Shown here in pieces: positions 1 to 64,000 of a DNA stretch of 64,000 nt; the first letter of the stretch is position 1; every line of letters starts with the position of its first letter. Origin of the DNA: Desulfatiglans anilini DSM 4660 (lineage in GTDB: Bacteria > Desulfobacterota > DSM-4660 > Desulfatiglandales > Desulfatiglandaceae). Position numbers and translations under genes: made by a program. The DNA is taken from assembly GCF_000422285.1 (NCBI RefSeq), contig NZ_AULM01000021.1, positions 1-64,000 of the forward strand. Direction: 5' to 3'. Under the pieces are notes generated by a model that was not told where the DNA came from, searched no databases, and saw nothing but the letters and a program-made list of their open reading frames with translations.

Positions 1-124
1 CACGCTGCCACTGGCGCTTCCGGGCACGCTGGCATTCCTTCCGGGCGCAGTAGCGTTGGGTCTTGATGCGCGGATTGCGCTCGAAAACAGATCCGCAATG
101 GAGGCATCGAATAGTCTCGTTCAT
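1..124 (-). CDS. Small zinc-ribbon-like protein (3' end outside window)
   Basis: Reading the minus strand from the ATG at 124 gives 41 codons running off the window edge, beginning MNETIRCLHCGSVFERNP. It has two Cys pairs (CLHC and, further on, YCARKEC) spaced as in a small zinc ribbon, and a very basic RARKRQWQR stretch. A clear Shine-Dalgarno GGGGAGG precedes the ATG. Short Cys4 proteins of this type are often found beside transposases or integrases, but no such gene is visible here. The function is not known; nucleic-acid binding is a guess from the basic tail. Confidence 0.6.
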   Translation of the reverse strand, partial: MNETIRCLHCGSVFERNPRIKTQRYCARKECQRARKRQWQR

Positions 125-269
125 GGTCGTCCTCCCCGTGGATGACAACCATAACACTTGTGAGCCTAATCTTTCGAGATTACACAAAAAGACGAAATAA
201 AGAAGAGAAAGAAGCAGATCCAGGAAGAAAAGACAGGTTTTACATACAGGAAAGAAGGAAGAACCTGCA

Positions 270-965
270 ATGCCGGTTTTTCAGCCGCTCATTTTGGCCA
301 GTTTTCTACCGGCTATGTCTGTCCATTTTTTGACCGGCGTTAATAGTGGACTGGATCTGCATAACCGGCTCGATCTCGTCTTCGATCAGATGATCGGACA
401 GCTCGCCTCTGATCCCCTGAGGTTGGAGAATATCTTCAAGCCTCCGAAAAATGAGCCCTCAGTGAAGGATTCCAGCGATACGGTGCCCCTTTGCTCCGAC
501 GAGGATGGGGAATCCTTGCCATGGGTGAGCATCTTGGAATACCGACCTGAGCGCAATGAATCAGCGCAGAAAGGGGATCGCTCCAAGGACCGCCCAATCC
601 ATCTGAAAGACACAAAACCCACCCGGAACGACCGGACCCTGATTATGCCGCTCAGCAATCCCTTTGACGCCGGCCATGCCGTCTATGGGGATTTTGAACT
701 GGTCTTTCCGGATTTCAAGGGCATGACTCTCGAAGAGGCTCTGGTGATGATCGCCGAGGCCGCAAAACCCATGACGAACGAGGATATAAGATTTTACAAC
801 GTGGAATTGGCCGTCTACGACATCGATGGGACCGCCCTGCCAAAAAACCCTTTCAACTTGAGCCGCACGGTGCTCGAGCAGTATCCGCCCGCCGGCGCGG
901 TTCAGCCCGTCTTCGTCTTGTGGAAGTCCATCGGGTGCAACGGCGCAAGCCTCTGGATCAAGTAG
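270..965 (+). CDS. Hypothetical protein, 231 aa
   Basis: An open frame with a plausible ribosome site (AAGGAAG about 10 nt before the ATG). The N-terminal part looks poorly constrained and polar (about residues 60-125). The C-terminal hundred residues, from FDAGHAVYGDFELVFPDF onward, have the alternating hydrophobic pattern of a folded domain. No signal peptide is convincing, although residues 1-25 are hydrophobic. I do not recognise the family. The gene is isolated: the next likely coding sequence downstream is on the opposite strand. Confidence 0.5.
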   Translation: MPVFQPLILASFLPAMSVHFLTGVNSGLDLHNRLDLVFDQMIGQLASDPLRLENIFKPPKNEPSVKDSSDTVPLCSDEDGESLPWVSILEYRPERNESAQKGDRSKDRPIHLKDTKPTRNDRTLIMPLSNPFDAGHAVYGDFELVFPDFKGMTLEEALVMIAEAAKPMTNEDIRFYNVELAVYDIDGTALPKNPFNLSRTVLEQYPPAGAVQPVFVLWKSIGCNGASLWIK

Positions 966-967
966 CA

Positions 968-1180
968 TCATTTGCTTGCCACACCACCGCGTTGTCTCGA
1001 TTTACGGACGTTTGACTGCAGAACTCCGAGAGGCACCCCGTCAGCCACCCCCTCCAGTTCCTCGAAGCATGCGATCCCGAAGGCCTTGTGCCGGCCAGGC
1101 ACAAGCCGCATCCGGATGCGCGTGACCACCCCGGTCAGCTTTAACACGCGGCCCCGCTCTATCAAAATGATAGACTTCAA
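968..1180 (-). CDS. Possible small protein, 70 aa (weak PilZ-like pattern)
   Basis: A minus-strand frame opens at a TTG (1180-1178) with a good Shine-Dalgarno AAGGAG seven bases upstream. The protein begins with residues encoded by the first 17-bp palindrome (1158-1174), so that site lies inside its first codons. The segment GRVLKLTGVVTRIRMRL followed by FGIACFEELEG loosely recalls the strand pattern of PilZ domains, but the length is short and the resemblance may be chance. A competing + frame covers nearly the same bases and has no ribosome site that I can see. Confidence 0.3.
   Translation of the reverse strand: MKSIILIERGRVLKLTGVVTRIRMRLVPGRHKAFGIACFEELEGVADGVPLGVLQSNVRKSRQRGGVASK
1158..1174. 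promoter_or_regulatory. Palindrome TCTATCA-N3-TGATAGA, copy 1
   Basis: TCTATCAAAATGATAGA: 7-bp perfect inverted arms round a 3-bp centre. It is one of three near-identical sites (others at 1416-1432 and 1771-1787) with a decayed copy at 1450-1463. The size and symmetry fit a binding site for a dimeric repressor or activator. This copy overlaps the first codons of the minus-strand frame 968-1180. Confidence 0.5.
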
Positions 1181-1413
1181 GTAACCACTCCTTATAACGA
1201 ATCATTTGTCTTTGATTCCGCCTCCCTTGCCCGACACCCTCCTCCATTTAACCACGACACATCCTCCCGCGGCTCTGACCGCCGGGAACGCCGTTTCCCC
1301 TCTCCAGCACAACGGAAATAGCTCCAAGCGATTGAAAGCACACGGATAAATACTGCGGAAAGGACGCCACCCCCAATCCAGCCCCCTCCCTTCGCCGCAC
1401 CCGAACCTTCCCT

Positions 1414-1434
1414 GGTCTATCAAATTGATAGACC
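1414..1434. promoter_or_regulatory. Palindrome TCTATCA-N3-TGATAGA, copy 2 (extended arms)
   Basis: The core TCTATCAAATTGATAGA (1416-1432) is flanked by GG and CC that extend each arm to 9 bp, making this the best copy. It lies about 95 bp upstream of the candidate sigma-54 promoter at 1527, a normal distance for an enhancer-type activator site. Confidence 0.5.
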
Positions 1435-1449
1435 ACCTTGTTCAATACG

Positions 1450-1463
1450 ATCAAGATGATAGT
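1450..1463. promoter_or_regulatory. Degenerate palindrome copy (ATCA-AGA-TGAT core)
   Basis: ATCAAGATGATAGT keeps the inner ATCA-N3-TGAT core of the TCTATCA-N3-TGATAGA family but has lost the outer left arm. Its centre is about 32 bp (three helical turns) from the centre of copy 2, so both could face the same side of the DNA. Confidence 0.35.
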
Positions 1464-1522
1464 TTAAGCCATGAACATTTTTGTTTCAACATTTGAATCG
1501 TTATGTATATCAATGGCTTAAA
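1463..1522. repeat. 10-bp inverted repeat just upstream of the sigma-54-like site
   Basis: TTTAAGCCAT (1463-1472) and ATGGCTTAAA (1513-1522) are exact reverse complements separated by 40 bp. The right arm ends 5 bp before the -24 element at 1527. It may be a pair of activator half-sites rather than an RNA hairpin, because the loop is long. Confidence 0.4.
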
Positions 1523-1526
1523 TAAT

Positions 1527-1542
1527 TGGCACGCCTTTCGCA
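1527..1542 (+). promoter_or_regulatory. Candidate sigma-54 (-24/-12) promoter
   Basis: TGGCACGCCTTTCGCA matches the consensus TGGCACG-N4-TTGCA with one mismatch (TCGCA), and the GG and GC are correctly spaced. The nearest + strand gene is the FlbD-like frame at 1984, over 400 bp downstream, so the transcript would have a long leader. Confidence 0.45.
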
Positions 1543-1770
1543 ATTATCACTGCGGCCGTGCGCCGGGGCAGGTTCTTCACCGGCGCCCACCTCGACTCCA
1601 TAAAAAGCGACACCATTTGGATGGATGCCCCGGATTGACCCTGAAGCCCTTTGTTTTGGGGTGATTCGGCGGTTTTCGATCTTCGAGGCGCTCCATCCCC
1701 GGCCTCCCCGGATGACCGGCAACGGCTGTTCCAGGGCTAGACAGGCTGCAACAGATAGGGCCGGCCGGTG

Positions 1771-1787
1771 TCTATCATTTTGATAGG
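1771..1787. promoter_or_regulatory. Palindrome TCTATCA-N3-TGATAGG, copy 3
   Basis: TCTATCATTTTGATAGG differs from a perfect member of the family by the last base only. It lies about 200 bp upstream of the FlbD-like start at 1984. Together with the other copies it suggests one regulator acting across this sparsely coding region. Confidence 0.45.
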
Positions 1788-1983
1788 AGTCGTGGAGAGC
1801 CCGAAGGCCGATCGAGGCGTCTGCACCCAGGCGGGATCGTACTCAGATGACGGATATGCGGCGAGCGGGAGGCGCCGGTGCCCACTGCACCCGGCTGTTG
1901 ATTGTCGCAAGGGCATATCCGGGAGTCCTGTGCCCATGACCATAGCCCCCGGGTCATGGATGGCAGGAGAAAGAAAGGCCGAA

Positions 1984-2235
1984 ATGATCGAGGTTGTGCT
2001 GCTCGACAATTCGAAGATGTGGCTGAACCCCTTGCACATATTCTCCATCAGGTCGAAGCCCGATACGGTCATCACCTTCACGACGAAGCAGACCCTGACC
2101 GTCCGGGATTCCGTGCAGGAGTTGTGCAGGAAGATCGACGACTATTTCCGGTTCATCAATCCCGGATGCAGCTCTTTCGATATCGAATCAACCGATGGAA
2201 CCGGCGGGCCGGGATTGGTTCGGCAGGAGAGGTGA
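1984..2235 (+). CDS. FlbD-like (SwrD family) small protein
   Basis: The first 60 residues, beginning MIEVVLLDNSKMWLNPLHI and including PDTVITFTTKQTLTV and a C-terminal amphipathic helix VQELCRKIDDYFRF, match the short FlbD/SwrD family. That family normally sits in flagellar operons and affects motility or stator function. I chose the ATG at 1984, which has AGGAGAAAG upstream; the frame is open further 5' to 1768 but that part looks non-coding and carries a palindrome. The C-terminal tail (about 20 residues, Gly-rich) exceeds the usual family length. No flagellar gene is nearby, so its role here is unclear. Confidence 0.6.
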   Translation: MIEVVLLDNSKMWLNPLHIFSIRSKPDTVITFTTKQTLTVRDSVQELCRKIDDYFRFINPGCSSFDIESTDGTGGPGLVRQER

Positions 2236-2546
2236 AAACCTCCAAAATCTGCCAGTAAATCAGTAGCTAAAGGAATGGTCGGGCCATGAACCGAAGGGGC
2301 GGAGCTGTGCCGAGCAACCCCGAAAAGGGTCACTAGGATCCTAAGGCTTGGCCTTCTTAGAGAAGCACTTTTCCCCGCTGTTCAGGATATGGTCGAGCGT
2401 TCTGCAAATGGCCAGGCGCCATTCCTTCATTTTGCCCGAGCAGGTTGTGCCCGGGGAGTCTTGTCATACAGCAACAGGCAAGGAATCCGGTTCGAGACCA
2501 GACAACTCAGCAAAAATTTTTAGCGTTTGCAGGCGGTGAGCAGGTC
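2236..2546 (+). other. Non-coding leader upstream of the EPS core
   Basis: About 310 bp with no supported gene. It directly precedes the first glycosyltransferase of the EPS core and includes GC-rich, potentially paired segments (for instance ACCCCGAAAAGGGT near 2318), so it could be a structured 5' leader. I could not match it to any riboswitch consensus that I know. Confidence 0.35.
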
Positions 2547-3311
2547 ATGAAGGACTACACGGAACCTATCCTTGGCTTGGGCGTTACACAAGCCACCCTC
2601 GATGCCTGCATCGATAGGATCCTTAGTGGGTTGGGGTCCAGGGCCGAACGTCAGGTCGTGGCGTGCCTGAATCCGCACTCCATCGTTCTGGCGAGGCGGG
2701 ACCCGGTGTTCTCGATGGCTCTCAGGGATGCGGACATCGTCGTGCCCGACGGAACCGGGATCGTCTTCGCATCGCGTATCCTTGGCGGTGCGATTCGCGA
2801 GCGCATCACGGGGAGCGACATCTTCCGCGAAGTAAACCTGCATATGAACCGGAGGGGCGGATACCGGTGCTTTTTCCTGGGATCGACCTATAAAAACCTC
2901 GAACGGATCCGCGATAAGTTTTCAAGGCAATATCCCAACGTCGAGATTGCTGGGATGTATTCGCCGCCTTTTAAACCCGATTTCGACGAGAACGACACGC
3001 GAGATATGGTTGCTGCGATAAACGCTGCCCGCCCCGATGTTTTGTGGGTAGGGATGAGCGCTCCGAAGCAGGAAAAGTGGATATACCTGAATCGGCGTAG
3101 GCTCGATGCGGCGTTGATCGCTGCGGTCGGGGCAGTGTTCGATTTTTACGTTGGGACTGTGAAACGCGCTCCGCGCTGGTTTTTGGAGCATGGTCTCGAA
3201 TGGCTGCCGAGGCTCATCCAAGAGCCCCGGCGGCTGTGGCGCCGGAATCTTGTTTCCACCCCCCTTTTTCTGAGCCTGGTTTTGCACGAGAAGCGGAGTC
3301 GATTCAGATAA
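2547..3311 (+). CDS. WecG/TagA/CpsF-family glycosyltransferase (GT26)
   Basis: Cytoplasmic, membrane-associated enzyme expected to transfer a sugar (ManNAc(A)-type in characterised members) from a nucleotide donor to an undecaprenyl-diphosphate-linked primer. Family motifs are visible: NPHSIVLARRDP, PDGTGIVFASR and the ERITGSD segment, then VGMSAPKQEKWI, which is typical of the C-terminal half. I start at the ATG at 2547 (MKDYTEPILGLGV); the frame is open to 2445 but the extra 34 residues look like leader sequence. Length 254 aa fits the family. It is followed after 27 bp by the initiating transferase gene, so the two probably build the first steps of the lipid-linked repeat. Confidence 0.9.
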   Translation: MKDYTEPILGLGVTQATLDACIDRILSGLGSRAERQVVACLNPHSIVLARRDPVFSMALRDADIVVPDGTGIVFASRILGGAIRERITGSDIFREVNLHMNRRGGYRCFFLGSTYKNLERIRDKFSRQYPNVEIAGMYSPPFKPDFDENDTRDMVAAINAARPDVLWVGMSAPKQEKWIYLNRRRLDAALIAAVGAVFDFYVGTVKRAPRWFLEHGLEWLPRLIQEPRRLWRRNLVSTPLFLSLVLHEKRSRFR

Positions 3312-3338
3312 TCCGCTTTTCACCCTCGATTACCTCTC

Positions 3339-5018
3339 ATGACTACCATTACCGTCATCTTTCTTATCGCCCTTACCTTGGCCTTGGTCAATACACCACT
3401 GGTTGCCAAGGTTGGTTTGCGTTTGGGGATCGTCGATCCGCCTGGCGAGCGTAAGATCCATCGACGGCCGGTGCCGCGTATCGGGGGCGCGGCCATCTTT
3501 TTGTCGTTTTGGGGTTCATTCCTCCCGGTGCTCTCTCCGTGGGTCCGGGAGAAGACGAATGTGCTGCAGTTGATCGCGTCCGAACCGGCACTGTTTGCGA
3601 TCGCGCTCGGCAGTGCGATCGCCTTCGGGCTGGGCCTCTGGGATGACAAGCGCGGACTTGGACCGTGGAAAAAGTTCGGGGTCCAGATTCTGGCGGGGGC
3701 GATTGCCTATTTCGGGGGTGTACAGATCCAAGGCGTCAGCGTCCCCGGGGTGGGGACTTTTCATTTAGGCTGGGTCGCTCTGCCGGTGACGGTCTTTTGG
3801 ATACTGCTCGTGATGAACGCTATCAATTTGATCGACGGGCTTGACGGGTTGGCGGCGGGGGTGAGCTTCTTCGCCTGCATGGTACTGGTGGCGTTGAGCG
3901 TGATCGGACATCATCTGCTTGTGGCCGCTCTGATGGCGGCGCTGGCGGGTGCCATTCTGGGCTTTTTGCGTTACAACTTCAACCCGGCCAAAATTTTTAT
4001 GGGCGACGGGGGCAGCTACTTTCTCGGGTATATGATCGCCACCTCCAGCATCATCGGTTCGATCAAAGGCCAGGCCGCCGTGACGCTGCTGATCCCGGTC
4101 ATCGCTATGGGGGTTCCGCTGCTCGATACCATGTGGGCGACGGTCCGCCGTTTCCTGATGGGAAAGGCCATTTTTCAGGCCGACCGGGAGCACTTCCACC
4201 ACCGGTTGCTGCGGCTCGGGTACTCGCACCGGAAGGCGGTTCTGCTCCTGTACGGGGCCTCGATCATGTTCGGGATCCTTGCCCTTGCGCTCGTCAACCT
4301 CCAGGACGAGCGGGCTGCATTGATCTTGGGCGCGATTGCCGTGGTGGTGATTCTGGGCATCCGGCGGCTTGGATATATGAACTACCTCAAAGGAAAGCGG
4401 CTGATGGCGTGGATTCGCGAACTCGGCGATGCAGCCGGACTTTCGCATGAGCGGAGGAGCTTCCTCTATGAACAGATCCAGATCAGCGAGGCAAGCGATC
4501 TCGAAGAACTGTGGCGCAGGACGGCCCATGCCCTGGGGATGCTCGAAATCGATCTTGCGGCCCTGTATCTGAACGGCAACAAGAACGGCAATAAGAAAGG
4601 AGGTGGAAAGAAGGAGGGCCGGCCGTTTGAAATGAGGGCCCCACAAGGTGCCGGATGCCTCATGTTCGGCCCTGGGAACATGGATCGCCGCTTGACCGCT
4701 GCGTTGCACGCCAGTGTCTGTAGCCGGATCGATCCGCCGGATTTCGTCTGGAGCCGGACTCCCCTCTCCGATATCCGGCAGCGCTACCAGCTGCGCCTCG
4801 AATTGGCGCTTATCGGCGAGGAGAGTGAAAATCTCGGCACGCTGGTGCTGCTGAAAAACGGCGGTTCCGGCGCGACCTCGCACTATACACTCAAGCGGGT
4901 CGAACATCTGCGCCGGAATGTGATCGGAACGCTCGAAAACATTTTGGGCAAGGAAGGCGTGAGGATGAACGGCAATGTTCCTCTCCTTGGGTATAAGGCC
5001 CGCTCAGAGCATGTGTGA
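3339..5018 (+). CDS. WecA/MraY-type polyprenyl-phosphate sugar-1-P transferase with C-terminal extension
   Basis: Polytopic membrane enzyme that starts a lipid-linked glycan by moving a sugar-1-phosphate onto undecaprenyl phosphate. Signature elements are present: PPGERKIHRRPVPRIGG near the N-terminus, NAINLIDGLDGLAAG (the aspartate-rich loop), NPAKIFMGDGGS and the HFHHRLLRLGYS loop. About ten hydrophobic segments fill residues 1-345. The protein is 559 aa, well above the usual 330-370. Residues 350-559 are soluble, contain a low-complexity Asn/Lys/Gly linker, and look like a GAF-type sensor fold, which is inference. The extension may regulate initiation. The donor sugar cannot be read from sequence. 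Confidence 0.9.
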   Translation: MTTITVIFLIALTLALVNTPLVAKVGLRLGIVDPPGERKIHRRPVPRIGGAAIFLSFWGSFLPVLSPWVREKTNVLQLIASEPALFAIALGSAIAFGLGLWDDKRGLGPWKKFGVQILAGAIAYFGGVQIQGVSVPGVGTFHLGWVALPVTVFWILLVMNAINLIDGLDGLAAGVSFFACMVLVALSVIGHHLLVAALMAALAGAILGFLRYNFNPAKIFMGDGGSYFLGYMIATSSIIGSIKGQAAVTLLIPVIAMGVPLLDTMWATVRRFLMGKAIFQADREHFHHRLLRLGYSHRKAVLLLYGASIMFGILALALVNLQDERAALILGAIAVVVILGIRRLGYMNYLKGKRLMAWIRELGDAAGLSHERRSFLYEQIQISEASDLEELWRRTAHALGMLEIDLAALYLNGNKNGNKKGGGKKEGRPFEMRAPQGAGCLMFGPGNMDRRLTAALHASVCSRIDPPDFVWSRTPLSDIRQRYQLRLELALIGEESENLGTLVLLKNGGSGATSHYTLKRVEHLRRNVIGTLENILGKEGVRMNGNVPLLGYKARSEHV

Positions 5019-5051
5019 AGCTGACTTTTCCAAGGCCGGCGGGACATTGAC

Positions 5052-7631
5052 ATGAGGCTTCGCATCGCTGCAGGCGTGTTCTTGGTGCTTCTTTTTCCCT
5101 TCTTTGCGGGAGCGGAGGTGTTCAAAGGTATGTATGGCGTCTCACCGCGGGCGGGGGAGGATTTGAACAGCTATGCATTGCAGCTGAAGGCTACTGGATT
5201 GAAGGCGGTTTTCGTCCCGCCGGACAAGGCCGTCGTTGCGGCCTTCAAGAAACGTGGATTCGAGGTGTATGTCAGCGTCAATGCATTTGGAGGCAGCGAG
5301 GCCTGGGAACGATACCCTGATTCAATGCCGGTCCAGGCAGACGGGCGGCTTATCGGGGCCTCGGAACAGGGAAAGGCCCCGGGAGGGGTTTGTCCAAGCC
5401 ATCGAGGGTGGCGTCAGGATCGGCTGAAAGCGATCCAAGAAATCGTGGAGGGGTTCAGAGGAGAGGATGCGATCGATGGCATTTGGCTAGATTTTCTCCG
5501 ATATCCGGGGGTTTGGGAGGCGGAAGACCCTCGAATACCGGATACCTGCTATTGTCCGAGGTGCCTCCGTCTCTTTCGGCAGCAGACGGGGATCGCCCTC
5601 CCGGCGGATCTCGACGCGGTTGCGGCCGCCGATTGGATCGACGAGCACTGTCCCTATGAATGGATGAAGTGGAAAAAGCGGCAGATCACCTCCTTTGCAG
5701 AGGAGGTCCGCGGCATCCTGGAAAGGGCCGATGCGCAAGACACCGTGAAATTAGGCGTCTTTCTGATTCCCTGGACCAAGGGGGAATATGGGAACGCCGT
5801 CTCGTACATTCTGGCCCAGGACGCCGGGGAACTCTCGGCCATCGCCGATATCGTCTCCCCCATGCTCTATCATCGGATCTCCGGCCGGCCCGTGTCCTGG
5901 GTGGGAGAGGCGACGGACTATTTCCGGGAGGCCGCAGGTTGCTCCGTGTGGCCCATTGTCCAGGCGGGGGGCTGCGATCCCCGAGAGTTCAGTTCGGTCC
6001 TCGATACGGCGACTCGGGAGGGCGGCGCGGAAGCGGTCCTCGTCTTCGCGCTTCAGGACATGACGTCCGGGCTGTGGGAGGCTCTCGGCTCTTTTCAGGG
6101 GGCCGCCAACCTGATCACGAACCCCGGGTTCGGGATGGCTTCGGATGGGAGCGGACCCGTCGAGTGGCGGCGCGGCGCGCCGGCCGGAGAAACCCGTTCG
6201 AAGAGCAGCCTTGCGGTATCGCCTGCGGACCGGATCGACGTCACAGGCTGGGAGCCCCTTGCGCGCCATCGCTCCCTGTGTTTGGGCATTTCTGCCGGCA
6301 CCGACCGGGGGGGTGTGTGGTCGAGCCCCCTTCCGAGCTGTACCCCCGGGGAGACGTTTCTGTTCGAGTCGCTTCTCTACCGCCATAGCATGGAGAACGG
6401 CGTGTACCCCCGGTTCACGTTTTGGGGCGAGGAGCATCTCGTAAACGTCCATATGCAGGTAAGGCGTTTTCAACCCGTCAGGCTGCACGTCACCTGCCCG
6501 GAAGAGCCGGCATCGGATCTCTTCGAGTTCGTGAACCACCATCCCGGGCATACCTTCTGGATGAGCGAACCGCGCCTGGTTCGGATGGCGGATCTCAGAG
6601 ATGAAAATGCGCCGAAGCCGGCCGCCTCCTTTTTTGAGGAGGGTTTCTACCCGATCGGCGTCTACGGCGCCGAACCCGATGCGCTGGAGACCGTGAAGGC
6701 AGCCGGCTTCAACACGGTCATCACGGACGGCAGCAAAGAGACGATTGAAAAATGCCACGAACTGGGCTTGAAGTATGTGGTATCGGTTCCCAAGGATCCG
6801 GACCGCCTGACGCCGTTCCTGGACGAGTTGGCGAAGACCGTGCGCAGCGATGATTTGGCCTTTTATGTGAATGACGAACCTGGCATCCACGCGTTTCCTC
6901 GCGGCCGGGCACAGGACATCCAGCGTTTGATCAAAGCGAGGTTCCCGGATGCGGCTACCTGCATGGCGGTGGTCAGGCCCCAGGTTTGCCGCGATTATCT
7001 GGATGCCGCCGACTTCTTTCTCCTCGACCAGTATCCCGTTCCCCACATGCCCATGACCTGGCTTTCGGATTCCATGGACCGGGCGGCACGGGATGTCGGG
7101 CGGAGCCGTATGGCGGCGGTCGTCCAGGCCTTTGGCGGCAGGAAGTGGTCCGGTTGGGGATGGCCGCGTATGCCCCAATGGCATGAGATGGACTGCCTGG
7201 CCTTTCTTTCCGTGGTTCACGGGGCCAGGGGGGTCTTCTTTTTCTCGTTCTCCGAGGCCGGTGCGACGCAGGAGGGCGTAGAATCCCTGAAAAAGGTGAC
7301 CGACAGGCTGCACCTTCTCCAGCCGTGGCTCAGCGTGGAGAACCTTCCCGATGCACCCGAGGTGAGCATGGTGTCCTCGTACCGCGTAGACCCCGGGGGG
7401 CGGCCCGCCATCCGGTGCTGCCTGCGCAGGACGGGGCAGGAGTGCCTGGTGATCGCCGTCAACACGATCGGCACCTTTGTCGAGGGGATGATCGCCGTCG
7501 AAGGCCCTCGGCCGACGCTCTACAGGGAGGTTTTTTCGGGCGAGGATCATGCCGCGCAGGAGGGAAGGCTCCGTGCGCGGCTCGGGCCCTACGAGGTCAA
7601 AGCCTTTTCCTTCGAATCCGGCACGAGTTGA
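5052..7631 (+). CDS. Secreted protein with two glycosidase-like TIM barrels
   Basis: A signal peptide (residues 1-21, ending GAEV) is followed by two separate barrel-like regions. Residues 25-330 resemble the GHL10/DUF4015-type putative glycosidases (DGIWLDFLRYPG, then a CYCPRCLRLF segment). Residues 525-760 form a second barrel with FYVNDEPG and FFLLDQYPV, recalling GH42-like enzymes. Between them (345-510) is a beta-rich region starting NLITNPGFG, like carbohydrate-binding modules. The final 100 residues are beta-rich too. The acidic residues in DFLRYP and NDEPG are candidate catalytic residues. Placed between the initiating transferase and the polymerase, it may trim or edit the polymer in the periplasm. 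Confidence 0.7.
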   Translation: MRLRIAAGVFLVLLFPFFAGAEVFKGMYGVSPRAGEDLNSYALQLKATGLKAVFVPPDKAVVAAFKKRGFEVYVSVNAFGGSEAWERYPDSMPVQADGRLIGASEQGKAPGGVCPSHRGWRQDRLKAIQEIVEGFRGEDAIDGIWLDFLRYPGVWEAEDPRIPDTCYCPRCLRLFRQQTGIALPADLDAVAAADWIDEHCPYEWMKWKKRQITSFAEEVRGILERADAQDTVKLGVFLIPWTKGEYGNAVSYILAQDAGELSAIADIVSPMLYHRISGRPVSWVGEATDYFREAAGCSVWPIVQAGGCDPREFSSVLDTATREGGAEAVLVFALQDMTSGLWEALGSFQGAANLITNPGFGMASDGSGPVEWRRGAPAGETRSKSSLAVSPADRIDVTGWEPLARHRSLCLGISAGTDRGGVWSSPLPSCTPGETFLFESLLYRHSMENGVYPRFTFWGEEHLVNVHMQVRRFQPVRLHVTCPEEPASDLFEFVNHHPGHTFWMSEPRLVRMADLRDENAPKPAASFFEEGFYPIGVYGAEPDALETVKAAGFNTVITDGSKETIEKCHELGLKYVVSVPKDPDRLTPFLDELAKTVRSDDLAFYVNDEPGIHAFPRGRAQDIQRLIKARFPDAATCMAVVRPQVCRDYLDAADFFLLDQYPVPHMPMTWLSDSMDRAARDVGRSRMAAVVQAFGGRKWSGWGWPRMPQWHEMDCLAFLSVVHGARGVFFFSFSEAGATQEGVESLKKVTDRLHLLQPWLSVENLPDAPEVSMVSSYRVDPGGRPAIRCCLRRTGQECLVIAVNTIGTFVEGMIAVEGPRPTLYREVFSGEDHAAQEGRLRARLGPYEVKAFSFESGTS

Positions 7632-7636
7632 AGAGC

Positions 7637-9844
7637 ATGGAGAGATCCGCCTTCGCTCTCTACATGGCCGTACTGGTGATCGGCCCGCTCCTCTTCGGGG
7701 CGATCCACACCTACGCCTACACCTTCATGAGCCTCGGGGTGCTCGCAGCGACGCTCCTCCTGATCGTGAAAAACGTCGGCCGAACCGCCGGGAGCGGAAG
7801 GTGGACCTTCCAATGCCCCCGAACGGGCCTCTACGTCTTCTTTTTCATGATGACCGCTTTCCTGGTCTTTCAGACCATCCCGTTGCCCGACTCGATGACG
7901 TCGATCTTGTCGCCGGAAGCGCACCAAATTGCGGAGGCTGCCATTCCGGCGCCTCTTGTCGTCGACGGAGCGGCCGGCTCAGGTTTCCGCTCGGCGCTGG
8001 CCCCGTATATTTACCCTGTCCGCATGTCCATCATGCGTTTCCTGGTCTACGGCCTCTTCTTCTTCGGATTCGCTCAGGTACTCAACTCACGAAGGCGGAT
8101 CGAACTTGCCGTTGTGCTGCTCCTCCTGACGGGCTCCTTCACCGCGCTCTATGGCATTCTTCAGACGTACTCCGCCGACCCCCATATCTGGTGGGTGAGA
8201 AGCGGCCCGAGCCGCCAGGCTGTGAACGGGACCTACATTAACCGAAACCATTTCGCCGGCTTCATGGAAATGGGCGTGCTCATGGCGGCCGCGTTTTCGG
8301 GGGCGATCGCCTTGGGCGTGAAAAAGCGGCTGCCCGTCCCCGGCATCGGCCTCAGAGGGCGTATCGGGGCATTCCTCTCCGGAGAGCAGGAGCGGAGCAA
8401 ACGGGTCCTGGTCCTCCTGGCCGGGATCGTTATGGGGCTCGGACTCATCTTTTCCGGATCGCGCGCAGGCATGGCATCAGCCGCAGCCGGACTCCTTTGC
8501 CTGGGGCTCTTCTTCGTCTTCAAGAGGAAGAACCGTCGGAAAGGGGCGCTTGTACTCTTTCTGTTTACCGCTACGGCCGGCTATGCCCTTTACATGGGTG
8601 TGGATTATCCCTTGAGCCGATTCGAGAACCTGGAACCTTCCTTCGAGGCGCGATACAGGTACGCCAGGACCACCTTCGAGCTGTTTCGGGATTACCCGAT
8701 TTTCGGTGTCGGCGTCGGCAATTTCCAGTACGCCTACCCGGTTTATCAGGCCCCGCAGGATCAGGGCATCCTGGTGGAGCATGCGCACAACGACTGGGTT
8801 CAGTTCCTGGCTGAGGCAGGCCTGGTGGGCTTCGGCATCATGCTCCTGGGGGCCGGCTGGATCGCCTTTGTGCTCATGCGGGCCTATCGGAGGCGGCAAG
8901 AGCCCTTTGCGGTCTCGCTCGGCGCAGTCCCTTTCGCTGTGATGGCGGCCATCGGGCTCCACTCGATCTACGATTTCAACCTGCACATGCCCGCCAACTT
9001 TCTGATCTTCACCGCCGTGCTCGCGATCGGGTTCAGCGCCCTGCACCTCGAGAGGGAGCCAATGGGGGCGCTCGGAGGCCTTCCATTCCGGGTGCTCCCG
9101 CTCCGCGGCAGCGGGGCGCTGGCGCTGTTGCTGGGCCTCGGGCTGGTGCTTTGGACGGGCCTTTGGAGCGTCAGACACTTTGTAGCGGAGGCGCACTGCA
9201 ACACCGTCCCGAACTCGACGCTGAACCGCGACATGGATCCCCCGGCGGGGGATATTCAAACCGCCATGGCCTGGGACCCCTGGAATGCGGGTTATCCTTA
9301 CAGGCTGGCGCTCAAATTCATGCTCCCGAACCCGGAGGCCGCCGAGGCGGCTGCGCCGGGGGCGCAGGTCTTGGGCGCGAGCGGCATCGCACCCCTTTTC
9401 TTGCAAGGGACGGCAGAGGCGATTATCCCCCCGCTCGAGCGCTCCCTCGCCCTGAACCCGTTTGAGGGCGAGCGCCACCTCCTCCTGGGCTGGGCCTATG
9501 CGAGCCTTTGGGACCGGCCGAATTACCGCGAGAGGTGGCTCCCGGCCGCCGATCTCGCTATGCAGCGAGCGGCCCTCTTCACCCAGGATAGCGAGGCCGG
9601 GGTGCATGCGGAGATGGGGAATTTCTGGGTGCTTCGTTCGAAGACGCTTCACCCGGCGGACCCCGAACATGCGGCCGCCCGGGCATCGGCTGCGGCCCAT
9701 TACTCGAGGGCGCTGGACATGTCTTCCGAAAAAGCCCGGAACTCCATGCGGGAGAAAATCAGCGCCTATGTCTGGCTCTTCTACCCCGATGAGCAGTTGG
9801 TCGGACAGCTTGTGAAAACTCCGGAGCCGGAAGTCATTCAGTGA
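7637..9844 (+). CDS. O-antigen ligase/Wzy-like polymerase with TPR-like C-terminal region
   Basis: Inner-membrane protein with about a dozen hydrophobic segments. The Wzy_C/O-antigen-ligase signature lies near residues 340-410: ARTTFELFRDYPIFGVGVGN, then VEHAHNDWVQFLAEAGLVG. The earlier NRNHFAGFMEMG segment is also common to the family. Residues after about 515 are soluble and helix-rich with alternating Ala/Leu, like tetratricopeptide repeats, which EPS polymerases of this class often carry. I chose the ATG at 7637, five bases after the previous stop; the frame is open upstream but only as a shadow of the preceding gene. It is one of two polymerase/ligase-type proteins in the window (the other at 37285). 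Confidence 0.85.
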   Translation: MERSAFALYMAVLVIGPLLFGAIHTYAYTFMSLGVLAATLLLIVKNVGRTAGSGRWTFQCPRTGLYVFFFMMTAFLVFQTIPLPDSMTSILSPEAHQIAEAAIPAPLVVDGAAGSGFRSALAPYIYPVRMSIMRFLVYGLFFFGFAQVLNSRRRIELAVVLLLLTGSFTALYGILQTYSADPHIWWVRSGPSRQAVNGTYINRNHFAGFMEMGVLMAAAFSGAIALGVKKRLPVPGIGLRGRIGAFLSGEQERSKRVLVLLAGIVMGLGLIFSGSRAGMASAAAGLLCLGLFFVFKRKNRRKGALVLFLFTATAGYALYMGVDYPLSRFENLEPSFEARYRYARTTFELFRDYPIFGVGVGNFQYAYPVYQAPQDQGILVEHAHNDWVQFLAEAGLVGFGIMLLGAGWIAFVLMRAYRRRQEPFAVSLGAVPFAVMAAIGLHSIYDFNLHMPANFLIFTAVLAIGFSALHLEREPMGALGGLPFRVLPLRGSGALALLLGLGLVLWTGLWSVRHFVAEAHCNTVPNSTLNRDMDPPAGDIQTAMAWDPWNAGYPYRLALKFMLPNPEAAEAAAPGAQVLGASGIAPLFLQGTAEAIIPPLERSLALNPFEGERHLLLGWAYASLWDRPNYRERWLPAADLAMQRAALFTQDSEAGVHAEMGNFWVLRSKTLHPADPEHAAARASAAAHYSRALDMSSEKARNSMREKISAYVWLFYPDEQLVGQLVKTPEPEVIQ

Positions 9845-10074
9845 GTTGGAGGATTTTGAGGGCAGGCTTTTTTCCTTGCTTCCTTCGTTCAAAGCGTATA
9901 CAGATAAAGTGCCCATAAAACGGACCAATCTGCAGTGCCGGCCATTGCTGCAGTATTGCGCTTGCGGCTGGTTTTCGAGGGGAATTCAGTCTCAGACAAC
10001 GGTTTTCTCATTTATTGGCGGCGGCTATTAGATCTACTTTCAACGTCTTTCGGGATGAACGGGAGGGAGAGGGT
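9845..10074 (+). other. Intergenic region before the cohesin-like gene
   Basis: About 230 bp with no convincing gene. It probably holds the promoter for the cohesin-like/dockerin group, but I see no consensus -35/-10 or sigma-54 site. GGGAGGGAGAGGG just before 10075 is a very strong ribosome site. Confidence 0.4.
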
Positions 10075-10719
10075 ATGAAACTGGTCAAGTCTTTTCTGGC
10101 GATGATTCTGATGGTTCTGGTCTTTCCAGGACTGTCCTTTGGCGCTATGGTGTTCGAACTGGACCACCCCGGCACCGCTTACGTTGGGGACACGTTCGAT
10201 TTGACGGTGAAGATCGTCGGCACGGATTCGAATACCGATCCGCTGACGATTTGTGGATACGAGACCCTTCTGGGCTTCGACCCGGAGGCCCTGGAGTTGA
10301 CGGCCTACCAGGGCGAGCCATTTTTCCCCAGCGGCCTTCTGGGCCCTCAAGTTTATACGCCCACTAGCGTTCCGCCGTCTTCGCCGGGCACCTTCGGGTC
10401 CATGGATATCACGCTGGATGACGCCCCGGGTTTTCCTTATGGGGGCGCTACGGCGACCTTCACCTTCAAGTGCCTCAAGGCGGGCGTGGCTACGTTTTCC
10501 TTGACGGGCACCAACCTCGTCACGGATTGTTTGTTGTTCGACAACACGGATATCACAAGCGTGACCAATCCCTCGATCACCGTGAACGAGAAGCCTGTGC
10601 TGCCGGCTGCTCAGTCCGTTCCCACCATCGGCGGATACGGTATGCTGTTGTTGATTTTCGGCATGGGCCTCGGCGCGCTGTGGGCGGTCAGGCGGAAGAC
10701 ATCCGCTCTGAAGCGTTGA
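10075..10719 (+). CDS. Secreted cohesin-like protein with IPTL-CTERM-type anchor
   Basis: Signal peptide at residues 1-23 (ending LSFGA). Residues 25-172 read as a cohesin-like beta-sandwich: VFELDHPGTAYVGDTFDLTV, then GYETLLGFDPEALEL, ATATFTFKCLKAGVATFSL, all in the order seen in cohesins. The C-terminus (182-207) has the tripartite layout of IPTL-CTERM sorting signals: VPTIGGYGM, a hydrophobic helix, then VRRK. Such tails hold exported proteins at the envelope, probably for processing by a dedicated enzyme; none is visible in the window. The next two genes encode dockerin proteins, the natural partners of cohesins. The start is set by GGGAGGGAGAGGG upstream; the frame opens at 10015 but residues before the Met at 10075 are not signal-like. 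Confidence 0.8.
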   Translation: MKLVKSFLAMILMVLVFPGLSFGAMVFELDHPGTAYVGDTFDLTVKIVGTDSNTDPLTICGYETLLGFDPEALELTAYQGEPFFPSGLLGPQVYTPTSVPPSSPGTFGSMDITLDDAPGFPYGGATATFTFKCLKAGVATFSLTGTNLVTDCLLFDNTDITSVTNPSITVNEKPVLPAAQSVPTIGGYGMLLLIFGMGLGALWAVRRKTSALKR

Positions 10720-10835
10720 TTAGCAAGGCATTTCCCCCCGCTGGTTCTGCTCGTTCCACCAGGGCGGGGGCGTTTGAGCGCATGAAAAGGACAACCCAGG
10801 TTTAGAACCTAACACGTTTCGAGAGGAGTCAGACG

Positions 10836-11153
10836 ATGATCAGGATATCCGGCGTTGCATCGCTTCTTATGATTATGCTTGCGATGGTTTTTGCGGTTTC
10901 GCTTCCTGCCCACGCAGGGGAGCCTGTTGAGAAGGCGGCTTCCATTCAAACGTTCGAGGATTGTGCGTCTTACAACACCGATTTGAATGGCGACGGTGCC
11001 ATCGATGTGGCGGATCTGCTTGCCGTCAAGAAGTGCATCCAGGAAGGCTGCAGCGATTCTGCCTACGACGTGGACGGGGACGGGGCGGTGAACGAGGCCG
11101 ATGCGGATATCGTCCTCAAGTGCATAGAGCTTCGCCGGACGCAGAGGCAATGA
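10836..11153 (+). CDS. Small secreted dockerin type I protein (first of two)
   Basis: A 105-residue protein made of a signal peptide (1-27, ending PAHA) and little else but one dockerin. The two calcium-binding F-hand-like loops are complete: DLNGDGAIDVAD (49-60) and DVDGDGAVNEAD (78-89), each followed by a helix (LLAVKKCI and ADIVLKCI). Cysteines at 43, 67, 72 and 96 could form disulfides. There is no catalytic domain, unlike cellulosomal dockerins. GAGAGGAGT precedes the ATG by seven to ten bases. Its likely partner is the cohesin-like protein encoded just upstream, or a cohesin elsewhere in the genome. Confidence 0.85.
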   Translation: MIRISGVASLLMIMLAMVFAVSLPAHAGEPVEKAASIQTFEDCASYNTDLNGDGAIDVADLLAVKKCIQEGCSDSAYDVDGDGAVNEADADIVLKCIELRRTQRQ

Positions 11154-11193
11154 TGCACCGAACAGCCTTAAATTCTGGTAAGGGACGAGGATT

Positions 11194-11529
11194 ATGAAGA
11201 AGCTACGCGCAGCAGGTAAGAGGATGGTTCAGATGGTGTTTTCCATCGCACTAGTGTGGGGTGCGCTTGCCGCGCCGTCATTTGCCTTGGTGGCCCCCGG
11301 ACCGAGCGATATCACGAACTGCGATGATTGTCAGAACCTCGTGAATGTCGATGTGGACAGCGATGGGCGCGTTACGACGGCAGATCTTCTCATCGTTTAC
11401 AGCAACATTCAGAAGAAGATCTACACGGCTGCGAGCGACGTAAACAGTGACGGCCTCGTCAACATGGACGATTTCACCATCGTCAAACGCTGTCTCGGGT
11501 GCACGGTGAGCGCGAGCCCGTTCAATTGA
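11194..11529 (+). CDS. Small secreted dockerin type I protein (second of two)
   Basis: A 111-residue paralogue of the preceding gene: signal peptide (about 1-31, ending SFA), short linker, then one dockerin with loops DVDSDGRVTTAD (53-64) and DVNSDGLVNMDD (82-93) and the helices LLIVYSNI and FTIVKRCL. Four cysteines (43, 46, 100, 103) lie as CxxC pairs at the two ends of the domain, which may lock its termini together. It starts 40 bp after the first dockerin gene and has GGGACGAGG upstream. Sequence between the loops differs enough from the first copy to suggest a separate partner or orientation. Confidence 0.85.
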   Translation: MKKLRAAGKRMVQMVFSIALVWGALAAPSFALVAPGPSDITNCDDCQNLVNVDVDSDGRVTTADLLIVYSNIQKKIYTAASDVNSDGLVNMDDFTIVKRCLGCTVSASPFN

Positions 11530-11729
11530 GAGGCCTTCCCGGGGCGAGTGAGTTGAGCGCCTCGGAGTCTTTGGTGGTAGCACGAGATCGACCTGAGAAG
11601 GCCCTCGGCATCCACCTTGCGGCCGGCGCCCCGGGCCCCGGGGTTTCACGGCCTCTGCGGACCGTGCAAAGGTGCCTTCACGATCTCTCCTGACGAAGTT
11701 CCTCTCCTGCCATTCCCCCTTCACCTGTT

Positions 11730-13196
11730 TTGAGACCGAGTGATATGTTGTATTATCGGAAAAGCCCCTGCACGTGCGTGTCCGCACGGATGCCCGGGAT
11801 CCTGTGCCTCTTTGCTCCAGGCAGTGGAGGAGCGGCTCACGGAGCGAAGAGGCGCGGCCGCACTCGGTCAGGGTGTGACGTGTCGGGGCGGCGGGCCGTC
11901 GCTTCGGCGGTGTTGTGCCCCCTGCTCATGGTACTCCTGATAGGCACTGTGTGGCTGGGCCGGGCCCAGGGCGCCGTGTGGAGTCAGGCGGCAAGGACTG
12001 CTGAAGGGTATATGCAGGGCGACACCGGCAATCTCAGACTGGGGAAGTGGCGCGTCCTGCCCAGCCTGGCGCTGGAGGGTGTTTATGACAGCAACATTTT
12101 CCTCAGCAACGGGGAGAGCGTGCAACCGCTCGACCCTTCGAGGCGCACCCGCGACCCCAAGGTGTCGGACTATATCTTCCACGTTGCGCCGGCGCTCGAA
12201 CTCGCCTATGACATGGGGGTGCGCGGGGGAATCAAATTCGGTTACCAAGCGGATTTTGCGTTTTATCGCAGGCGGAGCGACCAGGACTGGCAGCGGCAAA
12301 GCGGCTCCTTCGGCTTCGACTATCGCGCGCCGGGAGGGTTGCTGCTGTTGATCGACGAACAGTTCACCGACGCCGATGACCCGTATGGAAACGACGTCCA
12401 GTACGGGCTGGGCGAGACGCGTAGCCGATGGACGAACGATCTGAAGGGAAGCGTCGGTTGGCGGTTCCCGAAGGATCTCAAGCTGCTTGCCCATTTCGGG
12501 CACAGCAAGAGCGAGTACGAAGTGGAGCGCGATCTCGACGCCGGCCAGAATTGGACGCTGATAGAGGCGGGGTTGGGCGTCGAGAAGAAGGTGATGTCAA
12601 GGACGTGGACCTTCCTGGAATTCCGCAACGGCTGGCAAGAGTATGATGATCACGGCCTCTCCGTCACCCCGGAGACCGATGCCGGCAACCAGCGGGCGAG
12701 GATCGATACGGGGCTGAAGTGGGAGGGCATCGGCCGTTTGTCGGGGGCCGTCAGCTTCGGCTATCAGTGGCTGCAATACGATAATGACCGGGATGCCCAG
12801 GGAATCCCCTACAGCGACACCGGCACGTGGGTCGGAGAGACCAGCGTCGGCTGGAAGGCGACGGCCAGGACCCTACTCGGTTTTAATTTTTCGCGAAACG
12901 AATCCCCCAGCTCCGGTGCTGGCGCGGACACCATGGAGACCACCTCGGCCGGGGTCACCCTTTCGCAGGAACTCCCTTATAAATTTCGCGGCATGGCCGG
13001 GTTTTCCTATGGTCTTTCCGACTACCAGTCGGGCCGCAAGGACCATGACTATTACGCGAACGTGGGCCTTACCTATCAGATCCGCGCCTGGCTCGATGCG
13101 GGCATCGGGTACCGCTATCTCCGAAAGGACTCCAGCGATGGGGCGGAATCGTTCACCGGGAACCAGTTCAGCGTTATGTTAGGCGCGCGGTATTGA
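11730..13196 (+). CDS. Outer-membrane beta-barrel protein of the EPS export system
   Basis: After an N-terminal export region, from about residue 85 the protein is a series of alternating amphipathic strands with aromatic girdles (LALEGVYDSNIFLSNG, GIKFGYQADFAFYRRR, LDAGIGYRYLRKDSSDG) and ends in QFSVMLGARY, a good outer-membrane C-terminal strand. This matches the BBP2-like barrels that accompany EPS genes. The start is uncertain: the ATG at 11730 gives a long Arg/Cys-rich leader, while a GTG at 11880 gives VSGRRAVASAVLCPLL, a better signal peptide cleaved after RAQG. Barrel genes of this type precede Wza/Wzc genes and may help the polymer through the outer membrane. Confidence 0.8.
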   Translation: MRPSDMLYYRKSPCTCVSARMPGILCLFAPGSGGAAHGAKRRGRTRSGCDVSGRRAVASAVLCPLLMVLLIGTVWLGRAQGAVWSQAARTAEGYMQGDTGNLRLGKWRVLPSLALEGVYDSNIFLSNGESVQPLDPSRRTRDPKVSDYIFHVAPALELAYDMGVRGGIKFGYQADFAFYRRRSDQDWQRQSGSFGFDYRAPGGLLLLIDEQFTDADDPYGNDVQYGLGETRSRWTNDLKGSVGWRFPKDLKLLAHFGHSKSEYEVERDLDAGQNWTLIEAGLGVEKKVMSRTWTFLEFRNGWQEYDDHGLSVTPETDAGNQRARIDTGLKWEGIGRLSGAVSFGYQWLQYDNDRDAQGIPYSDTGTWVGETSVGWKATARTLLGFNFSRNESPSSGAGADTMETTSAGVTLSQELPYKFRGMAGFSYGLSDYQSGRKDHDYYANVGLTYQIRAWLDAGIGYRYLRKDSSDGAESFTGNQFSVMLGARY

Positions 13197-13357
13197 GCGG
13201 CGGAAGGCGAACAGGGAAGGGAAGCGTCCCGCTTTAGGGTTGCAAAGCGCCGGCCGAAGCCGTAGGATCGAAGCAAAAATGAGAGACCCGCGGGGCGGTC
13301 GCTGTTTTTGGCCGCCCTTGTACATAGATTGAAAGGCGAACGGAAGACCGAGACGAT

Positions 13358-14476
13358 ATGATGTTGCCGCCGAAGATTTTGCCAGGCGCCGCCGAAGGGC
13401 GTCGCCGTCACCGATTGGTTTGGGCCCTGTCGAAGATGCGTGCTGGGGCGGTGCTGCTGTTGCTCCTCGCTTTTTGCGCCCCGGGGTGTGCGGTCAACGA
13501 TGAGGTAGTCCGCGTCACCCATGTGCAAAGCGGGGAGCTGAGCGGCCTCGGGCCGGAGAACGCAGCCAGGGTCGCCGAGATCAAGAAGGCCCGCGGCGGC
13601 CGGGAAATCAGTCCGCAGATCGGCGAGGTTCTCGGTGATGCCCCCCAGTTGAGCGTTGCGGAATATCGTTCACGCTTTCCCGAAGCCGAATGTGCGGAGT
13701 CCGATTACCAGGTCGGCGGGACCGATGTGCTCTCGGTGGTGGTCTATGACGAGCCCGACCTCTCCAAAGACGCGGTGCCCGTGAGCAGGGAAGGTTACAT
13801 CTCTTTTCCTCTTGTCGGGCGTGTCAAGGTTGCGGGTCTCACCCCGGTTGAAATCGAGCGGCTCATGGCCCATGAACTGGCAGCCAAGCAGTATCTTCTG
13901 GACGCGCATGTTTCGGTCATGGTCCGGGAGTACAACAGCAGGCACTTCATGGTCCTCGGGACGGTGAACGCCCCTGGCACCTACACCCTTCAGGCGGGGG
14001 AGCGCGTCCTGAACGCCCTTTCCAAGGTGGGCGGGTTCGACCGGCAGCGGGCTGGGAGCCATGCCCTCCTTATCCGGACGCTCGAATCGGGGACGGAAAC
14101 GGAGAACCGAGTCATCGTCAAGATCGACCTCGACAGCCTTCTGAAGAGGGGCGACCAGGCGTCCAACCTGTATCTGCGCGACGGGGACATGCTGTTCGTT
14201 CCACCCGTATCGCGCTATTACATTATCGGGCAGGTGCAAACCCCCGGCTCCTATGATATGCCGAACGACGAAGTCAGCCTCGTGGAGGCCATCGGGGCCG
14301 CCGGCGGGTTCACGCCGATTGCGGCCAGGAACAAGACGCGCATCATCCGGGTGGAGGAGGGCGTGGAAAAGATCATCGTGATCAACGTGGATGCCATCAC
14401 CCGCGAAGGTAGAAAGGTGAGCGACATCGCGCTCAAACCGGACGACATCGTCGTGGTCCCGGAGAGCTTTTTCTGA
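13358..14476 (+). CDS. Polysaccharide export lipoprotein (Wza-like)
   Basis: Outer-membrane channel-forming polysaccharide exporter. A lipobox is visible (LLAFCAPGC), implying lipidation on that Cys. The PES domain follows with YQVGGTDVLSVVVYDEPDLS, then two SLBB domains with VLGTVNAPGTYTL and IIGQVQTPGSYDMP. The best start may be the ATG at 13436 (MRAGAVLLLLLAFC), which puts the lipobox at a normal distance; the upstream ATG at 13358 adds 26 basic residues. The gene lies 35 bp before the Wzc-like kinase, its usual partner across the periplasm. Confidence 0.9.
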   Translation: MMLPPKILPGAAEGRRRHRLVWALSKMRAGAVLLLLLAFCAPGCAVNDEVVRVTHVQSGELSGLGPENAARVAEIKKARGGREISPQIGEVLGDAPQLSVAEYRSRFPEAECAESDYQVGGTDVLSVVVYDEPDLSKDAVPVSREGYISFPLVGRVKVAGLTPVEIERLMAHELAAKQYLLDAHVSVMVREYNSRHFMVLGTVNAPGTYTLQAGERVLNALSKVGGFDRQRAGSHALLIRTLESGTETENRVIVKIDLDSLLKRGDQASNLYLRDGDMLFVPPVSRYYIIGQVQTPGSYDMPNDEVSLVEAIGAAGGFTPIAARNKTRIIRVEEGVEKIIVINVDAITREGRKVSDIALKPDDIVVVPESFF

Positions 14477-14511
14477 TTCGGGGATCAGCGGCTTTTCAAA
14501 CGGCAAAAACA

Positions 14512-16791
14512 ATGAACGAACCCCTGATAGATTCCCCGGAAAGGGAAAAACCGGTCGACCTGCGGCGCTACCTGCAGGTGGTCCTCAAACGGCGCTGGGT
14601 CATCCTGGCGGTCTTCGCGGTCATCCTGATCGCCGTCGCTTTGAAGACCTACACCGCAACACCGGTTTACCGGGCTACCACCCGGCTCATCATCGAAAAG
14701 AGCCTCTCGGCGAGTTCCGTGATGCCGCAAAACGGTATGTTCTACGAGATCTGGGACCCGCAGTTCTACAACACGCAGCACAAGATCATCCAGAGCCGCG
14801 CGGTGGCGGCCTCGGTCATCGACCGGTTGAATCTGGAACATTCGGAGGAGTTTTTCCCCAAGCCTAAGGATGACCCCGTTTCAAGGGTGAAGCGATTCAT
14901 CGCGGACCAAGTTCAAGGCGTCAAGGCGGCGGCGGCCGCTCTTTTTCGGACGGGCGACAGACAGGCCGTTCTGCAGCCTGACCAAGCCGATTCCAAAGGG
15001 CCGGATTCGGGGCTGATCTCTGCGGTCATGGATCGGATCACCGTCACGCCCGTCCGGGATACCCGTCTGGTGGACGTGAGCTTCGACGCGAAGGACCCGG
15101 TGCTCGCGGCGATGATCGCCAATGCGGTGGCCCAGGCCTATATCGAAGGTAATTTGGAGACACGGCTTGCCAGTGTCAAGGATGCGGTGGAGTGGCTCAG
15201 CGACCGGATCGAAGATGAGCGCAGAAAGGTCAACGAGGCGGAGTACGCGCTGCTCCAGTATAAGGAGCGGAACAAGATCATTACGGACTTCTCCAGCGAC
15301 ACCGAACAGGTAACTGCGCAGAAGCTTGCGCAGTTGAACGCCCAGGTGGTCGATGCTGAATCCGCGCGGGTCGAGGCCGAAACCCTTCTCAATCAGGCCC
15401 TTGCGCTCAGGGGGTCTCCCGAACTGATCGGCTCGATCCCGGATGTCTTGAGCAATTCGCTGATCTCGGAGATCAAGAGCATGGAGGTGGACATCTACAA
15501 GCAGATGTCCGAACTCTCCAAGAAGTACGGCAAAAACCACCCCAGGATGGTCGCCCTCGATTCGGAGTTGAAGGAGCTGAATGCGAGGAAGGCCAAGGAG
15601 GTGGAGCGTGTCGTCAACTCGCTCAGGAACCGCTACATGGTCGCCCAGGCGAAGGAAGAGTCCCTCAAGAGGGCGTTTGAGGAGCAGAAGGAGCAGGCCC
15701 TCCAACTGAACGAAAAGGCCATCCGTTACAGCCTGTTGAACCGCGAGGTCGAAAGCGCCCGGGAGATGTATGACCTCCTGGTCAAGCGGTTCAAAGAGGC
15801 CACCGTCGCCGAGGACATGAAGGCGGACAACGTCCGGGTGATCGACAGGGCCGAGGTGCCCGCGAGCCCGGTCAGCCCGGACAAGCGCCGAAACCTCCTG
15901 CTCGCCCTCGCCGTCGGGCTCGCCCTCGGGGTCGGAGCCGCGTTTCTCCTCGAATACCTCGACAATACCATCAAGCTTCCCGAGGAACTCAAGGACCATC
16001 TGGACGTCGCGTACCTGGGGCCGGTGCCCGCCTTTCAGCCGGAGGGGGATGGCGTCTCTGCCGGCGGAGATCTCGCTTGTGTCCATTCGCCCAGGTCCGG
16101 TGCCAGTGAGGCCTATCGGGGCATCCGCACGAACCTGCTCTTTTCCTCGGCCGGATCCGCCCCGCAGGTCATCCTTATCACGAGCGCCACGCCCCAGGAC
16201 GGCAAGACGGTCACCACCGCCAATCTGGGGGTGACCATGGCGCAGGCGGGGAGCAGGACGGTCATCATCGACTGCGACCTCCGAAAGCCCAAACTGCACA
16301 AGGTCTTCGGCGTCAAATCCGATTGCGGCCTGACGAATCTCCTGGTGGGCGCGAAAGGCAGCGAACAGGCGATCCTCGCCACCGAAGTCCCGGGGCTGGA
16401 CCTCATCCCATCCGGTCCGATCCCCCCCAACCCCTCCGAGATGCTCGGCTCCTCGCAGATGGCCGATCTCCTTACCACCCTCAGAAGCCGCTATGAGCGC
16501 ATCCTGCTCGACAGCCCGCCTGTCACCGCGGTGACCGACGCCACGGTCCTGGCCAGTGCAGTCGACGGGGTCGTCCTCGTAATCAGGGCCGGCTCCACGG
16601 TGCGGGCCGCCGCGGCCGGCGCCGTGGACCAGATCCGGGCGGTTGGCGGGCATATCCTCGGGGGCCTGCTGAATGCGGTCGATGCCGACGGGGGCAAGTA
16701 TTACTATCAGCACTACTATTATCACTATTACGGGGATGATGGTGAGAAGAAGAAAAAGAGCCGCAGGAAGCGCAGAACAGCCGGTGCCTGA
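14512..16791 (+). CDS. Wzc-like chain-length determinant/tyrosine autokinase
   Basis: Inner-membrane co-polymerase that controls chain length and links polymerase to export. An N-terminal Wzz domain with a first membrane segment (about 30-50), a long periplasmic coiled coil, a second segment near 465-485, then a cytoplasmic BY-kinase domain. Kinase motifs: Walker A region ATPQDGKTVTTANLG (about 560), Walker A' VIIDCDLRKPKLHKVFG, Walker B ERILLDSPPVTAVTDA. The tail carries a dense tyrosine cluster (KYYYQHYYYHYYGDDG), the usual autophosphorylation site, followed by a Lys/Arg-rich end. Length 759 aa is normal for the fused form. The cognate phosphatase gene follows. Confidence 0.93.
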   Translation: MNEPLIDSPEREKPVDLRRYLQVVLKRRWVILAVFAVILIAVALKTYTATPVYRATTRLIIEKSLSASSVMPQNGMFYEIWDPQFYNTQHKIIQSRAVAASVIDRLNLEHSEEFFPKPKDDPVSRVKRFIADQVQGVKAAAAALFRTGDRQAVLQPDQADSKGPDSGLISAVMDRITVTPVRDTRLVDVSFDAKDPVLAAMIANAVAQAYIEGNLETRLASVKDAVEWLSDRIEDERRKVNEAEYALLQYKERNKIITDFSSDTEQVTAQKLAQLNAQVVDAESARVEAETLLNQALALRGSPELIGSIPDVLSNSLISEIKSMEVDIYKQMSELSKKYGKNHPRMVALDSELKELNARKAKEVERVVNSLRNRYMVAQAKEESLKRAFEEQKEQALQLNEKAIRYSLLNREVESAREMYDLLVKRFKEATVAEDMKADNVRVIDRAEVPASPVSPDKRRNLLLALAVGLALGVGAAFLLEYLDNTIKLPEELKDHLDVAYLGPVPAFQPEGDGVSAGGDLACVHSPRSGASEAYRGIRTNLLFSSAGSAPQVILITSATPQDGKTVTTANLGVTMAQAGSRTVIIDCDLRKPKLHKVFGVKSDCGLTNLLVGAKGSEQAILATEVPGLDLIPSGPIPPNPSEMLGSSQMADLLTTLRSRYERILLDSPPVTAVTDATVLASAVDGVVLVIRAGSTVRAAAAGAVDQIRAVGGHILGGLLNAVDADGGKYYYQHYYYHYYGDDGEKKKKSRRKRRTAGA

Positions 16792-16867
16792 TGTGCTCCA
16801 CTGAACCCGACGGAATCACTCGCTCCCGCCTTGCGGGGTCCGAGCGCCGCTTTCATTCGACCGTCCG

Positions 16868-17647
16868 ATGATCGATATCCATTGCCATTTCCTGCCCGGC
16901 ATCGACGACGGGCCGAGTTCGCTCTCCGAAGCCCTGGCGATGGCCAGGCAGGCGGTGGGCGACGGCATACACGCCATCGTCGCCACCCCGCATACCCTCA
17001 ACGGGGTTTATACGAACGATCGGGCAAGCGTCCTATCGGCCGTGGCTGAAATGCAATCCTTTCTCTCCGGACAGAAGATCGATCTCAAGCTCTACGCCGG
17101 CGGGGATACCCATCTGACGGATCATATGGCCGAGCGTGTCCGTGCGGGTGAGATCTGCACAATCGCCGACCGGTCGAGACACCTCCTCCTGGAGATGCCG
17201 AGGCACGTGCTCCCGCGGGCTGTCCAGACCGAGGTCTACGCCCTGAGGTTGAACGGCCTCACCCCCATCATCACCCATCCCGAAAGAAACGACACGATCC
17301 AGCGCGACCCCGGTCTCCTTCTGGACCTGATCCGCATGGGCGCTCTCTCCCAAATCACCGCTATGAGCCTGACCGGGGGATTCGGGAGACTTGTCCGCAG
17401 CGTGGCGAAGAAACTGGTCGCCCAGCGCCTCGTGCACCTGATTGCCACCGACGCCCATTCGCCGGACCACCGGCCTGTGTCATTATCCGCAGCCGTCCAC
17501 GTCGCTGCGGAAATCCTGGGCAGCACAGACGAGGCCGAGAGAATGGTGACAGCCGTGCCCAGTGCCATACTGGCCGGCGAATCCCCGGAAATCCCCGAAC
17601 CCGCCCTTCGACCCGGAGGACGGGTTGAACGTGCAGCGAGAGTGTGA
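16868..17647 (+). CDS. PHP-type tyrosine-protein phosphatase (CpsB/CapC/YwqE family)
   Basis: Manganese-type phosphatase predicted to remove phosphate from the tyrosine tail of the neighbouring Wzc-like kinase. Metal-ligand motifs of the PHP fold are seen: [14 protein letters not shown] at the start, [19 protein letters not shown] and [11 protein letters not shown] near the end. The third motif reads GGDTHLTD where characterised members usually have a Glu, a conservative change that might alter metal binding. Length 259 aa is typical. The stop overlaps a possible GTG start of the aminotransferase gene, so the two are probably co-translated. Confidence 0.88.
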
Positions 17648-17652
17648 ATGCA

Positions 17653-18750
17653 ATGCCCGTCCCTTTTCTCGACCTCCAGGCCGCCTACCTGGAACTGAAG
17701 GACGACCTGGATGCCGCCTCCCGGCGCGTCATGAACTCCGGCTGGTACATCTTGGGTCCCGAACTCGAGGCATTCGAAGCGGAATTCGCGGCATACTGCG
17801 GCGTGAAGCATTGCATCGGCAGCGGCAACGGCATGGAAGCCCTGGCCCTGATCCTGAAGGCCTTGGAGATCGGCCGGGAAGACGAGGTCATCGTTCCCGG
17901 TTTCACGTTCATCGCCACCTGGCTGGCTGTTTCTTCGGTCGGAGCCCGCCCCGTCCCGGTGGATCCTGATCCGGAGACTTACAACATCGATCCGGCCCGG
18001 ATCGAAGCGGCGCTGACCGATCGCACCAGGGCGATCATACCGGTTCACCTCTATGGCCAACCCGCGGACATGGACCCGCTCCTCGAGATGGCAGGGCGTT
18101 ACGGCTTGAAGGTCATCGAGGATGCGGCTCAGGCCCATGGCGCTCGCTACAAAGGCCGGCGCACGGGAGGCCTGGGGCATGCTGCAGCCTTCAGCTTTTA
18201 CCCGGCCAAGAATCTCGGGGCCTTCGGAGACGGCGGCGCTGTCACCACCCATGATGATGCACTGGCCCGGAAGCTGAAAACCTTGAGGAATTACGGCTCC
18301 CGGATCAAATATCACCACGAGGTCCAGGGGAGCAATTCCCGTCTGGACGAACTCCAGGCGGCGCTTCTGCGCGTCAAGCTCAGGGTCCTGGATGAGTGGA
18401 ACGACAGGCGCCGTAGGCTCGCGGAGGTCTATTTGAAGCAATTGGCGGGGTGTCCAGGCCTCACGCTTCCCCATGTGCCTTCCTGGGCCGAACCCGTCTG
18501 GCACCTTTTTGTGGTCCGCCATAACGACCGACAAGCGCTCCAGCACCATCTCACGGAAATTGGCATCGGCACGCTGATCCATTACCCTGTCCCCCCGCAC
18601 TTGTCCGACGCGTACCGAAAGGGCGGCTATTTCCGCATGGACCTCCCCTGGAGCAATCAATTGGCTGACAGCGTATTGAGTCTGCCCATAGGACCGCAAT
18701 TGACGTTGGATCAACAAGACGCTGTCATTCGATCGGTTCGAGCTTTTTGA
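17653..18750 (+). CDS. fdtB: DegT/DnrJ/EryC1-family sugar aminotransferase (FdtB/QdtB-like)
   Basis: PLP-dependent transaminase that probably converts dTDP-3-keto-6-deoxyhexose to the 3-amino sugar. Visible features: [12 protein letters not shown] start, [41 protein letters not shown], and the PLP-lysine segment [16 protein letters not shown]. The 3-amino assignment rests on context: two 3,4-ketoisomerase genes and an acyltransferase gene follow. I start at the ATG at 17653; a GTG nine bases upstream (17644) overlaps the preceding stop and is also possible. Whether the product is Fuc3N or Qui3N cannot be decided from sequence. Confidence 0.85.
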
Positions 18751-18793
18751 CTGTCTTTAAACGTCTGTACGGGTATGCAGAGGCATTTCATCG

Positions 18794-18809
18794 ACCCTAT
18801 CGATAGGGT
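18794..18809. promoter_or_regulatory. Perfect 16-bp palindrome in the fdtB-acyltransferase gap
   Basis: ACCCTATCGATAGGGT is fully self-complementary and lies 46 bp before the next gene. There is no loop or T-run, so it is a poor terminator; a protein-binding site is more likely. It shares CTATC/GATAG with the 17-bp palindromes near 1158-1787 but has no central spacer. Confidence 0.35.
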
Positions 18810-18854
18810 GACTGTATCTCCTAACCCCAAGCATAGAATCTGAGGGGGCTCCAG

Positions 18855-20078
18855 ATGAAAAGGCCATACCCCAAAGCCGTGATCGAAACCGACCAAATCG
18901 GCCGCAACGTGTCGATCGCCGAATTCGCCGTGATCCGCAGGGGCGTTCAGTTGGGCGACAATGTCGTGATCCATCCGCATGTCGTCATCGAAGAAGACGT
19001 GACCATCGGCGACGGCGTGGAAATCTTCCCCGGTGCGGTTATCGGCAAAGTGCCCAAGGGCGCGGGGGCACTGGCCCGGCAGCTGGAATTCGAAAAGAAG
19101 CTGGTCATCGGCCCCAACTGCTCGATCGGCCCCCATGCGGTGATTTTTTACGATGTGGAAATCGGCTCCAACACGCTCCTCGGCGATGGGGCATCCATCC
19201 GGGAGCAGTGCCGGATCGGCTCCCATTGCGTTATCAGTCGTTATGTCACCATCAACTACAACACCCGCATCGGCGATTACACCAAGGTCATGGACCTGAC
19301 GCACGTCACGGGGAACTGCACGATCGGGAACCATGTGTTTGTAAGCCTCACCGTAGGTATGACCAATGACAACATGGCCGGCGCCGGCGGGTATGACGAA
19401 TCACGGGTCCAGGGCCCGACCATTTGCGACAACGCGGTCATCGGCGCCGGGGCGACGCTGCTCCCGGGTGTCGTCATCGGAGAAAAGGCTGTAGTCGGCG
19501 CCGGCGCAGTGGTCTCGCGCGATGTCGCTCCAGGCGTCCTTGTCATGGGAGTGCCTGCCCGCGTCGTTCGGCAGGTCGAACAAGGGGGGGGGGTGCAGGT
19601 GCATGATGCCGCCCTGCTCGAGTCGGATCAGGTCGGCGAGGGCACCCGGATCTGGGCTTACGCCCACATCCTGCCGGGGGCCCGCATCGGACGGGACTGC
19701 AATATCTGCGATCAGACTTTCATCGAGAACGATGTGGTCATCGGCAACCGCGTGACCATCAAGTCCGGCGTGTATATCTGGGACGGCGCGCGCATCGAGG
19801 ATGACGTGTTCATCGGCCCCGGTGTGGCTTTCACCAACGATCGATACCCCAAAAGCAAGCACTACCCCGAGCAATACCTGCCCATCATCATACGCAAAGG
19901 TGCCAGTATCGGAGCCAATGCGACGCTCCTACCCGGCATCACCATCGGTGAAAACGCCATGATTGGCGCCGGGAGCGTGGTGACAGAGGATGTTCCGGCC
20001 TATTCTCTGATAGCTGGAAATCCAGGCCGCCTTATCAGATATCTTCCAAACGACGACTTGAACAGCAAGAATGCTTGA
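18855..20078 (+). CDS. Double-module hexapeptide-repeat acyltransferase
   Basis: Two complete left-handed beta-helix acyltransferase modules in one frame. Module 1 (about 1-238) carries many [LIV]GxxxxI repeats and ends with GVVIGEKAVVGAGAVVSRDV and GVPARVV. Module 2 (about 245-400) starts VHDAALLESDQVGEGTRIW, a form common in sugar N-acetyltransferases such as FdtC/QdtC/WlbB, with FTNDRYPKS and GAGSVVTEDVPAYSLIAGNP. Known enzymes usually have only one module. The linker is encoded by a run of ten G residues (19584-19593). N-acylation of the 3-amino sugar made by the neighbouring genes is the likely job of module 2; module 1 may act on another position or sugar. Ends 8 bp inside the next gene. 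Confidence 0.8.
   Translation: MKRPYPKAVIETDQIGRNVSIAEFAVIRRGVQLGDNVVIHPHVVIEEDVTIGDGVEIFPGAVIGKVPKGAGALARQLEFEKKLVIGPNCSIGPHAVIFYDVEIGSNTLLGDGASIREQCRIGSHCVISRYVTINYNTRIGDYTKVMDLTHVTGNCTIGNHVFVSLTVGMTNDNMAGAGGYDESRVQGPTICDNAVIGAGATLLPGVVIGEKAVVGAGAVVSRDVAPGVLVMGVPARVVRQVEQGGGVQVHDAALLESDQVGEGTRIWAYAHILPGARIGRDCNICDQTFIENDVVIGNRVTIKSGVYIWDGARIEDDVFIGPGVAFTNDRYPKSKHYPEQYLPIIIRKGASIGANATLLPGITIGENAMIGAGSVVTEDVPAYSLIAGNPGRLIRYLPNDDLNSKNA
19584..19593 (+). repeat. G10 homopolymer between the two acyltransferase modules
   Basis: Ten consecutive G residues encode Gly-Gly-Gly plus the first base of a Val codon exactly at the joint of the two modules. A gain or loss of one G would end translation of module 1 soon after the tract and leave module 2 to start on its own GTG codons. 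Tracts of this length are prone to slipped-strand mispairing and to sequencing error. Confidence 0.6.
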
Positions 20079-20514
20079 CCTCCAGAACACGTCCCGCTCG
20101 GTTTACGATGCCGCCATCATCCAATTCCCCAAAATCCTGGATGACCGGGGGAACCTCACCTTTATAGAAGCCCGCCGGCACATTCCCTTCGACATCAAAA
20201 GGGTTTACTGGATCTATGATGTGCCAGGCGGGGAATCCCGTGGCAGCCACGCCTATCGAAAACTTCAGGAGGTCATCGTTGCCTTGTCCGGAAGCTTTGA
20301 TGTCTTTCTGGACGATGGCCTTGCCCAGAAGACCGTCAGCCTCAACCGAGCCTACTATGGTTTGTATGTGCCCAATATGATCTGGCGCCGAATGCAGCAT
20401 TTTTCAACCAATGCAGTAGCACTCGTTTTGGCCTCTCTTCCTTACGATGCAAACGATTACGTGAAAGATTACGCTGATTTCAAAAAAATGAATCAAACGC
20501 AACAATGCTGCTAA
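20071..20514 (+). CDS. FdtA-like dTDP-4-keto-6-deoxyhexose 3,4-ketoisomerase, copy 1 (altered HAH motif)
   Basis: A 147-residue cupin of the WxcM/FdtA/QdtA group, which isomerise dTDP-4-keto-6-deoxyglucose to the 3-keto sugar used by the aminotransferase. The family pattern is clear: RVYWIYDVPGGESRGSHAY, then FDVFLDDG, LNRAYYGLYVPNMIWR, and LVLASLPYD. The usual HAH pair, implicated in catalysis in studied members, reads HAY here, so this copy may differ in stereochemistry or be inactive. The ATG overlaps the acyltransferase stop by 8 bp. A second paralogue follows 36 bp later. Confidence 0.82.
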   Translation: MLDLQNTSRSVYDAAIIQFPKILDDRGNLTFIEARRHIPFDIKRVYWIYDVPGGESRGSHAYRKLQEVIVALSGSFDVFLDDGLAQKTVSLNRAYYGLYVPNMIWRRMQHFSTNAVALVLASLPYDANDYVKDYADFKKMNQTQQCC

Positions 20515-20550
20515 CCATTTGCATATGAATGTTTTCCAAGGCACCTGCAG

Positions 20551-20970
20551 ATGACATCGATCAACGCCTGCAAGGTAATCAATCTTCCCAAGATCAGCGA
20601 ACGTAAAGGCGCTATCACGCCCATTTACGCCGGCGAGCATGTGCCGTTTGAAATTCAGAGGGTTTATTATCTTTATGATGTGCCGGGCGGTGAAAGCCGG
20701 GGCGGGCATGCCCACAAAGAATTGCAGCAGCTCATTGTATCGGTGATGGGTGCGTTTGATGTGATTCTGGATGACGGGACCGAACGCCGCCGCGTGCATC
20801 TGGACCGAGCATATTATGGCCTGTACATCCCGCAAATGATCTGGAGGGAACTTGAAAATTTTTCCTCCGGCGGCATTTGCCTGGTCTTGGCGTCAGCTCC
20901 CTATGATGAGCATGATTACATTCGGGATTACGTGGAATTTGAGCAATTGACCAAATTCACTCAGGTATAG
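20551..20970 (+). CDS. fdtA: FdtA/QdtA-like 3,4-ketoisomerase, copy 2
   Basis: A 139-residue paralogue of the preceding gene with the canonical motif GGESRGGHAHKELQQ, so the catalytic His pair is intact. Other shared blocks: RVYYLYDVPGG, FDVILDDG, LDRAYYGLYIPQMIW, LVLASAPYDEHDYIRDY. It probably supplies the 3-keto sugar for the aminotransferase at 17653. Choice between the Fuc3N (galacto) and Qui3N (gluco) product depends on few residues and cannot be made by eye. The GC-rich part of the locus ends with this gene. Confidence 0.87.
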   Translation: MTSINACKVINLPKISERKGAITPIYAGEHVPFEIQRVYYLYDVPGGESRGGHAHKELQQLIVSVMGAFDVILDDGTERRRVHLDRAYYGLYIPQMIWRELENFSSGGICLVLASAPYDEHDYIRDYVEFEQLTKFTQV

Positions 20971-21502
20971 GGGGGATCTGAAGTGTGTGTATTGAAATTA
21001 TTGAAAGCTGAATAGCCTTAGAATTGGCGACAGCCACACATGGAAGAAAATTCATCATTTCTCACTCAACAGAAAAAACAGACAAAAATAGAGAATTTCT
21101 TTTCCAGTTCGAGAATGACAGATAAAAGCCCCTATTATTTTGACCTTAGACTAGAAGCATTCGGATATAGTGGTAAAATTTAAAAAATTATAGCAGCTTT
21201 TTCTGATCAGAAAAGTAACAACCATGTATGTGTTCAGATTAGTCACAGAAAAGCAGAGGCCTTATCTAATACGTCTCTGCATTTTGATTTTTTAAATTGA
21301 CAATTAAATAGTATTTTTCCAACGTCGCTTACCATAATTATAAAGTTGTTATTCATATATTATCATAATGCAAATAATTTGTTTTATTCACTTAAATTAA
21401 ACTTTTAAATTAAAAATTTATAAATATTTCATGAAGCATTATAAATGTAGTATATAATGCTTCATGGCTGAAAATAAAAACTATTAAATTCAATTTCATT
21501 GT
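20971..21502. other. AT-rich intergenic spacer at the edge of the O-antigen cassette
   Basis: About 530 bp, very AT-rich (long A and T runs from 21050 on), without a supported gene on either strand. It marks an abrupt change in base composition between the GC-rich fdt genes and the AT-rich cassette. A perfect hairpin lies near its 3' end (21430-21466). No insertion-sequence ends or integrase remnants were recognised. Confidence 0.6.
21430..21466. repeat. Perfect 14-bp inverted repeat with 9-nt loop
   Basis: CATGAAGCATTATA (21430-21443) and TATAATGCTTCATG (21453-21466) are exact reverse complements. Read on the minus strand the stem is followed by an AT-rich stretch with short T runs, so a terminator for minus-strand transcripts, a regulatory hairpin for the gene at 21503, or a mobile-element relic are all possible. 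Confidence 0.55.
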
Positions 21503-23188
21503 TTGAATCAACAAAACTTAAATAGAACTACTACTATTGTTGTTACGGTGGCATGGATTCTTGGAGTCGCAATTATTGCTCATCTGCTGTATTCTGAGTT
21601 AGGTTTTAATCCGACAGATGACGGCTTCACGCTCGCATATGCACGCCGACTTCTAGACGGGCAAATTCCACACCGTGATTTTATCATTATCCGCCCCGCA
21701 CTGTCGCCTGCACTGCATATACCAGAAATTCTCCTAGGTGGCCAATTCACGTACTGGCTATCTAGGTTCGTTTTCTTCCTGCAATGTGCTTGTATCGCGT
21801 GGTTCATGACGCTGTTTGTTAATCGCGCTTTATGTCCCCTTATTAGGCTGCGGTCAGTCGATCGATGCGTCTTTGCCATTATAGCATTTGCCTTTTGTTG
21901 CCACTCGTTCCCTGCAATGGCTTGGCATACAATCGATGGCTTATTTTTCTGCGCTCTCGCGTTCTACCTATACTCTCTCTCGTCTGTTCGTGCTCGTCCC
22001 ATTGCCTATTTGCTACTAGGATTGGCTTATTTGTGCAAGCAGAGCTTCATATTTGTAGCACCTGGAGCACTCTTGCTTTTCGGAGACTGGAGAAATTATA
22101 GAAATATTATTGCCGCTGTGCTTCCAGGTATTTTGTATATTGCCATGCTTGGTCTTTTCGGTGGTATCTCTGACGGGATGCAGCAATTACTTTCGCAGAC
22201 TGGGATTTTGGACGCTGGCGTTCGTGCCTATTTCCACAGGAGAATGTTGCTGGGAGTACTTATAGGTATTACCGTTACCAGTTTAATGTACAGTAAATCA
22301 CAGTACGGTTATCCTCGTACCGATAATCCTGTCAGACTTTTCGTTGGTTGCACACTTGTTGCGGCCATGTTCATTCTAGCTACTGTAAGCTTGTTTACCG
22401 GGGGGATTTTTTTATTCTCCTATGTACTTTTCGGAATTGTCATTGGTGTGTTGATTTATTTTGTTTTGGAGTGTGGTCACAAACGTTCACGCGAAATAAA
22501 AACAGGAATGGTAGTAGGATTGCTGGCCTGGTGTGTTTCGCTGTCGATTGGATACAATACTCCTGTTCTCGGTAGTGGTATTCTACTTGTTTTCCTTTTT
22601 GCACTGCTGCACGAACGTCTTGTCTCATTTTCACTAACACATTTTGAAGAGAAATTAAAATCACGTTGGTTATCCGCCGTAGGCGTTTTGTCAGCAATTA
22701 TCGTAATCTCTGCATTTCACCATGTCCGTACGCATCAAATCTACTTGGACCGTCCAGCCTCGGAATTGACGGCCCAACTCGGGGATATCCTGCCTGGCGG
22801 ACGTTTGATTCGCACTAATTCCAACACACTGGCATTTCTATCTGACCTTGATTTGGCAATTGATAAAGTTGTAGACCGTGGATTTGAGTATGCTATTATA
22901 CCTGATGTTGCTGCTCATTGGGCTGTGTCTAAGCAAAAAAACCCTTTACCTATAGATTGGGCCCAAGAAATTGAATTGAATAAGCCAGAGCTTTTCCGTC
23001 GAGTAAGTCAAGCAATAGAAGCTCGTAGACATGAGAAAATGGTTATTGTGCAAAAGCTAGATCCTACTGCGCTGCAACGCGGATTTTTTCCGCTCATGGA
23101 AGACAAATCCTTCCACGCAATTGTGGCTTATGTAAAAGCCAACCTCCAAGTGGTAGAAGATACAAAATTTTTCGAGATATATCGATGA
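21503..23188 (+). CDS. GT-C-type (GT39-like) polytopic membrane protein
   Basis: A 561-residue protein with about eleven hydrophobic segments. The first loop contains DDGFTLAYARRLLDGQIPHRDF, shaped like the acidic loop and YxxxLLxGxxPYRDF pattern of GT-C enzymes that take polyprenyl-phosphate sugars. The C-terminal 130 residues are soluble. It probably adds a sugar, or acts as a periplasmic glycosyltransferase, on the lipid-linked glycan. The start is a TTG at 21503 with no clear ribosome site; a GTG about 45 bases downstream is an alternative. Base composition is markedly AT-rich, unlike the upstream fdt genes. Confidence 0.6.
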   Translation: MNQQNLNRTTTIVVTVAWILGVAIIAHLLYSELGFNPTDDGFTLAYARRLLDGQIPHRDFIIIRPALSPALHIPEILLGGQFTYWLSRFVFFLQCACIAWFMTLFVNRALCPLIRLRSVDRCVFAIIAFAFCCHSFPAMAWHTIDGLFFCALAFYLYSLSSVRARPIAYLLLGLAYLCKQSFIFVAPGALLLFGDWRNYRNIIAAVLPGILYIAMLGLFGGISDGMQQLLSQTGILDAGVRAYFHRRMLLGVLIGITVTSLMYSKSQYGYPRTDNPVRLFVGCTLVAAMFILATVSLFTGGIFLFSYVLFGIVIGVLIYFVLECGHKRSREIKTGMVVGLLAWCVSLSIGYNTPVLGSGILLVFLFALLHERLVSFSLTHFEEKLKSRWLSAVGVLSAIIVISAFHHVRTHQIYLDRPASELTAQLGDILPGGRLIRTNSNTLAFLSDLDLAIDKVVDRGFEYAIIPDVAAHWAVSKQKNPLPIDWAQEIELNKPELFRRVSQAIEARRHEKMVIVQKLDPTALQRGFFPLMEDKSFHAIVAYVKANLQVVEDTKFFEIYR

Positions 23189-23455
23189 TAATTTAATTAC
23201 CGCGGGGTGATCGTAAGTGGCAATGTGTTCGGAACAGGAATCGGCGATTGGTGTATGGAAGGCATAGCTCCGGTGCGCGTTGGTCAATGGTACCTTCGAA
23301 CACCTCTTCGACAATCATAAGACAAGGGAAAAGGCTAAACGTCTTTCTAGAAACGCGTAATGCAGCCTGCCAGGGGGAACCCGGCAAAAATCGTAGCGCG
23401 GGATATAGTCTTGCATAGGGATATGCCACACTTTCAATAAAGTGCACATCCATCT

Positions 23456-24988
23456 TTGATCAATCAAGCACTCGCCGTGACGACTTACCGCGAAATTCTG
23501 AAATCTACCTCCATGATCGGCGGTTCCTCGCTGATAAACATGGGTATTGGAATGGTCAGGACCAAATTTGTGGCGGTGCTGCTGGGCCCGTCAGGAATGG
23601 GTCTGATCGGTGTCTACACGGCTATCAGCGGTATGGTCGGCACCATTTCCAGTATGGGCATCGGAACCAGCGGGGTGCGAGAGATTGCCGAAGCCCATGG
23701 CTCAGGCGAGCAAGATCGGATTGCCCGTACCGTCAAGACCCTGCGCCGCACTGTCTGGGTGACCGGGCTTCTAGGTATGCTGATCATGATGTTGGGGTCC
23801 ACGCTCCTTTCGAATGCCTCCTTCAGCACGACCGAGCATTCCCTCTCCATCGCGCTGATCGGAATCACGATTCTTTTTGGCAACATCGCCACAGGCCAAT
23901 CCTGTGTGTTGCAGGGAACCCGCCGGATCAAGGATCTGGCCAAAGTCAGCGTCATCGGCGCCTTGAACGGCACGGCCATCAGCATCCCCTGCTATTATTT
24001 CTGGGGAAAAGCGGGCATTGTGCCAAGCCTTATCCTCACCGCTGCGGCTGCCTTGGGTACGTCCTGGTGGTATGCCCGCCGGGTTTCTCTGAAACCAATC
24101 GACCTATCGTGGCGAGAGAGTCGGGAAGATGCCGGCCGTCTTCTCCGGCTGGGAATTCCACTCATGCTGGCCGGCCTGATGACCGCCGTCTCCGGATATA
24201 TCATTCGGATTCTGCTTATCCGCCAGGTAGGTTTGGAAGGGGTGGGAATTTACCTGGCGGCGTTCACCTTTTCCGGGATTCTGGTCAGTTTTGTTTTGCA
24301 GGCAATGGGAACAGACTATTACCCGCGCCTGACCGGACTGGCACACGACGACAAGCTCGTGAATGAATCCGTCAATGCCCAGACCGAAATCGCCCTGCTG
24401 CTGGCCGTTCCGGGTCTGGCTGCCACCATCGTCTTCGCGCCCCTGGTCATCACGATTTTTTACTCGGGCAAATTCGACGAGGCGGTGGATATTCTACGCT
24501 GGTCTGTTTACGGTATCTTCGGCCGGATCGTCTCATGGCCCCTGGGTTTTATTATGCTGGCCAAAGGTATGGGAAAAACATTTTTTTGCTCCGAGACCTT
24601 TGCCAATCTGCTCCACATCGCAGCCATCTGGGGCTGCACCAAGCTGTGGGGCTTGCCTGGCACCGGGATCGCCTTTTTGGCCCTGTACGCCATTTATACC
24701 CCGGTCGTTTACACCATCGGCTATGCAGCCTCCGGCGTGACGTGGAACCGGGTGAATCAGCTCCACATCGCCGCTTTTGGAGGAACTTTGGTTGCCGTCG
24801 GATTGATCACCGCATTGCTGGCCAACCCGTGGTATCAATACGCAGTGAATACCTTCTTGCTGGCATTACTAAGTGTATATTGTCTTCGGAGTCTCTCAAG
24901 GAAATCAGCCGTTGGAACCCGCTTTTTGGTTTGGACACCAGAAATAAAGGCCACTGAGGTAAGGCCGGCAAGCCGTACGGTCCAATGA
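23456..24988 (+). CDS. wzx: Wzx-type polysaccharide flippase
   Basis: A 510-residue protein with about twelve to fourteen hydrophobic segments, of the MOP/PST superfamily, which flips undecaprenyl-linked repeat units across the inner membrane. N-terminal KSTSMIGGSSLINMGIGMVRTKFVAVLLGPSGMGLIG is characteristic of O-antigen translocases (shown here in parts: the RTKFVAVLLGPSGMGLIG block is the clearest). The start is a TTG at 23456, with a GTG eight codons later as an alternative. This is the only flippase in the window. Its base composition is intermediate, GC-richer than its neighbours on both sides. Confidence 0.87.
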   Translation: MINQALAVTTYREILKSTSMIGGSSLINMGIGMVRTKFVAVLLGPSGMGLIGVYTAISGMVGTISSMGIGTSGVREIAEAHGSGEQDRIARTVKTLRRTVWVTGLLGMLIMMLGSTLLSNASFSTTEHSLSIALIGITILFGNIATGQSCVLQGTRRIKDLAKVSVIGALNGTAISIPCYYFWGKAGIVPSLILTAAAALGTSWWYARRVSLKPIDLSWRESREDAGRLLRLGIPLMLAGLMTAVSGYIIRILLIRQVGLEGVGIYLAAFTFSGILVSFVLQAMGTDYYPRLTGLAHDDKLVNESVNAQTEIALLLAVPGLAATIVFAPLVITIFYSGKFDEAVDILRWSVYGIFGRIVSWPLGFIMLAKGMGKTFFCSETFANLLHIAAIWGCTKLWGLPGTGIAFLALYAIYTPVVYTIGYAASGVTWNRVNQLHIAAFGGTLVAVGLITALLANPWYQYAVNTFLLALLSVYCLRSLSRKSAVGTRFLVWTPEIKATEVRPASRTVQ

Positions 24989-25085
24989 GGGCCTTGCCCG
25001 GTTGTTATGCATTAAAATCCGCAGAAAGTGGATAGTTAGATTCGGCGCTCATCATCAAATAGAAAATCGATTTGTGACAAACAAA

Positions 25086-26114
25086 ATGGAACGCCCTCTT
25101 ATCACTTTTGCGCTTTTTGCATATAACCAGGAACGTTTTATACGTGAAGCCGTTGAAGGAGCTCTCTCGCAGACATATTTTCCGCTTGAAGTCATCCTCT
25201 CAGACGATTGCTCAGAAGATGCTACCTTTGAAATCATTAAAGAGATGATGAAAACCTATAAAGGGAAGCATAAGGTCATTTTAAATAGGAATTCCAAGAA
25301 CCTTGGAATAGCTGGGCACATAAATAATGTCGTACGCATTGCCCAAGGTGAGTGGATAGTATTTGCGTCAGGCGACGATATCTCTTTTCCAGAAAGAACA
25401 TCAATCCATTATGAAACGGTAAAGAATGAGCACAATATTTTTTACTCAGGAGGTGGCACAATCATTATTGATGAAAATGGCATTCAATATAAAACGTGTG
25501 GATTGGATTTTTTTGGCATAATGAGATTAACAGGCTGTATGGCTGCTTATCATAAATCTTGTTTTCAGATGTTTGGCGAATTAGATTCTAATATTTGTTT
25601 TGAAGATCATGTCTTACCTTATAGAGCTCTTTTACTGGGAAAACTAAAATTAATAAATACGCCACTCGTAAAATATAGATGCCAAACTAAAGATTACTTT
25701 GAATCATATAGAAAGTATTCCTATTTTTTAAAAAGTTTACCTTATTCCTTTCAACAACGTAAGAAAGATATAACGTTGATGATCGGAAAATATTCCAAGG
25801 AAACAGTCGAGCATTTATTCAATTCGGCGGATCAATATATCTACAATTTGAAACCATATCATGAATCCGATCTCGTTCTTAATTTATATGAAGCTTCATT
25901 TTTGCGAAGAATCAAGCTTATCAGAAGCAACTCGTTTTTGTCCACGGTCAGAAAAGCTAAATTATTTTTGCTTTCATTTAAAACTATTCGCATTGCTTAT
26001 GGAAAATACTTAAGATATTTTAAAGAAAAACAATCCATCCCTTTTGACGGTCAAACACTCACCGTCGATTTAGAAAGTGTCATAACAGGAAATGTTAAAA
26101 TCGAGACGTTTTAA
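25086..26114 (+). CDS. Family 2 glycosyltransferase
   Basis: GT-A fold enzyme: MERPLITFALFAYNQERFIR, LEVILSDDCSEDATFEII, then ASGDDISFPERT as the metal-binding acidic motif. I start at the ATG at 25086, which begins the domain; the frame is open to a TTG at 25002. The C-terminal third is AT-rich and Lys-rich with no recognised domain. It lies in the AT-rich part of the cassette and probably adds one sugar of the repeat unit on the cytoplasmic side. Donor and acceptor are unknown. Confidence 0.85.
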   Translation: MERPLITFALFAYNQERFIREAVEGALSQTYFPLEVILSDDCSEDATFEIIKEMMKTYKGKHKVILNRNSKNLGIAGHINNVVRIAQGEWIVFASGDDISFPERTSIHYETVKNEHNIFYSGGGTIIIDENGIQYKTCGLDFFGIMRLTGCMAAYHKSCFQMFGELDSNICFEDHVLPYRALLLGKLKLINTPLVKYRCQTKDYFESYRKYSYFLKSLPYSFQQRKKDITLMIGKYSKETVEHLFNSADQYIYNLKPYHESDLVLNLYEASFLRRIKLIRSNSFLSTVRKAKLFLLSFKTIRIAYGKYLRYFKEKQSIPFDGQTLTVDLESVITGNVKIETF

Positions 26115-26545
26115 CGCCATTGGTATTGGTCTTTTGCAATTTGACACATTAAATTTTTAATCCAAACATTGAGAGCATTTTTTCTTGGAGAGAGGTCGTA
26201 AGTAAGGCGATTTTCTCAAGACATGCGGCATTTTCCAGGTTGGGTTTAACCAAGTTTTTTGGGGTTGTCGCCCTAGATCTTTGATCAAAATTCTGAATCA
26301 AAGACAGGGCTTTCTGTGGGCCGAAAGAGATCCTTTTACAGGTTCTACTATGGACTTGAGTTGGGTGTCTGCGGAGTTTGGGGCATCTGCATCAGAAAGA
26401 ATTTGCCGCTGAGTTTGCGGGGTATATGATTTAACTTGACATAGTAAGTCGGCATGTACAGGGAAATATACGTTCGAACCCTGTGCTTTAAACGATGATG
26501 GAAAAGACGTACGGACGTACTTAGTAGCTAATAAAGCGAGAGGTA
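26115..26545. other. Intergenic spacer, no supported gene
   Basis: About 430 bp between a GT2 and an FkbM methyltransferase gene. Short open frames exist on both strands but none has a ribosome site plus a recognisable protein pattern. It may be the remains of a lost gene of the cassette. Confidence 0.45.
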
Positions 26546-27370
26546 ATGAATTTGCCAGAAAAGGACATCCTATTTCGTATAGGTAGAAGAGTTGCTGAGA
26601 AAATGTTTCATAGAATTTCGCCAAAATTCATTAGGCTAAACAGAACATTAGAATTGCACAACTGTCGATTCTCAAAACCAAATGTTATAGTAATCGGAGC
26701 CGCCGGTGGAATTGGGCCGCTATATTATCCTTGGGTTATGCGTAATTCCATAGTTGCTGCCGGTTTTGAACCTGAAAAGAAGGCTTTTGAAAGACTTACT
26801 CAGAGAAACAAAAAAATAACATGGTATCCATATGCACTTGGTGATAAGAATATAAACTCAATTTTCTATCTTACCAAAAATCTTAGATGCTCATCTTGTC
26901 TTGAGCCTAATATGGATTTACTATCTGAGTATCCAGTTGGGAAATGGTTTTCGATACAGTCAACACAGAAGATAAAATTACGCAGGTTCGACACTCTTTA
27001 CGAAAGCGGAAAAATCTTCTTTCCTCCGGATTTTCTGCATTTTGATGTGCAAGGATTTGAGTATCAAGTTTTAGAAGGTTTTGGGCGATATTTAGATGCA
27101 ACAAGATGTGTGGAAATTGAAACACAATTGAAACCAATTTATAAGCGGCAGAGATTATTTTTTGAATTGAAAGAATATCTCGAGCAAAGAGGTTTTTATT
27201 TAAGAGCTATCGAGCCTCAAGGGTATTTTGAAGGCGAAATATTGGAACTCAATGCTTTTTTTGTTAAGAAGAATGAGAATCTTGACGATCGAGGCAGGTC
27301 TTTAGTTAATCTCTGGGAAACGATTTGCATGTTGGGCCAGCGTCCGGTTGTCCCGACACAATTAGAGTAG
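26546..27370 (+). CDS. FkbM-family methyltransferase
   Basis: A 274-residue SAM-dependent enzyme. NVIVIGAAGGIGPLYYPW is the glycine-rich SAM loop, AAGFEPEKKAFERL the acidic end of the second strand, and FDVQGFEYQVLEGF the FkbM signature (usually DVQGFE/DxEGxE). FkbM proteins O-methylate sugars or lipids in polysaccharide clusters. AGAGG lies five bases before the ATG. The gene is AT-rich. Methylation of the repeat unit or of its chain end is likely; the substrate is unknown. Confidence 0.85.
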   Translation: MNLPEKDILFRIGRRVAEKMFHRISPKFIRLNRTLELHNCRFSKPNVIVIGAAGGIGPLYYPWVMRNSIVAAGFEPEKKAFERLTQRNKKITWYPYALGDKNINSIFYLTKNLRCSSCLEPNMDLLSEYPVGKWFSIQSTQKIKLRRFDTLYESGKIFFPPDFLHFDVQGFEYQVLEGFGRYLDATRCVEIETQLKPIYKRQRLFFELKEYLEQRGFYLRAIEPQGYFEGEILELNAFFVKKNENLDDRGRSLVNLWETICMLGQRPVVPTQLE

Positions 27371-27392
27371 GTGAATATTTGAAGTTTTTTTC

Positions 27393-28496
27393 ATGAAGCT
27401 TTTACTTGCATCCCGCGGGGATTTCGACAACCCCAAGATTTGGTCTGGTACCCAATATAATTTAAAAAGGGCTTTTCAGGCCGAGGGAGGTGTCCAGACC
27501 CTCAACTGGCAACTGAATCGTCAATTGCTGCGGGCATACCATGCGGGCTTTCTCAGGTTTTTCTTTGGATGGGGCACATCCCGTGACCCGCTACTCCAAC
27601 GCTTTGCTGAAAAAAAAATAAAGCGTCTTCTGATTCGAAACGACAAACCGCCTGATTTTCTGCTGTTCATTTCAGACTACTACATTCCTGACAGGCTTAG
27701 GGGCTATACGAAATATGCCGCCTATTTCGATTCGTTCCTGAAGGAACAATTCAAATATATGGATGATGCCCGTTGGGGAAAAGATTGGTTTTTTCGCGGC
27801 TATGAGAAATCGAATCAGGCGCAGCTTGAAAGAATGACCCTGATCTTCACCCAGAATGAATGGACACGCCAATGCATTATCAGTGAATATGGAATTCCCG
27901 GCGCTCGGATTCACAATGTGGGGTTCGGCATCAACGTTACGCCGTTTGATGGCGAAAAAGATTATGATAAGGAGCTTCTTTTGATCGTGCAGCGCAAGGG
28001 AACGGAAAAATACAAGGGTCTGCTGCTTCTGCTTGACGCGTTCAAAATCTTGAAAAGGCGACAAACGAAGGTCCGCCTGGCGGTGGTTGGCACCCAACTG
28101 CCAGACAAGCTCGACGGCGTTGAATATTTCTATAATTTCCCACGCTCCAAAACCGTGGAGCTATTCAGAGCCTCCACTTTGTATGTCATGCCAGCCCTTC
28201 ATGAACCGAATGGCATTACCTACCTGGAAGCCCTGGCCAACAAGACGCCCATTGTCGGGCTAAACCGGTTTGCGGTGCCGGAGTTTTCTGGCAATGGGAA
28301 ATGGGGGTTCATGGCAGACGATGGCGCTCCGGAGGAACTCGCCGATGTCATCTACAAGGCGCTGAGCGATAAAAACCGTCTGCAGGAGATGGGCTTGAAA
28401 GGACAGCAATTTGTCTTGAGCCGGTACCGCTGGGACCTGGTTGTCAATCAGATGTTGAAAGAGATGCAAAAAGTGGCATGTCATTCGGAAGCTTGA
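27393..28496 (+). CDS. GT4-type glycosyltransferase, paralogue A
   Basis: A 367-residue GT-B enzyme starting MKLLLASRGDFDNPKIWSG. The C-terminal donor-binding half shows RKGTEKYKGLLLLLDAF and the ALHEPNGITYLEALANKTP motif, equivalent to the EX7E signature. It is strongly similar to the gene at 31816 over its full length (shared NEWTRQC, HNVGFG, KGTEKYKGLLLLL, YVMPALHEPNGITYLEALAN), so these are paralogues bracketing four overlapping genes. This copy is GC-richer than the other. Confidence 0.87.
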   Translation: MKLLLASRGDFDNPKIWSGTQYNLKRAFQAEGGVQTLNWQLNRQLLRAYHAGFLRFFFGWGTSRDPLLQRFAEKKIKRLLIRNDKPPDFLLFISDYYIPDRLRGYTKYAAYFDSFLKEQFKYMDDARWGKDWFFRGYEKSNQAQLERMTLIFTQNEWTRQCIISEYGIPGARIHNVGFGINVTPFDGEKDYDKELLLIVQRKGTEKYKGLLLLLDAFKILKRRQTKVRLAVVGTQLPDKLDGVEYFYNFPRSKTVELFRASTLYVMPALHEPNGITYLEALANKTPIVGLNRFAVPEFSGNGKWGFMADDGAPEELADVIYKALSDKNRLQEMGLKGQQFVLSRYRWDLVVNQMLKEMQKVACHSEA

Positions 28497-28668
28497 GCAG
28501 CGAGTGGTGAAGCAATGAATGAATGGTTTCCACTGAATTGAAGACATAAAGAATAGACCAAATGGCCTTTAATTATTTTTGGCATTTCGTGTTTCGAATT
28601 TCGGATTCAGCTGGTTTTTTGCGGACATTTCGATATTCGAATTTCGAAGCTCTCTTTTTAAGGATTCC

Positions 28669-29415
28669 ATGAGACCCCTCCACATTATCATGCCCATGGC
28701 CGGCGAAGGCTCCCGGTTTGTTCAACAGGGATTCACAACGCCCAAGCCGATGATTGCGTGCAAAGGCAGAAGTCTTTTTGAACGGGCGTTGCTTAGCCTC
28801 GAAGGAATCCCCTGCGGGAAAAGGCACTGTTTTATTGTCCGCCAGGAGCATATCGACCTATATGCCATCGATGCTAGAATCAAAAGCGCTTTGCCGGAGG
28901 CATCAATTTTCGCCGTTTCGAAAACCACCCGTGGCGCGGTCGAGACATGTCTTGTGGCACGCCCTGCAATCCATCCGGATGAGGGCCTCGTGGTCATGGA
29001 CTGCGATCTGGAATTTTACAGCCGGGAGTATGCTGACCACATCACCGGCATTTTGGAGCAGCCTGCGTCCCAAGTCAGCGGAGGGGCACTGGTTTCTTTC
29101 GATTCAGACAATCCACGTTACAGTTATGCTCTGGCTGACGAACATGGCCGTGTGATCCGCACCGCTGAAAAACAGGTGATATCGCGCCATGCCCTGGCCG
29201 GGGCCTATTTCTTCAGTAAGGCAGCATCCTTTATCAGCGCGGCAGAACGGCTGCTGCAGGATGGCCTGGGCGGGTGCGCGGAATTTTACGTTTCCCTACT
29301 GTATAACTATCTCATTCATGACGGTGAATATGTCTTTCTGGCTAAAACGGAGAAGTATTATTCCTACGGCACACCCGAGGAACTGAGCCTGCAGAATAAT
29401 GGCAGTAGAGATTAA
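28669..29415 (+). CDS. Nucleotidyltransferase (LicC-like), first of the four-gene cassette
   Basis: Sugar- or alcohol-phosphate nucleotidyltransferase. The signature MPMAGEGSRFVQQGFTTPKP holds the dinucleotide-binding GxGxR and the following Lys; VVMDCDLEFYSREY carries the metal-binding Asp. The ATG at 28669 begins this motif; the frame opens 90 bases earlier in non-coding-looking sequence. At 248 aa it is shorter than hexose-1-P thymidylyltransferases and closer in size to LicC-type cytidylyltransferases. It overlaps the HAD gene by 17 bp. The substrate is probably a phosphorylated small alcohol, sugar or polyol made by the linked kinase; this is inference. Confidence 0.75.
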   Translation: MRPLHIIMPMAGEGSRFVQQGFTTPKPMIACKGRSLFERALLSLEGIPCGKRHCFIVRQEHIDLYAIDARIKSALPEASIFAVSKTTRGAVETCLVARPAIHPDEGLVVMDCDLEFYSREYADHITGILEQPASQVSGGALVSFDSDNPRYSYALADEHGRVIRTAEKQVISRHALAGAYFFSKAASFISAAERLLQDGLGGCAEFYVSLLYNYLIHDGEYVFLAKTEKYYSYGTPEELSLQNNGSRD

Positions 29416-29974
29416 GCTGATCATTTCCGATTTCGACGGCACCTTGATGGACACCCGCGAAGCCAATTTTTTGGCATACCGCGATGCGCTGAGGGCTGTT
29501 GGGCAGGATCTTTACCCGGAAAAATACGACGAATGTTTCGGGGTCCGGTTCGAGGAATTTATGCTGCGGCTGGGCATTGTAAACCCGGATCTCAGAAAAA
29601 CCATTCAGGCTGGTAAGGCAAAAGCCTATCCTGCCTATTTCCCCAGGATCAAAATCAATCGGGTTCTGGCCGATTTCATCGCGGGATTCAGACGCAGCGG
29701 CGGGCACACGGCTGTCGCTTCCACAGCCAGGCGCCAGAACTTGGTCAACCTGCTGGAATTCGCGAATCTCAGTGATTTATTTGAAATCATCGTCAGCGGC
29801 GAGGAAGTCGCGAGACCAAAGCCCGATCCCGAATGTTACCGGATCGCCATGGCTCGTTTGAGCGTTCGACCTGAAGAATGCCTGATCTTCGAGGACACGG
29901 ATATCGGTGTGCAGGCTGCGGCCGCCTCCGGCGCGAGCTACATGGTCATCAATGGGTGTTTCTATGGAAATTGA
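29399..29974 (+). CDS. HAD-superfamily phosphatase/phosphomutase
   Basis: A 191-residue HAD enzyme: DFDGTLMDT (motif I, nucleophile Asp and acid/base Asp), VASTARRQN (motif II), KPDPECY (motif III lysine) and FEDTDIGVQAA (motif IV). The small alpha-helical cap and motif layout resemble beta-phosphoglucomutase or phosphoglycolate-type phosphatases. Overlaps both neighbours (17 bp upstream, 11 bp downstream), so it is co-translated with them. It may dephosphorylate or isomerise the metabolite handled by the linked kinase and nucleotidyltransferases. Confidence 0.82.
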   Translation: MAVEIKLIISDFDGTLMDTREANFLAYRDALRAVGQDLYPEKYDECFGVRFEEFMLRLGIVNPDLRKTIQAGKAKAYPAYFPRIKINRVLADFIAGFRRSGGHTAVASTARRQNLVNLLEFANLSDLFEIIVSGEEVARPKPDPECYRIAMARLSVRPEECLIFEDTDIGVQAAAASGASYMVINGCFYGN

Positions 29975-30833
29975 AATTGCCGGCCATTCCGGGTGCTCGA
30001 TCGAGGTTGTCAACGAGAACAACCGCCTGTTCGTTTACAAAAGCACCCGTGATCCCTCCTATGCCGGCCGGCTGAGACAGCAGGCGCTCAAACAGCGCGG
30101 TTTTGAGGCACAAGCACCCGCCAGCATCAAGACGCCCCGTATCCTTGCCATCGAAGCTGGAGAAAACGCCTGCCGGATCAAAATGGAATATGTTTATTCC
30201 CTTAATTTTATTACCTTCTTGGAAAACGCCGGATATGAACAGATCAATCATTTCCTCGGGAACATCATTGCTTTTGTGGAATCGGAAATCGCGCTGTGTG
30301 AATTGAAAACGATTGAAGAGCGCATTTTTACGGAAAAATACTGGTCAGTGAGACGTAACATCCAAACCAGTGCGCACACCGGGGCCGATGGTGAAATCAA
30401 GGCGCTCCTGCCCGAGTTGGATAGAATTTTCGGGGGAAAATTGGCTGTAAGCATCCCCGTAGGCGTGTGCCACGGCGACCTCACGCTCTCCAACATTCTT
30501 TTCAATGGAGGCCGGTGTTATCTGATCGATTTCCTGGATTCGTTCATTGAAACACCCTTGATGGATATTGTTAAATTGAGGCAGGATACTGCGTTTAATT
30601 GGTCAGGGCTGATGTATCAGGGGACTTATGACCACATACGGCATCAGATTGCATTACGCCTTATGGATAAGAGGATCCATGACTTTTTTTCAAAATATCA
30701 ATGGTATCATGAGGCCTATCCTGTCTTCCAATTGATGAATTTTCTCCGGATTCTCCAATACGCCCATGACCCTGTGGTCATTCGCTTTCTAAAAACGTCC
30801 ATTGCCGATCTGTTAAAAAGATATGCCGTTTAA
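29964..30833 (+). CDS. Aminoglycoside/choline-kinase-like phosphotransferase
   Basis: A 289-residue APH/LicA-type kinase. VCHGDLTLSNILF is the catalytic loop (the Brenner-type HGD..xxN motif) and YLIDFLDSF supplies the metal-binding Asp. Proteins of this group phosphorylate small alcohols, amino-alcohols or sugars. I start at the ATG at 29964, which overlaps the HAD stop; the GTG/ATG codons upstream lie inside the HAD gene. In a set with two nucleotidyltransferases it plausibly makes the phosphorylated precursor that is then NTP-activated, as LicA and LicC do for choline. Confidence 0.78.
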   Translation: MEIEIAGHSGCSIEVVNENNRLFVYKSTRDPSYAGRLRQQALKQRGFEAQAPASIKTPRILAIEAGENACRIKMEYVYSLNFITFLENAGYEQINHFLGNIIAFVESEIALCELKTIEERIFTEKYWSVRRNIQTSAHTGADGEIKALLPELDRIFGGKLAVSIPVGVCHGDLTLSNILFNGGRCYLIDFLDSFIETPLMDIVKLRQDTAFNWSGLMYQGTYDHIRHQIALRLMDKRIHDFFSKYQWYHEAYPVFQLMNFLRILQYAHDPVVIRFLKTSIADLLKRYAV

Positions 30834-31791
30834 CCTGATCGTTCCCATCGCGGCTGACAAACCCGAGTGGGTGGATACCGCTCCCTACATGTTCGACCTT
30901 CATCCACTGGGTAACCTGATGGTGTTTGAAAGCATCCGCGGTCTCATGCTGGAGGAGTTCGATCGGATATACATTACCATTCTCAGAAAACATGACGAAC
31001 GATTTCACTTGAAACCACTCCTGGAAAGGCAGTTCGAGGTGGCAGGGATGTTCGAAAAGCTGCGTGTTGTTGTATTGGAGAATCCAACGCGCAATCAGCC
31101 CGAAACCATAGCTAAAACCATTGAACATGAAAAAATCAAAGGTCCTATATTGATCAAAGATTCAGACAATTATTTTGAATGCTCTCTGGAACCTACCAAC
31201 AACATCGCCATTTTCCCACTTGATGCGCTTGAAAAGGTTAATCCATCTGATAAGAGTTATGTTGCCATTGATGATGGATTTTATATCACTAATATCATCG
31301 AAAAAAAAATTATTAGTCGTTATTTCTGTGCTGGTGGTTATTCCTTTGAAAGCGCTGCGATTTATATGAAATTCTATCGGAGATTCGCGCACTGCGATAT
31401 TCTGTACCTGTCCCATATAATCTATGGGATGTTGATGGATCAGTTATCCTTTCGCCCGTGCCAAGTCAGCAATTATCTTGACTGGGGCACTCAGCAAGAG
31501 TGGCGCGAGTACTGCGCTAGTTATAAGACCATATTTTTGGCATTTGAAATGCTGCAAACAAACAAAAAAGAAGATTTTGTCCGAAAAATAAGGCGTCTTT
31601 ACGAATCTGGAACGGCCAGACTGATAATAATAGCCGGAAACAACCGCTTGATGCAAAGCGATTATCAGGTTTGTTTAGCAGAAGCAGGAATTAAATATCA
31701 TGAAATCATTACAGGCGTTTTCCCATATAATATGCATATAATTTCTGAAGAAAATCAATTAAACGAGTTAAAGCAAAAAATCATTGATTAA
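30823..31791 (+). CDS. Nucleotidyltransferase-like protein, last of the four-gene cassette
   Basis: Starts MPFNLIVPIAADKPEWVDT and continues with HPLGNLMVFESIRGL and KGPILIKDSDNYFEC, an arrangement resembling the Rossmann-like nucleotidyltransferase fold but with the GxGxR loop replaced by AADKPEW, so the usual nucleotide loop is missing or strongly altered. Residues 235-322 form an additional small alpha/beta region. It overlaps the kinase gene by 11 bp. It may be a partner, a divergent transferase or a non-catalytic subunit of the set. AT content rises steadily along the gene. Confidence 0.6.
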   Translation: MPFNLIVPIAADKPEWVDTAPYMFDLHPLGNLMVFESIRGLMLEEFDRIYITILRKHDERFHLKPLLERQFEVAGMFEKLRVVVLENPTRNQPETIAKTIEHEKIKGPILIKDSDNYFECSLEPTNNIAIFPLDALEKVNPSDKSYVAIDDGFYITNIIEKKIISRYFCAGGYSFESAAIYMKFYRRFAHCDILYLSHIIYGMLMDQLSFRPCQVSNYLDWGTQQEWREYCASYKTIFLAFEMLQTNKKEDFVRKIRRLYESGTARLIIIAGNNRLMQSDYQVCLAEAGIKYHEIITGVFPYNMHIISEENQLNELKQKIID

Positions 31792-31815
31792 ATTAATATG
31801 TAATAAAGGTTGTAT

Positions 31816-32919
31816 ATGAAAATACTGCTTGCAAGTAGAGGTGATATCACAAATCCATTAAACTGGTCTGGCACTCCCTACAACCTAAAAAATCATTTTG
31901 CCAATATACCAGGACTCCATATCGATTGCCTCAACTGGCAAACATACCGCATGATTTTACGAATTTACCACGTAATATTTAGTAAACTCATATTCATATA
32001 CGGTTCTGCGAAAGACCCCTTTTTGAAGCCGTTTTGTGCAAGGACAATAAAAAGCAGAATCTTGCAACTCAAATGTAAACCAGATTTCGTAATGTTTATT
32101 TCCGATTATATAATACCTAGTTCTATAGCATATAAAACCAAATTTGCCGCCTATGTTGATTCATTTCATGAAGTTGAAATGCAGCATTATGCTGGTAACC
32201 GCCGAGGTATAGGTATTTGGAAGCGGCATTATGGCTTAAACAATATGGAATCCCTTCAACGCATGGCTTTAATTTTCACGCAGAACGAGTGGACACGGCA
32301 GTGTATGATGAGCGCCTATGGAATAGATGAAAATAAAATCCATAATGTTGGTTTTGGTGTCAACGTAAATCCGTTTCTTGAAGAGAAAAACTATCAAAAC
32401 AACTTGTTATTGATTGTTCTACGTAAAGGAACAGAAAAATACAAAGGGCTTCTACTGCTATTAAAAGCTTTTCGTTTGCTAAAGAAATTGCGCCCAGATT
32501 TGCACCTTGCAGTCGTGGGAACAGAATTGGATGATAGAATTGATGGTGTGACTTACTACTTCAATCAACCGCGTTCTGTTACATTAGATCTGTTTCGTAA
32601 GGCAACGCTTTATGTCATGCCTGCTCTGCATGAGCCAAATGGCATTACGTATTTGGAAGCTCTTGCTAACAAGACGCCCATAGTTGGCCTCAAACGTTTT
32701 GCTCTTCCTGAATTCACTAATAATGGCGAATGGGGATTCATGGTTGAGCATGAGGATGCCAACCAATTAGCTAACGTGTTAAATTACGCTCTTGATAACA
32801 AAGAGCTGCTGCGGATAATGGGGCTGAAAGGGCAAGATTTTGTTTTGAAAAGATATAGTTGGCATAAAGTCGTTTGTGATATGGCTGCAATCATGCGGAA
32901 TTATCTTTTACAAAAATAG
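31816..32919 (+). CDS. GT4-type glycosyltransferase, paralogue B
   Basis: Paralogue of the gene at 27393: MKILLASRGDITNPLNWSG, NEWTRQCMMSAYG, RKGTEKYKGLLLLLKAF, ALHEPNGITYLEALANKTP. AAAGG lies seven bases before the ATG at 31816. It is clearly AT-richer than paralogue A although the proteins are close, so the two may have been acquired from different sources rather than duplicated in place. Both could transfer the same unusual activated precursor in different linkages. Confidence 0.86.
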   Translation: MKILLASRGDITNPLNWSGTPYNLKNHFANIPGLHIDCLNWQTYRMILRIYHVIFSKLIFIYGSAKDPFLKPFCARTIKSRILQLKCKPDFVMFISDYIIPSSIAYKTKFAAYVDSFHEVEMQHYAGNRRGIGIWKRHYGLNNMESLQRMALIFTQNEWTRQCMMSAYGIDENKIHNVGFGVNVNPFLEEKNYQNNLLLIVLRKGTEKYKGLLLLLKAFRLLKKLRPDLHLAVVGTELDDRIDGVTYYFNQPRSVTLDLFRKATLYVMPALHEPNGITYLEALANKTPIVGLKRFALPEFTNNGEWGFMVEHEDANQLANVLNYALDNKELLRIMGLKGQDFVLKRYSWHKVVCDMAAIMRNYLLQK

Positions 32920-33682
32920 CTTTGTATGCCCTGTAGTTTAATTTTGGAGAAAGACTTTTTGCGTTTAAAAAACAGAATGATTTCTATGACGAAAAAGTAT
33001 CAAAGACGCCAGCACACATTTGCAATGTGTGTTATAAAATGACGAAACTTGGCATCTCTCTGCAAAATGGGCTTTGTCGGTTGGGTCTTCTTGGGTTTGG
33101 CCTGGGTGGGATAATTGTTTTCAAAAAAGAGCCGGAAGAGTCCTTAATCCAAGGTCTGCGAGAAGAAGGATATGAAATTCTATATTTGCCAAAGAATCCA
33201 TATTTTTGATATTGCTGATGGATATGTTTTGTGATTGTTATCTTGGATAGGCGATATTGGTATCGTCACTTTGAGTATTTCTTGTGTAGCCCATCATATC
33301 AAAACTCCTAGGCTGGGCTAAATCTCGATACAAGATATCCCAGCGGGCAGCCGAGAAGAAATTGAAGGCGGATCGAAGGCAAAATCCAAGGCTGTTTGCG
33401 CACTCCGAACTGTTGGGCAAGCTGGAAGGGTGCTTAGGCGCCATATGACGCGATAGTGTCACATTCAGTGCTGTGTCGAACTGATTGGTAAGTCCTGAAA
33501 AGGGAACACGATCTACAGAAACTAGCGATGGAATTTCTGGTGAATGTGGTCTTGAGTGTGCAACCGAGCTGTCTTTCAATGCCGCGCATATTTCTTTGTG
33601 CGAACATCAGATCCCTATAAGTTGCTCGAGAAAGGACTAACTGTGCTTATTATAGAAGTTGGTTGTGTGCGCAGTGCCGAAT
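32920..33682. other. Spacer with possible coding remnants
   Basis: About 760 bp without a convincing gene. A short + frame at 33027-33209 (60 codons) includes FKKEPEESLIQGLREEGYEI, and a second patch near 33335-33450 reads as ISQRAAEKKLKADRRQNPRL before a stop. Both look like protein-coding fragments in broken context but I cannot assign a family. The composition changes here from AT-rich to GC-richer, so this may be an old recombination joint. Confidence 0.4.
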
Positions 33683-34726
33683 ATGAATGAAAATCTGTCC
33701 AAAGAGTTGTGTTGCAAACTAAGCGGCGTCTCTGTCATCATCCCCGCCTATAACGTCGAAAGCTGCCTATCCCGAGCCGTTCTTAGCGCCCTGAATCAGG
33801 ATCCGCCGCCTTTGGAGGTTATCGTTAGCAATGACGGATCAACGGACAAAACGGCTGAAGTAGCCCAGAGCTTTGGAGATCGTATCCGATACCTGGAACA
33901 AGCAAACCTCGGCCCTGCGGCTGCCCGCAATTCTGGTTTAGCTGTCGCAAAGGGTGAATATGTTGCTTTCCTCGATGCGGACGATTACTGGCTCCCTGGA
34001 TTTATTAGAGCCACGACTGAATTTATGGAGGTCAACCCTGAAGCTGTAGCAGTGAGCACGGGGTGGCAGATTCAGCCCTTAAAAGGTGCAGCAATAAGTT
34101 TTCCTCCACTTGGAAGACAACCTGATATTCCCTGCAAGCCCTGCATGCTGGAAAATTTTTTTGATTTCTGGGCCCGCTATGATCACATCCGTACCGGGAC
34201 GGCTCTGATAAGAAGTTCCAAACTGGGGACCGACGGTATTCAACGAACCGATCTTCGCATCTGTGAGGATCTTGAGTTCTGGGCTTTTCTGGCTACGAAA
34301 GGTCCGTGGGGTTTCATTCCTGAAGCTTGTTGGTTCGGCGATTCGGCCAGGGAAGCTGCTCGTGGGGGCTGGATAAAAAAATATTTTGCCCGCCGGAAAT
34401 TTTGTCCCACGGTGCAAATGTGGCAAGTACGGGTCTTGCCGAATATAAAAGAGGATGTCTTGCCGTCCTTTAAAAGAATACGGGGAAAGGTTGCCGCAAG
34501 TTATGTCCACAATATGGTTCTTGCGGGACGCCATCAAGAAGCAAGAGAAACCTTTGAAGCTTATGCCAAGGAAATGCCTATGACATGGATAACCCGCTTG
34601 ATGTTCGCAGGGTATCGGCTAGGGTCGTTCGGTTGGGCCAGCTCGTGTGGTTTTTTGAGGTTAAGGGAGTATCAAAAGGCGCTAGTGTTGGCCGTCGGAC
34701 AAAAACTGTCAACCGTAAAAAGGTAA
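33683..34726 (+). CDS. Family 2 glycosyltransferase
   Basis: GT-A enzyme: VSVIIPAYNVESCLSRAVLS, VIVSNDGSTDKTAEVA, NLGPAAARNSGLAVAKGEY and FLDADDYW (metal-binding DxD). The start is taken as the ATG at 33683, after a TTG at 33659 that is also in frame. C-terminal region is basic and helix-rich. Immediately followed (1 bp) by a GT4 gene, so the two are likely co-translated and act on the same repeat unit. Confidence 0.88.
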   Translation: MNENLSKELCCKLSGVSVIIPAYNVESCLSRAVLSALNQDPPPLEVIVSNDGSTDKTAEVAQSFGDRIRYLEQANLGPAAARNSGLAVAKGEYVAFLDADDYWLPGFIRATTEFMEVNPEAVAVSTGWQIQPLKGAAISFPPLGRQPDIPCKPCMLENFFDFWARYDHIRTGTALIRSSKLGTDGIQRTDLRICEDLEFWAFLATKGPWGFIPEACWFGDSAREAARGGWIKKYFARRKFCPTVQMWQVRVLPNIKEDVLPSFKRIRGKVAASYVHNMVLAGRHQEARETFEAYAKEMPMTWITRLMFAGYRLGSFGWASSCGFLRLREYQKALVLAVGQKLSTVKR

Positions 34727-34727
34727 A

Positions 34728-35897
34728 ATGCGAATTACCTATGTTTGCCGGTCCTTCCTCGACTACCGGGTGCCTGTGTTTGAGACACTTGATGAGTTGG
34801 TTGAGGGGAGGTTGAGCGTGGTTTTTTCGGATAAAATCCCTGAGCGGGTTATACAGCGGGCGCGTAACATATTGGGCGAGCGGGCTGTGGGCCTTGCAGG
34901 GGAGCGTGCCTTGGGCTTTCACGGCAACATAACCAGCGAGTTTTCCAACACCCGACTGCGCATACCCTGGCAACCGGGCATCCTGAGAGAGATTAGAAAA
35001 TCCAAGCCTCATGTGTTAATCGGCGACGGCTTCTCCCAATGGACCCTGGCTGCACTGGTTTATCGGATAGTAGAAGGTATTCCCCTGGTGGTGTGCTATG
35101 AACGTACGACGCATACAGAACGTAATGCCCAGTGGTACCGTAGGATATTTCGAAAAGCGGTTATAGCCTTTGTTGATGCCATGTGTGTCAACGGCAGTCT
35201 CTCAAGGGGCTATGCGCGATCATTGGGCATGTCTGAGGACAGAATTACCATTGGTCACATGGTGGCGGATGTCAAAGAACTCCATAATAAGCATAAGAAT
35301 CTTCAGCTGGACCAGGTATCGGCGCTTCGTCAAAGCCTGGGCATCCCATTGGATGCAGTGGTCTTCCTGTCGGTTTCCAAACTCATCAAACTCAAAGGAA
35401 TAGCGGAGTTTTTGGAAGGATGGAAACGATTTGCCTGGGCAGATAACGCGAAGCCTCACCTGCTGGTTGTGGGCGATGGACCTGAACGTGGGAATCTGGA
35501 GGCGATCTGCCGCGAGGCAAACTTGCGTAATGTCACTTTTGCTGGGGCGATTGATTATAGCCATATTCATCAGTACTATGGGCTTGCGGATGTTTTCGTG
35601 ATTTCAACGCTGGAGGACAACTGGAGTTTGGTTGTGCCGGAGGCGATGGCCTGCGGACTGCCCATCATGTGTTCTAGATACAACGGCTGCTGGCCGGAAC
35701 TGGTCACGCCTGAAAACGGGTGGGTCTTTGATCCGTTGGATTCAATGGATACGGTTTCCTGCCTTGAAAAATGTCTGGCAGGGCGAGACCGGCTCCCGGA
35801 AATGGGCAGAAAGTCGTTTGAGATCGTGCAAAACCATACACCGGACCATGCGGCCAAGGCGATCCTAAATGCCTGCAGGATCGCACTTAAAAGGTAA
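34728..35897 (+). CDS. GT4-type glycosyltransferase
   Basis: A 389-residue GT-B enzyme: MRITYVCRSFLDYRVPVFE at the N-terminus, VVFLSVSKLIKLKGIAEF opening the donor half, LVVGDGPERGNLE, and STLEDNWSLVVPEAMACGLP, which is the EX7E-type motif. Compact spacing with the genes on both sides (1 bp and 3 bp). It probably acts on the cytoplasmic face on a lipid-linked intermediate. Confidence 0.88.
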   Translation: MRITYVCRSFLDYRVPVFETLDELVEGRLSVVFSDKIPERVIQRARNILGERAVGLAGERALGFHGNITSEFSNTRLRIPWQPGILREIRKSKPHVLIGDGFSQWTLAALVYRIVEGIPLVVCYERTTHTERNAQWYRRIFRKAVIAFVDAMCVNGSLSRGYARSLGMSEDRITIGHMVADVKELHNKHKNLQLDQVSALRQSLGIPLDAVVFLSVSKLIKLKGIAEFLEGWKRFAWADNAKPHLLVVGDGPERGNLEAICREANLRNVTFAGAIDYSHIHQYYGLADVFVISTLEDNWSLVVPEAMACGLPIMCSRYNGCWPELVTPENGWVFDPLDSMDTVSCLEKCLAGRDRLPEMGRKSFEIVQNHTPDHAAKAILNACRIALKR

Positions 35898-35900
35898 ATA

Positions 35901-37217
35901 ATGAGATCACTATTACAATTGATTTTTCCCCGATATTGGCCGCTTGAAGAAGAGTTCAAAAAGCGCGAATCATTTATGAGTTTATCCAAGACCGATCGAG
36001 ATTATATAAGGTTACGAAAACTTAACGAGCGGTGGCTAAAAGCTCAGAATAACTCAAAGTATTATCAACGTATAAAAAAGAAGCATAATTTACCTGAAAC
36101 ATTCTCTTCTATAGAAGAATATATTTCATTGATGCCAATAACGACCAAAAATGCGGTTTCAAGACATCCAAAACATTTTTTGTTGAATGGGCACGCACGA
36201 GGGAAATGGATGTCGACCGGGGGATCCACTGGCATTCCAACCAGGGTATATTGGAAACTCAAAGGACATCTGGAAAGCTTGAGGGATCAGTATTGGGCGC
36301 GCATGTGGTGGGGAGTTGATCCTTTCGATAAGCAGGCGATGATTTGGGGGCATTCCCATACATTTGGCCATGGAATGATAGGAACTTATCATAGGCTTAT
36401 GGTCCCAATTACCGATAAAGCGCGACGGAGGATGAGACTAAGCGCATACCAAATAGACGAATCATCGTTGCGAAGATACTATGATAAGATTGACGCGTTT
36501 CAACCAGCATCTTTATATGCGTATTCATCTGCAGCATTCCTGCTTGCGATGGCCAACTCAGATCGCCCCCCCTTGGGAAAGACCCTTAAAGCGGCGTTTT
36601 TAGCAGCTGAGCCCATATTGCCACAACATAGAAAAATAATTGACCAAATTTTAAGATGTCCGGCAGTGGGCGAATATGGAAGTATTGAATGTGGAATGAT
36701 TGCGTATGAACATCCTTCGGGAGGTTATCATATTTTCGAGAATTCCGTTTTAGTAGACACTTCCAAGAATCCCTCAGGTGGATATGACTTGATCGTTACG
36801 CAACTAAGGGATAGCCATTTTCCTCTATTTCGATATCAAATTGGAGATATGACGGCTAAAGAAATAGAGCGCGGGAATAATGGTCGCGAAATTCTTGGAG
36901 AAATAAAAGGTCGGACCCACGATTTTTTGCGAACACCTTCTGGAAGATTCTGCCACGGAGAAATGATTACACACTGCATAGAACAACTAAGCGATATATT
37001 GATTTTTAATGTTCATCAGAGGCGCGATTTCCGAATAATCATAACAATCACAACAAATGACAGCAAACCATTATCATTGAAAAAGGAAAATTGGTTAAAA
37101 ACGTCTATCCGTACCGCATTGTGTGAATCAATTTCTATCGATTTAGACTACAAACCAGAATTGAGCCGATCTATAGCGGGCAAGCATAGGTGGATAACGA
37201 CCGAGTTCGAGCAATGA
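35901..37217 (+). CDS. PaaK/CapK-like adenylate-forming enzyme
   Basis: A 438-residue member of the phenylacetate-CoA ligase-like group. STGGSTGIPTRVYW is the nucleotide-binding P-loop; GEYGSIECGMIAYEH and FPLFRYQIGDM are later adenylation motifs. CapK-type relatives are found in capsule and O-antigen clusters, and probably activate an acid (amino acid, fatty acid or uronic acid) that is then joined to sugar. No obvious acceptor transferase is adjacent, though an acyltransferase-3 lies at 43424. The Lys expected near the C-terminus cannot be placed with certainty. Confidence 0.8.
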   Translation: MRSLLQLIFPRYWPLEEEFKKRESFMSLSKTDRDYIRLRKLNERWLKAQNNSKYYQRIKKKHNLPETFSSIEEYISLMPITTKNAVSRHPKHFLLNGHARGKWMSTGGSTGIPTRVYWKLKGHLESLRDQYWARMWWGVDPFDKQAMIWGHSHTFGHGMIGTYHRLMVPITDKARRRMRLSAYQIDESSLRRYYDKIDAFQPASLYAYSSAAFLLAMANSDRPPLGKTLKAAFLAAEPILPQHRKIIDQILRCPAVGEYGSIECGMIAYEHPSGGYHIFENSVLVDTSKNPSGGYDLIVTQLRDSHFPLFRYQIGDMTAKEIERGNNGREILGEIKGRTHDFLRTPSGRFCHGEMITHCIEQLSDILIFNVHQRRDFRIIITITTNDSKPLSLKKENWLKTSIRTALCESISIDLDYKPELSRSIAGKHRWITTEFEQ

Positions 37218-37284
37218 CTTAAAATTTATTGTGCTGCATTTTTTCAAAAATTAAATTTTTCTCCTAGAGAAGTATTCTGATATC

Positions 37285-38550
37285 ATGTATGCAACTATGA
37301 GTGATGCATATAAGAAACCGCTGACCCATTCTAACGCCACTGAGCGAGTTGATAAATCCGCTGCCTATTGGAATCAATTGAAAGGGGCGTTACCTATATG
37401 GTTGTGCATTTGGGGGCTTGCCTTTCGGAGGATGGTGCTGCGCCGAGGAAGGTCCGCGGAAAATTTCGCGACCGTCGATTCATTTGCGCTTGTAGATATA
37501 ATTTTAGTTGGGATAATGACGATCCTGGTGCTGAAAAAGCTTGCAAAGGGAAATCCCTCTATCAAGAGATTTTTCCCTGTCAGCGGTGAATTCCTACTCG
37601 CGATGTATTGTTTAGGCATTGTAAGTATGATTTGGTCGCCAATGCCAAGTTACAGCGGGTATAGAGCGTATGAAGTATTAATAAGCATCTTTGCAATCTA
37701 TGTATCGCTATCTTGTTTCAGCCAAAAAAATCTTGAAAAGGGCGCCTTGACTCTTGCCGTTGGTGCGCTGTTTATATTTTATGGTGGCAGGTGGTTGGAA
37801 ACGGGCGTTTCATCAATCGCCGGACTTCATATTGATGCTGCAAGTGCCGCCATGATTTTCGCTTATTGCTTCGGTGAGTTGCTTACTTCTCCCGATGAGG
37901 AACGAAAAAGGGTGCTTAGGAGGCTGGCCGTATTATCACTTGGCATTTTGGTAATATCGACCAGTTCAAGCAGCAACATCGGGGCGGCTTTTGGGGTTCT
38001 GACTGCCATCTTCAGCAAAAGAAATCGATTTCTGGCCTTTTCGCTTCTGTTATTTCTTGTTTTAGTTAGTTTCATGATGATCTCGGGCGCAGATGATTTG
38101 CAAAGCGCCATGTTCCAGATTTTCTTTCCTGGCAAGAATTATGAAGGGGTCATGAGCGGGAGTGGGCGAGTCAGCGTTTTTAAATATTACTGGCCTCTTG
38201 TCTTTGATCATCCTTGGTTTGGTTGTGGTTTTGGTATAGCGACCCGCACGCTCGGTTTTTACGCGAATACCGCGCACAACATATTCTTGGATATCCTTCT
38301 CGCTATTGGCTTCGTTGGTCTTTCACTGTTTTTTTTGTTCTTTTATAATTTTATCACTGAAAACATTAAGGCCACCAAAATCAGAATGAAAAGCGCGCTT
38401 GGCTGCAGGGCAATGTTTGCAGCAGGATTGGTAAATTGCCTCGGATCTCCTTTTATTGGTAATTTTTGGGCAGTCCCAATTATTGTTTTTTCGAGTTTTT
38501 TGGCGCTTCAGCATTTTTCCTATTATCAGCAAACCACCAAGAAAATTTGA
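37285..38550 (+). CDS. Wzy-type O-antigen polymerase/ligase
   Basis: A 421-residue protein with about eleven hydrophobic segments. The family signature is visible in the main periplasmic loop: SGRVSVFKYYWPLVFDHPWF and FGIATRTLGFYANTAHNIF. It lacks the long soluble C-terminal region of the polymerase at 7637. Its place beside glycosyltransferases and downstream of wzx suggests that it is the polymerase of the O-antigen-like cassette, and that the 7637 protein belongs to the EPS core or acts as a ligase. Confidence 0.82.
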   Translation: MYATMSDAYKKPLTHSNATERVDKSAAYWNQLKGALPIWLCIWGLAFRRMVLRRGRSAENFATVDSFALVDIILVGIMTILVLKKLAKGNPSIKRFFPVSGEFLLAMYCLGIVSMIWSPMPSYSGYRAYEVLISIFAIYVSLSCFSQKNLEKGALTLAVGALFIFYGGRWLETGVSSIAGLHIDAASAAMIFAYCFGELLTSPDEERKRVLRRLAVLSLGILVISTSSSSNIGAAFGVLTAIFSKRNRFLAFSLLLFLVLVSFMMISGADDLQSAMFQIFFPGKNYEGVMSGSGRVSVFKYYWPLVFDHPWFGCGFGIATRTLGFYANTAHNIFLDILLAIGFVGLSLFFLFFYNFITENIKATKIRMKSALGCRAMFAAGLVNCLGSPFIGNFWAVPIIVFSSFLALQHFSYYQQTTKKI

Positions 38551-38567
38551 TACGTCAGTTCTGATGA

Positions 38568-40169
38568 ATGGATGGCGTGCATAATAAAAATACTAAGTCT
38601 TTCAAAGTTTTTCTGGCGATGAACCGACTGACCGTTTTAAGTTCGTTTCCCCAGAATTGTATTCTTTCATTGGGCAAAATTGCTTATAAATATAAGTTTA
38701 TTATCCTGTTCATAATTGTATTGGCACTTGTAATAGGCCAAATTTATAACCAACGTTGGCAAGGCGACTTTTGGCAACATTCTGCTGTTGTAGCGGCATT
38801 GTCTGACAATTTCGTTGATCCAGGGCATCCGAGACTAAATATCAATACTCCTTATGAAATGTATTCTCCCTATTTGCTCGTCCTGGCTTTTTTGGCTCGG
38901 CTATTAGCGATACATCCAATCATAGTTTTATCATCTTTTGCGGTTCTAAATCTTGCGTTTTGGTTTTATGCTATGCGATTTTTTGTTACCAGGATCAGCA
39001 CTGCAAAAGATACGCCCTTTTATGCCATCTTATTTTCGTTGGTTATGTGGGGTCCATATCCGTGGATGTGGAGTGGATTTCTGCATTTAAAGGCCATTGG
39101 AAATGTTATACCCTATCCTTCAGCATTTTCCATCGCTTGTACGCTCATTGTCTGGGGATGGGCGATCACCCTCGAAGGGAAGAATAAGTGGGTAAAGATT
39201 TTTTCTATGGCAGTTATTTCGGGAATAGTGCTCTTATCCAACCCTCAAACAGGGATGGGCCTTGTGGCGGGCCTGGGAGCGATTGCTCTCAGTCGGTTGG
39301 CCAAGGGATGCCTGATGCCAGCGTTGCTGATATGCGGGGCAGTGGTTGGCGGTTTTGGATTGGCACAGCTATGGCCTTATTATCCCTTTTTTGATGTTGT
39401 TGCCCCAGGAAAGTCTGTAAGTTATCATCTTGGCAATTATTGGATGTACCACAATGTTTTATTAGGAATGGGGCCGGCGCTTTTGGGATTGCCTTTAATT
39501 ATCTCTAGATTGCGTTATAATCGATATGATCCAATGGGCTACATGGCTGTGATGTTTTCAATTATATATGTTTATGGATATATTACTAAAAATTATGGAT
39601 ATGGTAGAATTATTGTTCAGATAATGTTCATTCTTCATTTTGTCCTTGGGGAATGGTTTGCCCGGGCAATTCAAATGACTACGTCGGGAAAGTTGATGCG
39701 GTTTAGAACTGCCATGATTTTCAAATTCACTAGGGCGGTCATAATCGCCATGAGCCTGTATTTTCTTGCGTTAGGAATTTATAGGTTTCATCCTGGAAGG
39801 GATAGCACCTATGAATCCCTTACGTTTCTTAAAGATTATGTGTCATCTCAAGATGTTGTCATTACAGGGTTGGACAATGCGGATATGGTCCCCTCCTTTG
39901 GAGGGAAGGTCATAGCGACTTCGACTAACGAATCATTCGTAAGTGATATTAAAGCCCGCTGTGATGAAATCCGAGAGTTTTTTGATGTCAAAACAGAATT
40001 GCATGCGCGGGAGCTATTAATCAAAAGGCACAAAGCCAGATTTATTTTGCTAAGTAAAACGAATCCTGATTTGACTGAGAATTTAAAAAATGAGTTAAGG
40101 TTATTTGGAATAACTGTATATAGAAGTAATGATCACGAACTTATATCGATCGCATCAGAAATTTTCTAA
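38568..40169 (+). CDS. Polytopic membrane protein, possible GT-C enzyme
   Basis: A 533-residue protein with about eleven hydrophobic segments. The first external loop has RWQGDFWQHSAVVAALSDNF followed by LNINTPYEMYSPYLLVLAF, which has the acidic/aromatic look of GT-C catalytic loops (Asp in GDFWQH). Residues after 425 are soluble. I do not recognise the exact family. It may be a polyprenyl-phosphate-sugar-dependent transferase. A Met 18 codons downstream (38622) is an alternative start. Confidence 0.55.
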   Translation: MDGVHNKNTKSFKVFLAMNRLTVLSSFPQNCILSLGKIAYKYKFIILFIIVLALVIGQIYNQRWQGDFWQHSAVVAALSDNFVDPGHPRLNINTPYEMYSPYLLVLAFLARLLAIHPIIVLSSFAVLNLAFWFYAMRFFVTRISTAKDTPFYAILFSLVMWGPYPWMWSGFLHLKAIGNVIPYPSAFSIACTLIVWGWAITLEGKNKWVKIFSMAVISGIVLLSNPQTGMGLVAGLGAIALSRLAKGCLMPALLICGAVVGGFGLAQLWPYYPFFDVVAPGKSVSYHLGNYWMYHNVLLGMGPALLGLPLIISRLRYNRYDPMGYMAVMFSIIYVYGYITKNYGYGRIIVQIMFILHFVLGEWFARAIQMTTSGKLMRFRTAMIFKFTRAVIIAMSLYFLALGIYRFHPGRDSTYESLTFLKDYVSSQDVVITGLDNADMVPSFGGKVIATSTNESFVSDIKARCDEIREFFDVKTELHARELLIKRHKARFILLSKTNPDLTENLKNELRLFGITVYRSNDHELISIASEIF

Positions 40170-40494
40170 AGCCTTGATGAAGCGATTTTAAAGCATAAAA
40201 ATTCCTTTAGAATTTGGTGCGGTACCGACGTATATGGTTAACTGACGCAAAACCACCCATTTAAGTTACTACAATTTGTATATTTGTGCCTGTAGTGTCT
40301 GTTTCAGTGCTTGTATTGTAATTTCCGCGCGCTAAATCGTCTTTTTCTGCCGATCATATCGAATATCCATCGCTTCTCACGAGAACTTTCCTGACACGTA
40401 GCACCTTTATCACATACAGTCGCCGGCGAACCGACGAACCGTTGACGTCGGTGGAATCGCTTAATTTGGGATAAAATTATAAAGGAGTGGAATT
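40170..40494. other. Intergenic spacer, no supported gene
   Basis: About 325 bp before the epimerase gene. No frame with protein-like pattern. AAGGAG six bases before 40495 is a strong ribosome site, so a promoter may lie here, but no clear consensus is seen. Confidence 0.5.
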
Positions 40495-41454
40495 ATGAAA
40501 AAAATTATGGTCACGGGCGGTCACGGAACCGTTGGTTATGCAATACAACAAATAGTTTCCCGCGAACCGGTGGAAGGGTACCGCTTTATATTCGTGGATA
40601 TTGGTGATGCTAACCTTTGTAGCAAGACAGCCACCCTATCGCTTTTTGAGAAAGTTCGTCCTGACGGCGTAATCCATCTTGCTGCAGATGTTGGCGGTTT
40701 GTATAAAAACATGGATCACGGGGTTGAAATGCTCGAAAAAAACCTGCTGATGAATATGCATATAATGCAGTGCTGCAAAGAATTTAATGTAGAAAAACTG
40801 GTATCCTGCCTTTCCACCTGTATTTTTCCGGAACTGAGTCTGAGTGATCATATTAGATTGCCTATCGATGAAACCATGATTCATATGGGACCGCCCCATC
40901 CTTCTAATGAGGGCTATGCGTATGCGAAACGAATGCTAGATGTGCAATCTAGATATTATCGTAAACAATATAAGCAAAATTATATTACACTCGCACCGAC
41001 AAATATCTTTGGACCCAATGATAACTTCTCGACTGAAAATAGCCACGTCATTCCTGCACTTATTCGGAAATGTCATGCAGCCATGAATAATGGTGGTGAT
41101 TTCGTTGTCTGGGGTTCAGGCCGTCCTTTGCGGCAATTCATCTTCTCTCTTGATGTTGCAAGACTCTTTATCTGGGCATACCTCCATTATGACGAAGCAG
41201 AGCCGTTAATCCTATCACCTGATGAGAGTCAGGAGGTGAGCATCGCTACGATTGGACAGTATGTGGCGGACGCATTTGGTTACTTTAAGCCATTGATGTT
41301 CGATACCAAATATTCAGACGGTCAGTTTCAGCGAACGGTGTCTAATCGCAAGCTGATGGAACGTTATCCGGATTTTAAATTTACACCGCTTCCCGCCGCA
41401 GTTAAGAAGGCCGTAGATTGGTATCGGGGGAATTTTGCCAAGGCAAGGCTATGA
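40495..41454 (+). CDS. GDP-L-fucose synthase-like NAD-dependent epimerase/reductase
   Basis: Extended short-chain dehydrogenase of 319 aa: MVTGGHGTVGYAIQ is the NAD(P)-binding GxxGxxG loop, LAADVGGLYKNM is a segment typical of GDP-fucose synthases, CLSTCIFPE holds the catalytic Ser, and YAYAKRMLD the YxxxK pair. HxxRQF-like residues appear as SGRPLRQFIFSLDVA. This would make a 6-deoxyhexose nucleotide sugar, but the matching 4,6-dehydratase (Gmd) is not in the window, so it would depend on one elsewhere or use another substrate. Confidence 0.85.
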   Translation: MKKIMVTGGHGTVGYAIQQIVSREPVEGYRFIFVDIGDANLCSKTATLSLFEKVRPDGVIHLAADVGGLYKNMDHGVEMLEKNLLMNMHIMQCCKEFNVEKLVSCLSTCIFPELSLSDHIRLPIDETMIHMGPPHPSNEGYAYAKRMLDVQSRYYRKQYKQNYITLAPTNIFGPNDNFSTENSHVIPALIRKCHAAMNNGGDFVVWGSGRPLRQFIFSLDVARLFIWAYLHYDEAEPLILSPDESQEVSIATIGQYVADAFGYFKPLMFDTKYSDGQFQRTVSNRKLMERYPDFKFTPLPAAVKKAVDWYRGNFAKARL

Positions 41455-41485
41455 AAATTGAACCTTTAGAAGAAACTATCCTCAT

Positions 41486-42244
41486 ATGATAGAACTGACA
41501 ATACTAATCCCTACCAAAGAAGAAAAGGGAAACATCGAACCGGCCGTTTGCCGAATGCCCAACTTTGGTGTTGAAACTGAGTTGCTATTTGTGGATGGCC
41601 ACTCAGTGGATGGCACCATGGCCGAGTTAGAAAGAGTAGCATCTGCGTATCCTAATCGCTGTATTCATTACTTTACGCAGGAGGGTAAAGGTAAGCGCGC
41701 CGCTGTCTGGCAAGGCTTTAAACGCGCAATGGGTAAAGTTGTTATCATTCTTGACGGTGACATTACTGTCCCTCCAGAAGAGTTGCTCGGAGCTTATGAA
41801 ATTCTTTCGAAATCAGAAAACATTTTTGTCAATGCAACACGTTTTCGCTACCCTATGGAAAAGCGAGCTATGCAATTTTTGAACTATTTGGCAAACCGGT
41901 TATTTGCGTTGCTGGTGAGCTTTATTGTAGGGACATGGCTGTCAGATACGCTTTGCGGGACGAAGGGGATGAGAAAGGATGATTTCATCAAATTGTGCGA
42001 AGAGGGATTTCTGAACAACATTGATCCATTCGGTGACCATGAGCTAATTTTTGGAGCTTGGAATCTCGGCATGAAGATTGTTAACTATCCTGTTCATTAT
42101 AGTGCTAGAAGCTATGGATCACCAAAGATCGCCAACATGAAAATATCTGGGGGATCGGCATTTCTTCGAATTGATCTTGCGGCATTGAAGCATAAATTCC
42201 TAAAACGGAGTAAAATTCGGTTTTCACAAAATGAATTGCGTTAA
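41486..42244 (+). CDS. DPM1-like family 2 glycosyltransferase
   Basis: A 252-residue enzyme of the polyprenyl-phosphate mannose/glucose synthase type: LTILIPTKEEKGNIEP, LLFVDGHSVDGTMAEL, VIILDGDITVPPEELL (metal-binding DGD), DTLCGTKGM and EFGDHELIF-like region. There is one hydrophobic stretch (RLFALLVSFIVGTWLSD). Such enzymes make the polyprenyl-phosphate sugars consumed by GT-C transferases, two of which are predicted in this cassette (21503 and 38568). Confidence 0.85.
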   Translation: MIELTILIPTKEEKGNIEPAVCRMPNFGVETELLFVDGHSVDGTMAELERVASAYPNRCIHYFTQEGKGKRAAVWQGFKRAMGKVVIILDGDITVPPEELLGAYEILSKSENIFVNATRFRYPMEKRAMQFLNYLANRLFALLVSFIVGTWLSDTLCGTKGMRKDDFIKLCEEGFLNNIDPFGDHELIFGAWNLGMKIVNYPVHYSARSYGSPKIANMKISGGSAFLRIDLAALKHKFLKRSKIRFSQNELR

Positions 42245-42252
42245 GGCTTCGG

Positions 42253-43431
42253 ATGCGGTTGCTTTTATTACATAATCAATACGGCGCTATCAGCGGGGAA
42301 GAACATGCACTCAGGGCCATTGCGGGCATGCTGGAGGAAAATGCTCATCAAGTTTCGTGGTTTCTGCGCTCTTCTGCGGGGATCGAGGGTATTCGGGGAA
42401 AAGTCCGGGCTTTTTATTCCGGGATTCACAGCCATGGGGCCGCACAGGCGTTGCGTTTATTTTTGAGCGAGCACCCTGTCGATGCCGCCTTGGTCCAAAA
42501 CCTCTATCCGTTTCTTTCGCCTTCTATTTTAAAGGTGTTGCGCGAATTTGCCATTCCGATTATCATGCGTTGCCCTAATTATAGACTGTTCTGTCCGAAT
42601 GGGCTTCATCTGTGCCACGGAGAGGTTTGCGAGCGCTGTTTGGGGGGGAAAGAATACTGGTGCGTGATTCGGAACTGCGAAGACGATCTGTTTAAAAGTC
42701 TGGGATATGCGCTGCGCAATGCAGCGGCGCGAATCAGCAGACGGATTGTGGATCACGTGGACATGTTTGTGGTGTTGTCGGAGTTTCAGCGGCAGCGATT
42801 TATTCAAGGCGGCATCGCCCCGGAACGACTGGCAGTCGTGCCCAACGTCGCCCCTCTGTCAGCGAAGCCATCCTCCAGCGATCCGGGCGTTCTGGTTTCC
42901 TTTGTGGGCCGTATCAGCGCGGAAAAGGGGATCGAGGATTTTGTTGCAGCGGCGGAACGGCTCCCGGAAGTCCCATTTGCCTTGGCTGGCAACTATGACC
43001 AGATGCCGGGCCTGCCGGACAAATCACCGAAAAATGTCTGCTGGATGGGGTTCCTCACGGGGAGTGCGCTGGATGAATTTTACCGGCGGTCCCGAATCCT
43101 CGTCTTCCCCGGGCGCTGTTTCGAGGGGTTCCCCAATGTGATCGCAAGCGCCATGGCAGCCGGCAAGCCGGTCATTGCATCCCGGTTGGGTGCGGTGCGT
43201 GAAATCGTGGATCACGAAAAAACCGGGCTGCTGGTCGAACCACGCAATGTTTCTGAATTGGCCGGCTCCATTCAGCGGCTTTATGCTGATCCGTCTGAAT
43301 GCCTCAGAATGGGCGAGGCCGGGCGGATCAAAGCGGGGACTTGTTACAGCCAGGAAGCGGTTTATCGGAAACTCCTGGAAGTTTTTACCAGAGTTATACC
43401 CCCTGCCCCTATCCTTCCCCATCGTGCCTGA
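42253..43431 (+). CDS. GT4-type glycosyltransferase
   Basis: A 392-residue GT-B enzyme: MRLLLLHNQYGAISGEEHAL, VDMFVVLSEFQRQRF, then VSFVGRISAEKGIEDFVAA and FEGFPNVIASAMAAGKPVIA (EX7E-type). A cysteine-rich patch (CPNYRLFCPNGLHLCHGEVC) in the middle is found in some GT4 relatives of O-antigen clusters. It starts 8 bp after the DPM1-like gene stop and overlaps the next gene by 8 bp. GC content is clearly higher than in the preceding genes, marking the end of the AT-rich stretch. Confidence 0.88.
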   Translation: MRLLLLHNQYGAISGEEHALRAIAGMLEENAHQVSWFLRSSAGIEGIRGKVRAFYSGIHSHGAAQALRLFLSEHPVDAALVQNLYPFLSPSILKVLREFAIPIIMRCPNYRLFCPNGLHLCHGEVCERCLGGKEYWCVIRNCEDDLFKSLGYALRNAAARISRRIVDHVDMFVVLSEFQRQRFIQGGIAPERLAVVPNVAPLSAKPSSSDPGVLVSFVGRISAEKGIEDFVAAAERLPEVPFALAGNYDQMPGLPDKSPKNVCWMGFLTGSALDEFYRRSRILVFPGRCFEGFPNVIASAMAAGKPVIASRLGAVREIVDHEKTGLLVEPRNVSELAGSIQRLYADPSECLRMGEAGRIKAGTCYSQEAVYRKLLEVFTRVIPPAPILPHRA

Positions 43432-44398
43432 ACCGCCCAAACCGAGATTGCACAGGTTCGATACGGCTGCCGGGATCACGATGGTCTTGGTTGTCTTCGG
43501 ACACAACTATTTCGAAGATTTCAGACAAGATGCCATTTATGGCCCACTTCGGGATTTTCTCTACCAGTTTCATATGCCGGTTTTTATGTTTTTGTCCGGG
43601 TTTTTGGTTTTTTATGCCTATAGACCCATCGAGTCCGTTAAGGCTTACAGACAATATCTTTTCAAAAGGGGGCGGAAGTTCATTCCCATTTATTTTCTGT
43701 TGTCGGTTTTCTATATCCTTACGGATTTGTATTTGAAGAAATATGGGATCGAGGATGTTCCCGCTCAGATATACAAGATGTTGTTTTCACCTATCCGGGG
43801 CAGCGCCGGTTTCCTCTGGTACCTGTATGTGTTGCTCATCTTTTATGCCGTCATACCCCTACTGAAAATACTTCCCCGAAAGTTGCTGTACTTGATAGCC
43901 TTGGCTGCTTTTATGCTGACGTTTGTTCCATTGCCATACATCTTTTCCTTGAATCTGGTCGGCAAATACTTTTTCTTTTTCATCACCGGGGGCTTGATGG
44001 CCGACCATATGGGGTTTTTCGAAACGGTTTTACCCAGATGGGGCTTGCCTTTTCTATGCCTGTTCACGCTTCTCTGGGTGAATGTGTTTACCCATACAGT
44101 GACGGTTATGTATCAGGCGACCAGCGTCGCAGGCATTGTCAGCATTCTGTATGTATCCTCTAGCCGGTGGGTTGGAAAAATCAAGCTGCTTCAAAGCATC
44201 GGCAGGCATTCCTTCTATATCTATCTCCTAAACTCCTTGGTCATTGGCATTTTTTATTTGGTCTATCATCGAGTTGGGCTCGATTCTTGTATCCCTCCCC
44301 GGATATATATCGTCATTCTGACGATCTTAGGAACGATGCTCCCTTTATGGTTTAGCATCATCGAAGGACGTCTTAGTGGCCGGAAGTCGGATGGCTAG
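43424..44398 (+). CDS. Acyltransferase-3 family membrane O-acyltransferase
   Basis: A 324-residue OafA/YrhL-type enzyme with about ten membrane segments, expected to transfer acetyl or another acyl group onto the glycan. LHRFDTAAGITMVLVVFGHN holds the conserved RxDxxxG-like start and the catalytic-type His; MPVFMFLSGFLVF follows as usual. I start at the GTG at 43424, which overlaps the preceding GT4 stop by 8 bp; the longer frame from 43175 is only a shadow of that gene. Confidence 0.85.
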   Translation: MPEPPKPRLHRFDTAAGITMVLVVFGHNYFEDFRQDAIYGPLRDFLYQFHMPVFMFLSGFLVFYAYRPIESVKAYRQYLFKRGRKFIPIYFLLSVFYILTDLYLKKYGIEDVPAQIYKMLFSPIRGSAGFLWYLYVLLIFYAVIPLLKILPRKLLYLIALAAFMLTFVPLPYIFSLNLVGKYFFFFITGGLMADHMGFFETVLPRWGLPFLCLFTLLWVNVFTHTVTVMYQATSVAGIVSILYVSSSRWVGKIKLLQSIGRHSFYIYLLNSLVIGIFYLVYHRVGLDSCIPPRIYIVILTILGTMLPLWFSIIEGRLSGRKSDG

Positions 44399-44675
44399 CG
44401 GCCAGAGGCCCGATATCCGATGTCCGAATTCGGAGAGTAGAGGGATGAACCACTGAATGGAGGAAACCGAACCTGGTTCGACTATGCCCTTGACTGGCAC
44501 TATCTCTTTTTTGAAGATTGCAGTCGGGTAACCGACGGAAACCCGGCCATCAGGTGTATAATCAACAGAAGACTCAACAGGGCGGATCCCTTCGTAAGCA
44601 AGAAACGGTAACCCACTCGGCGTCAGGCCCCCACAGGCCGACGCTTCTGGCCTCGGTTTTCTTACATCCTGCCGT
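44399..44675. other. Intergenic spacer before the MBOAT remnant
   Basis: About 280 bp, GC-rich, with no supported gene. TGGCACTATCTC at 44497 superficially resembles a -24 element but the -12 GC is absent. A promoter for the acetylation genes may be here. Confidence 0.4.
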
Positions 44676-46156
44676 ATGCTTTTCACCTCCCTCGAATTCT
44701 ACTTTTTCCTTACAGGCCTGCTAATCGTCTGGCGCGTTGCCCCCGCCCGGTTCGGCCCTGGGGTCCTCCTGGCCGGCAGTTGCCTGTTCTGCGCCTGGTG
44801 GCAGCCGTGGTTTGTGCTGGTGCTCGTGTATGTCACCCTCGTCAGTTTTCTGGCTGGAATTCGGATGGCATCCGCCACGGATATCGAAGCTCCGAGTTCT
44901 GTCCTGCGGGCTTCGTGCACTCAGAAGCCCGAGGCGTACTTCTGTAAAAAAAGCAGGTGTTGATTGGTGCGGTGGTGCTCAACCTCCTGCCGCTGGCCTT
45001 TTTCAAGTACTACAATTTCTTCAACGACTCGCTGCGTTCCGTCTGGGCCGGGCCCTGGGCCGTACATCATCTCGATCTGCTGCTGCCGGTGGGGATCTCC
45101 TTTTACACGTTTCAGGCTGTATCCTACTGCGCGGATGTCTACAAGGGGAGGATTGCGGTTGAATCCGGCCTGGTGAGGTATGCCCTCTATCTGGCGTTTT
45201 TCCCCAAGCTGATCTCAGGTCCCATCGAACGGGGGGTGGCGCTGCTGCCCCAGATCAAAAGGCCGTTTTTGTTTCAGAGCGGTCTTTTTGTGTCAGGGGT
45301 CCAGCTTTTTTTCTGGGGGATGTTCAAAAAGCTTGTGGTCGCAGACCGGATGGGCATGTATGTGGATATGGTCTTCGGCGATCCGGAAGGGATGTACGGG
45401 AAAACGGCGATCATCGGCGCATGGATGTTTTCCCTCCAGATCTACTGCGATTTTTCCGCTTACATGGACATGGCCATCGGCTGTGGAAGGATGTTCGGCA
45501 TCGAACTGAGCCGCAACTTCAATTTCCCCTATATGGCGAAATCCGTCCGGGAGTTCTGGCGCTGCTGGCACATCACCCTAACATCGTGGTTCCGGGATTA
45601 TGTGTACATCCCCCTTGGCGGCAACCGGGCGGCTGCGGGTCGATGGGCACTGAACATCATGCTGGTGTTCCTGCTGAGCGGTCTGTGGCACGGAGCGGCG
45701 TGGACCTTCGTCTTTTAGGGCGGGCTGCACGGCGTTTTTTACCTGATTGGCAAGTACACAGTGACGGTGCGAGACCGAGGGCGGCGTAGGATTGGAATGA
45801 AGGGCCGGTTCGAGGCGGAGATGCAGGTGTTCGTCACCTTCAACCTTGTGTCCCTGGCCTGGGTGTTTTTCAGGGCGGAGAGCAGTGGAGAGGCCTTTGT
45901 GCTGATCCGGAACATGTTCATCGATGTCGAACTGCCGGTGCGTATGCTCTCGAGCCAGTTTTCCACCTTCCTCGCCTTTGCGGCTGCGGGTGTCTTTGCC
46001 GGTCTGGAATGGCTTAGCTATGCGGGGGCGCGGAAGCGGGTGAACCTGGTCCAGGCGATCCCCCCGTTCCTGCGCTACCCCGGATATGCGCTGGGGCTCC
46101 TGGCGATCACCCTCCTGGGGGTGAGCAGCCGGCAGTTCATCTACTTTCAATTCTGA
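44676..46156 (+). pseudogene. Broken AlgI/DltB-like MBOAT O-acyltransferase
   Basis: Three pieces together cover a complete MBOAT of about 490 residues, paralogous to the intact gene at 48867. Piece 1 (44676-44951) has MLFTSLEFYFFLTGLLIVW. At an A7 run (44946-44952) the frame shifts by -1 into piece 2, beginning KQVLIGAVVLNLLPLAFFKY and including FPKLISGPIERG, YCDFSAYMDMAIGCGRMFG and the GLWHGAAWTFVF block with the catalytic His. A TAG at 45716-45718 then replaces the Trp found at the same place in the intact paralogue, and piece 3 carries on in the same frame from GGLHGVFYL to the normal C-terminus. Two lesions imply decay, although homopolymer error or slippage could explain the first. Confidence 0.75.
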
Positions 46157-46400
46157 AAGGGGATGGTGCAGAAAGGAGAGACCTGGAAGGGTTGTGGTTT
46201 CTTGAGGGCGGCGGCTTGCAGGCCGCAGCCTGTCCGGTTGGAATCCGAGGGGAGGGGCCGTAGGATCCTTTTTTTGCCCCATCGAAGAGAGAAGTGCTGA
46301 CTACCCGGGTTGATGAGGAGGGAAGATCAAAGCGCACCTGATCAAGGCCCTGATCATCGGCACCCTCTTCTTTGCGGGGGACATCGGTATCTCCCATGTA

Positions 46401-47315
46401 TTGAAACAGGGCAGGGACCGGTACTACGGGCTGGACAAGGCGGCGCAGATCCTGTGTGTGGGGCATTCGCACATGGTTCTGGGGGTAGATGCGGAGCGGC
46501 TGGAGCGGGAGTTGGGCGTACCCGTGGCCAAGTATGCCACGGCCGGGGCGAATGCGTTGGACCGGCTGTGGATGGTGCGGCAGTTCGTGGAGAGGCAGCC
46601 TTCGGTGAAGACGGTGATCTACGATGTGGACCCGCGGCTGTTCGACACGGAAGGGCTCAGCTCCGCGTCTTACACGCTCTTTTTGCCCTATATCGACGAC
46701 CCGGTCATGTGCCGCTATCTCCGGCGGGAGGTGACCTGTGAGGAATTTTACTCGGCCAAAGCGATCCGGACGACCCGCTTCCGGGACCAGACCATCAACG
46801 TGGCGCTGAGGGGCTTGCTCGGCAGGGTCGAAAACAAGAAGACCAGCCGGATGCGGGTAGAAGATCTTCAGGGGTTCCTAGAAAGAGAGGCGGCGCGGGG
46901 GATCCGCAACAACCCCGATGCGCGGGGCTGCTTTCTCGAAACCATCGATTTTTTGACGAAAAGAGGAATCACGGTGGTCCTGGTGTACATCCCGGTGGCG
47001 GATCTCCTGAACGCCATCGATCCGGAGGGCCAGGAGGGGGTCCTGCAGGTGTTCAGGGACGTGGCCGGAAAAAACGACAAGGTGGTCTTTCTGGACTACA
47101 ATCGGGATTATCAGCACCGGCATGAATGGTTCTACGACCTGCGCCATCTGAACGGAGAAGGGAATGAGATTTTGACCGGCAGGCTGATTGTGGATCTGAA
47201 AAGGCTTTTTTGGGAGGGCGGTGAGATACGCTCGTCTGCAGACTCCACGGACATGGATGTGTCTTCAATGGAGACGATCCTACGGCATAGATCTGGTCGG
47301 CCGGTCGAGGGGTGA
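46401..47315 (+). CDS. SGNH-type acetylation partner (AlgJ-like), probably damaged at its start
   Basis: Block LCVGHSHMVLGVDAERLE has the GxSH motif of SGNH/GDSL-like proteins that work with MBOATs, and DLRHLNGEGNEILTGRL is the C-terminal His block. The TTG at 46401 is the first accepted start in frame, but the open frame continues upstream to 46317 and encodes a clear membrane segment (LIKALIIGTLFFAGDIG) without an in-frame ATG. An ATG at 46313 would join this frame if one G of the GGG at 46320-46322 were removed. The N-terminus is therefore probably damaged, matching the broken MBOAT next to it. Confidence 0.65.
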   Translation: MKQGRDRYYGLDKAAQILCVGHSHMVLGVDAERLERELGVPVAKYATAGANALDRLWMVRQFVERQPSVKTVIYDVDPRLFDTEGLSSASYTLFLPYIDDPVMCRYLRREVTCEEFYSAKAIRTTRFRDQTINVALRGLLGRVENKKTSRMRVEDLQGFLEREAARGIRNNPDARGCFLETIDFLTKRGITVVLVYIPVADLLNAIDPEGQEGVLQVFRDVAGKNDKVVFLDYNRDYQHRHEWFYDLRHLNGEGNEILTGRLIVDLKRLFWEGGEIRSSADSTDMDVSSMETILRHRSGRPVEG

Positions 47316-47770
47316 TGTGCACTGGGTGCGGAGAGTTAACCGTCAGGGTAAAACACCTTTTTGATTGCGGCGAGCGAGGCATCCTGTGCGTTTCAGTCTT
47401 GCGTTGTAACGAGGTGCCATATCAGGGGCAGGGGGCGTTTTCCATCAACAAAACAGCCTCTCGAGCGCAGCAGAGCAAGGGCACGGGGGAGTAAGCTTCG
47501 ACTGGACAAGGCATCGTCTTCTTCCAGCCCAGCAACATCGTGGGGACCTTTATCCTGATAGAGCAGGCCAGGGGGCACAGCGACCGGGTTGGGGTTTTTC
47601 GATAACCTCCGCAATGCTGGGTTCTACGGGAGTCATGCCAGGAAATGGACTTATTGGGAGAGCACTCCCCTCACTCCGGGCATCCCTTACTTCTCGAGCC
47701 GGTTTGTCCTATCGAAGCCTGATCCGGTTCGTGAAGGATTAGGATCATTGGTAAACATCGGATTTTTATA
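47316..47770. other. Spacer with a coding remnant between the two acetylation modules
   Basis: About 455 bp. From about 47495 to 47603 a + frame reads GQGIVFFQPSNIVGTFILIE then EQARGHSDRVGVFR before a stop, which looks like the C-terminal end of a small enzyme (the pattern recalls VOC-fold proteins such as methylmalonyl-CoA epimerase, weakly). No start or N-terminal half is present. Composition changes from GC-rich to AT-rich near 47760. Confidence 0.4.
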
Positions 47771-48877
47771 TTGACAAAAATCTCGGCCTATTTATTAAAA
47801 CAACTTACTCTTGTGCTTTTAAGTGCAGTTGTTGCCTTGCTTCTTGTATGTCTAACCGCCCCTTTCTTCATTTCCAATTTAAAAGTTTACGATTGGAACG
47901 ATGAACTAAATATATTCGTTTTTTCCGGAGGTTATATTCATCGCGAACGTGACGAAGGATGGGCTGATACCCATTTTGGTGAAATGGGTATCAGCGGCAT
48001 CCGTAACCTGTCGATGGATGCTGGAAGCAGTGCTGTCGTCAGTATTTGGGGAGATTCACATGTAGAGGCCTTACAAGTACCTGATTCATGCAAATTGTCT
48101 CAACAGGCTACGAATATTTGGAATGAAAACCATAAAGGAAGGATTCGTTTCTTCGGAATGGCGCAAAGCTACTGGTCTGTTGCTGATTATGTTTACCTGA
48201 TTCCACGATTAGAAAAAATTATAACGCCTGTCGCACATATCATTGTCCTTGGCGAACATGGCCTTAAGGATATCACTCCTGATGGAACGAGCTTTCTCGA
48301 ACCGAACTTCGCCTTTATTCCCCACCAAAAAATTGATAAGCGAAAAAACGAGTTGCTGAGAAAGGTTGACACTGCTGGGTGCAGCTACCCATTTTTGGCT
48401 TTATGGCAGCCAATCCGGGCTTTGCGCGAACGTCTTTCCACCCATGGGCTGCGGTTTATTCCAGGCCCGATTGTGCAGAAAGTTGAGCTTTTGGCAAGCA
48501 AGGATTGGTCTGTTCCCACCAGGTCCCTTATCAATGCATGGTATTTTGCACTTTCTAAGCTCAGACAGACATCACGGCAACCATTAATAATCGTCTATTT
48601 ACCTGAAATCCCAAGACTGAGTGACGGAGAGATTATATGTGTTGATGATCAAGAGGGTTTAATCGCTAAGTTCCGCTCAATATGTGATGAACATGAAATT
48701 CTATTTGTGGATTTGACTTATAAATTCATTGATGGCGTTAAGTTAAATCGTCGGTTTGCACGTGGATTTCACAACGGGCAATTGTCTGTTGGACATCTGA
48801 ACGAATTTGGGCACCTATTAACAGCCGAGGCGATCTGTGGTGCACTTGAGAAGATTGTGCCTTTAAATGATTTTTAA
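47771..48877 (+). CDS. SGNH-type acetylation partner of the intact MBOAT
   Basis: A 368-residue protein with one N-terminal membrane segment (LTLVLLSAVVALLLVCLTA), then a periplasmic domain with IWGDSHVEALQ (GDSH, catalytic Ser block) and GHLNEFGHLLTAEAI (His block) as in SGNH hydrolases. The start is a TTG at 47771. It overlaps the MBOAT gene by 11 bp. The pair probably passes acetyl groups from the cytoplasm through the MBOAT to the polymer, as AlgI/AlgJ/AlgX do for alginate. AT-rich relative to the flanking genes. Confidence 0.78.
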   Translation: MTKISAYLLKQLTLVLLSAVVALLLVCLTAPFFISNLKVYDWNDELNIFVFSGGYIHRERDEGWADTHFGEMGISGIRNLSMDAGSSAVVSIWGDSHVEALQVPDSCKLSQQATNIWNENHKGRIRFFGMAQSYWSVADYVYLIPRLEKIITPVAHIIVLGEHGLKDITPDGTSFLEPNFAFIPHQKIDKRKNELLRKVDTAGCSYPFLALWQPIRALRERLSTHGLRFIPGPIVQKVELLASKDWSVPTRSLINAWYFALSKLRQTSRQPLIIVYLPEIPRLSDGEIICVDDQEGLIAKFRSICDEHEILFVDLTYKFIDGVKLNRRFARGFHNGQLSVGHLNEFGHLLTAEAICGALEKIVPLNDF

Positions 48878-50279
48878 TTCGTTAGAATTTATAATTTTTA
48901 CCTTTATTATTCTTTTTCTGTTATTTGTTATCAGGCATAATCGATCCAGAAAAAGTGTTCTGTTACTTGCAAGCGCATATTTTTATGCTTATTGGGACTG
49001 GCGATTCTTAACGCTAATCCTAGCACAAGGTTTGAGCGGATACGTCACCGGGCGGATGCTCGGCACAAATAAGCACCAGCTTTCGAAAAAGGCCATTCTG
49101 GCTGTTTGCCTTGTTCTTAATCTTGGATTGCTAGGCTGTTTCAAGTATGTGAACTTCTTCATTGAAGTATTCAGCGTCGCATTAATGGAAATTGGTCTGG
49201 ATGTTGGTACGCTGAATCTCATTTTACCTTTGGGTATTTCTTTCTACACTTTTAGTGTGATGAGCTACGTTATCGATGTTTATCGTGGCCATTTGAAAGC
49301 TTGCAGAGATATCGGTGATTTTTTACTGTTTGTTCTATATTTCCCAAAACTGGTTGCTGGTCCAATTGTTCGTGCCGGCGATTTCTTGCCGCAGTTAAAT
49401 GCCGTTCCGGTACAGTCGAAAGAAAGAGTATTTCAGGGGGTCCGACAATTTGTCATAGGTCTTGCGAAAAAGATGTTTGTCGCAGACCGCTTGGCAGCTT
49501 TTGCTGATACAGTTTTTATAAATGCGGATTTGCTGAATGCTCCAACGGTATGGCTCGGGGTCGTTGCATTTACCGTCCAGATCTATTGCGATTTTTCAGG
49601 TTATTCGGACATGGCCATAGGTTTGTCGCGTGTCATCGGTTATGATCTGAACGAGAACTTCAGGATTCCATATCTCTCATCGAGTATCACGGAATTTTGG
49701 CGTCGCTGGCATATCTCGCTTTCTTTATGGTTCAGAGATTACGTTTATATTCCTCTCGGTGGCAATCGACATGGAAGTCTTCACACCTATGTGAATCTGA
49801 TGGCAACCATGCTGCTTTGTGGATTATGGCATGGTGCTGCATGGACTTTTGTGGCGTGGGGGGGAATGCATGGTGTGGCCCTGGTAGTGGAACGAATGAT
49901 CCGTGGGGAACAAAAATCCATGGCTTCTACTCTACAAAATAAAAATGAAGTCGGCTTTAGGTTCCTTCAATGGACTAGCACATTGTTTTTTATAATAATC
50001 GCGTGGGTTTTTTTCAAGGCCAGTTCTTTTAGCCAGGCGGGTACAGTCATTCGCGCCCTATTCAGATTAGACAACGGATTTGGCTGGTATCCGCCCTTGG
50101 CTATCTTTCTGATATCAACGGTTGCCATTTTACATGGGGTCTACCTGACCAGATTCCAATCGGTGATGATTCTTGAAAAAAATAACTTTTTCTCTATGAC
50201 TACCCTGTTTCTAATCTTTTACCTCTGCTTGGTCTTTGTTCCAACCGAGTTTGAACCATTCATTTATTCCCAGTTCTAA
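48867..50279 (+). CDS. Intact MBOAT-family O-acyltransferase (AlgI-like)
   Basis: A 470-residue polytopic protein: LPLGISFYTFSVMSYVIDVY, FPKLVAGPIVRAGDFLPQ, IYCDFSGYSDMAIGLSRVIG, EFWRRWHISLSLWFRDYVYI and GLWHGAAWTFVAWGGMHG, containing the conserved His of MBOATs. It is the intact counterpart of the broken gene at 44676 and shares its order of motifs. AT-rich. Its end (50279) is also the edge of the AT-rich block: a truncated lipoprotein gene on the other strand begins to overlap it at 50260. Confidence 0.9.
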   Translation: MIFNSLEFIIFTFIILFLLFVIRHNRSRKSVLLLASAYFYAYWDWRFLTLILAQGLSGYVTGRMLGTNKHQLSKKAILAVCLVLNLGLLGCFKYVNFFIEVFSVALMEIGLDVGTLNLILPLGISFYTFSVMSYVIDVYRGHLKACRDIGDFLLFVLYFPKLVAGPIVRAGDFLPQLNAVPVQSKERVFQGVRQFVIGLAKKMFVADRLAAFADTVFINADLLNAPTVWLGVVAFTVQIYCDFSGYSDMAIGLSRVIGYDLNENFRIPYLSSSITEFWRRWHISLSLWFRDYVYIPLGGNRHGSLHTYVNLMATMLLCGLWHGAAWTFVAWGGMHGVALVVERMIRGEQKSMASTLQNKNEVGFRFLQWTSTLFFIIIAWVFFKASSFSQAGTVIRALFRLDNGFGWYPPLAIFLISTVAILHGVYLTRFQSVMILEKNNFFSMTTLFLIFYLCLVFVPTEFEPFIYSQF

Positions 50280-50427
50280 TCGAGCGGTACTCCTGGTTCC
50301 CGTGAATGATCAGGGCCAGGCGCTCTTCGGGGAGATCCGGGCCGGGGTAAGCCTCGATGGGGGCCAGGGAGCAGCCGGTGACAATAAGGTATAGAAGGGG
50401 AATGAGGACTGTGAGTCTGCGTTTCAT
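50260..50427 (-). pseudogene. Truncated lipoprotein gene
   Basis: On the minus strand the ATG at 50427 gives MKRRLTVLIPLLYLIVTGCS, a signal peptide with a lipobox (LIVTGC), then LAPIEAYPGPDLPEERLAL, a pattern seen in small outer-membrane lipoproteins. After about residue 50 the frame runs into the 3' end of the MBOAT gene and stops at 50260, giving only 55 residues. The missing 3' part was apparently replaced by the AT-rich MBOAT module, which makes this gene a marker of the insertion joint. Confidence 0.6.
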
Positions 50428-50509
50428 ATCGGCCCGAGCGGGGTGTTAGTGTGCGGAAACGGCTCCTTCGAAGCAGGATGCCCGTATCCTACCATGGCGA
50501 TGCGGTTGC

Positions 50510-50555
50510 GGCAAGGGCGGTCTTTACCTGGAAAGAGGTGAAGACCGCCCTTGCC
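50510..50555. repeat. 20-bp stem-loop upstream of the REC-PAS gene
   Basis: GGCAAGGGCGGTCTTTACCT (50510-50529) pairs with AGGTGAAGACCGCCCTTGCC (50536-50555) except for one T-G wobble; the loop is GGAAAG. There is no T-run on either side, so it is not a classical intrinsic terminator. It could shield the downstream genes from read-through or control them. Confidence 0.6.
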
Positions 50556-50653
50556 ATAAGCGGGGGTGGGCGTTGAAGAGGGCGGGCCTGGTTCTTGCCG
50601 GGGGTTGTCATTAGCGGCGCGGCCGAGCTGGCGCTTAAGGAGGTGATGTCGGG

Positions 50654-51451
50654 GTGACGGTGCATGCGCTCTTCCCGAATGCCTTGATTGTGGACAACGA
50701 TTACTTCTTCGTGAGGTTCCTGGTCGATCAACTGCATGAGCGCGGCTACACGGCCGACAGGGCCTATGACGGCAAGGAGGGCATTGCGCGGTTGCAGGAC
50801 GGGTTTTTCAGCCTGGTCTTCTGCGACATCATCATGCCCAAGATCGACGGCCGGGCGGTCATCGCGTATATCCGCAGGCACTGTCCCGTGCAGCCGAAGG
50901 CGGTTGTGGCGGTATCGGGGCTGTTTGTCGAGCTGACCGACCAGCTCGACGGCATCGAAGCCGATTACTTCATGGCGAAGGGGCCGCTCGAGCAGATGTC
51001 CGAACAGGTGCAGAGGTTGCTCGGCTACATCGAAACCGGCGGCCGGCCCCCGCCGAGGTTTTTCTTCGAGCCGGAGGAGCGGGATGAGGCTGCAGGGTTC
51101 AATCAGCCGGCGGTCGAGTTGATGGAGGTCCTGAAGGGCGAGCGGAGCATCCTCGAGAGTCTGGCGATGGGAGTGGTCGTGGTGGACAAGGATGCCAGGG
51201 TGCTGAGCGCCAATCCGCCCGCGCTCGAGCTTTTCGGTCTGCCGGCTGCGGAGATCGTGAACCGGCACATTGCCAGCCTTTTTGCGGAGGAATCGCGGGG
51301 GGCGCTCATCGGTGCGATGCGCTCGGCCCTGCTCGATCGGAGCCATCGGAAGGTGGAGTTGAGCGGGTCTTCGGGCGGGGGCAGCCGGCCCTGGGCCGTG
51401 TCGGCCTGGGAGGCGCAGGGAGAGGTCATGGGCTGGGTCCTGTGCGGGTGA
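50654..51451 (+). CDS. Response-regulator receiver plus PAS protein
   Basis: A 265-residue protein: an N-terminal receiver domain (ALIVDNDYFFVRFLVDQL with the acidic pair, VFCDIIMPKIDGRAVIAYI with the phospho-Asp, VAVSG for the Ser/Thr position, and FMAKGPLE for the Lys), then a linker and a PAS domain (about 165-265: ILESLAMGVVVVDKDARVLS). There is no DNA-binding or kinase output domain, so it likely signals by protein contact. AAGGAGGTGATG lies before the GTG start, a near-perfect ribosome site. It is followed by two hybrid histidine kinases and could be their shared partner. Confidence 0.82.
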   Translation: MTVHALFPNALIVDNDYFFVRFLVDQLHERGYTADRAYDGKEGIARLQDGFFSLVFCDIIMPKIDGRAVIAYIRRHCPVQPKAVVAVSGLFVELTDQLDGIEADYFMAKGPLEQMSEQVQRLLGYIETGGRPPPRFFFEPEERDEAAGFNQPAVELMEVLKGERSILESLAMGVVVVDKDARVLSANPPALELFGLPAAEIVNRHIASLFAEESRGALIGAMRSALLDRSHRKVELSGSSGGGSRPWAVSAWEAQGEVMGWVLCG

Positions 51452-51518
51452 GGGGTTGGAAAAACGGGCTCAAAGAGGTTTGGCCGCAGATCGAGGTCTT
51501 GAAGGGACGGTTCTTGCG

Positions 51519-54500
51519 ATGAAAAATATCCGGAAGGTACTGGCGATCACCGCGGGGGTGATCTGGGTGTTCGGGATCATCGGGTCGGCCGTATGGAGTC
51601 AGTGGCAGATGCGGCGCTCGCTGATGGTGTTGGCCGAATCGGAGGCCGCCGCCTCGATTGAGAAGGACGTCGTTTACCGCCGGTGGGTGTCCATGCATGG
51701 CGGGGTCTACGTGCCGCCGACGGAGACGACCCCGCCGAACCCGTATCTGAGCCATTTGCCGGAGCGGGATATCACCACGACGGATGGAAAGACCTTCACC
51801 CTGGTCAGTCCGGCCTACATGACCCGCCAGGTGCATGAACTGGGGCGCGAGCGGTACGGCCTGCGGGGGCATATCACGAGCCTGAATCCGCTCCGGCCGG
51901 AGAACGGGCCGGACCCTTGGGAGGCGGAGGCGTTGAAGGCCTTCGAAAGGGGTGTGAAGAAGGTCGAGTCGGTCGAGGTCCTGGACGGGGAGCCGCATCT
52001 CAGGGTCATGCGGCCTTTCGTGGTCGAGCAGGAGTGCCTCAAATGCCATGGGTCGGAGGGCTATCGGGAGGGGGATATCGGCGGGGGTATCAGTGTGTCG
52101 ACCCCGCTTTCGGCGCATATCGCGGCGTTCGGCGACCATCGGATGCTGGTGGTTCTGGCGCACGCGGCGATCGGGATTTTGGGCCTCGCCGGTTTGTGGG
52201 GAGGCGCCGGGATCTTGAAAAAGTCAGAGAGGCGGCTGAGGCAGAGCGAGGAGCGGATCCGCGGCATCGTCGAACATAGCACCTCCGTCTTCTATGCCTG
52301 CGATGCGAAGGGGGTTCCGACCTATCTGAGCCCCCAGATCGAAACGGTGCTCGGGTACATGCCGGAAGAGGCCATGGCCCGTTGGGGGGACTTGATGACG
52401 GACAACCCCCTGAACCAGATTGCCGAGGAGCGGGCCGCGGCCGCTTTCGAGACGGGCGAGGCCCAGCCGCCCTATGAGATCGAGGCCGTGCACAAGGACG
52501 GCCATCCGGTCTGGGTGGAGTGCAGGCAGAGCCCTGTTGTCAAGGACGGGCAGGTCGTGGGAATGGCTGGTTCCTGGAGGGATATCAGCGCGCGTAAGGC
52601 AGGCTTGGCGGCGCTCAGAAATCGCGAAGAGCGTCTGAGGCTGGCCGTGGAAGCCGCTGAATCGGCCACCTGGGATTTCGATGTGCCGAGCGACACGATG
52701 ATCTATGATCGGCGCTGGTTCCGCATGCTCGGCTATGCGGCGGGCGAGATCAAACCCGATCTCCGCAGTTGGGAAGCGCTCGTCCACCGGGAGGACAAGT
52801 CGTATGTAATCGGGCGATTTCATGCTCACTTGGTGGGTATGACGCAGATTTACGAGACGGAGCATCGGCTCCGCCACAAGTCGGGCGATTGGATCTGGGT
52901 GCTGGACAGGGGGCGCGTGACGGAACGCGACTCGGAGGGGCGGCCTTTGCGGGTCTGCGGCACGCTGATGGATATCACCGCCCGCAAACACGCCGAGCGT
53001 ATGACGCAGATCCAGCTCGATCTGATCGAATTCGCGGCCGACCACAGTCTGGATGAGGTGTTGAAGCGTGCCTTGGACGAGATCAGCACGTTCGTGCGGA
53101 GCCCGACGGCCTTTTTCGCCCTCGTGGCGGCCGACCAGAAATCCATCTCGCTTCAAGAATGGTCGCCTTCGACCACGGAGATTTGCCGGGTGGAGGCGAA
53201 GCAACTGCACTGCACCCTCGATCGGGCCGGCGTCTGGGCGGATTGCGTTTTGGCGAAAAACCCCGTGATCCACAACGACTATCAGGCCCTGCCCCGCAAA
53301 AAGGGGCTGCCGGAGGGCCATCCCGAACTGGTCCGGGAGTTACTGGTGCCGGTGCTGCGGAAAGAAAGCGTCGTCGCGATCCTCGGTGTGGGCAACAAGC
53401 CCGTGCCTTACACGGAAGAAGACGCCGAACGGGTGGCGGCTTTGGCCGATGTGACGTGGGAGACCATCGAGCGCAAGCGGGTCGACGAGAGGCTGCGGGA
53501 GAGCGAAGAACTGCAGAAGGCTATGATCGAGTGCTCGCCCTTGGCGCTGTATGCCGTCGACCTGGAGGGTGGTGTCCTCTCATGGAACGCTTCGGCGGAA
53601 AGGTTGTTCGGCTGGAGCGCCGATGAGGTCGTCGGGAAGCCGCTGCCCACCGTTCCGGAGGAGAAGGCGCGCGAGTTCGAGGCGATCCGGAGGCGGGTCG
53701 CCGAGGGGGAGGTGATCTCGGGCCTCGAGGTCGTCCGGCGGAAGAAGGACGGGGTGCGGTTCGATGGGAGGCTGTCCGTTGCACCGATTCGTGATATCGA
53801 TGGAGTGCTCGTCGGGTTCATGGCCAGCATGGAGGATGTGACCGTATGGAAGGAGGCGGAGAAGGAGAGGAAGGAGCTTTCGGAACAGCTTTCGCAGGCC
53901 CAGAAGCTCGAGTCCGTGGGGCGTCTGGCGGGGGGTGTCGCCCACGATTTCAACAACATGTTGAGCGTGATCCTGGGGCACGCTGAAATCCTGCTGGGAA
54001 AGCTCGAGCCGGGCGACCGCATGGCGGCGGGTCTGCGGGAGATTCAGGGGGCTGCCGAGCGGTCTGCGCTCTTGACGCGGCAGTTGCTCGCCTTTGCGAG
54101 GAAACAGGTCGTGGAGCCCAGGGTCCTCAGTTTGAACGAAACGGTGGAACCCCTCCTGAAGATGCTGCGCCGGTTGATCGGGGAGGACATCGCCCTGCTC
54201 TGGCACCCGGGGAGGAATCTCTGGCCGATCCTGATCGACCCGTCGCAGGTCGATCAGATACTGGCGAACCTGTGCGTAAACGCCCGGGATGCCATCGAGG
54301 ATGTCGGGGAGATCGTCATCGAAACGCGGAATGTCCATCTGGTGGCCGCGCAATACGACGATCACCCGGAGGCTGTCTCCGGCGAGTATGTCCTGTTGTC
54401 TGTGAGCGATGACGGCTGCGGCGTGGACAAGGAGGCCCTGCCGTATCTGTTCGAGCCGTTTTTCACGACGAAAGAGGTCGGCAAGGGGACCGGGCTCGGC

Positions 54501-55028
54501 CTGCCCACCGTGTACGGCATCGTGCGGCAGAACGGGGGCTGGATCGATGTGCAGAGCGAATCCGGGAAGGGCGCCATCTTCAAGATCTATCTTCCGCGCC
54601 ACTGCGGGGAGGAGATGCAGCCGCAGGAAGCGGTGTTGGACGCCTCGCTCCCGCGCGGCAGCGAGACCATTCTTCTGGTCGAGGACGAGCCTGCGGCGCT
54701 CCGAATGACGGCCAGGATGCTTGCGGGGTTGGGCTATCGCGTGCTGAGCGCTTCTTCGCCCGAAGAAGCCATCATGCTCGCGCACAAGCATGCAGACGAA
54801 ATAGACCTGCTCCTCACGGATGTGGTGATGCCGGGGATGAACGGGAAGAATCTGGCAGATAAAATCCTGTCGACGCACCCCGGTCTCGTCTGCCTCTTCA
54901 TGTCTGGATACACCGCCGATGTCATCGCTCACCACGGGATGATCCACGAGGGGATCGCATTCATCCAGAAGCCGTTCACCATGAAGGATCTTGCGGTCAA
55001 GATCCGCCTATTGTTCGATCAGGACTGA
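51519..55028 (+). CDS. Hybrid histidine kinase with haem-type (CxxCH) sensor region
   Basis: A 1169-residue membrane sensor kinase. Order: membrane segment (5-27); periplasmic Tll0287/DUF3365-type region with CLKCH near residue 175, a c-type haem motif; second membrane segment (208-232); PAS (245-370); PAS (370-500); GAF (502-655); PAS (660-785); HisKA with GGVAHDFNNMLSVILGHAEI (about 800); HATPase with NLCVNARDAIED, DDGCGVD and GTGLGLPTVYGI; then a receiver domain (1049-1165: [23 protein letters not shown]). I start at the ATG at 51519. The haem region suggests redox or gas sensing. Confidence 0.88.
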   Translation: MKNIRKVLAITAGVIWVFGIIGSAVWSQWQMRRSLMVLAESEAAASIEKDVVYRRWVSMHGGVYVPPTETTPPNPYLSHLPERDITTTDGKTFTLVSPAYMTRQVHELGRERYGLRGHITSLNPLRPENGPDPWEAEALKAFERGVKKVESVEVLDGEPHLRVMRPFVVEQECLKCHGSEGYREGDIGGGISVSTPLSAHIAAFGDHRMLVVLAHAAIGILGLAGLWGGAGILKKSERRLRQSEERIRGIVEHSTSVFYACDAKGVPTYLSPQIETVLGYMPEEAMARWGDLMTDNPLNQIAEERAAAAFETGEAQPPYEIEAVHKDGHPVWVECRQSPVVKDGQVVGMAGSWRDISARKAGLAALRNREERLRLAVEAAESATWDFDVPSDTMIYDRRWFRMLGYAAGEIKPDLRSWEALVHREDKSYVIGRFHAHLVGMTQIYETEHRLRHKSGDWIWVLDRGRVTERDSEGRPLRVCGTLMDITARKHAERMTQIQLDLIEFAADHSLDEVLKRALDEISTFVRSPTAFFALVAADQKSISLQEWSPSTTEICRVEAKQLHCTLDRAGVWADCVLAKNPVIHNDYQALPRKKGLPEGHPELVRELLVPVLRKESVVAILGVGNKPVPYTEEDAERVAALADVTWETIERKRVDERLRESEELQKAMIECSPLALYAVDLEGGVLSWNASAERLFGWSADEVVGKPLPTVPEEKAREFEAIRRRVAEGEVISGLEVVRRKKDGVRFDGRLSVAPIRDIDGVLVGFMASMEDVTVWKEAEKERKELSEQLSQAQKLESVGRLAGGVAHDFNNMLSVILGHAEILLGKLEPGDRMAAGLREIQGAAERSALLTRQLLAFARKQVVEPRVLSLNETVEPLLKMLRRLIGEDIALLWHPGRNLWPILIDPSQVDQILANLCVNARDAIEDVGEIVIETRNVHLVAAQYDDHPEAVSGEYVLLSVSDDGCGVDKEALPYLFEPFFTTKEVGKGTGLGLPTVYGIVRQNGGWIDVQSESGKGAIFKIYLPRHCGEEMQPQEAVLDASLPRGSETILLVEDEPAALRMTARMLAGLGYRVLSASSPEEAIMLAHKHADEIDLLLTDVVMPGMNGKNLADKILSTHPGLVCLFMSGYTADVIAHHGMIHEGIAFIQKPFTMKDLAVKIRLLFDQD

Positions 55029-55051
55029 ACGAACGACCTTGCGAGGTTGAC

Positions 55052-57904
55052 ATGACGACGCTTGTTGTTGTGACGGCAGTTGTGGTTCTGCTGCTGGCGG
55101 TCCATCTCTGGTACCTCCGCCGGGTGCGTGCGGCGGGGGAGGAGCTGCGCCGATCGGAGGAGAAGTACCGCGTGCTGGTGGAGCATGCGAACGACGGGAT
55201 TTTTGTCGCCCAGGATGGCCGGTTCGAGTTCGGGAATGCAAAGGCCTTGGAGTTGGTCGGCTACGACGCAAAGACGCTGCGGGGGTCTAGCTTCGCCGAT
55301 TTCATCCACCCCGAGGATCGGGCGATGGTGGTTGAGCGGCATTTTCAGCGGTTGAAGAACGAAAAGCCGCCGGAAAGCTACCCCTTCCGGATTCTCCGCC
55401 AGGACGGCTCGGTCAGGTGGGTCCACCTGAAGACGGTGCGGATCGACTGGGAAGGCAGGCCCGCGACGCTCAATCTGCTCGAGGATTTCACGGAGAAGAA
55501 GGCGGCGCAGGACGCGCTCGCGGAGCGCGAGGAGATGTACCGGAGTCTGGTCGAGCGCGCGAACGACGGCATCATGATCATCCAGGACGAGCGGATCGAG
55601 CTGTGCAACAGCATGTTCGCCGGCTGGGTGGGGTGTTCGAAGGCGGAAATCGAGGGCCGGCCGTTTACGGAGTTCGTGAAGGAAGAGGATGCCTCCCTGG
55701 TGCTCGATCGGCATCGGAGCCGGATGGCCGGAAGGCCGGTCGAGGGGCTCCTCGAACTGGAACTTCCCCGCAGGGGCGGGGGGGCCACGGACGTGGAGAT
55801 CAACGCCGGCCTGATCCAATACCGGGGGGCGCCGGCCAATCTGGCCATCCTGCGCGACATTACCAAGCGCAAACAGACCATCGCCGAGCTCAGGAACAAG
55901 CGCGCCGAGGTCGATCAGATCTTCAAGGCCCTGCCCGACGCCATGATCTACACGGACACCGGCCGGAGGATCCTCCAGGTCAACCCGTCCTTCACGCGGA
56001 TCTTCGGCTGGGAGGCCTGGGAGGTGCTGGGCAGGTCGACGCGCTTCCTCCACCCGGACGAGGACTCCTTCCTCGAGCACGGCAAGCTGCACTACAACCG
56101 GGAGGTCACCTATGTCGTCGATTTCTACGAACTCGTGACCCGGCGGAAGGACGGGGGCACGTTCCTTGCCGAGGTGGTGGCTGCGCCGGTGCGCGACGCG
56201 GAAGGGAAGATCGCCGGGCTCCTCTCCCTGGTGCGGGACATCTCCGGGCGGAGGGAGGCGGAGGAGCGGATCGAGCACCTGAACCGGGTGCTCCACGCCC
56301 TGCGGGAGGTGACGCGGTGGATTGGAAGAGAGACGGATCCGCAGCGGCTGACGGAGGCCGTCTGCCATATCCTGGTGACCTGGCGGAGCTACAGGGCGGC
56401 GCTGATCGCGCTCCAGCCCCAGGGGGAGGGTATGCCCTTCAGCGTAGCGACGGCGGGGGAGGAGGCGGCCCTGGAGCGGTGGGTCGCGAAGGCCCTGAAC
56501 GGCGAGATACGGGATTGGATTGGGGAAGGCTCCGGGGAGGACTCCTCGGGCGGGCGGGAGGATTGTCTGTGCAGCCGGATCCAGCATGGGTCGACCCTTT
56601 ACGGGTATGTGCTCGTGGTCCGCGGGAGGGGCCATGCGGTCGACGAGGAGGAGCGGACGCTTTTCTGTGACATGGCCGCCGATCTGGCCCATGCCCTCGA
56701 CGCGATCGCCCAGGGCAGGGCTGCGGTCGAGGCGAGGAAGGAGGCCGCGCACCTCGAGAAGCAGTTCTACATGGCGCAGAAGCTCGAGGCGGTGGGGCGG
56801 CTGGCGGGCGGGATCGCCCACGACTTCAGCAATGTGGTGACGGTTATCGAGCTTTATGTCGATCTCCTGGAGAGCGGGCTGCCGGAGACCGAGCCGCTGC
56901 GCGCTACAACGGCATCTGTCCGGGAGGCCTGCGGCAGGGCCTCGCGGCTGACGCGGCAGCTGCTCACCTTCAGCCGCGGCCAGGTCCTGCAGGTGGAGCA
57001 TATGAACCTGAACGACCTGATCGAGCAGATGATGAACATGCTGCGCCCCATGGTCAGGGAAGACATCTCGATCCGGTTCGTGCCCGCAGAGGGGCTCGAG
57101 CGCATCAAGGCCAACCCGGGGCAGATCGAGCAGGTCGTCATGAACCTGGTGGTCAATGCGCGGGATGCGATGCCGGACGGGGGCGAGATCGTGATCGAGA
57201 CCCGCAGCGTGGAACTCGACGAGGAGTATGCCGCGCGGCACGTGGGGGTGCGGCCGGGCGCGTATGTCATGCTGGCGGTGAGCGATACGGGATCGGGGAT
57301 CCCGAAGGAGGTCATGGGGCGGATCTTCGAACCGTTTTTCACGACCAAGAAGCCCGGCTTCGGCACCGGCCTGGGGCTGTCGACCGTCTACGGGATCGTG
57401 AAGCAGAGCGGCGGGAACATCTGGGCCTACAGCGAGCCGGGGCAGGGGACCACCTTCAAGGTGTACCTGCCGCAGACGGCCGAGGGGGAAGCGGTGCGGC
57501 GCACGGAGAACCAGCCGCTCGAGTTTTACGGGTCCGAGACCATTCTCCTCGTGGAAAACGAGGAGTGGCTCCTCGAACTGGTCGAATACATGCTGAAAGT
57601 GGCAGGCTACAAGGTCCTCGCGGCCGGGAGCGGAGAAGAGGCGCTTCGGGTGGCCGAGGAGTTCGGTGGACCGGTGGACCTGCTGCTGACCGACGTCGTG
57701 ATGCCCGGCCTCAGCGGCCAGGAGACCGCCGAGCGATTCAAGGAGCGGTATCCGGAGGCGAAGGTCCTCTACATGTCCGGCTACAGCGAGGAGATCGTCT
57801 TCCGGGGAAACGGGGAAGGGGAGAAGACCCTTTTCATCTCCAAGCCCTTCACGGCGGCCGAACTGGCGCGCAAGCTGCGGGAGGTGCTGGGGGAGGTCCC
57901 TTAG
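55052..57904 (+). CDS. Hybrid histidine kinase, PAS-PAS-PAS-GAF-kinase-REC
   Basis: A 950-residue kinase. An N-terminal membrane anchor (1-21, [18 protein letters not shown]), three PAS domains (about 30-150, 150-275, 285-405), a GAF-like region (415-555), HisKA with [20 protein letters not shown] (about 580), HATPase ([27 protein letters not shown]) and a receiver domain ([26 protein letters not shown]). It starts 23 bp after the haem-type kinase and the catalytic domains are close relatives, so a tandem duplication with altered sensors is likely. Confidence 0.88.
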
Positions 57905-57960
57905 CGGACAAGGGGGCGGCGCACCGGTTTCTCCGACCGGGTTCCCGGCGGTGTCTCAGA

Positions 57961-58045
57961 GTTCAGACCGTTTATCCGGAGAATCGGCGCGTTATACCCT
58001 GAAAGACCTCGCTCCGGTGCGATCCCCCGGACGTCGAAAAGACAG
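57961..58045 (+). repeat. 85-bp direct repeat, copy 1
   Basis: Starts GTTCAGACCG and ends GTCGAAAAGACAG. It matches 60838-60922 at about 90% over 85 bp in the same orientation. It lies just after the second hybrid kinase. The two copies enclose the block with HigBA- and VapBC-type modules and truncated genes. Confidence 0.75.
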
Positions 58046-58156
58046 GATGATTTGGATGGATGCCTGCGGTGGGATGAGTGGTTTACCCAAGAATGAATAG
58101 GAGGTCTCTTTCCGCGGACTCACTCGCTGGATACGTGAGCTAAAGGCCGATTTCTC

Positions 58157-58444
58157 TTAGGCGAGTTCCAGTTTCAGGGTTCTACCGACCGCATGAGCTG
58201 CTTTTCTGAGGGTGTGTAACGTAACCGATTCATTGACAGGGTCCAAGAGCCTGTCGAGAGACGATCGGCTCGTTTTCATTCTCTTGGCCATTTCCGATTT
58301 CGATAGGTTGTTTCTTTTCATCTCCTGTTCTATTTGCCATGCCAGGACCCTTTTGATAGCGGTCTCCGTGCATTCTTCAAAGATCCCTTCCTCCTTAAGG
58401 AAGTCATTGAAGCTCCCACCCAGATTCTTGTGCTTGTCATTCAT
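58157..58444 (-). CDS. HigA-like XRE-family antitoxin
   Basis: A 95-residue protein (MNDKHKNLGGSFNDFLKEEG). The helix-turn-helix is in KRNNLSKSEMAKRMKTSRSS followed by LDRLLDP. AAGGAG lies before the ATG at 58444, which I prefer to the GTG/CTG starts further up. The ATG overlaps the end of the toxin gene, so the pair is co-translated with the toxin first, as in higBA-type operons. It should neutralise the toxin and repress the operon. Confidence 0.85.
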   Translation of the reverse strand: MNDKHKNLGGSFNDFLKEEGIFEECTETAIKRVLAWQIEQEMKRNNLSKSEMAKRMKTSRSSLDRLLDPVNESVTLHTLRKAAHAVGRTLKLELA

Positions 58445-58802
58445 TCGATTTCTCCTTCTCAAAATGGGCCATACGCTGTTTGGCGGTCCTCAGATCATTT
58501 AGCGGTGTTTTAGGACTCTTTTTGATGAAACCATGCAGTAAGATCATCATTTGCCCGCTTACCGTGAAGAGTACTCTTGAAATCCGGCTACTTGATAGAT
58601 CAGAGCGGACTTCCCATAGACCGGTATCAATCTTTCTCACGAGTGGCATGCCCATCGGCCATCCCAGCTCAACCGTGCGCATATCCTCACCGATAGTCTT
58701 CCTGTCAGCGGGTGTCAATTCCTTAAGCCACTCCTTCACCGGTATTCTCCCCTGATCAGTCATATAAAACTGAACATCGATGATTTTTCTTGTCCGCGCC
58801 AT
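58437..58802 (-). CDS. RelE/HigB (Gp49-like) toxin
   Basis: A 121-residue protein: VKEWLKELTPADRKTIGEDM, LVRKIDTGLWEVRSDLSSSR and ILLHGFIKKSPKTPLNDL, the pattern of phage-derived Gp49-like HigB toxins, which cut mRNA on the ribosome. The basic residues in HGFIKKSPKTP and the W-x-R segment are the usual active-site region. It precedes and overlaps its antitoxin gene. A good sigma-70 promoter lies just upstream. Confidence 0.85.
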   Translation of the reverse strand: MARTRKIIDVQFYMTDQGRIPVKEWLKELTPADRKTIGEDMRTVELGWPMGMPLVRKIDTGLWEVRSDLSSSRISRVLFTVSGQMMILLHGFIKKSPKTPLNDLRTAKQRMAHFEKEKSNE

Positions 58803-58810
58803 GCGTAAGA

Positions 58811-58839
58811 AATGTACCTATTATGGGGCATTTTGTCAA
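58811..58839 (-). promoter_or_regulatory. Sigma-70-type promoter of the HigBA-like operon
   Basis: On the minus strand TTGACA (58839-58834) and TACATT (58816-58811) are 17 bp apart. The -10 box lies only nine bases from the toxin ATG at 58802, so the transcript would start at or next to the start codon, i.e. a leaderless or near-leaderless mRNA. Confidence 0.5.
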
Positions 58840-58858
58840 GAAAGATATTGTGTAAATG

Positions 58859-58978
58859 GGGGCCGACGATGACGATGATTTTGGCCAGATTCGATGGGAC
58901 GTCGAGGACCCTGCGCCGGAATTCCGGCAGGGGGGACCGATGGAAATCAGCGATGATTCTCTTTAAAACAGTCTTCAT
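58859..58978 (-). pseudogene. N-terminal fragment of an AAA-type ATPase (DUF4143-family type)
   Basis: The first 40 residues, MKTVLKRIIADFHRSPLPEF then RRRVLDVPSNLAKIIVIVGP, match the N-terminus of AAA_14/DUF4143-type ATPases, in which the next residues should be the Walker A (GxRRSGKT). The match stops exactly before Walker A and the frame continues into the promoter region of the toxin gene. It is a deletion remnant. Confidence 0.6.
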
Positions 58979-59004
58979 ATCAGGAAAAAATATGGAAATG
59001 CTTT

Positions 59005-59029
59005 CCTTAAGTCAAGGAAAGTATGAAAA
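59005..59029 (+). repeat. 25-bp repeat, copy 1
   Basis: CCTTAAGTCAAGGAAAGTAT plus GAAAA; matches 62900-62924 in 24 of 25 bases. It contains the small hairpin CCTT-N5-AAGG. The second copy is attached to the long inverted repeat at 62727, so this one may be the end of an otherwise lost element. Confidence 0.6.
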
Positions 59030-59050
59030 CTTTGGAGCCAAATCCAAATG

Positions 59051-59266
59051 CTATTTCCGCAGGGGGATCCCCCATTTCTTCATGTATTTCCAGACCGCGG
59101 TGTGGCTTACGCCGAGGCGGCGGCCGGCCTCCTCGGCGCTGTAACCCGTGATCCGCTCGATCGACGGGTTCCAGGAGGTGATCCGCCCCTGTTCGTCGAA
59201 GGTGAACACCCCATCCGCCATGGACTCGAGCAGCAGGCTCGAAAATTTGGGAGCCAGTGTCCGCAT
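59051..59266 (-). CDS. PAS-fragment/HTH mini-protein, 71 aa
   Basis: Residues 1-45 read as the start of a PAS domain (LLLESMADGVFTFDEQGRIT then SWNPSIERITGYSAEEA). Residues 45-71 (AGRRLGVSHTAVWKYMKKWG) read as a Fis-type helix-turn-helix. This is the beginning and the end of a PAS-AAA-Fis sigma-54 activator with the centre removed. It could be a deletion relic or a small DNA-binding protein. The start has no good ribosome site, so expression is uncertain. Confidence 0.45.
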   Translation of the reverse strand: MRTLAPKFSSLLLESMADGVFTFDEQGRITSWNPSIERITGYSAEEAGRRLGVSHTAVWKYMKKWGIPLRK

Positions 59267-59414
59267 AGGCGTTGAAGGACGGAAAAGCGGTCTTTTTCAA
59301 GGCCGCTTTGGCCGGCCCGGGCAGAAAAGGGCGCCGGACGCTCTTCCCTCGCTTTGGACGGTGGGAGGGGGCGGGCGCAGCCGGTGAGGACGCACATCTA
59401 TTTCCGGATCGACA

Positions 59415-59939
59415 TCAAATGGCGCTGACGGGAACGGCGTAGACCGAATCGGTCAGGGGCAGCGCCTGCCGGACAAGGCATATCAGCGCCCCGGGGCCGA
59501 CGGGCAGGGAGAGGCGGTCCAGCACCCCGAAATGCCGGATGTCGTGGGTGCCGGGCGAGGCCGTCTTTTTGATCTCGATCGGATAGGCGGTGCCGTCCTG
59601 AATGATCAGGAGGTCGATCTCTTTCTGATCCTTGTCCCGATAAAAATAGAAAGGGGCCCGTTTCCCGCTGTGCCACCAGCCTTTGAGCAGTTCTCCTATG
59701 GTCCACGTCTCCAGGACGGCCCCGGACATGGCCCCAGCCTCCAGGGTTTCGGGGCTCGACCATTCCGTCAGATAGGCGCACAGGCCCGTATCGAGGAAGT
59801 AGAGTTTGGGCGTCTTCACCAGGCGTTTGGTCACGTTGGTGAAGTAGGGCTCCAGGAGGTGGACGATCCCGGAGGTCTGCAGGATGGAGAGCCAGCTCCT
59901 GGCGGTGCCGGTCGAAACCCCGGCGTCGCGCCCGAGCAC
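59415..59939 (-). pseudogene. C-terminal fragment of a DUF4143-type ATPase
   Basis: GRDAGVSTGTARSWLSILQT is the winged-helix part and LYFLDTGLCAYLTEW, FYFYRDKDQKEIDLLI and YPIEIKKTASP (nuclease-like D-ExK pattern) the DUF4143 domain. The expected N-terminal AAA domain of about 200 residues is missing: upstream of about 59945 the sequence is unrelated. It is not the other half of the fragment at 58859, because that piece lies on the wrong side for transcription. A GTG at 59939 could start a residual protein. Confidence 0.65.
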
Positions 59940-60001
59940 AAGCTCCGGCGAATGATCTCGCCACCGTATGCCGCTGCCGGCGCATCGCTCATGGGGCCCT
60001 T

Positions 60002-60388
60002 CTATGCGCGCAGGATCGACTCCCCGTACTGCAGCACGTTCGCGTCGGCGGAAAGAAGGGATATACGTTCCGTTTTTGCCTGCGCAATGAGGATGCGATC
60101 GAAGGGGTCCTTGTGCAGCAACGGAAGAGCATCGACTCTCAAGGCATGCTCGGCGGTCACAGGGAGTTCGAGGTAGCCATGCAAGACCATCATCTTTCTC
60201 AGCAGGTAGGGATCGACCTTGAAGTCTTCCCTCCCTAAACCGAGTTTGATCACGATTTCCCAGATGCTCGCAGCGCTGAAAAGAAGCGTGTTTTCGGGAG
60301 AGGTCAGCAGCGAACGGGTCTTTGCCGAAAGCTTCTCAGGATCGCCGGCAGCCCAAAGGAGAACATGGGTGTCCAGGAGAAGCTTCAC
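60002..60388 (-). CDS. VapC-like PIN-domain toxin
   Basis: A 128-residue PIN ribonuclease: LLLDTHVLLWAAGD (first Asp), SAASIWEIVIKLGLG (Glu), PFDRILIAQAKTE (Asp) and LLSADANVLQYG (last Asp). All four acidic residues of the metal site are present. The ATG overlaps the end of the antitoxin gene by 4 bp, as usual for vapBC-type operons. Confidence 0.88.
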   Translation of the reverse strand: MKLLLDTHVLLWAAGDPEKLSAKTRSLLTSPENTLLFSAASIWEIVIKLGLGREDFKVDPYLLRKMMVLHGYLELPVTAEHALRVDALPLLHKDPFDRILIAQAKTERISLLSADANVLQYGESILRA

Positions 60389-60633
60389 TTGGTTCGGCCT
60401 TCGAAAAGTTCGAGGATCTGGGAAGCCCCCAGCGTATCGAAATCATCCGGGGTGAGGATCTGATCCCTCAAGAATCCGAGTCTGCCGGCGACACCCCGCT
60501 CCTCTTGGGACAAGGGCAGGACCTTCACCATCGGCTTGCCGGCCTTGGCGATGATAAAACCGTTGCCGCGCGCCGCTTCCTCGACCAGGCGGGACAGGTT
60601 TGTTTTGGCCTCATGGATATTGTACGTTTGCAT
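60385..60633 (-). CDS. Phd/YefM-type antitoxin partner of the PIN toxin
   Basis: An 82-residue protein: MQTYNIHEAKTNLSRLVEEA then GFIIAKAGKPMVKVLP is the DNA-binding Phd/YefM fold; the C-terminal LTPDDFDTLGASQILELFEG is the toxin-wrapping tail. It likely represses its own promoter; a 17-bp palindrome lies 17 bp upstream of its start. Confidence 0.88.
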   Translation of the reverse strand: MQTYNIHEAKTNLSRLVEEAARGNGFIIAKAGKPMVKVLPLSQEERGVAGRLGFLRDQILTPDDFDTLGASQILELFEGRTK

Positions 60634-60650
60634 AACATACTCTGCTTGAT

Positions 60651-60667
60651 TTAGTTTACAAAACTAA
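60651..60667. promoter_or_regulatory. Operator-like palindrome upstream of the VapBC-like operon
   Basis: TTAGTTTACAAAACTAA: perfect 7-bp arms and a 3-bp centre, 17 bp before the antitoxin ATG. The position and symmetry fit autoregulation by a Phd-type antitoxin dimer. Confidence 0.6.
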
Positions 60668-60704
60668 GTCTAGCCACGATGAGATTCCGTGTCAAGATCA
60701 TTCG

Positions 60705-60899
60705 TTGGTCGCCTATGCAGATCCACTGCCACGGATGGCTTCGCTGGCGGGCTCCCAGGCGGAAAGGTTGTATGGCTGGAGCGCCGAGGAGGTCGTCGGG
60801 AAGCGGCTGCCCAGTGGTAGTTCCAGGTCGTTTGTCCGTTCAGACCGATTATCCGGGGAATCGGCGCGTAATACCCTGAAAGACCCCGCCCCGGTGTGA
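60705..60899 (+). pseudogene. PAS-domain remnant of a hybrid kinase
   Basis: Bases 60759-60812 match 53595-53648 of the haem-type kinase in 50 of 54 positions, and the frame reads QAERLYGWSAEEVVGKRLP, the middle of a PAS domain. It then continues directly into the second copy of the 85-bp repeat. It is what remains of a third kinase gene of this family. Confidence 0.6.
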
Positions 60900-60922
60900 T
60901 GCGCCGGACGTCGAAAAGACAG
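60838..60922 (+). repeat. 85-bp direct repeat, copy 2
   Basis: About 90% identical to 57961-58045, same orientation. Here it follows a PAS remnant rather than a complete kinase gene, which suggests that both copies are 3' flanks of related kinase genes, one of which was deleted. Confidence 0.75.
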
Positions 60923-61014
60923 CAAAGCGCGGGAGAGAAGGACGTTCCTTCTGTTTCCGCATTCGCGGCCCTGAGGCCTCGAACGCGGAAAGAGGGAGAA
61001 CGTCTTTTTTTTCG

Positions 61015-61935
61015 CTATCGGTTCATCTTTTCATAAGCGCTGAGGGCCGTCGTCACCATGGCGGCCAGGTCGCTGACATTGCTGGGGATCACGAGGGTGT
61101 TGGAGGTCTGCGCCAGCTTGCCGAATTCGGCGACGTACTGCTCGGCCACGCGCAGGTTGGCGGCGGCCTGCCCGCCGGCCATCTGAAGCTGCTCAGCGAT
61201 GAGCCTCAGGCCTTCGGCGGTCGCCTGGGCGACGGCGAGGATCTCCTGGGCGCGGCCTTCGGCCTCGTTGATGCGCCGCTGCTTCTCGCCCTCGGAGCGC
61301 AGGATCGCGTCCTGCCGTTCGCCTTCGGCGCGGTTGATGGTGGACTGCCGTTCGCCCTCCGACTTGGCGATGGCGGCGCGCTTCTCGCGCTCGGCGGTCA
61401 TCTGGGCCTCCATCGCGTTCTTGACGGACTGGGGCGGCATGATGTCCTTGACCTCGTAGCGAAGGACCTTGACCCCCCAGGCCTGGGCGGCCAGGTCGAT
61501 CGAATCCACCACCTGCCCGTTGATCGCCTCGCGTTCCTCGAAGGTCTTGTCGAGATCGATCCGGCCGATGCAGGACCGGAGCGTCGTCTGCGCCAGTTGG
61601 GAGGCGGCGACGCGGTAGTCGCTGATGCCGTAGGCGGCGAGTTTGCTGTCCATGACCTGCAGGTAGATCAGGCCGTCGACCTCGACGGTCACGTTGTCCT
61701 TGGTGATGCAGGTCTGGCTCGGGATGTCGAGGACCTCCTCCTTCAGGGAGAACTTGTAGGAGATCCGGTCGAGGAACGGGATGAGGATGTGGAAGCCGGC
61801 GCCGAGGGTGCTGCTGTACTTCCCCAGCCTTTCGACGATGTACTCGTTCTTCTGGGGGACGATCACGGCCGACTTGAGGATGATGACGACGACCAAGGCG
61901 GCCAGAACGATGCTGGCGACAAGCGATGGGGTCAT
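61015..61935 (-). CDS. SPFH/stomatin-family membrane protein (QmcA-like slipin)
   Basis: A 306-residue protein: one N-terminal membrane segment (LVASIVLAALVVVIILKSAV), then the SPFH domain (VPQKNEYIVERLGKYSSTL, GLIYLQVMDSKLAAYGISDY) and a long Ala/Glu-rich coiled coil (AEREKRAAIAKSEGERQ and AEGERQDAILRSEGEKQ). Start at the ATG at 61935; the longer frame upstream is a shadow of nfeD. Slipins form membrane ring or raft-like assemblies and are linked to protease or quality-control functions. Co-transcribed with the NfeD gene 19 bp upstream, the usual pairing. Confidence 0.92.
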   Translation of the reverse strand: MTPSLVASIVLAALVVVIILKSAVIVPQKNEYIVERLGKYSSTLGAGFHILIPFLDRISYKFSLKEEVLDIPSQTCITKDNVTVEVDGLIYLQVMDSKLAAYGISDYRVAASQLAQTTLRSCIGRIDLDKTFEEREAINGQVVDSIDLAAQAWGVKVLRYEVKDIMPPQSVKNAMEAQMTAEREKRAAIAKSEGERQSTINRAEGERQDAILRSEGEKQRRINEAEGRAQEILAVAQATAEGLRLIAEQLQMAGGQAAANLRVAEQYVAEFGKLAQTSNTLVIPSNVSDLAAMVTTALSAYEKMNR

Positions 61936-61954
61936 GGCATACTCCCGAGTTCGT

Positions 61955-62416
61955 TCAAGGTTTTTGGACGAAATAGGCCTGGCGGGATCCACCCGCGTAT
62001 CGAATGATCTTCGCCGTCTCCCCGACGCCGATCTCTTCGTCGGCGACCGCGTCCCAGAGGGAGCCGCGGAACTCGATACGACCCCCAGGTCGGGAGGAAA
62101 CGGGGCGGGCGACCTTGACGAGCGCGCCTTCGGGGAAGTCATCGAAGTCCGGCTCGGAACGGGTCATGGACCGGCCCTTGAAGATGCGCATGAGCCATTT
62201 GCGGAGAAAGACGATCGAGGCGATGGTGGCGGCGATGAAAACCAGGAACTGCTGGGTGAGCGTCAGAGGCCACAGGAGCAGAAGGCCCGAGACGACCAGG
62301 CACCCGATCCCCATGAACAGGACCACGAAGCCCGGCATCAGCAGCTCCAGGAAGGCCAGGCCGACGCCGCACAAAAACCAGATGAGCCATGCCGAAAAAA
62401 TCGATTCCATCGCCAT
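61955..62416 (-). CDS. NfeD-family membrane protein (short type)
   Basis: A 153-residue protein with three or four N-terminal membrane segments (WLIWFLCGVGLAFLELLMPG, FVVLFMGIGCLVVSGLLLL, FLVFIAATIASIVFL) and a C-terminal OB-fold domain (GALVKVARPVSSRPGGRIEF then WDAVADEEIGVGETAKII). The short class lacks the N-terminal serine protease. It is the standard partner of the slipin gene that follows. MESIF two codons in is an alternative start. Confidence 0.9.
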   Translation of the reverse strand: MAMESIFSAWLIWFLCGVGLAFLELLMPGFVVLFMGIGCLVVSGLLLLWPLTLTQQFLVFIAATIASIVFLRKWLMRIFKGRSMTRSEPDFDDFPEGALVKVARPVSSRPGGRIEFRGSLWDAVADEEIGVGETAKIIRYAGGSRQAYFVQKP

Positions 62417-62726
62417 ATCCTCCGGCTCCGTCCAGGTGAGCGCGCGGCATCATACTAACCCAGATTCTTGAAAATGCAAAGCGGGTCTTTGGGAGGGAAA
62501 AGGGGGGAGGCAGCTCGAGGCTGTCAGGAAAATCGTGAGATGGACCCCACATACGGGGCCATCTTTCTGGAGATTGAAGGTGTATGCAGGATCACCGGGA
62601 TACCCTCCGGGTTTATGCTGCAAATCCTTGTTGCTTGAGTATATTTGAATAGGATTTGCACAAAGGAGTTTCACAGATGATTTCAATTTTCTGCCCTTCA
62701 CACCCTATGGAGCGGTTCCTTAGTCT

Positions 62727-62860
62727 CCATCCGGAAATGGTCTTTTTGGCCAATCTCGGCGTCAATCTGCACGTTTGCTTGTGCGGCGACCCACAGGTCG
62801 CCTCCGCACAAACGCTTGATTTCCTTGATATTGGCCAAAAATCCTCATTTCCGGATTGGA
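62727..62860. repeat. Long imperfect inverted repeat (possible MITE-like element)
   Basis: Left arm CCATCCGGAAATG, TTTTTGGCCAAT, GTGCGGCGACC; right arm GGTCGCCTCCGCACAAACG, ATTGGCCAAAAA, CATTTCCGGATTGG: arms of about 60 bp face each other across a 4-bp loop (CACA region near 62792). CATTTCCGGATGG occurs again at 62882-62894, next to the second 25-bp repeat. The structure fits a non-autonomous mobile element or a REP/ERIC-like intergenic repeat. An open frame across it (62656-62961) is not considered coding. Confidence 0.65.
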
Positions 62861-62899
62861 AACTGGGTTCTACCGCGAAATCATTTCCGGATGGACACT

Positions 62900-62924
62900 C
62901 CTTAAGTCAAGGAAAATATGAAAA
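62900..62924 (+). repeat. 25-bp repeat, copy 2
   Basis: CCTTAAGTCAAGGAAAATAT plus GAAAA; one mismatch to 59005-59029. It lies at the 3' edge of the long inverted-repeat element and is probably part of it. Confidence 0.6.
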
Positions 62925-62973
62925 AGCGGGTGGTGGCGATGGACACCGGAAACCAGAATAATCCATTCGCTTG

Positions 62974-63001
62974 GTGACTAAATTAAGCAAAATTTAGTCA
63001 C
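62974..63001. repeat. 11-bp perfect stem-loop downstream of the DUF6516 module
   Basis: GTGACTAAATT (62974-62984) and AATTTAGTCAC (62991-63001) are exact reverse complements with a 6-nt loop AAGCAA. It lies 130 bp after the stop of the minus-strand regulator gene. It could end that transcript or be a protein site; ATAGTCA near 63028 looks like a further half-site. Confidence 0.55.
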
Positions 63002-63129
63002 TTTGGATGCTCATTTTTACTGAAATATAGTCAGCAAACGAGGGTTGAAAATGGGTTAAGGTTTTTTATCGTGTGGGCAAATACCGACTCCAAGTCCCTG
63101 GAGTGAAAGGGATGAGCCTTTTAAGCCAA

Positions 63130-63489
63130 TTAAATTCCGAATTGAACCATAAAATCCGTGGCCTCAACTACAGGCCTTAATTTGCGGTCTCGCTTTTCGA
63201 TCTTCACGATGCCGTAGCGGGCCATCGTTTTGAGTGTCCGCGACAGGTTGCTGCTGCTGCGCCCTGTCACCGCTTCCAATTCTTTGAGCGATTGAGGTTT
63301 ATGTTTCAAAATGGTCTTCAATAGCCATTGGTTTTCATTACTTAGAACCTGGGCCATGGACTGTAGCGATTCGAACCATATTTTGGGTTCATCCGGCTGT
63401 GGTTGGTATTCTCCGTTGGCGATGGCCAAGGTGCGCTTCTTGTAATCCTCATAGGACAGAATGCCGATATGGAGTACTTTTCGGTTCAT
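63130..63489 (-). CDS. HTH regulator, probable antitoxin of the DUF6516 toxin
   Basis: A 119-residue protein with a winged-helix pattern: WLLKTILKHKPQSLKELEAV, TGRSSSNLSRTLKTMARYG and VKIEKRDRKLRPVVEATDF. AGAGG lies seven bases before the ATG at 63489, inside the end of the upstream gene's region (4 bp gap). The pairing of this kind of regulator with a DUF6516 protein is typical of TumE/TumA-like toxin-antitoxin modules; I assign it on that basis. Confidence 0.7.
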   Translation of the reverse strand: MNRKVLHIGILSYEDYKKRTLAIANGEYQPQPDEPKIWFESLQSMAQVLSNENQWLLKTILKHKPQSLKELEAVTGRSSSNLSRTLKTMARYGIVKIEKRDRKLRPVVEATDFMVQFGI

Positions 63490-63493
63490 TTTT

Positions 63494-63913
63494 CTACCTC
63501 TGATATTGGCTCATGATTCGGTCGACTTCGCGCCAGAAATCATGGAGCAACTCGCCTGCAGATTCGTATTCGTAGGGGGAAATGACATTGAATTCATGTT
63601 TGTGATCCCAGGAAATTTTCCTGGCGCCGTAGCGCTTGGTCTTGGGTTTGAAGGCGTGTGCATTGTCAAAGCCAAGCAGTCGCCGGTTGTTTCGGTCGTG
63701 CAAGGTCAGGCAATACCGGACTCCATGAGGGATATGGGGTTCCGGGGCGACCCGGAACGCCTCGAATTTTGTCCAATAACCCTTATCCATAAAGAAAATC
63801 TCACCATCCAAATTCAGCAAGGTGGCAAGGCTTTCATCGTCCTCAGAAGGTCGTCCGATCTCCATGTCGAAATAGATTATCACCAGGTGATAAGGTATGC
63901 AAGCTTTTTTCAT
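63494..63913 (-). CDS. DUF6516 (TumE-like) putative toxin
   Basis: A 139-residue protein from the ATG at 63913: MKKACIPYHLVIIYFDMEIG, YWTKFEAFRVAPEPHIPHGV, RYCLTLHDRNNRRLLGFDNA and RKISWDHKHEF, the pattern of the DUF6516/TumE family. The HGVRYCLTLHD and FDNAH segments are its most conserved parts. The same frame stays open to the window edge (about 29 more codons, HSNLAEIRKQVGLAQEQPTK), so the start could lie outside the window or these codons may be the end of another gene fused or overlapping. The regulator gene follows after 4 bp. Confidence 0.7.
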   Translation of the reverse strand: MKKACIPYHLVIIYFDMEIGRPSEDDESLATLLNLDGEIFFMDKGYWTKFEAFRVAPEPHIPHGVRYCLTLHDRNNRRLLGFDNAHAFKPKTKRYGARKISWDHKHEFNVISPYEYESAGELLHDFWREVDRIMSQYQR

Positions 63914-64000
63914 GAGCGTGGGCTGTTTGCTGTTTAGAACCTTGGTGGGTTGCTCCTGGGCCAAGCCCACCTGTTTGCGGATTTCGGCCAGGTTGCTGTG

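Follow-up and report, generated by a model that had tools for sequence, protein, structure and literature searches.

A tailed cohesin and two free dockerins in an exopolysaccharide locus of Desulfatiglans anilini

Cohesin and dockerin modules are common outside cellulosomes, where their function is described as unknown (PMC5244752). In Desulfatiglans anilini DSM 4660, three consecutive genes (P0001, P0002 and P0003) encode a tailed cohesin protein and two small dockerin proteins inside an exopolysaccharide (EPS) locus, which raises the question of whether these proteins act on one another and what they may do there. The window, that is, the whole stretch of 64,000 nucleotides that was analysed, holds the following features at and around the trio.

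7676..9844, + strand: Wzy-type polymerase / O-antigen ligase domain protein, flank (PF04932, 82.6 bits)
10075..10719, + strand: P0001, 214 aa; signal peptide, one cohesin domain and an IPTL-CTERM-like exosortase sorting tail (profiles, AlphaFold model)
10144..10590, + strand: cohesin domain of P0001, residues 24-172 (Pfam PF00963 over 34-158; AF2 model)
10618..10716, + strand: C-terminal sorting tail of P0001; VPTIGGYG, TM helix and basic residues RRK (TIGR04174, model, other tails of the genome)
10836..11153, + strand: P0002; signal peptide and one dockerin type I domain, 4 Cys (PF00404, 42.9 bits)
11194..11529, + strand: P0003; signal peptide and one dockerin type I domain, CxxC at both ends (PF00404, 39.8 bits)
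11790..13196, + strand: BBP2 / PEP-CTERM-associated EPS outer-membrane porin, flank (PF10082, 66 bits; TIGR03016, 65.8 bits, below cut-off)
13358..14476, + strand: Wza-type polysaccharide export protein, flank (PF02563; EpsE and XrtA export models, E 2e-42, below cut-offs)
14512..16791, + strand: Wzc-type chain length determinant/tyrosine kinase, flank (TIGR01005, 368 bits; TIGR01007, 197 bits)
16868..17647, + strand: CpsB/CapC phosphatase, flank (PF19567, 174 bits)

A Shine-Dalgarno-like sequence precedes each of the three genes, and direct reading of their products reveals a Sec-type signal peptide at every N-terminus. The trio lies between wzy and the porin, wza and wzc genes, in a locus (WecA-like, Wzy_C, BBP2 porin, Poly_export, Wzz/GNVR-kinase and CpsB) where wzy, wza, wzc and an initiating transferase occur together, as is characteristic of Wzy-dependent EPS synthesis. 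Coordinates, signal peptides and EPS genes agree with a preliminary description of this DNA, which had placed three exported proteins without cellulase-like domains between the polymerase and the outer-membrane export genes; no such domain was found in any of the three.

No sigma-54 site of the kind seen at PEP-CTERM genes was found near the trio, the total for the window being no more than expected by chance; sigma-70 promoter and terminator matches also stayed at the chance level. The dockerin genes have a GC content of 0.55-0.56, compared with about 0.62 in the flanking genes, a signal too weak to claim an origin by horizontal transfer.

Domains and sorting tail of the three proteins

Against the Pfam Cohesin family (PF00963), whose gathering score is 24.1, P0001 reaches only 20.3 bits (E 6.6e-4), and a search of PDB sequences with it returned no cohesin. 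A profile derived from 47 segments with cohesin hits in the phylum raises the score to 27.1 bits (E 1.8e-5 at Z = 100,000). The sub-threshold Pfam score would fit a reading in which this domain is a generic beta-sandwich such as PEP-CTERM-type surface proteins would carry, pairs with no dockerin and has its neighbours by coincidence, but in fold comparison cohesins rank far ahead of other beta-sandwiches. In the AlphaFold model of P0001 (mean pLDDT 76; alignment of 40 sequences, cohesins among them), residues 24-172 form a beta-sandwich and residues 189-210 a TM helix. PDB cohesins rank first in Foldseek (E 1.5e-8), and all of the top 33 PDB matches, bar one adhesin domain, are cohesins or cohesin-like modules. 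Moreover, VIA-align against PDB cohesins gave a Z of 15.9 over residues 23-173, with an rmsd of 1.9 over 131 residues, and ranked type I cohesins (Z 15-16) ahead of types II and III. The model thus has the beta-sandwich (jelly-roll) fold of cohesins; because its alignment contained cohesins, which can favour that fold, this evidence is strong and not fully independent.

All three parts of a sorting tail, that is, motif, TM helix and basic end, are present at the C-terminus of P0001. Its scores of 13.0 bits for IPTL-CTERM (cut-off 20.8) and 15.1 for NCBIfam TIGR04174 (cut-off 20.5) are both sub-threshold, but VPTIGGYG...RRK fits the pattern of other tails in the genome (VPTISPWG, VPTLSQWG, VPTMTGYG and VPTMSHLG), which has up to 12 IPTL-type tails. 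The single exosortase of the genome is XrtH (TIGR04177, 91.3 bits for a cut-off of 86), encoded on a different contig from the trio. Motif comparison and the presence of XrtH support the view that the tail is an exosortase-type display signal.

Both small proteins score well above the Dockerin_1 cut-off (PF00404, 22.9 bits) and carry the duplicated loops of type I dockerins, each with two complete 12-residue calcium loops (DLNGDGAIDVAD and DVDGDGAVNEAD in P0002, DVDSDGRVTTAD and DVNSDGLVNMDD in P0003). They are paralogues (35% over 92 aa, BLASTP E 6e-12), with four cysteines each and without a cargo domain. The structural model of P0002 retrieved PDB dockerins first, with TMt up to 0.77 and a Foldseek E of only 0.2.

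The one cohesin found in the genome is followed, in the next two genes, by two strong dockerins, which supports a pairing. Our preferred reading, to which we give a probability of roughly 55%, is that P0001, sorted by XrtH, captures the dockerins of P0002 and P0003 through calcium and forms with them a surface or EPS coat module. P0001 would be exported by the Sec pathway and, through sorting by XrtH, reach the cell surface or the EPS layer; P0002 and P0003 would be exported as calcium-loaded dockerins, bind the P0001 cohesin and, once bound, join the coat. Being free of cargo, the two dockerins may serve as caps or competitors, may form bridges linked by disulfides, or may be matrix proteins that bind calcium.

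As regards the preliminary description, the best PDB matches of the predicted structure bear out its cohesin fold at residues 25-172 of P0001, and profile scores and loops agree with its two small proteins made of a signal peptide and one dockerin with both calcium loops. The sorting-type C-terminal anchor that it saw on P0001 matches the other IPTL-type tails of the genome, though below family cut-offs. It had also proposed the docking of a secreted glycosidase-like protein, encoded beside wzy at 5052-7631; this is unsupported, because that protein carries no Pfam dockerin or cohesin, and we rejected it as a dockerin client. The protein in question is exported, has 859 aa and belongs to neither a Pfam nor an NCBIfam family; in another locus (L210), a homologue (E 5e-31) likewise adjoins a wzy.

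The porin-adjacent slot in related genomes

No orthologue of P0001 was found in 85 genomes of the order or in the contigs of its own genome; therefore the trio and its position in the EPS locus are not conserved. Orthologues of the porin, present in 10 of the 85 genomes (that of D. anilini included), mark the same EPS locus in nine others, and those of Wza do so at 22 loci, almost all of them in MAGs named as Desulfobacterales, Desulfobacteraceae, Deltaproteobacteria or Syntrophus. We took the place next to the porin (the wzy-porin or porin-wza gap) as the slot and judged its contents in the loci that show this neighbourhood. In those loci the slot holds no cohesin or dockerin. Within the genus, the family and the order alike, the orthologous EPS loci have other secreted proteins there, including FecR-domain proteins with Thr-rich tails and, in a relative of the same genus, a helical Thr-rich protein. 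In Ca. Desulfatibia vada (L220:3-2888), two tandem proteins are encoded directly upstream of porin-wza-wzc, with N-terminal halves rich in Pro, Gly and Tyr and with C-terminal EF-hand loops; they are not dockerins.

Since contents differ among orthologous loci, the porin-adjacent slot is, judged from gene content, a variable site for a secreted accessory protein. A conserved order of cohesin-CTERM, dockerin and dockerin beside wza/wzc, as put forward in the preliminary description, is not what these loci show.

The tandem Pro-rich EF-hand proteins of Ca. Desulfatibia vada would suit a different account of P0002 and P0003, namely that they are calcium-binding proteins of the matrix whose binding partner is acidic EPS or the other of the two, not P0001, in a slot that favours calcium-binding secreted proteins; the four cysteines of each dockerin could form covalent links. 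We regard this account as improbable, given that the genome's only cohesin adjoins both genes and that cohesin-CTERM genes with dockerin neighbours recur in unrelated loci, as described below. Under our preferred reading, the other secreted accessory proteins found in the slot of relatives point to the trio as a lineage-specific matrix or coat module, which would be made together with the polysaccharide. We infer that the three genes are co-expressed and that their products have a role in the EPS, perhaps by crosslinking it.

Cohesin-CTERM genes and their dockerin neighbours

Among 395 genomes of the phylum, a cohesin was found in 41 and a dockerin in 54, with both in 21, when 5.6 would be expected (p 6e-10). 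Cohesin and dockerin lie less than 5 kb apart in nine of the 395, in several cases within one protein. Two genomes (G328 and G345) encode proteins made of a signal peptide (SP), a cohesin and a PEP-CTERM tail that adjoin a dockerin gene, that of G328 sharing 29% identity with P0001 over 203 aa, tail included. A cohesin-CTERM profile made from P0001 and these two proteins found further full-length members in the phylum. A dockerin lies within 6 kb of 12 of 16 SP-cohesin-CTERM genes, which come from other families of the phylum, whereas among 20 other CTERM genes it does so for only one (Fisher p 1.6e-5), in a comparison where the set of 16 leaves out the three profile seeds and the multi-cohesin G151 protein, and where the control windows reach up to 6 kb on each side, are in some cases cut by contig ends and come partly from genomes without dockerins. 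The four exceptions are the genes of G085 and G391, one G159 copy (11.5 kb away) and one gene at a contig end. In five genomes (G170, G225, G238, G350 and G364) the only dockerin found lies roughly 2 kb or less from the cohesin-CTERM gene. Additionally, an exosortase is present in 17 of 18 genomes checked, the exception being G328 (91% complete); for the checked genomes other than that of D. anilini with cohesin-CTERM genes or clusters, the count is 14 of 15.

Gene neighbourhoods thus support a conserved partnership of cohesin-CTERM and dockerin genes in the phylum. The conserved co-occurrence proposed in the preliminary description stands as far as the cohesin-CTERM gene beside a dockerin is concerned, and is not supported for the order beside wza/wzc; taken as a whole, that description is supported on the fold, the dockerins, the exosortase-type display and the partnership, and unsupported on the conserved EPS order and the glycosidase. 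With tails removed, P0001 matches the other cohesin-CTERM proteins at 15.6 bits, where 2000 shuffles gave 10.0 at best. On this score it appears to be a weak member of the group, so that the group argument rests on architecture more than on close descent. The genes of G085 and G391, which have no dockerin nearby, would be in line with the generic beta-sandwich described above, but the two co-location statistics (12/16 against 1/20 genes; 21 against 5.6 genomes) add to the fold matches in making that reading very hard to credit.

The domain scan of the dockerin neighbours revealed multicopper oxidase, cytochrome c7, sortilin-like and SBBP domains, among others, and no cellulase. Most of these neighbours are large, which would favour a different role for P0001, as the single surface socket of the cell for larger dockerin proteins, with the free dockerins as caps or competitors that set its occupancy and with an incidental position in the EPS locus. 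Besides P0002 and P0003, one more dockerin protein was found in the genome, on contig C28 (L092:5651-8953), which also bears a further IPTL-CTERM match. It has 1100 aa, with DUF7948, SBBP propeller repeats, DUF11 and a Cys-rich C-terminal dockerin, and is, under our preferred reading too, a plausible larger client of P0001. A cohesin-CTERM protein of G121 is paired with a DUF7948-SBBP protein that, like the one on C28, ends in a dockerin, and the G453 cluster described below has a subtilase with a dockerin. Nevertheless, the C28 gene is far from the trio, its dockerin scores weakly, at 21.7 bits in the protein scan, and two dedicated tandem dockerin genes beside the cohesin exceed what a cap would need; we hold this role to be unlikely.

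None of the approximately 40 cohesin/dockerin loci first taken from the phylum has EPS genes beside it. In G453 (L303:1-16443), a subtilase with a C-terminal dockerin is encoded directly upstream of wza in an XrtA-type EPS locus, and PEP-CTERM genes and a cohesin-dockerin gene follow about 2-4 kb beyond it, further upstream. Among the EPS models, TIGR03007 is over its cut-off there and TIGR03015, 03016, 03018 and 03027 are below theirs; the subtilase dockerin is visible only with the phylum dockerin profile and not with Pfam at E 0.001. The EPS link of cohesin and dockerin genes may therefore recur by convergence, with G453 as one independent case.

An exosortase-type cohesin beside a dockerin gene is a more interesting result than the single trio. 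We tentatively suggest, at somewhat less than even odds, that exosortase-bearing bacteria share a general, undescribed form of surface display, in which secreted proteins with a dockerin tag (oxidases, cytochromes, propellers and proteases) would plug, by way of calcium, into one sorted cohesin. In some lineages this cohesin would be built into an EPS operon with free dockerins, coupling protein and polysaccharide coats. In G374, multicopper oxidase and cytochrome c7 proteins with C-terminal dockerins adjoin cohesin-PEP-CTERM genes (L268:8115-10631 and L267:8340-10559), an arrangement that suggests surface-docked redox proteins.

Relation to known systems

The trio shares with type I cellulosomes (C. 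thermocellum, C. cellulolyticum and others) the type I cohesin fold and two-loop dockerins, but has one cohesin, no CBM, no adjoining dockerin enzymes, a Gram-negative sorting tail and an EPS locus; a multi-cohesin scaffoldin together with dockerin-bearing plant cell wall enzymes was not found in the genome. In Ca. Stygibacter (Cloacimonadota; PMC8542988), a Gram-negative cohesin protein likewise has a C-terminal sorting domain and there are secreted dockerin proteins, although in that case the scaffoldin is large and multi-cohesin, has CBMs and carries a type IX-like domain at its C-terminus, and enzymes bear the dockerins. Within the phylum, eleven genomes (G328, G345, G364, G225, G170, G374, G238, G350, G121, G159 and G378) resemble the trio in having an SP-cohesin-CTERM protein of ~190-220 aa beside a dockerin. 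They differ in their PEP-CTERM tails, in dockerins usually borne by larger proteins and in that EPS genes were not recognised alongside, the related G453 cluster being the exception.

Also from sulfate-reducer lineages are the non-cellulosomal cohesin/dockerin proteins of the syntrophic partners of ANME, proposed as biofilm adhesins with adjacent cohesin and dockerin domains in a work that also stresses EPS pathways (Murali et al. 2023, PMC10553843). Unlike here, that text makes no mention of exosortase, sortase or PEP-CTERM, and no single tailed cohesin, nor free dockerins within a wza/wzc locus, was seen described in it.

PEP-CTERM systems are associated with EPS production, and for most PEP-CTERM proteins the homology to proteins already known is slight (Haft et al. 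2006, PMC1569441). The PEP-CTERM/exosortase (EpsH) system of that work resembles the trio locus in the signal peptide, the tail with TM helix and basic end, the EPS link and the EpsE-, EpsL- and Wzc-like neighbours, the differences being the IPTL-type tail of the trio and the location of XrtH on another contig. Overexpression of a PEP-CTERM protein in floc formation lowered released polymers and raised bound ones (PMC9850573), a precedent for an EPS role of such proteins. Exosortase-tailed cohesins would give some PEP-CTERM proteins a job, tied to EPS in at least two loci.

A search of open-access literature found no paper that combines PEP-CTERM with either dockerin or cohesin and none with dockerin and IPTL-CTERM; dockerin, cohesin and exosortase met only in an ANME review that treats them apart. 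In the PEP-CTERM/exosortase context, the combination of a defined cohesin domain and dockerin neighbours is new, with the proviso that, since many subscription papers fall outside such a search, absence from it is not proof of novelty. The anchored cohesin beside a dockerin gene suggests an undescribed way to clip proteins onto Gram-negative surfaces, and the recurrent pair offers a testable partner and location, that is, a surface socket and a client encoded by the neighbouring gene.

Across the phylum, closely similar cohesin domains occur in another group of open frames of ~820-960 aa (L103, L106, L107, L109, L111, L114, L119 and L121), possibly secretin-like proteins. A family of small exported single-cohesin proteins without an obvious anchor (L022, L024, L036, L105, L110, L113 and L116) has frames of ~167-208 aa, most of them with a conserved MAGARGI(K/T)G motif.

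Follow-up and report, generated by a model that had tools for sequence, protein, structure and literature searches.

The LicA/LicC route has, to our knowledge, no phosphatase. HddA, the kinase of the GDP-heptose route, is a GHMP kinase, and noncatalytic nucleotidyltransferase paralogs stand beside active ones in the plant ADP-glucose pyrophosphorylase, as its large subunit, and in bacteria, as GlgD. In the GDP-heptose route, a kinase, a phosphatase, and a nucleotidyltransferase (HddA, GmhB, and HddC) are combined such that the phosphate is moved before activation (PMC7705670). Among noncatalytic paralogs, GMPPA binds GDP-mannose and regulates GMPPB (PMC11228364).

We analyzed a stretch of 64,000 nucleotides from Desulfatiglans anilini DSM 4660 (NZ_AULM01000021.1:1-64000, hereafter the window), in which a sequence-only reading had described four overlapping genes at 28669-31791. 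All four open reading frames were recovered together with their overlaps (Table 1), and nothing was found in the literature on this four-gene set. The set sits in a low-GC polysaccharide region (~41-52% GC versus mostly 55-65% across the window) that also contains glycosyltransferases and an FkbM methyltransferase, with one of two GT4 glycosyltransferases, 56% identical to each other, on either side of it. The GC content falls along the locus from 53% in N1 and HAD to 41% in N2 and 38% in the second glycosyltransferase, and this mosaic and the GT4 pair suggest that the locus was assembled by recombination. The polysaccharide region additionally encodes a 510-residue multipass membrane protein, flippase-like when read by eye, and an AMP-dependent CoA ligase–like (PaaK-like) protein (window positions 35901-37217). 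Our preferred reading, to which we give a probability of roughly 60%, is that the four genes together serve the synthesis of one activated sugar or polyol, with the catalytically degenerate N2 (also written N2*) kept as a noncatalytic partner.

Table 1. Positions of the four-gene set, the degenerate regions of N2, and the flanking glycosyltransferase genes in the window
Feature	Position	Strand	Description
N1	28669..29415	+	Predicted stand-alone sugar-phosphate nucleotidyltransferase; loop intact
HAD	29399..29974	+	Predicted C1-capped, beta-PGM–like phosphatase; 17 bp shared with N1
KIN	29964..30833	+	Predicted APH-fold small-molecule kinase; 11 bp shared with HAD
N2 (N2*)	30823..31791	+	Catalytically degenerate member of the NTP-HAD bifunctional family; 11 bp shared with KIN
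N2 degenerate NTP-binding loop	30847..30897	+	Residues 9-25, IAADKPEWVDTAPYMFD
N2 degenerate HAD domain	31519..31788	+	Residues 233-322; DxDG to AFEM, TTSR to IAGN, NDFA to EENQ
First flanking GT4 glycosyltransferase	27393..28496	+	Context
Second flanking GT4 glycosyltransferase	31810..32919	+	Context

The first three proteins were assigned on the basis of family matches and motifs. N1 matched the NTP_transferase family (Pfam PF00483) at 22.9 bits, over the family cutoff, and its nearest solved structure in a sequence search was PDB 4evw (E 7e-15). Its motifs (loop MAGEGSRF...TPKP, MDCDLE, AEK, and YGTP) provide the GxGSRF...PKP loop, the acidic metal residue, and the EK pair of a predicted sugar-phosphate nucleotidyltransferase. 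The HAD protein is HAD_2/beta-PGM–like (E 1e-26), capped, and has every motif intact. KIN matched APH (PF01636, E 6e-10) and, weakly, TCAD9, and both its catalytic loop HGDLTLSN and its metal site IDFLD are intact. The AF2 model of KIN (pLDDT 95) gave Z scores of 17-18 to aminoglycoside (APH) and fructosamine kinases, with 18.4 to APH(2'')-IIIa, and a Pfam search returned for KIN no GHMP family match and no choline-kinase match at E 0.01. These families fit the original proposal of a single route in which a kinase, a phosphatase, and a nucleotidyltransferase yield an NDP-activated sugar or polyol. The accompanying parallel with LicA/LicC is weakened and is not the closest one, as KIN lies outside the choline-kinase Pfam family and a phosphatase is integral to the set. 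A route of the LicA/LicC kind, activating an alcohol of the phosphocholine type with CTP, would explain why a kinase of the APH/choline-kinase superfamily is paired with a nucleotidyltransferase. However, besides the missing choline-kinase match, phosphatase activity accompanies the kinase, fused or separate, in nearly every relative and has no place in such a route, which we regard as the least probable of the alternatives weighed here.

Searches with N2 gave no sequence matches in Pfam, NCBIfam, or PDB, and no curated family covering it was found. Its AF2 model (pLDDT 92.7) has the sugar-nucleotidyltransferase fold, with 4evw as the best match (Z 25.0 over 218 residues). Seven relatives of ~350 residues each, identified by scanning viral sequences with the window N2, carry N-terminal nucleotidyltransferase motifs (AGxSSRFPxxxPKW, KDSDNYF, EKK, and DWGT) followed by C-terminal HAD motifs (DxDG, TTSR, and ND). 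A further 38 bacterial loci from many phyla came from a genome scan, and a profile scan for the family matched 284 viral stretches, 80 of which were kept. The window N2 is 28-40% identical to its relatives, in most cases over 299-318 residues spanning the nucleotidyltransferase and HAD domains, and KIN was located near an N2-family gene in 121 of 125 loci, usually immediately upstream. N2 descends from an uncharacterized, putatively bifunctional family uniting a nucleotidyltransferase with a HAD phosphatase. Close relatives of the window N2 were sought in its own family, order, and class without any being found: within the class, N2 was present in none of 85 genomes apart from its own, and a plasmid search gave no N2-family match with the window and L035 proteins and weak partial matches only with the L002 protein. 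Among the bacterial loci, KIN-N2 followed by genes that we take to be WavE-like (LPS core) glycosyltransferase genes occurs in Marinobacter (L046:8137-11105) and Ferrimonas (L041:8138-12151), in both cases within or near heptose genes. The Marinobacter locus is nearly identical over several genes to a contig filed under a Rhodopirellula MAG (L016), which possibly reflects a binning error or a recent transfer.

The second transferase had been called loop-altered, a description that was right but understated. In the alignment with its relatives, the NTP loop AGxSSRFPxxxPKW is replaced by AADKPEWVDTAPYM, which departs from the G-x-S-x-R-F-P-x-x-x-P-K pattern of the N2 proteins of the KIN-N2 module and lacks the loop's Arg and Lys. 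The HAD active site is gone as well, a loss that the earlier description did not include, with AFEM, IAGN, and EENQ in the places of DxDG, T/S, and ND, and the C-terminal tail of the relatives is also lost. The altered loop stands, and the protein itself is better described as the remnant of a bifunctional nucleotidyltransferase-HAD protein, apparently dead at both sites. We scored the positions that are at least 85% conserved across the family. In the window N2, the conserved residue is retained at 25 of 26 such positions of the nucleotidyltransferase core, at 5 of 12 in the loop region, and at 4 of 17 in the HAD domain; the motifs DSD (DxD-like), EKK, and DWG are kept. As judged from the alignment, the loss is focal, with both active sites gone and the core kept, and N2* retains the half-site that should hold the sugar-phosphate. 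Both activities predicted to be lost are present as the intact neighboring genes N1 and HAD, which appear to have taken them over. An assembly or frameshift artifact was considered and rejected, as other reading frames restore neither the loop nor the HAD motifs. A decaying gene with no present function would account for the two lost active sites, the lost tail, and the long branch of the window N2 (1.58 with all columns). Nevertheless, this branch measures only 0.64 without the loop and HAD columns, the focal loss spares the core, and the frame of 322 codons is uninterrupted and overlaps that of KIN. Selection also acts on the same dead-loop protein in two phages, as described below, and we consider decay very improbable.

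The gene-neighborhood survey bore out the proposed linkage, which is conserved, and orthologs of the complete set recur in two giant phages, G463 and G467. In their contigs of 376 and 236 kb, respectively, N1, HAD, KIN, and N2* follow the order of the window with other genes inserted between them (L251:1028-8251 and L315:3976-9499), and the proteins are 37-43% identical to those of the window across both phages (39-41% for G463). Scanning viral sequences with the window HAD alone gave no matches, and G467 was recovered with a two-row alignment. The phage N2* proteins comprise 234-242 residues, stop where the HAD domain would start, and carry the dead loop MINTSKKYENSVPIEF. Among ~115 nonredundant N2 proteins, a dead NTP loop is confined to the window, G463, and G467, a count that leaves out two flagged rows representing second domains of N1-N1 fusions and not N2. 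DCD-type N1 and HAD are present in all three dead-loop loci and in no locus with an intact-loop N2. The three sets group together in the KIN tree (SH-aLRT 85), and grouping the three N2 cores as a clade was not rejected in a tree test. The loop probably died once, long ago, and has stayed dead over ~60% divergence; the concurrence of the dead loop with N1 and HAD therefore represents one event and not many.

Comparison of G463 with G467 gave dN and dS values of 0.31 and 1.03 for N2*, 0.28 and 0.91 for KIN, and 0.29 and 0.82 for HAD. N2* is under purifying selection in the phages on this comparison, which argues against simple decay of N2. The same selection would be expected if N2 had acquired a new catalytic activity, such as glycosyl or phosphoryl transfer, through the kept DSD, EKK, and DWG motifs, and both the DxD-like motif retained in the window and the conserved core, with its acidic and Lys residues, are consistent with such a gain. 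However, DWGT is replaced by YEDFEIK in the phage N2* proteins, and KDADT occurs in one of them, so that the metal-site residues are not all kept; additionally, no neighboring gene hints at a new reaction, and we judge this explanation improbable. In G463, family matches identified thymidylate-kinase–like and thymidylate-synthase–like genes before N1 and a TAGT glycosyltransferase (PF20691, phrog_842) after N2*, and similar neighbors were recognized in G467 by sequence reading. TAGT acts on modified DNA bases in T-even phages (PMC13216743). These neighborhoods are likely DNA-hypermodification clusters with their own sugar supply, and the route may feed DNA hypermodification in the phages and a surface glycan in the window.

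The distribution of the phosphatase activity was examined across the 125 loci. Of these, 111 have an intact HAD domain in N2, and 109 of the 111 lack a separate HAD within 2.2 kb; in the two remaining loci, the separate HAD belongs to HAD-N1 pairs. Where the domain is dead (14 of 125 loci), a separate HAD is present in 12, the exceptions being L029, in which N2 occurs without KIN, and L045, a locus broken by transposases. The latter (L045:8144-10827, from a Selenomonadaceae MAG) contains a degenerate N2 without HAD, disrupted by the flanking transposase genes. The N2 tree indicates three separate losses of the HAD domain, in an alphaproteobacterial/myxococcal clade, in Firmicutes, and in the window, and a stand-alone HAD accompanies each loss. 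Three events do not suffice for statistical significance, but all are in the same direction, namely that the phosphatase activity belongs to the route. KIN, the phosphatase, and the nucleotidyltransferase travel together, as fused or as separate units.

In several phages (e.g., L002, L066, L092, and L202), HAD-N1 pairs of another N1 subtype adjoin a fully intact KIN-N2, and therefore HAD-N1 can also serve a separate product; as far as gene content indicates, the two modules can function alongside each other. This arrangement is relevant to the alternative that N1-HAD makes one activated sugar and KIN-N2 another, with the gene overlaps reflecting cotranscription and N2 remaining partly active. 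Each module is common alone, HAD being found beside an intact N1 in most N1 loci sampled, and phages such as L002 hold both with all sites intact. The window N2, however, lacks the NTP-loop Arg and Lys and all HAD motifs, which would leave the KIN product without a transferase of its own, and among N2 loci DCD-type N1 and HAD co-occur only with a dead-loop N2. We consider two separate routes unlikely.

Altered transferases were also observed in other arrangements. Within the window's phylum, three genomes (G247, G112, and G166; L241:4186-6657, L242:6217-7590, and L243:4845-7573) combine HAD and an intact N1 with a nearby N1-type protein whose loop is dead, in G112 as a HAD fusion; this is a parallel instance of a dead transferase next to a live one. 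In two other large phage contigs, an N1 that is 47-48% identical to that of the window directly follows a protein of 503-512 residues (L254:760-2298 and L255:4493-6004) belonging to phrog_24015, a PHROGs family of unknown function, and in one of the two a short HAD-like gene precedes this protein. We tentatively interpret the 503-512-residue protein as an N-terminal loop-altered nucleotidyltransferase joined to a C-terminal APH-type kinase; Pfam searches gave no nucleotidyltransferase match for these proteins and a weak kinase match in one only. Fused double N1-N1 nucleotidyltransferases of ~517 residues were seen in bacteria and in a phage (L244:121-1674 and L248:1447-3003).

Under the preferred single-route reading, KIN would phosphorylate an already phosphorylated precursor, most likely at the anomeric or another activating position, HAD would take off the original phosphate of the precursor, and N1 would link the phosphate that is left to a nucleotide; the resulting NDP- or CDP-activated compound would serve the glycosyltransferases of the locus as donor. 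The pairing of a kinase with a phosphatase makes sense for a precursor that arrives as a phosphate ester and then has its phosphate moved. In the relatives, the phosphatase and nucleotidyltransferase steps would reside in one bifunctional protein, N2. The window N2* is probably a binding protein for the sugar-phosphate or the product that supports or regulates KIN, N1, or both, in the manner of GMPPA with GMPPB; because the KIN and N2 genes are adjacent almost everywhere, KIN is an equally plausible partner of N2*. The sequences show the homologies, the retained and missing motifs, the linkage, and the coincidence of lost domain activities with stand-alone genes, and the order of the reactions, the substrate, the nucleotide, and the present role of N2 are all inferred.

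The analysis points to an uncharacterized route of sugar activation that is widespread among phages (one scan gave 284 viral stretches) and whose key enzyme has no curated family. The window would provide a natural example of a bifunctional enzyme retained as a dead protein, with intact stand-alone counterparts of both its active sites. The linkage to TAGT and thymidylate-synthase–like genes in the giant phages additionally predicts a sugar on phage DNA. A broader scenario, which we put forward as possible but tentative, is that one lineage of a widespread, unnamed nucleotide-sugar route outsourced both steps of the bifunctional enzyme to new genes and kept the dead partner, and that the set is exchanged between surface-glycan loci of bacteria and giant phages, providing the latter with an unusual sugar with which to hypermodify DNA bases.

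Several known systems can be compared with the set. A parallel with Campylobacter CDP-fructose was also considered and set aside, as the papers found assign no kinase and nucleotidyltransferase pair for fructose. LicA/LicC resembles the set in placing a kinase and a nucleotidyltransferase in a surface-glycan locus and differs in that a HAD phosphatase is integral to the window set. The HddA/GmhB/HddC system shares the kinase, phosphatase, and nucleotidyltransferase logic, a likeness of logic and not of orthology, and KIN, unlike HddA, has the APH fold and no GHMP match. A heptose locus would also be expected to encode a sedoheptulose-7-phosphate isomerase; SIS-isomerase–like genes occur in the relatives L014, L041, and L046, and none was seen beside the set among the window open reading frames scanned. 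The nearest solved structure to N1 in sequence and to N2 in fold, Vibrio cholerae 4evw (a putative nucleoside-diphosphate-sugar pyrophosphorylase from structural genomics), has a single domain, unlike the bifunctional N2 family. As with GMPPA and GMPPB, a noncatalytic nucleotidyltransferase paralog appears to stand beside an active one, the loop being intact in N1 and lost in N2 of the same operon; N2 differs from GMPPA in its descent from a bifunctional NTP-HAD protein and its linkage to a kinase, and its partnership with N1 is putative. Finally, the uncharacterized KIN-N2 module of phages and bacteria, described here from sequence, has homologous KIN and N2 proteins (~23-41% identity) in the same order and adjacency, and the window differs from it by the loss of both N2 active sites and the addition of a separate N1 and HAD to the operon.
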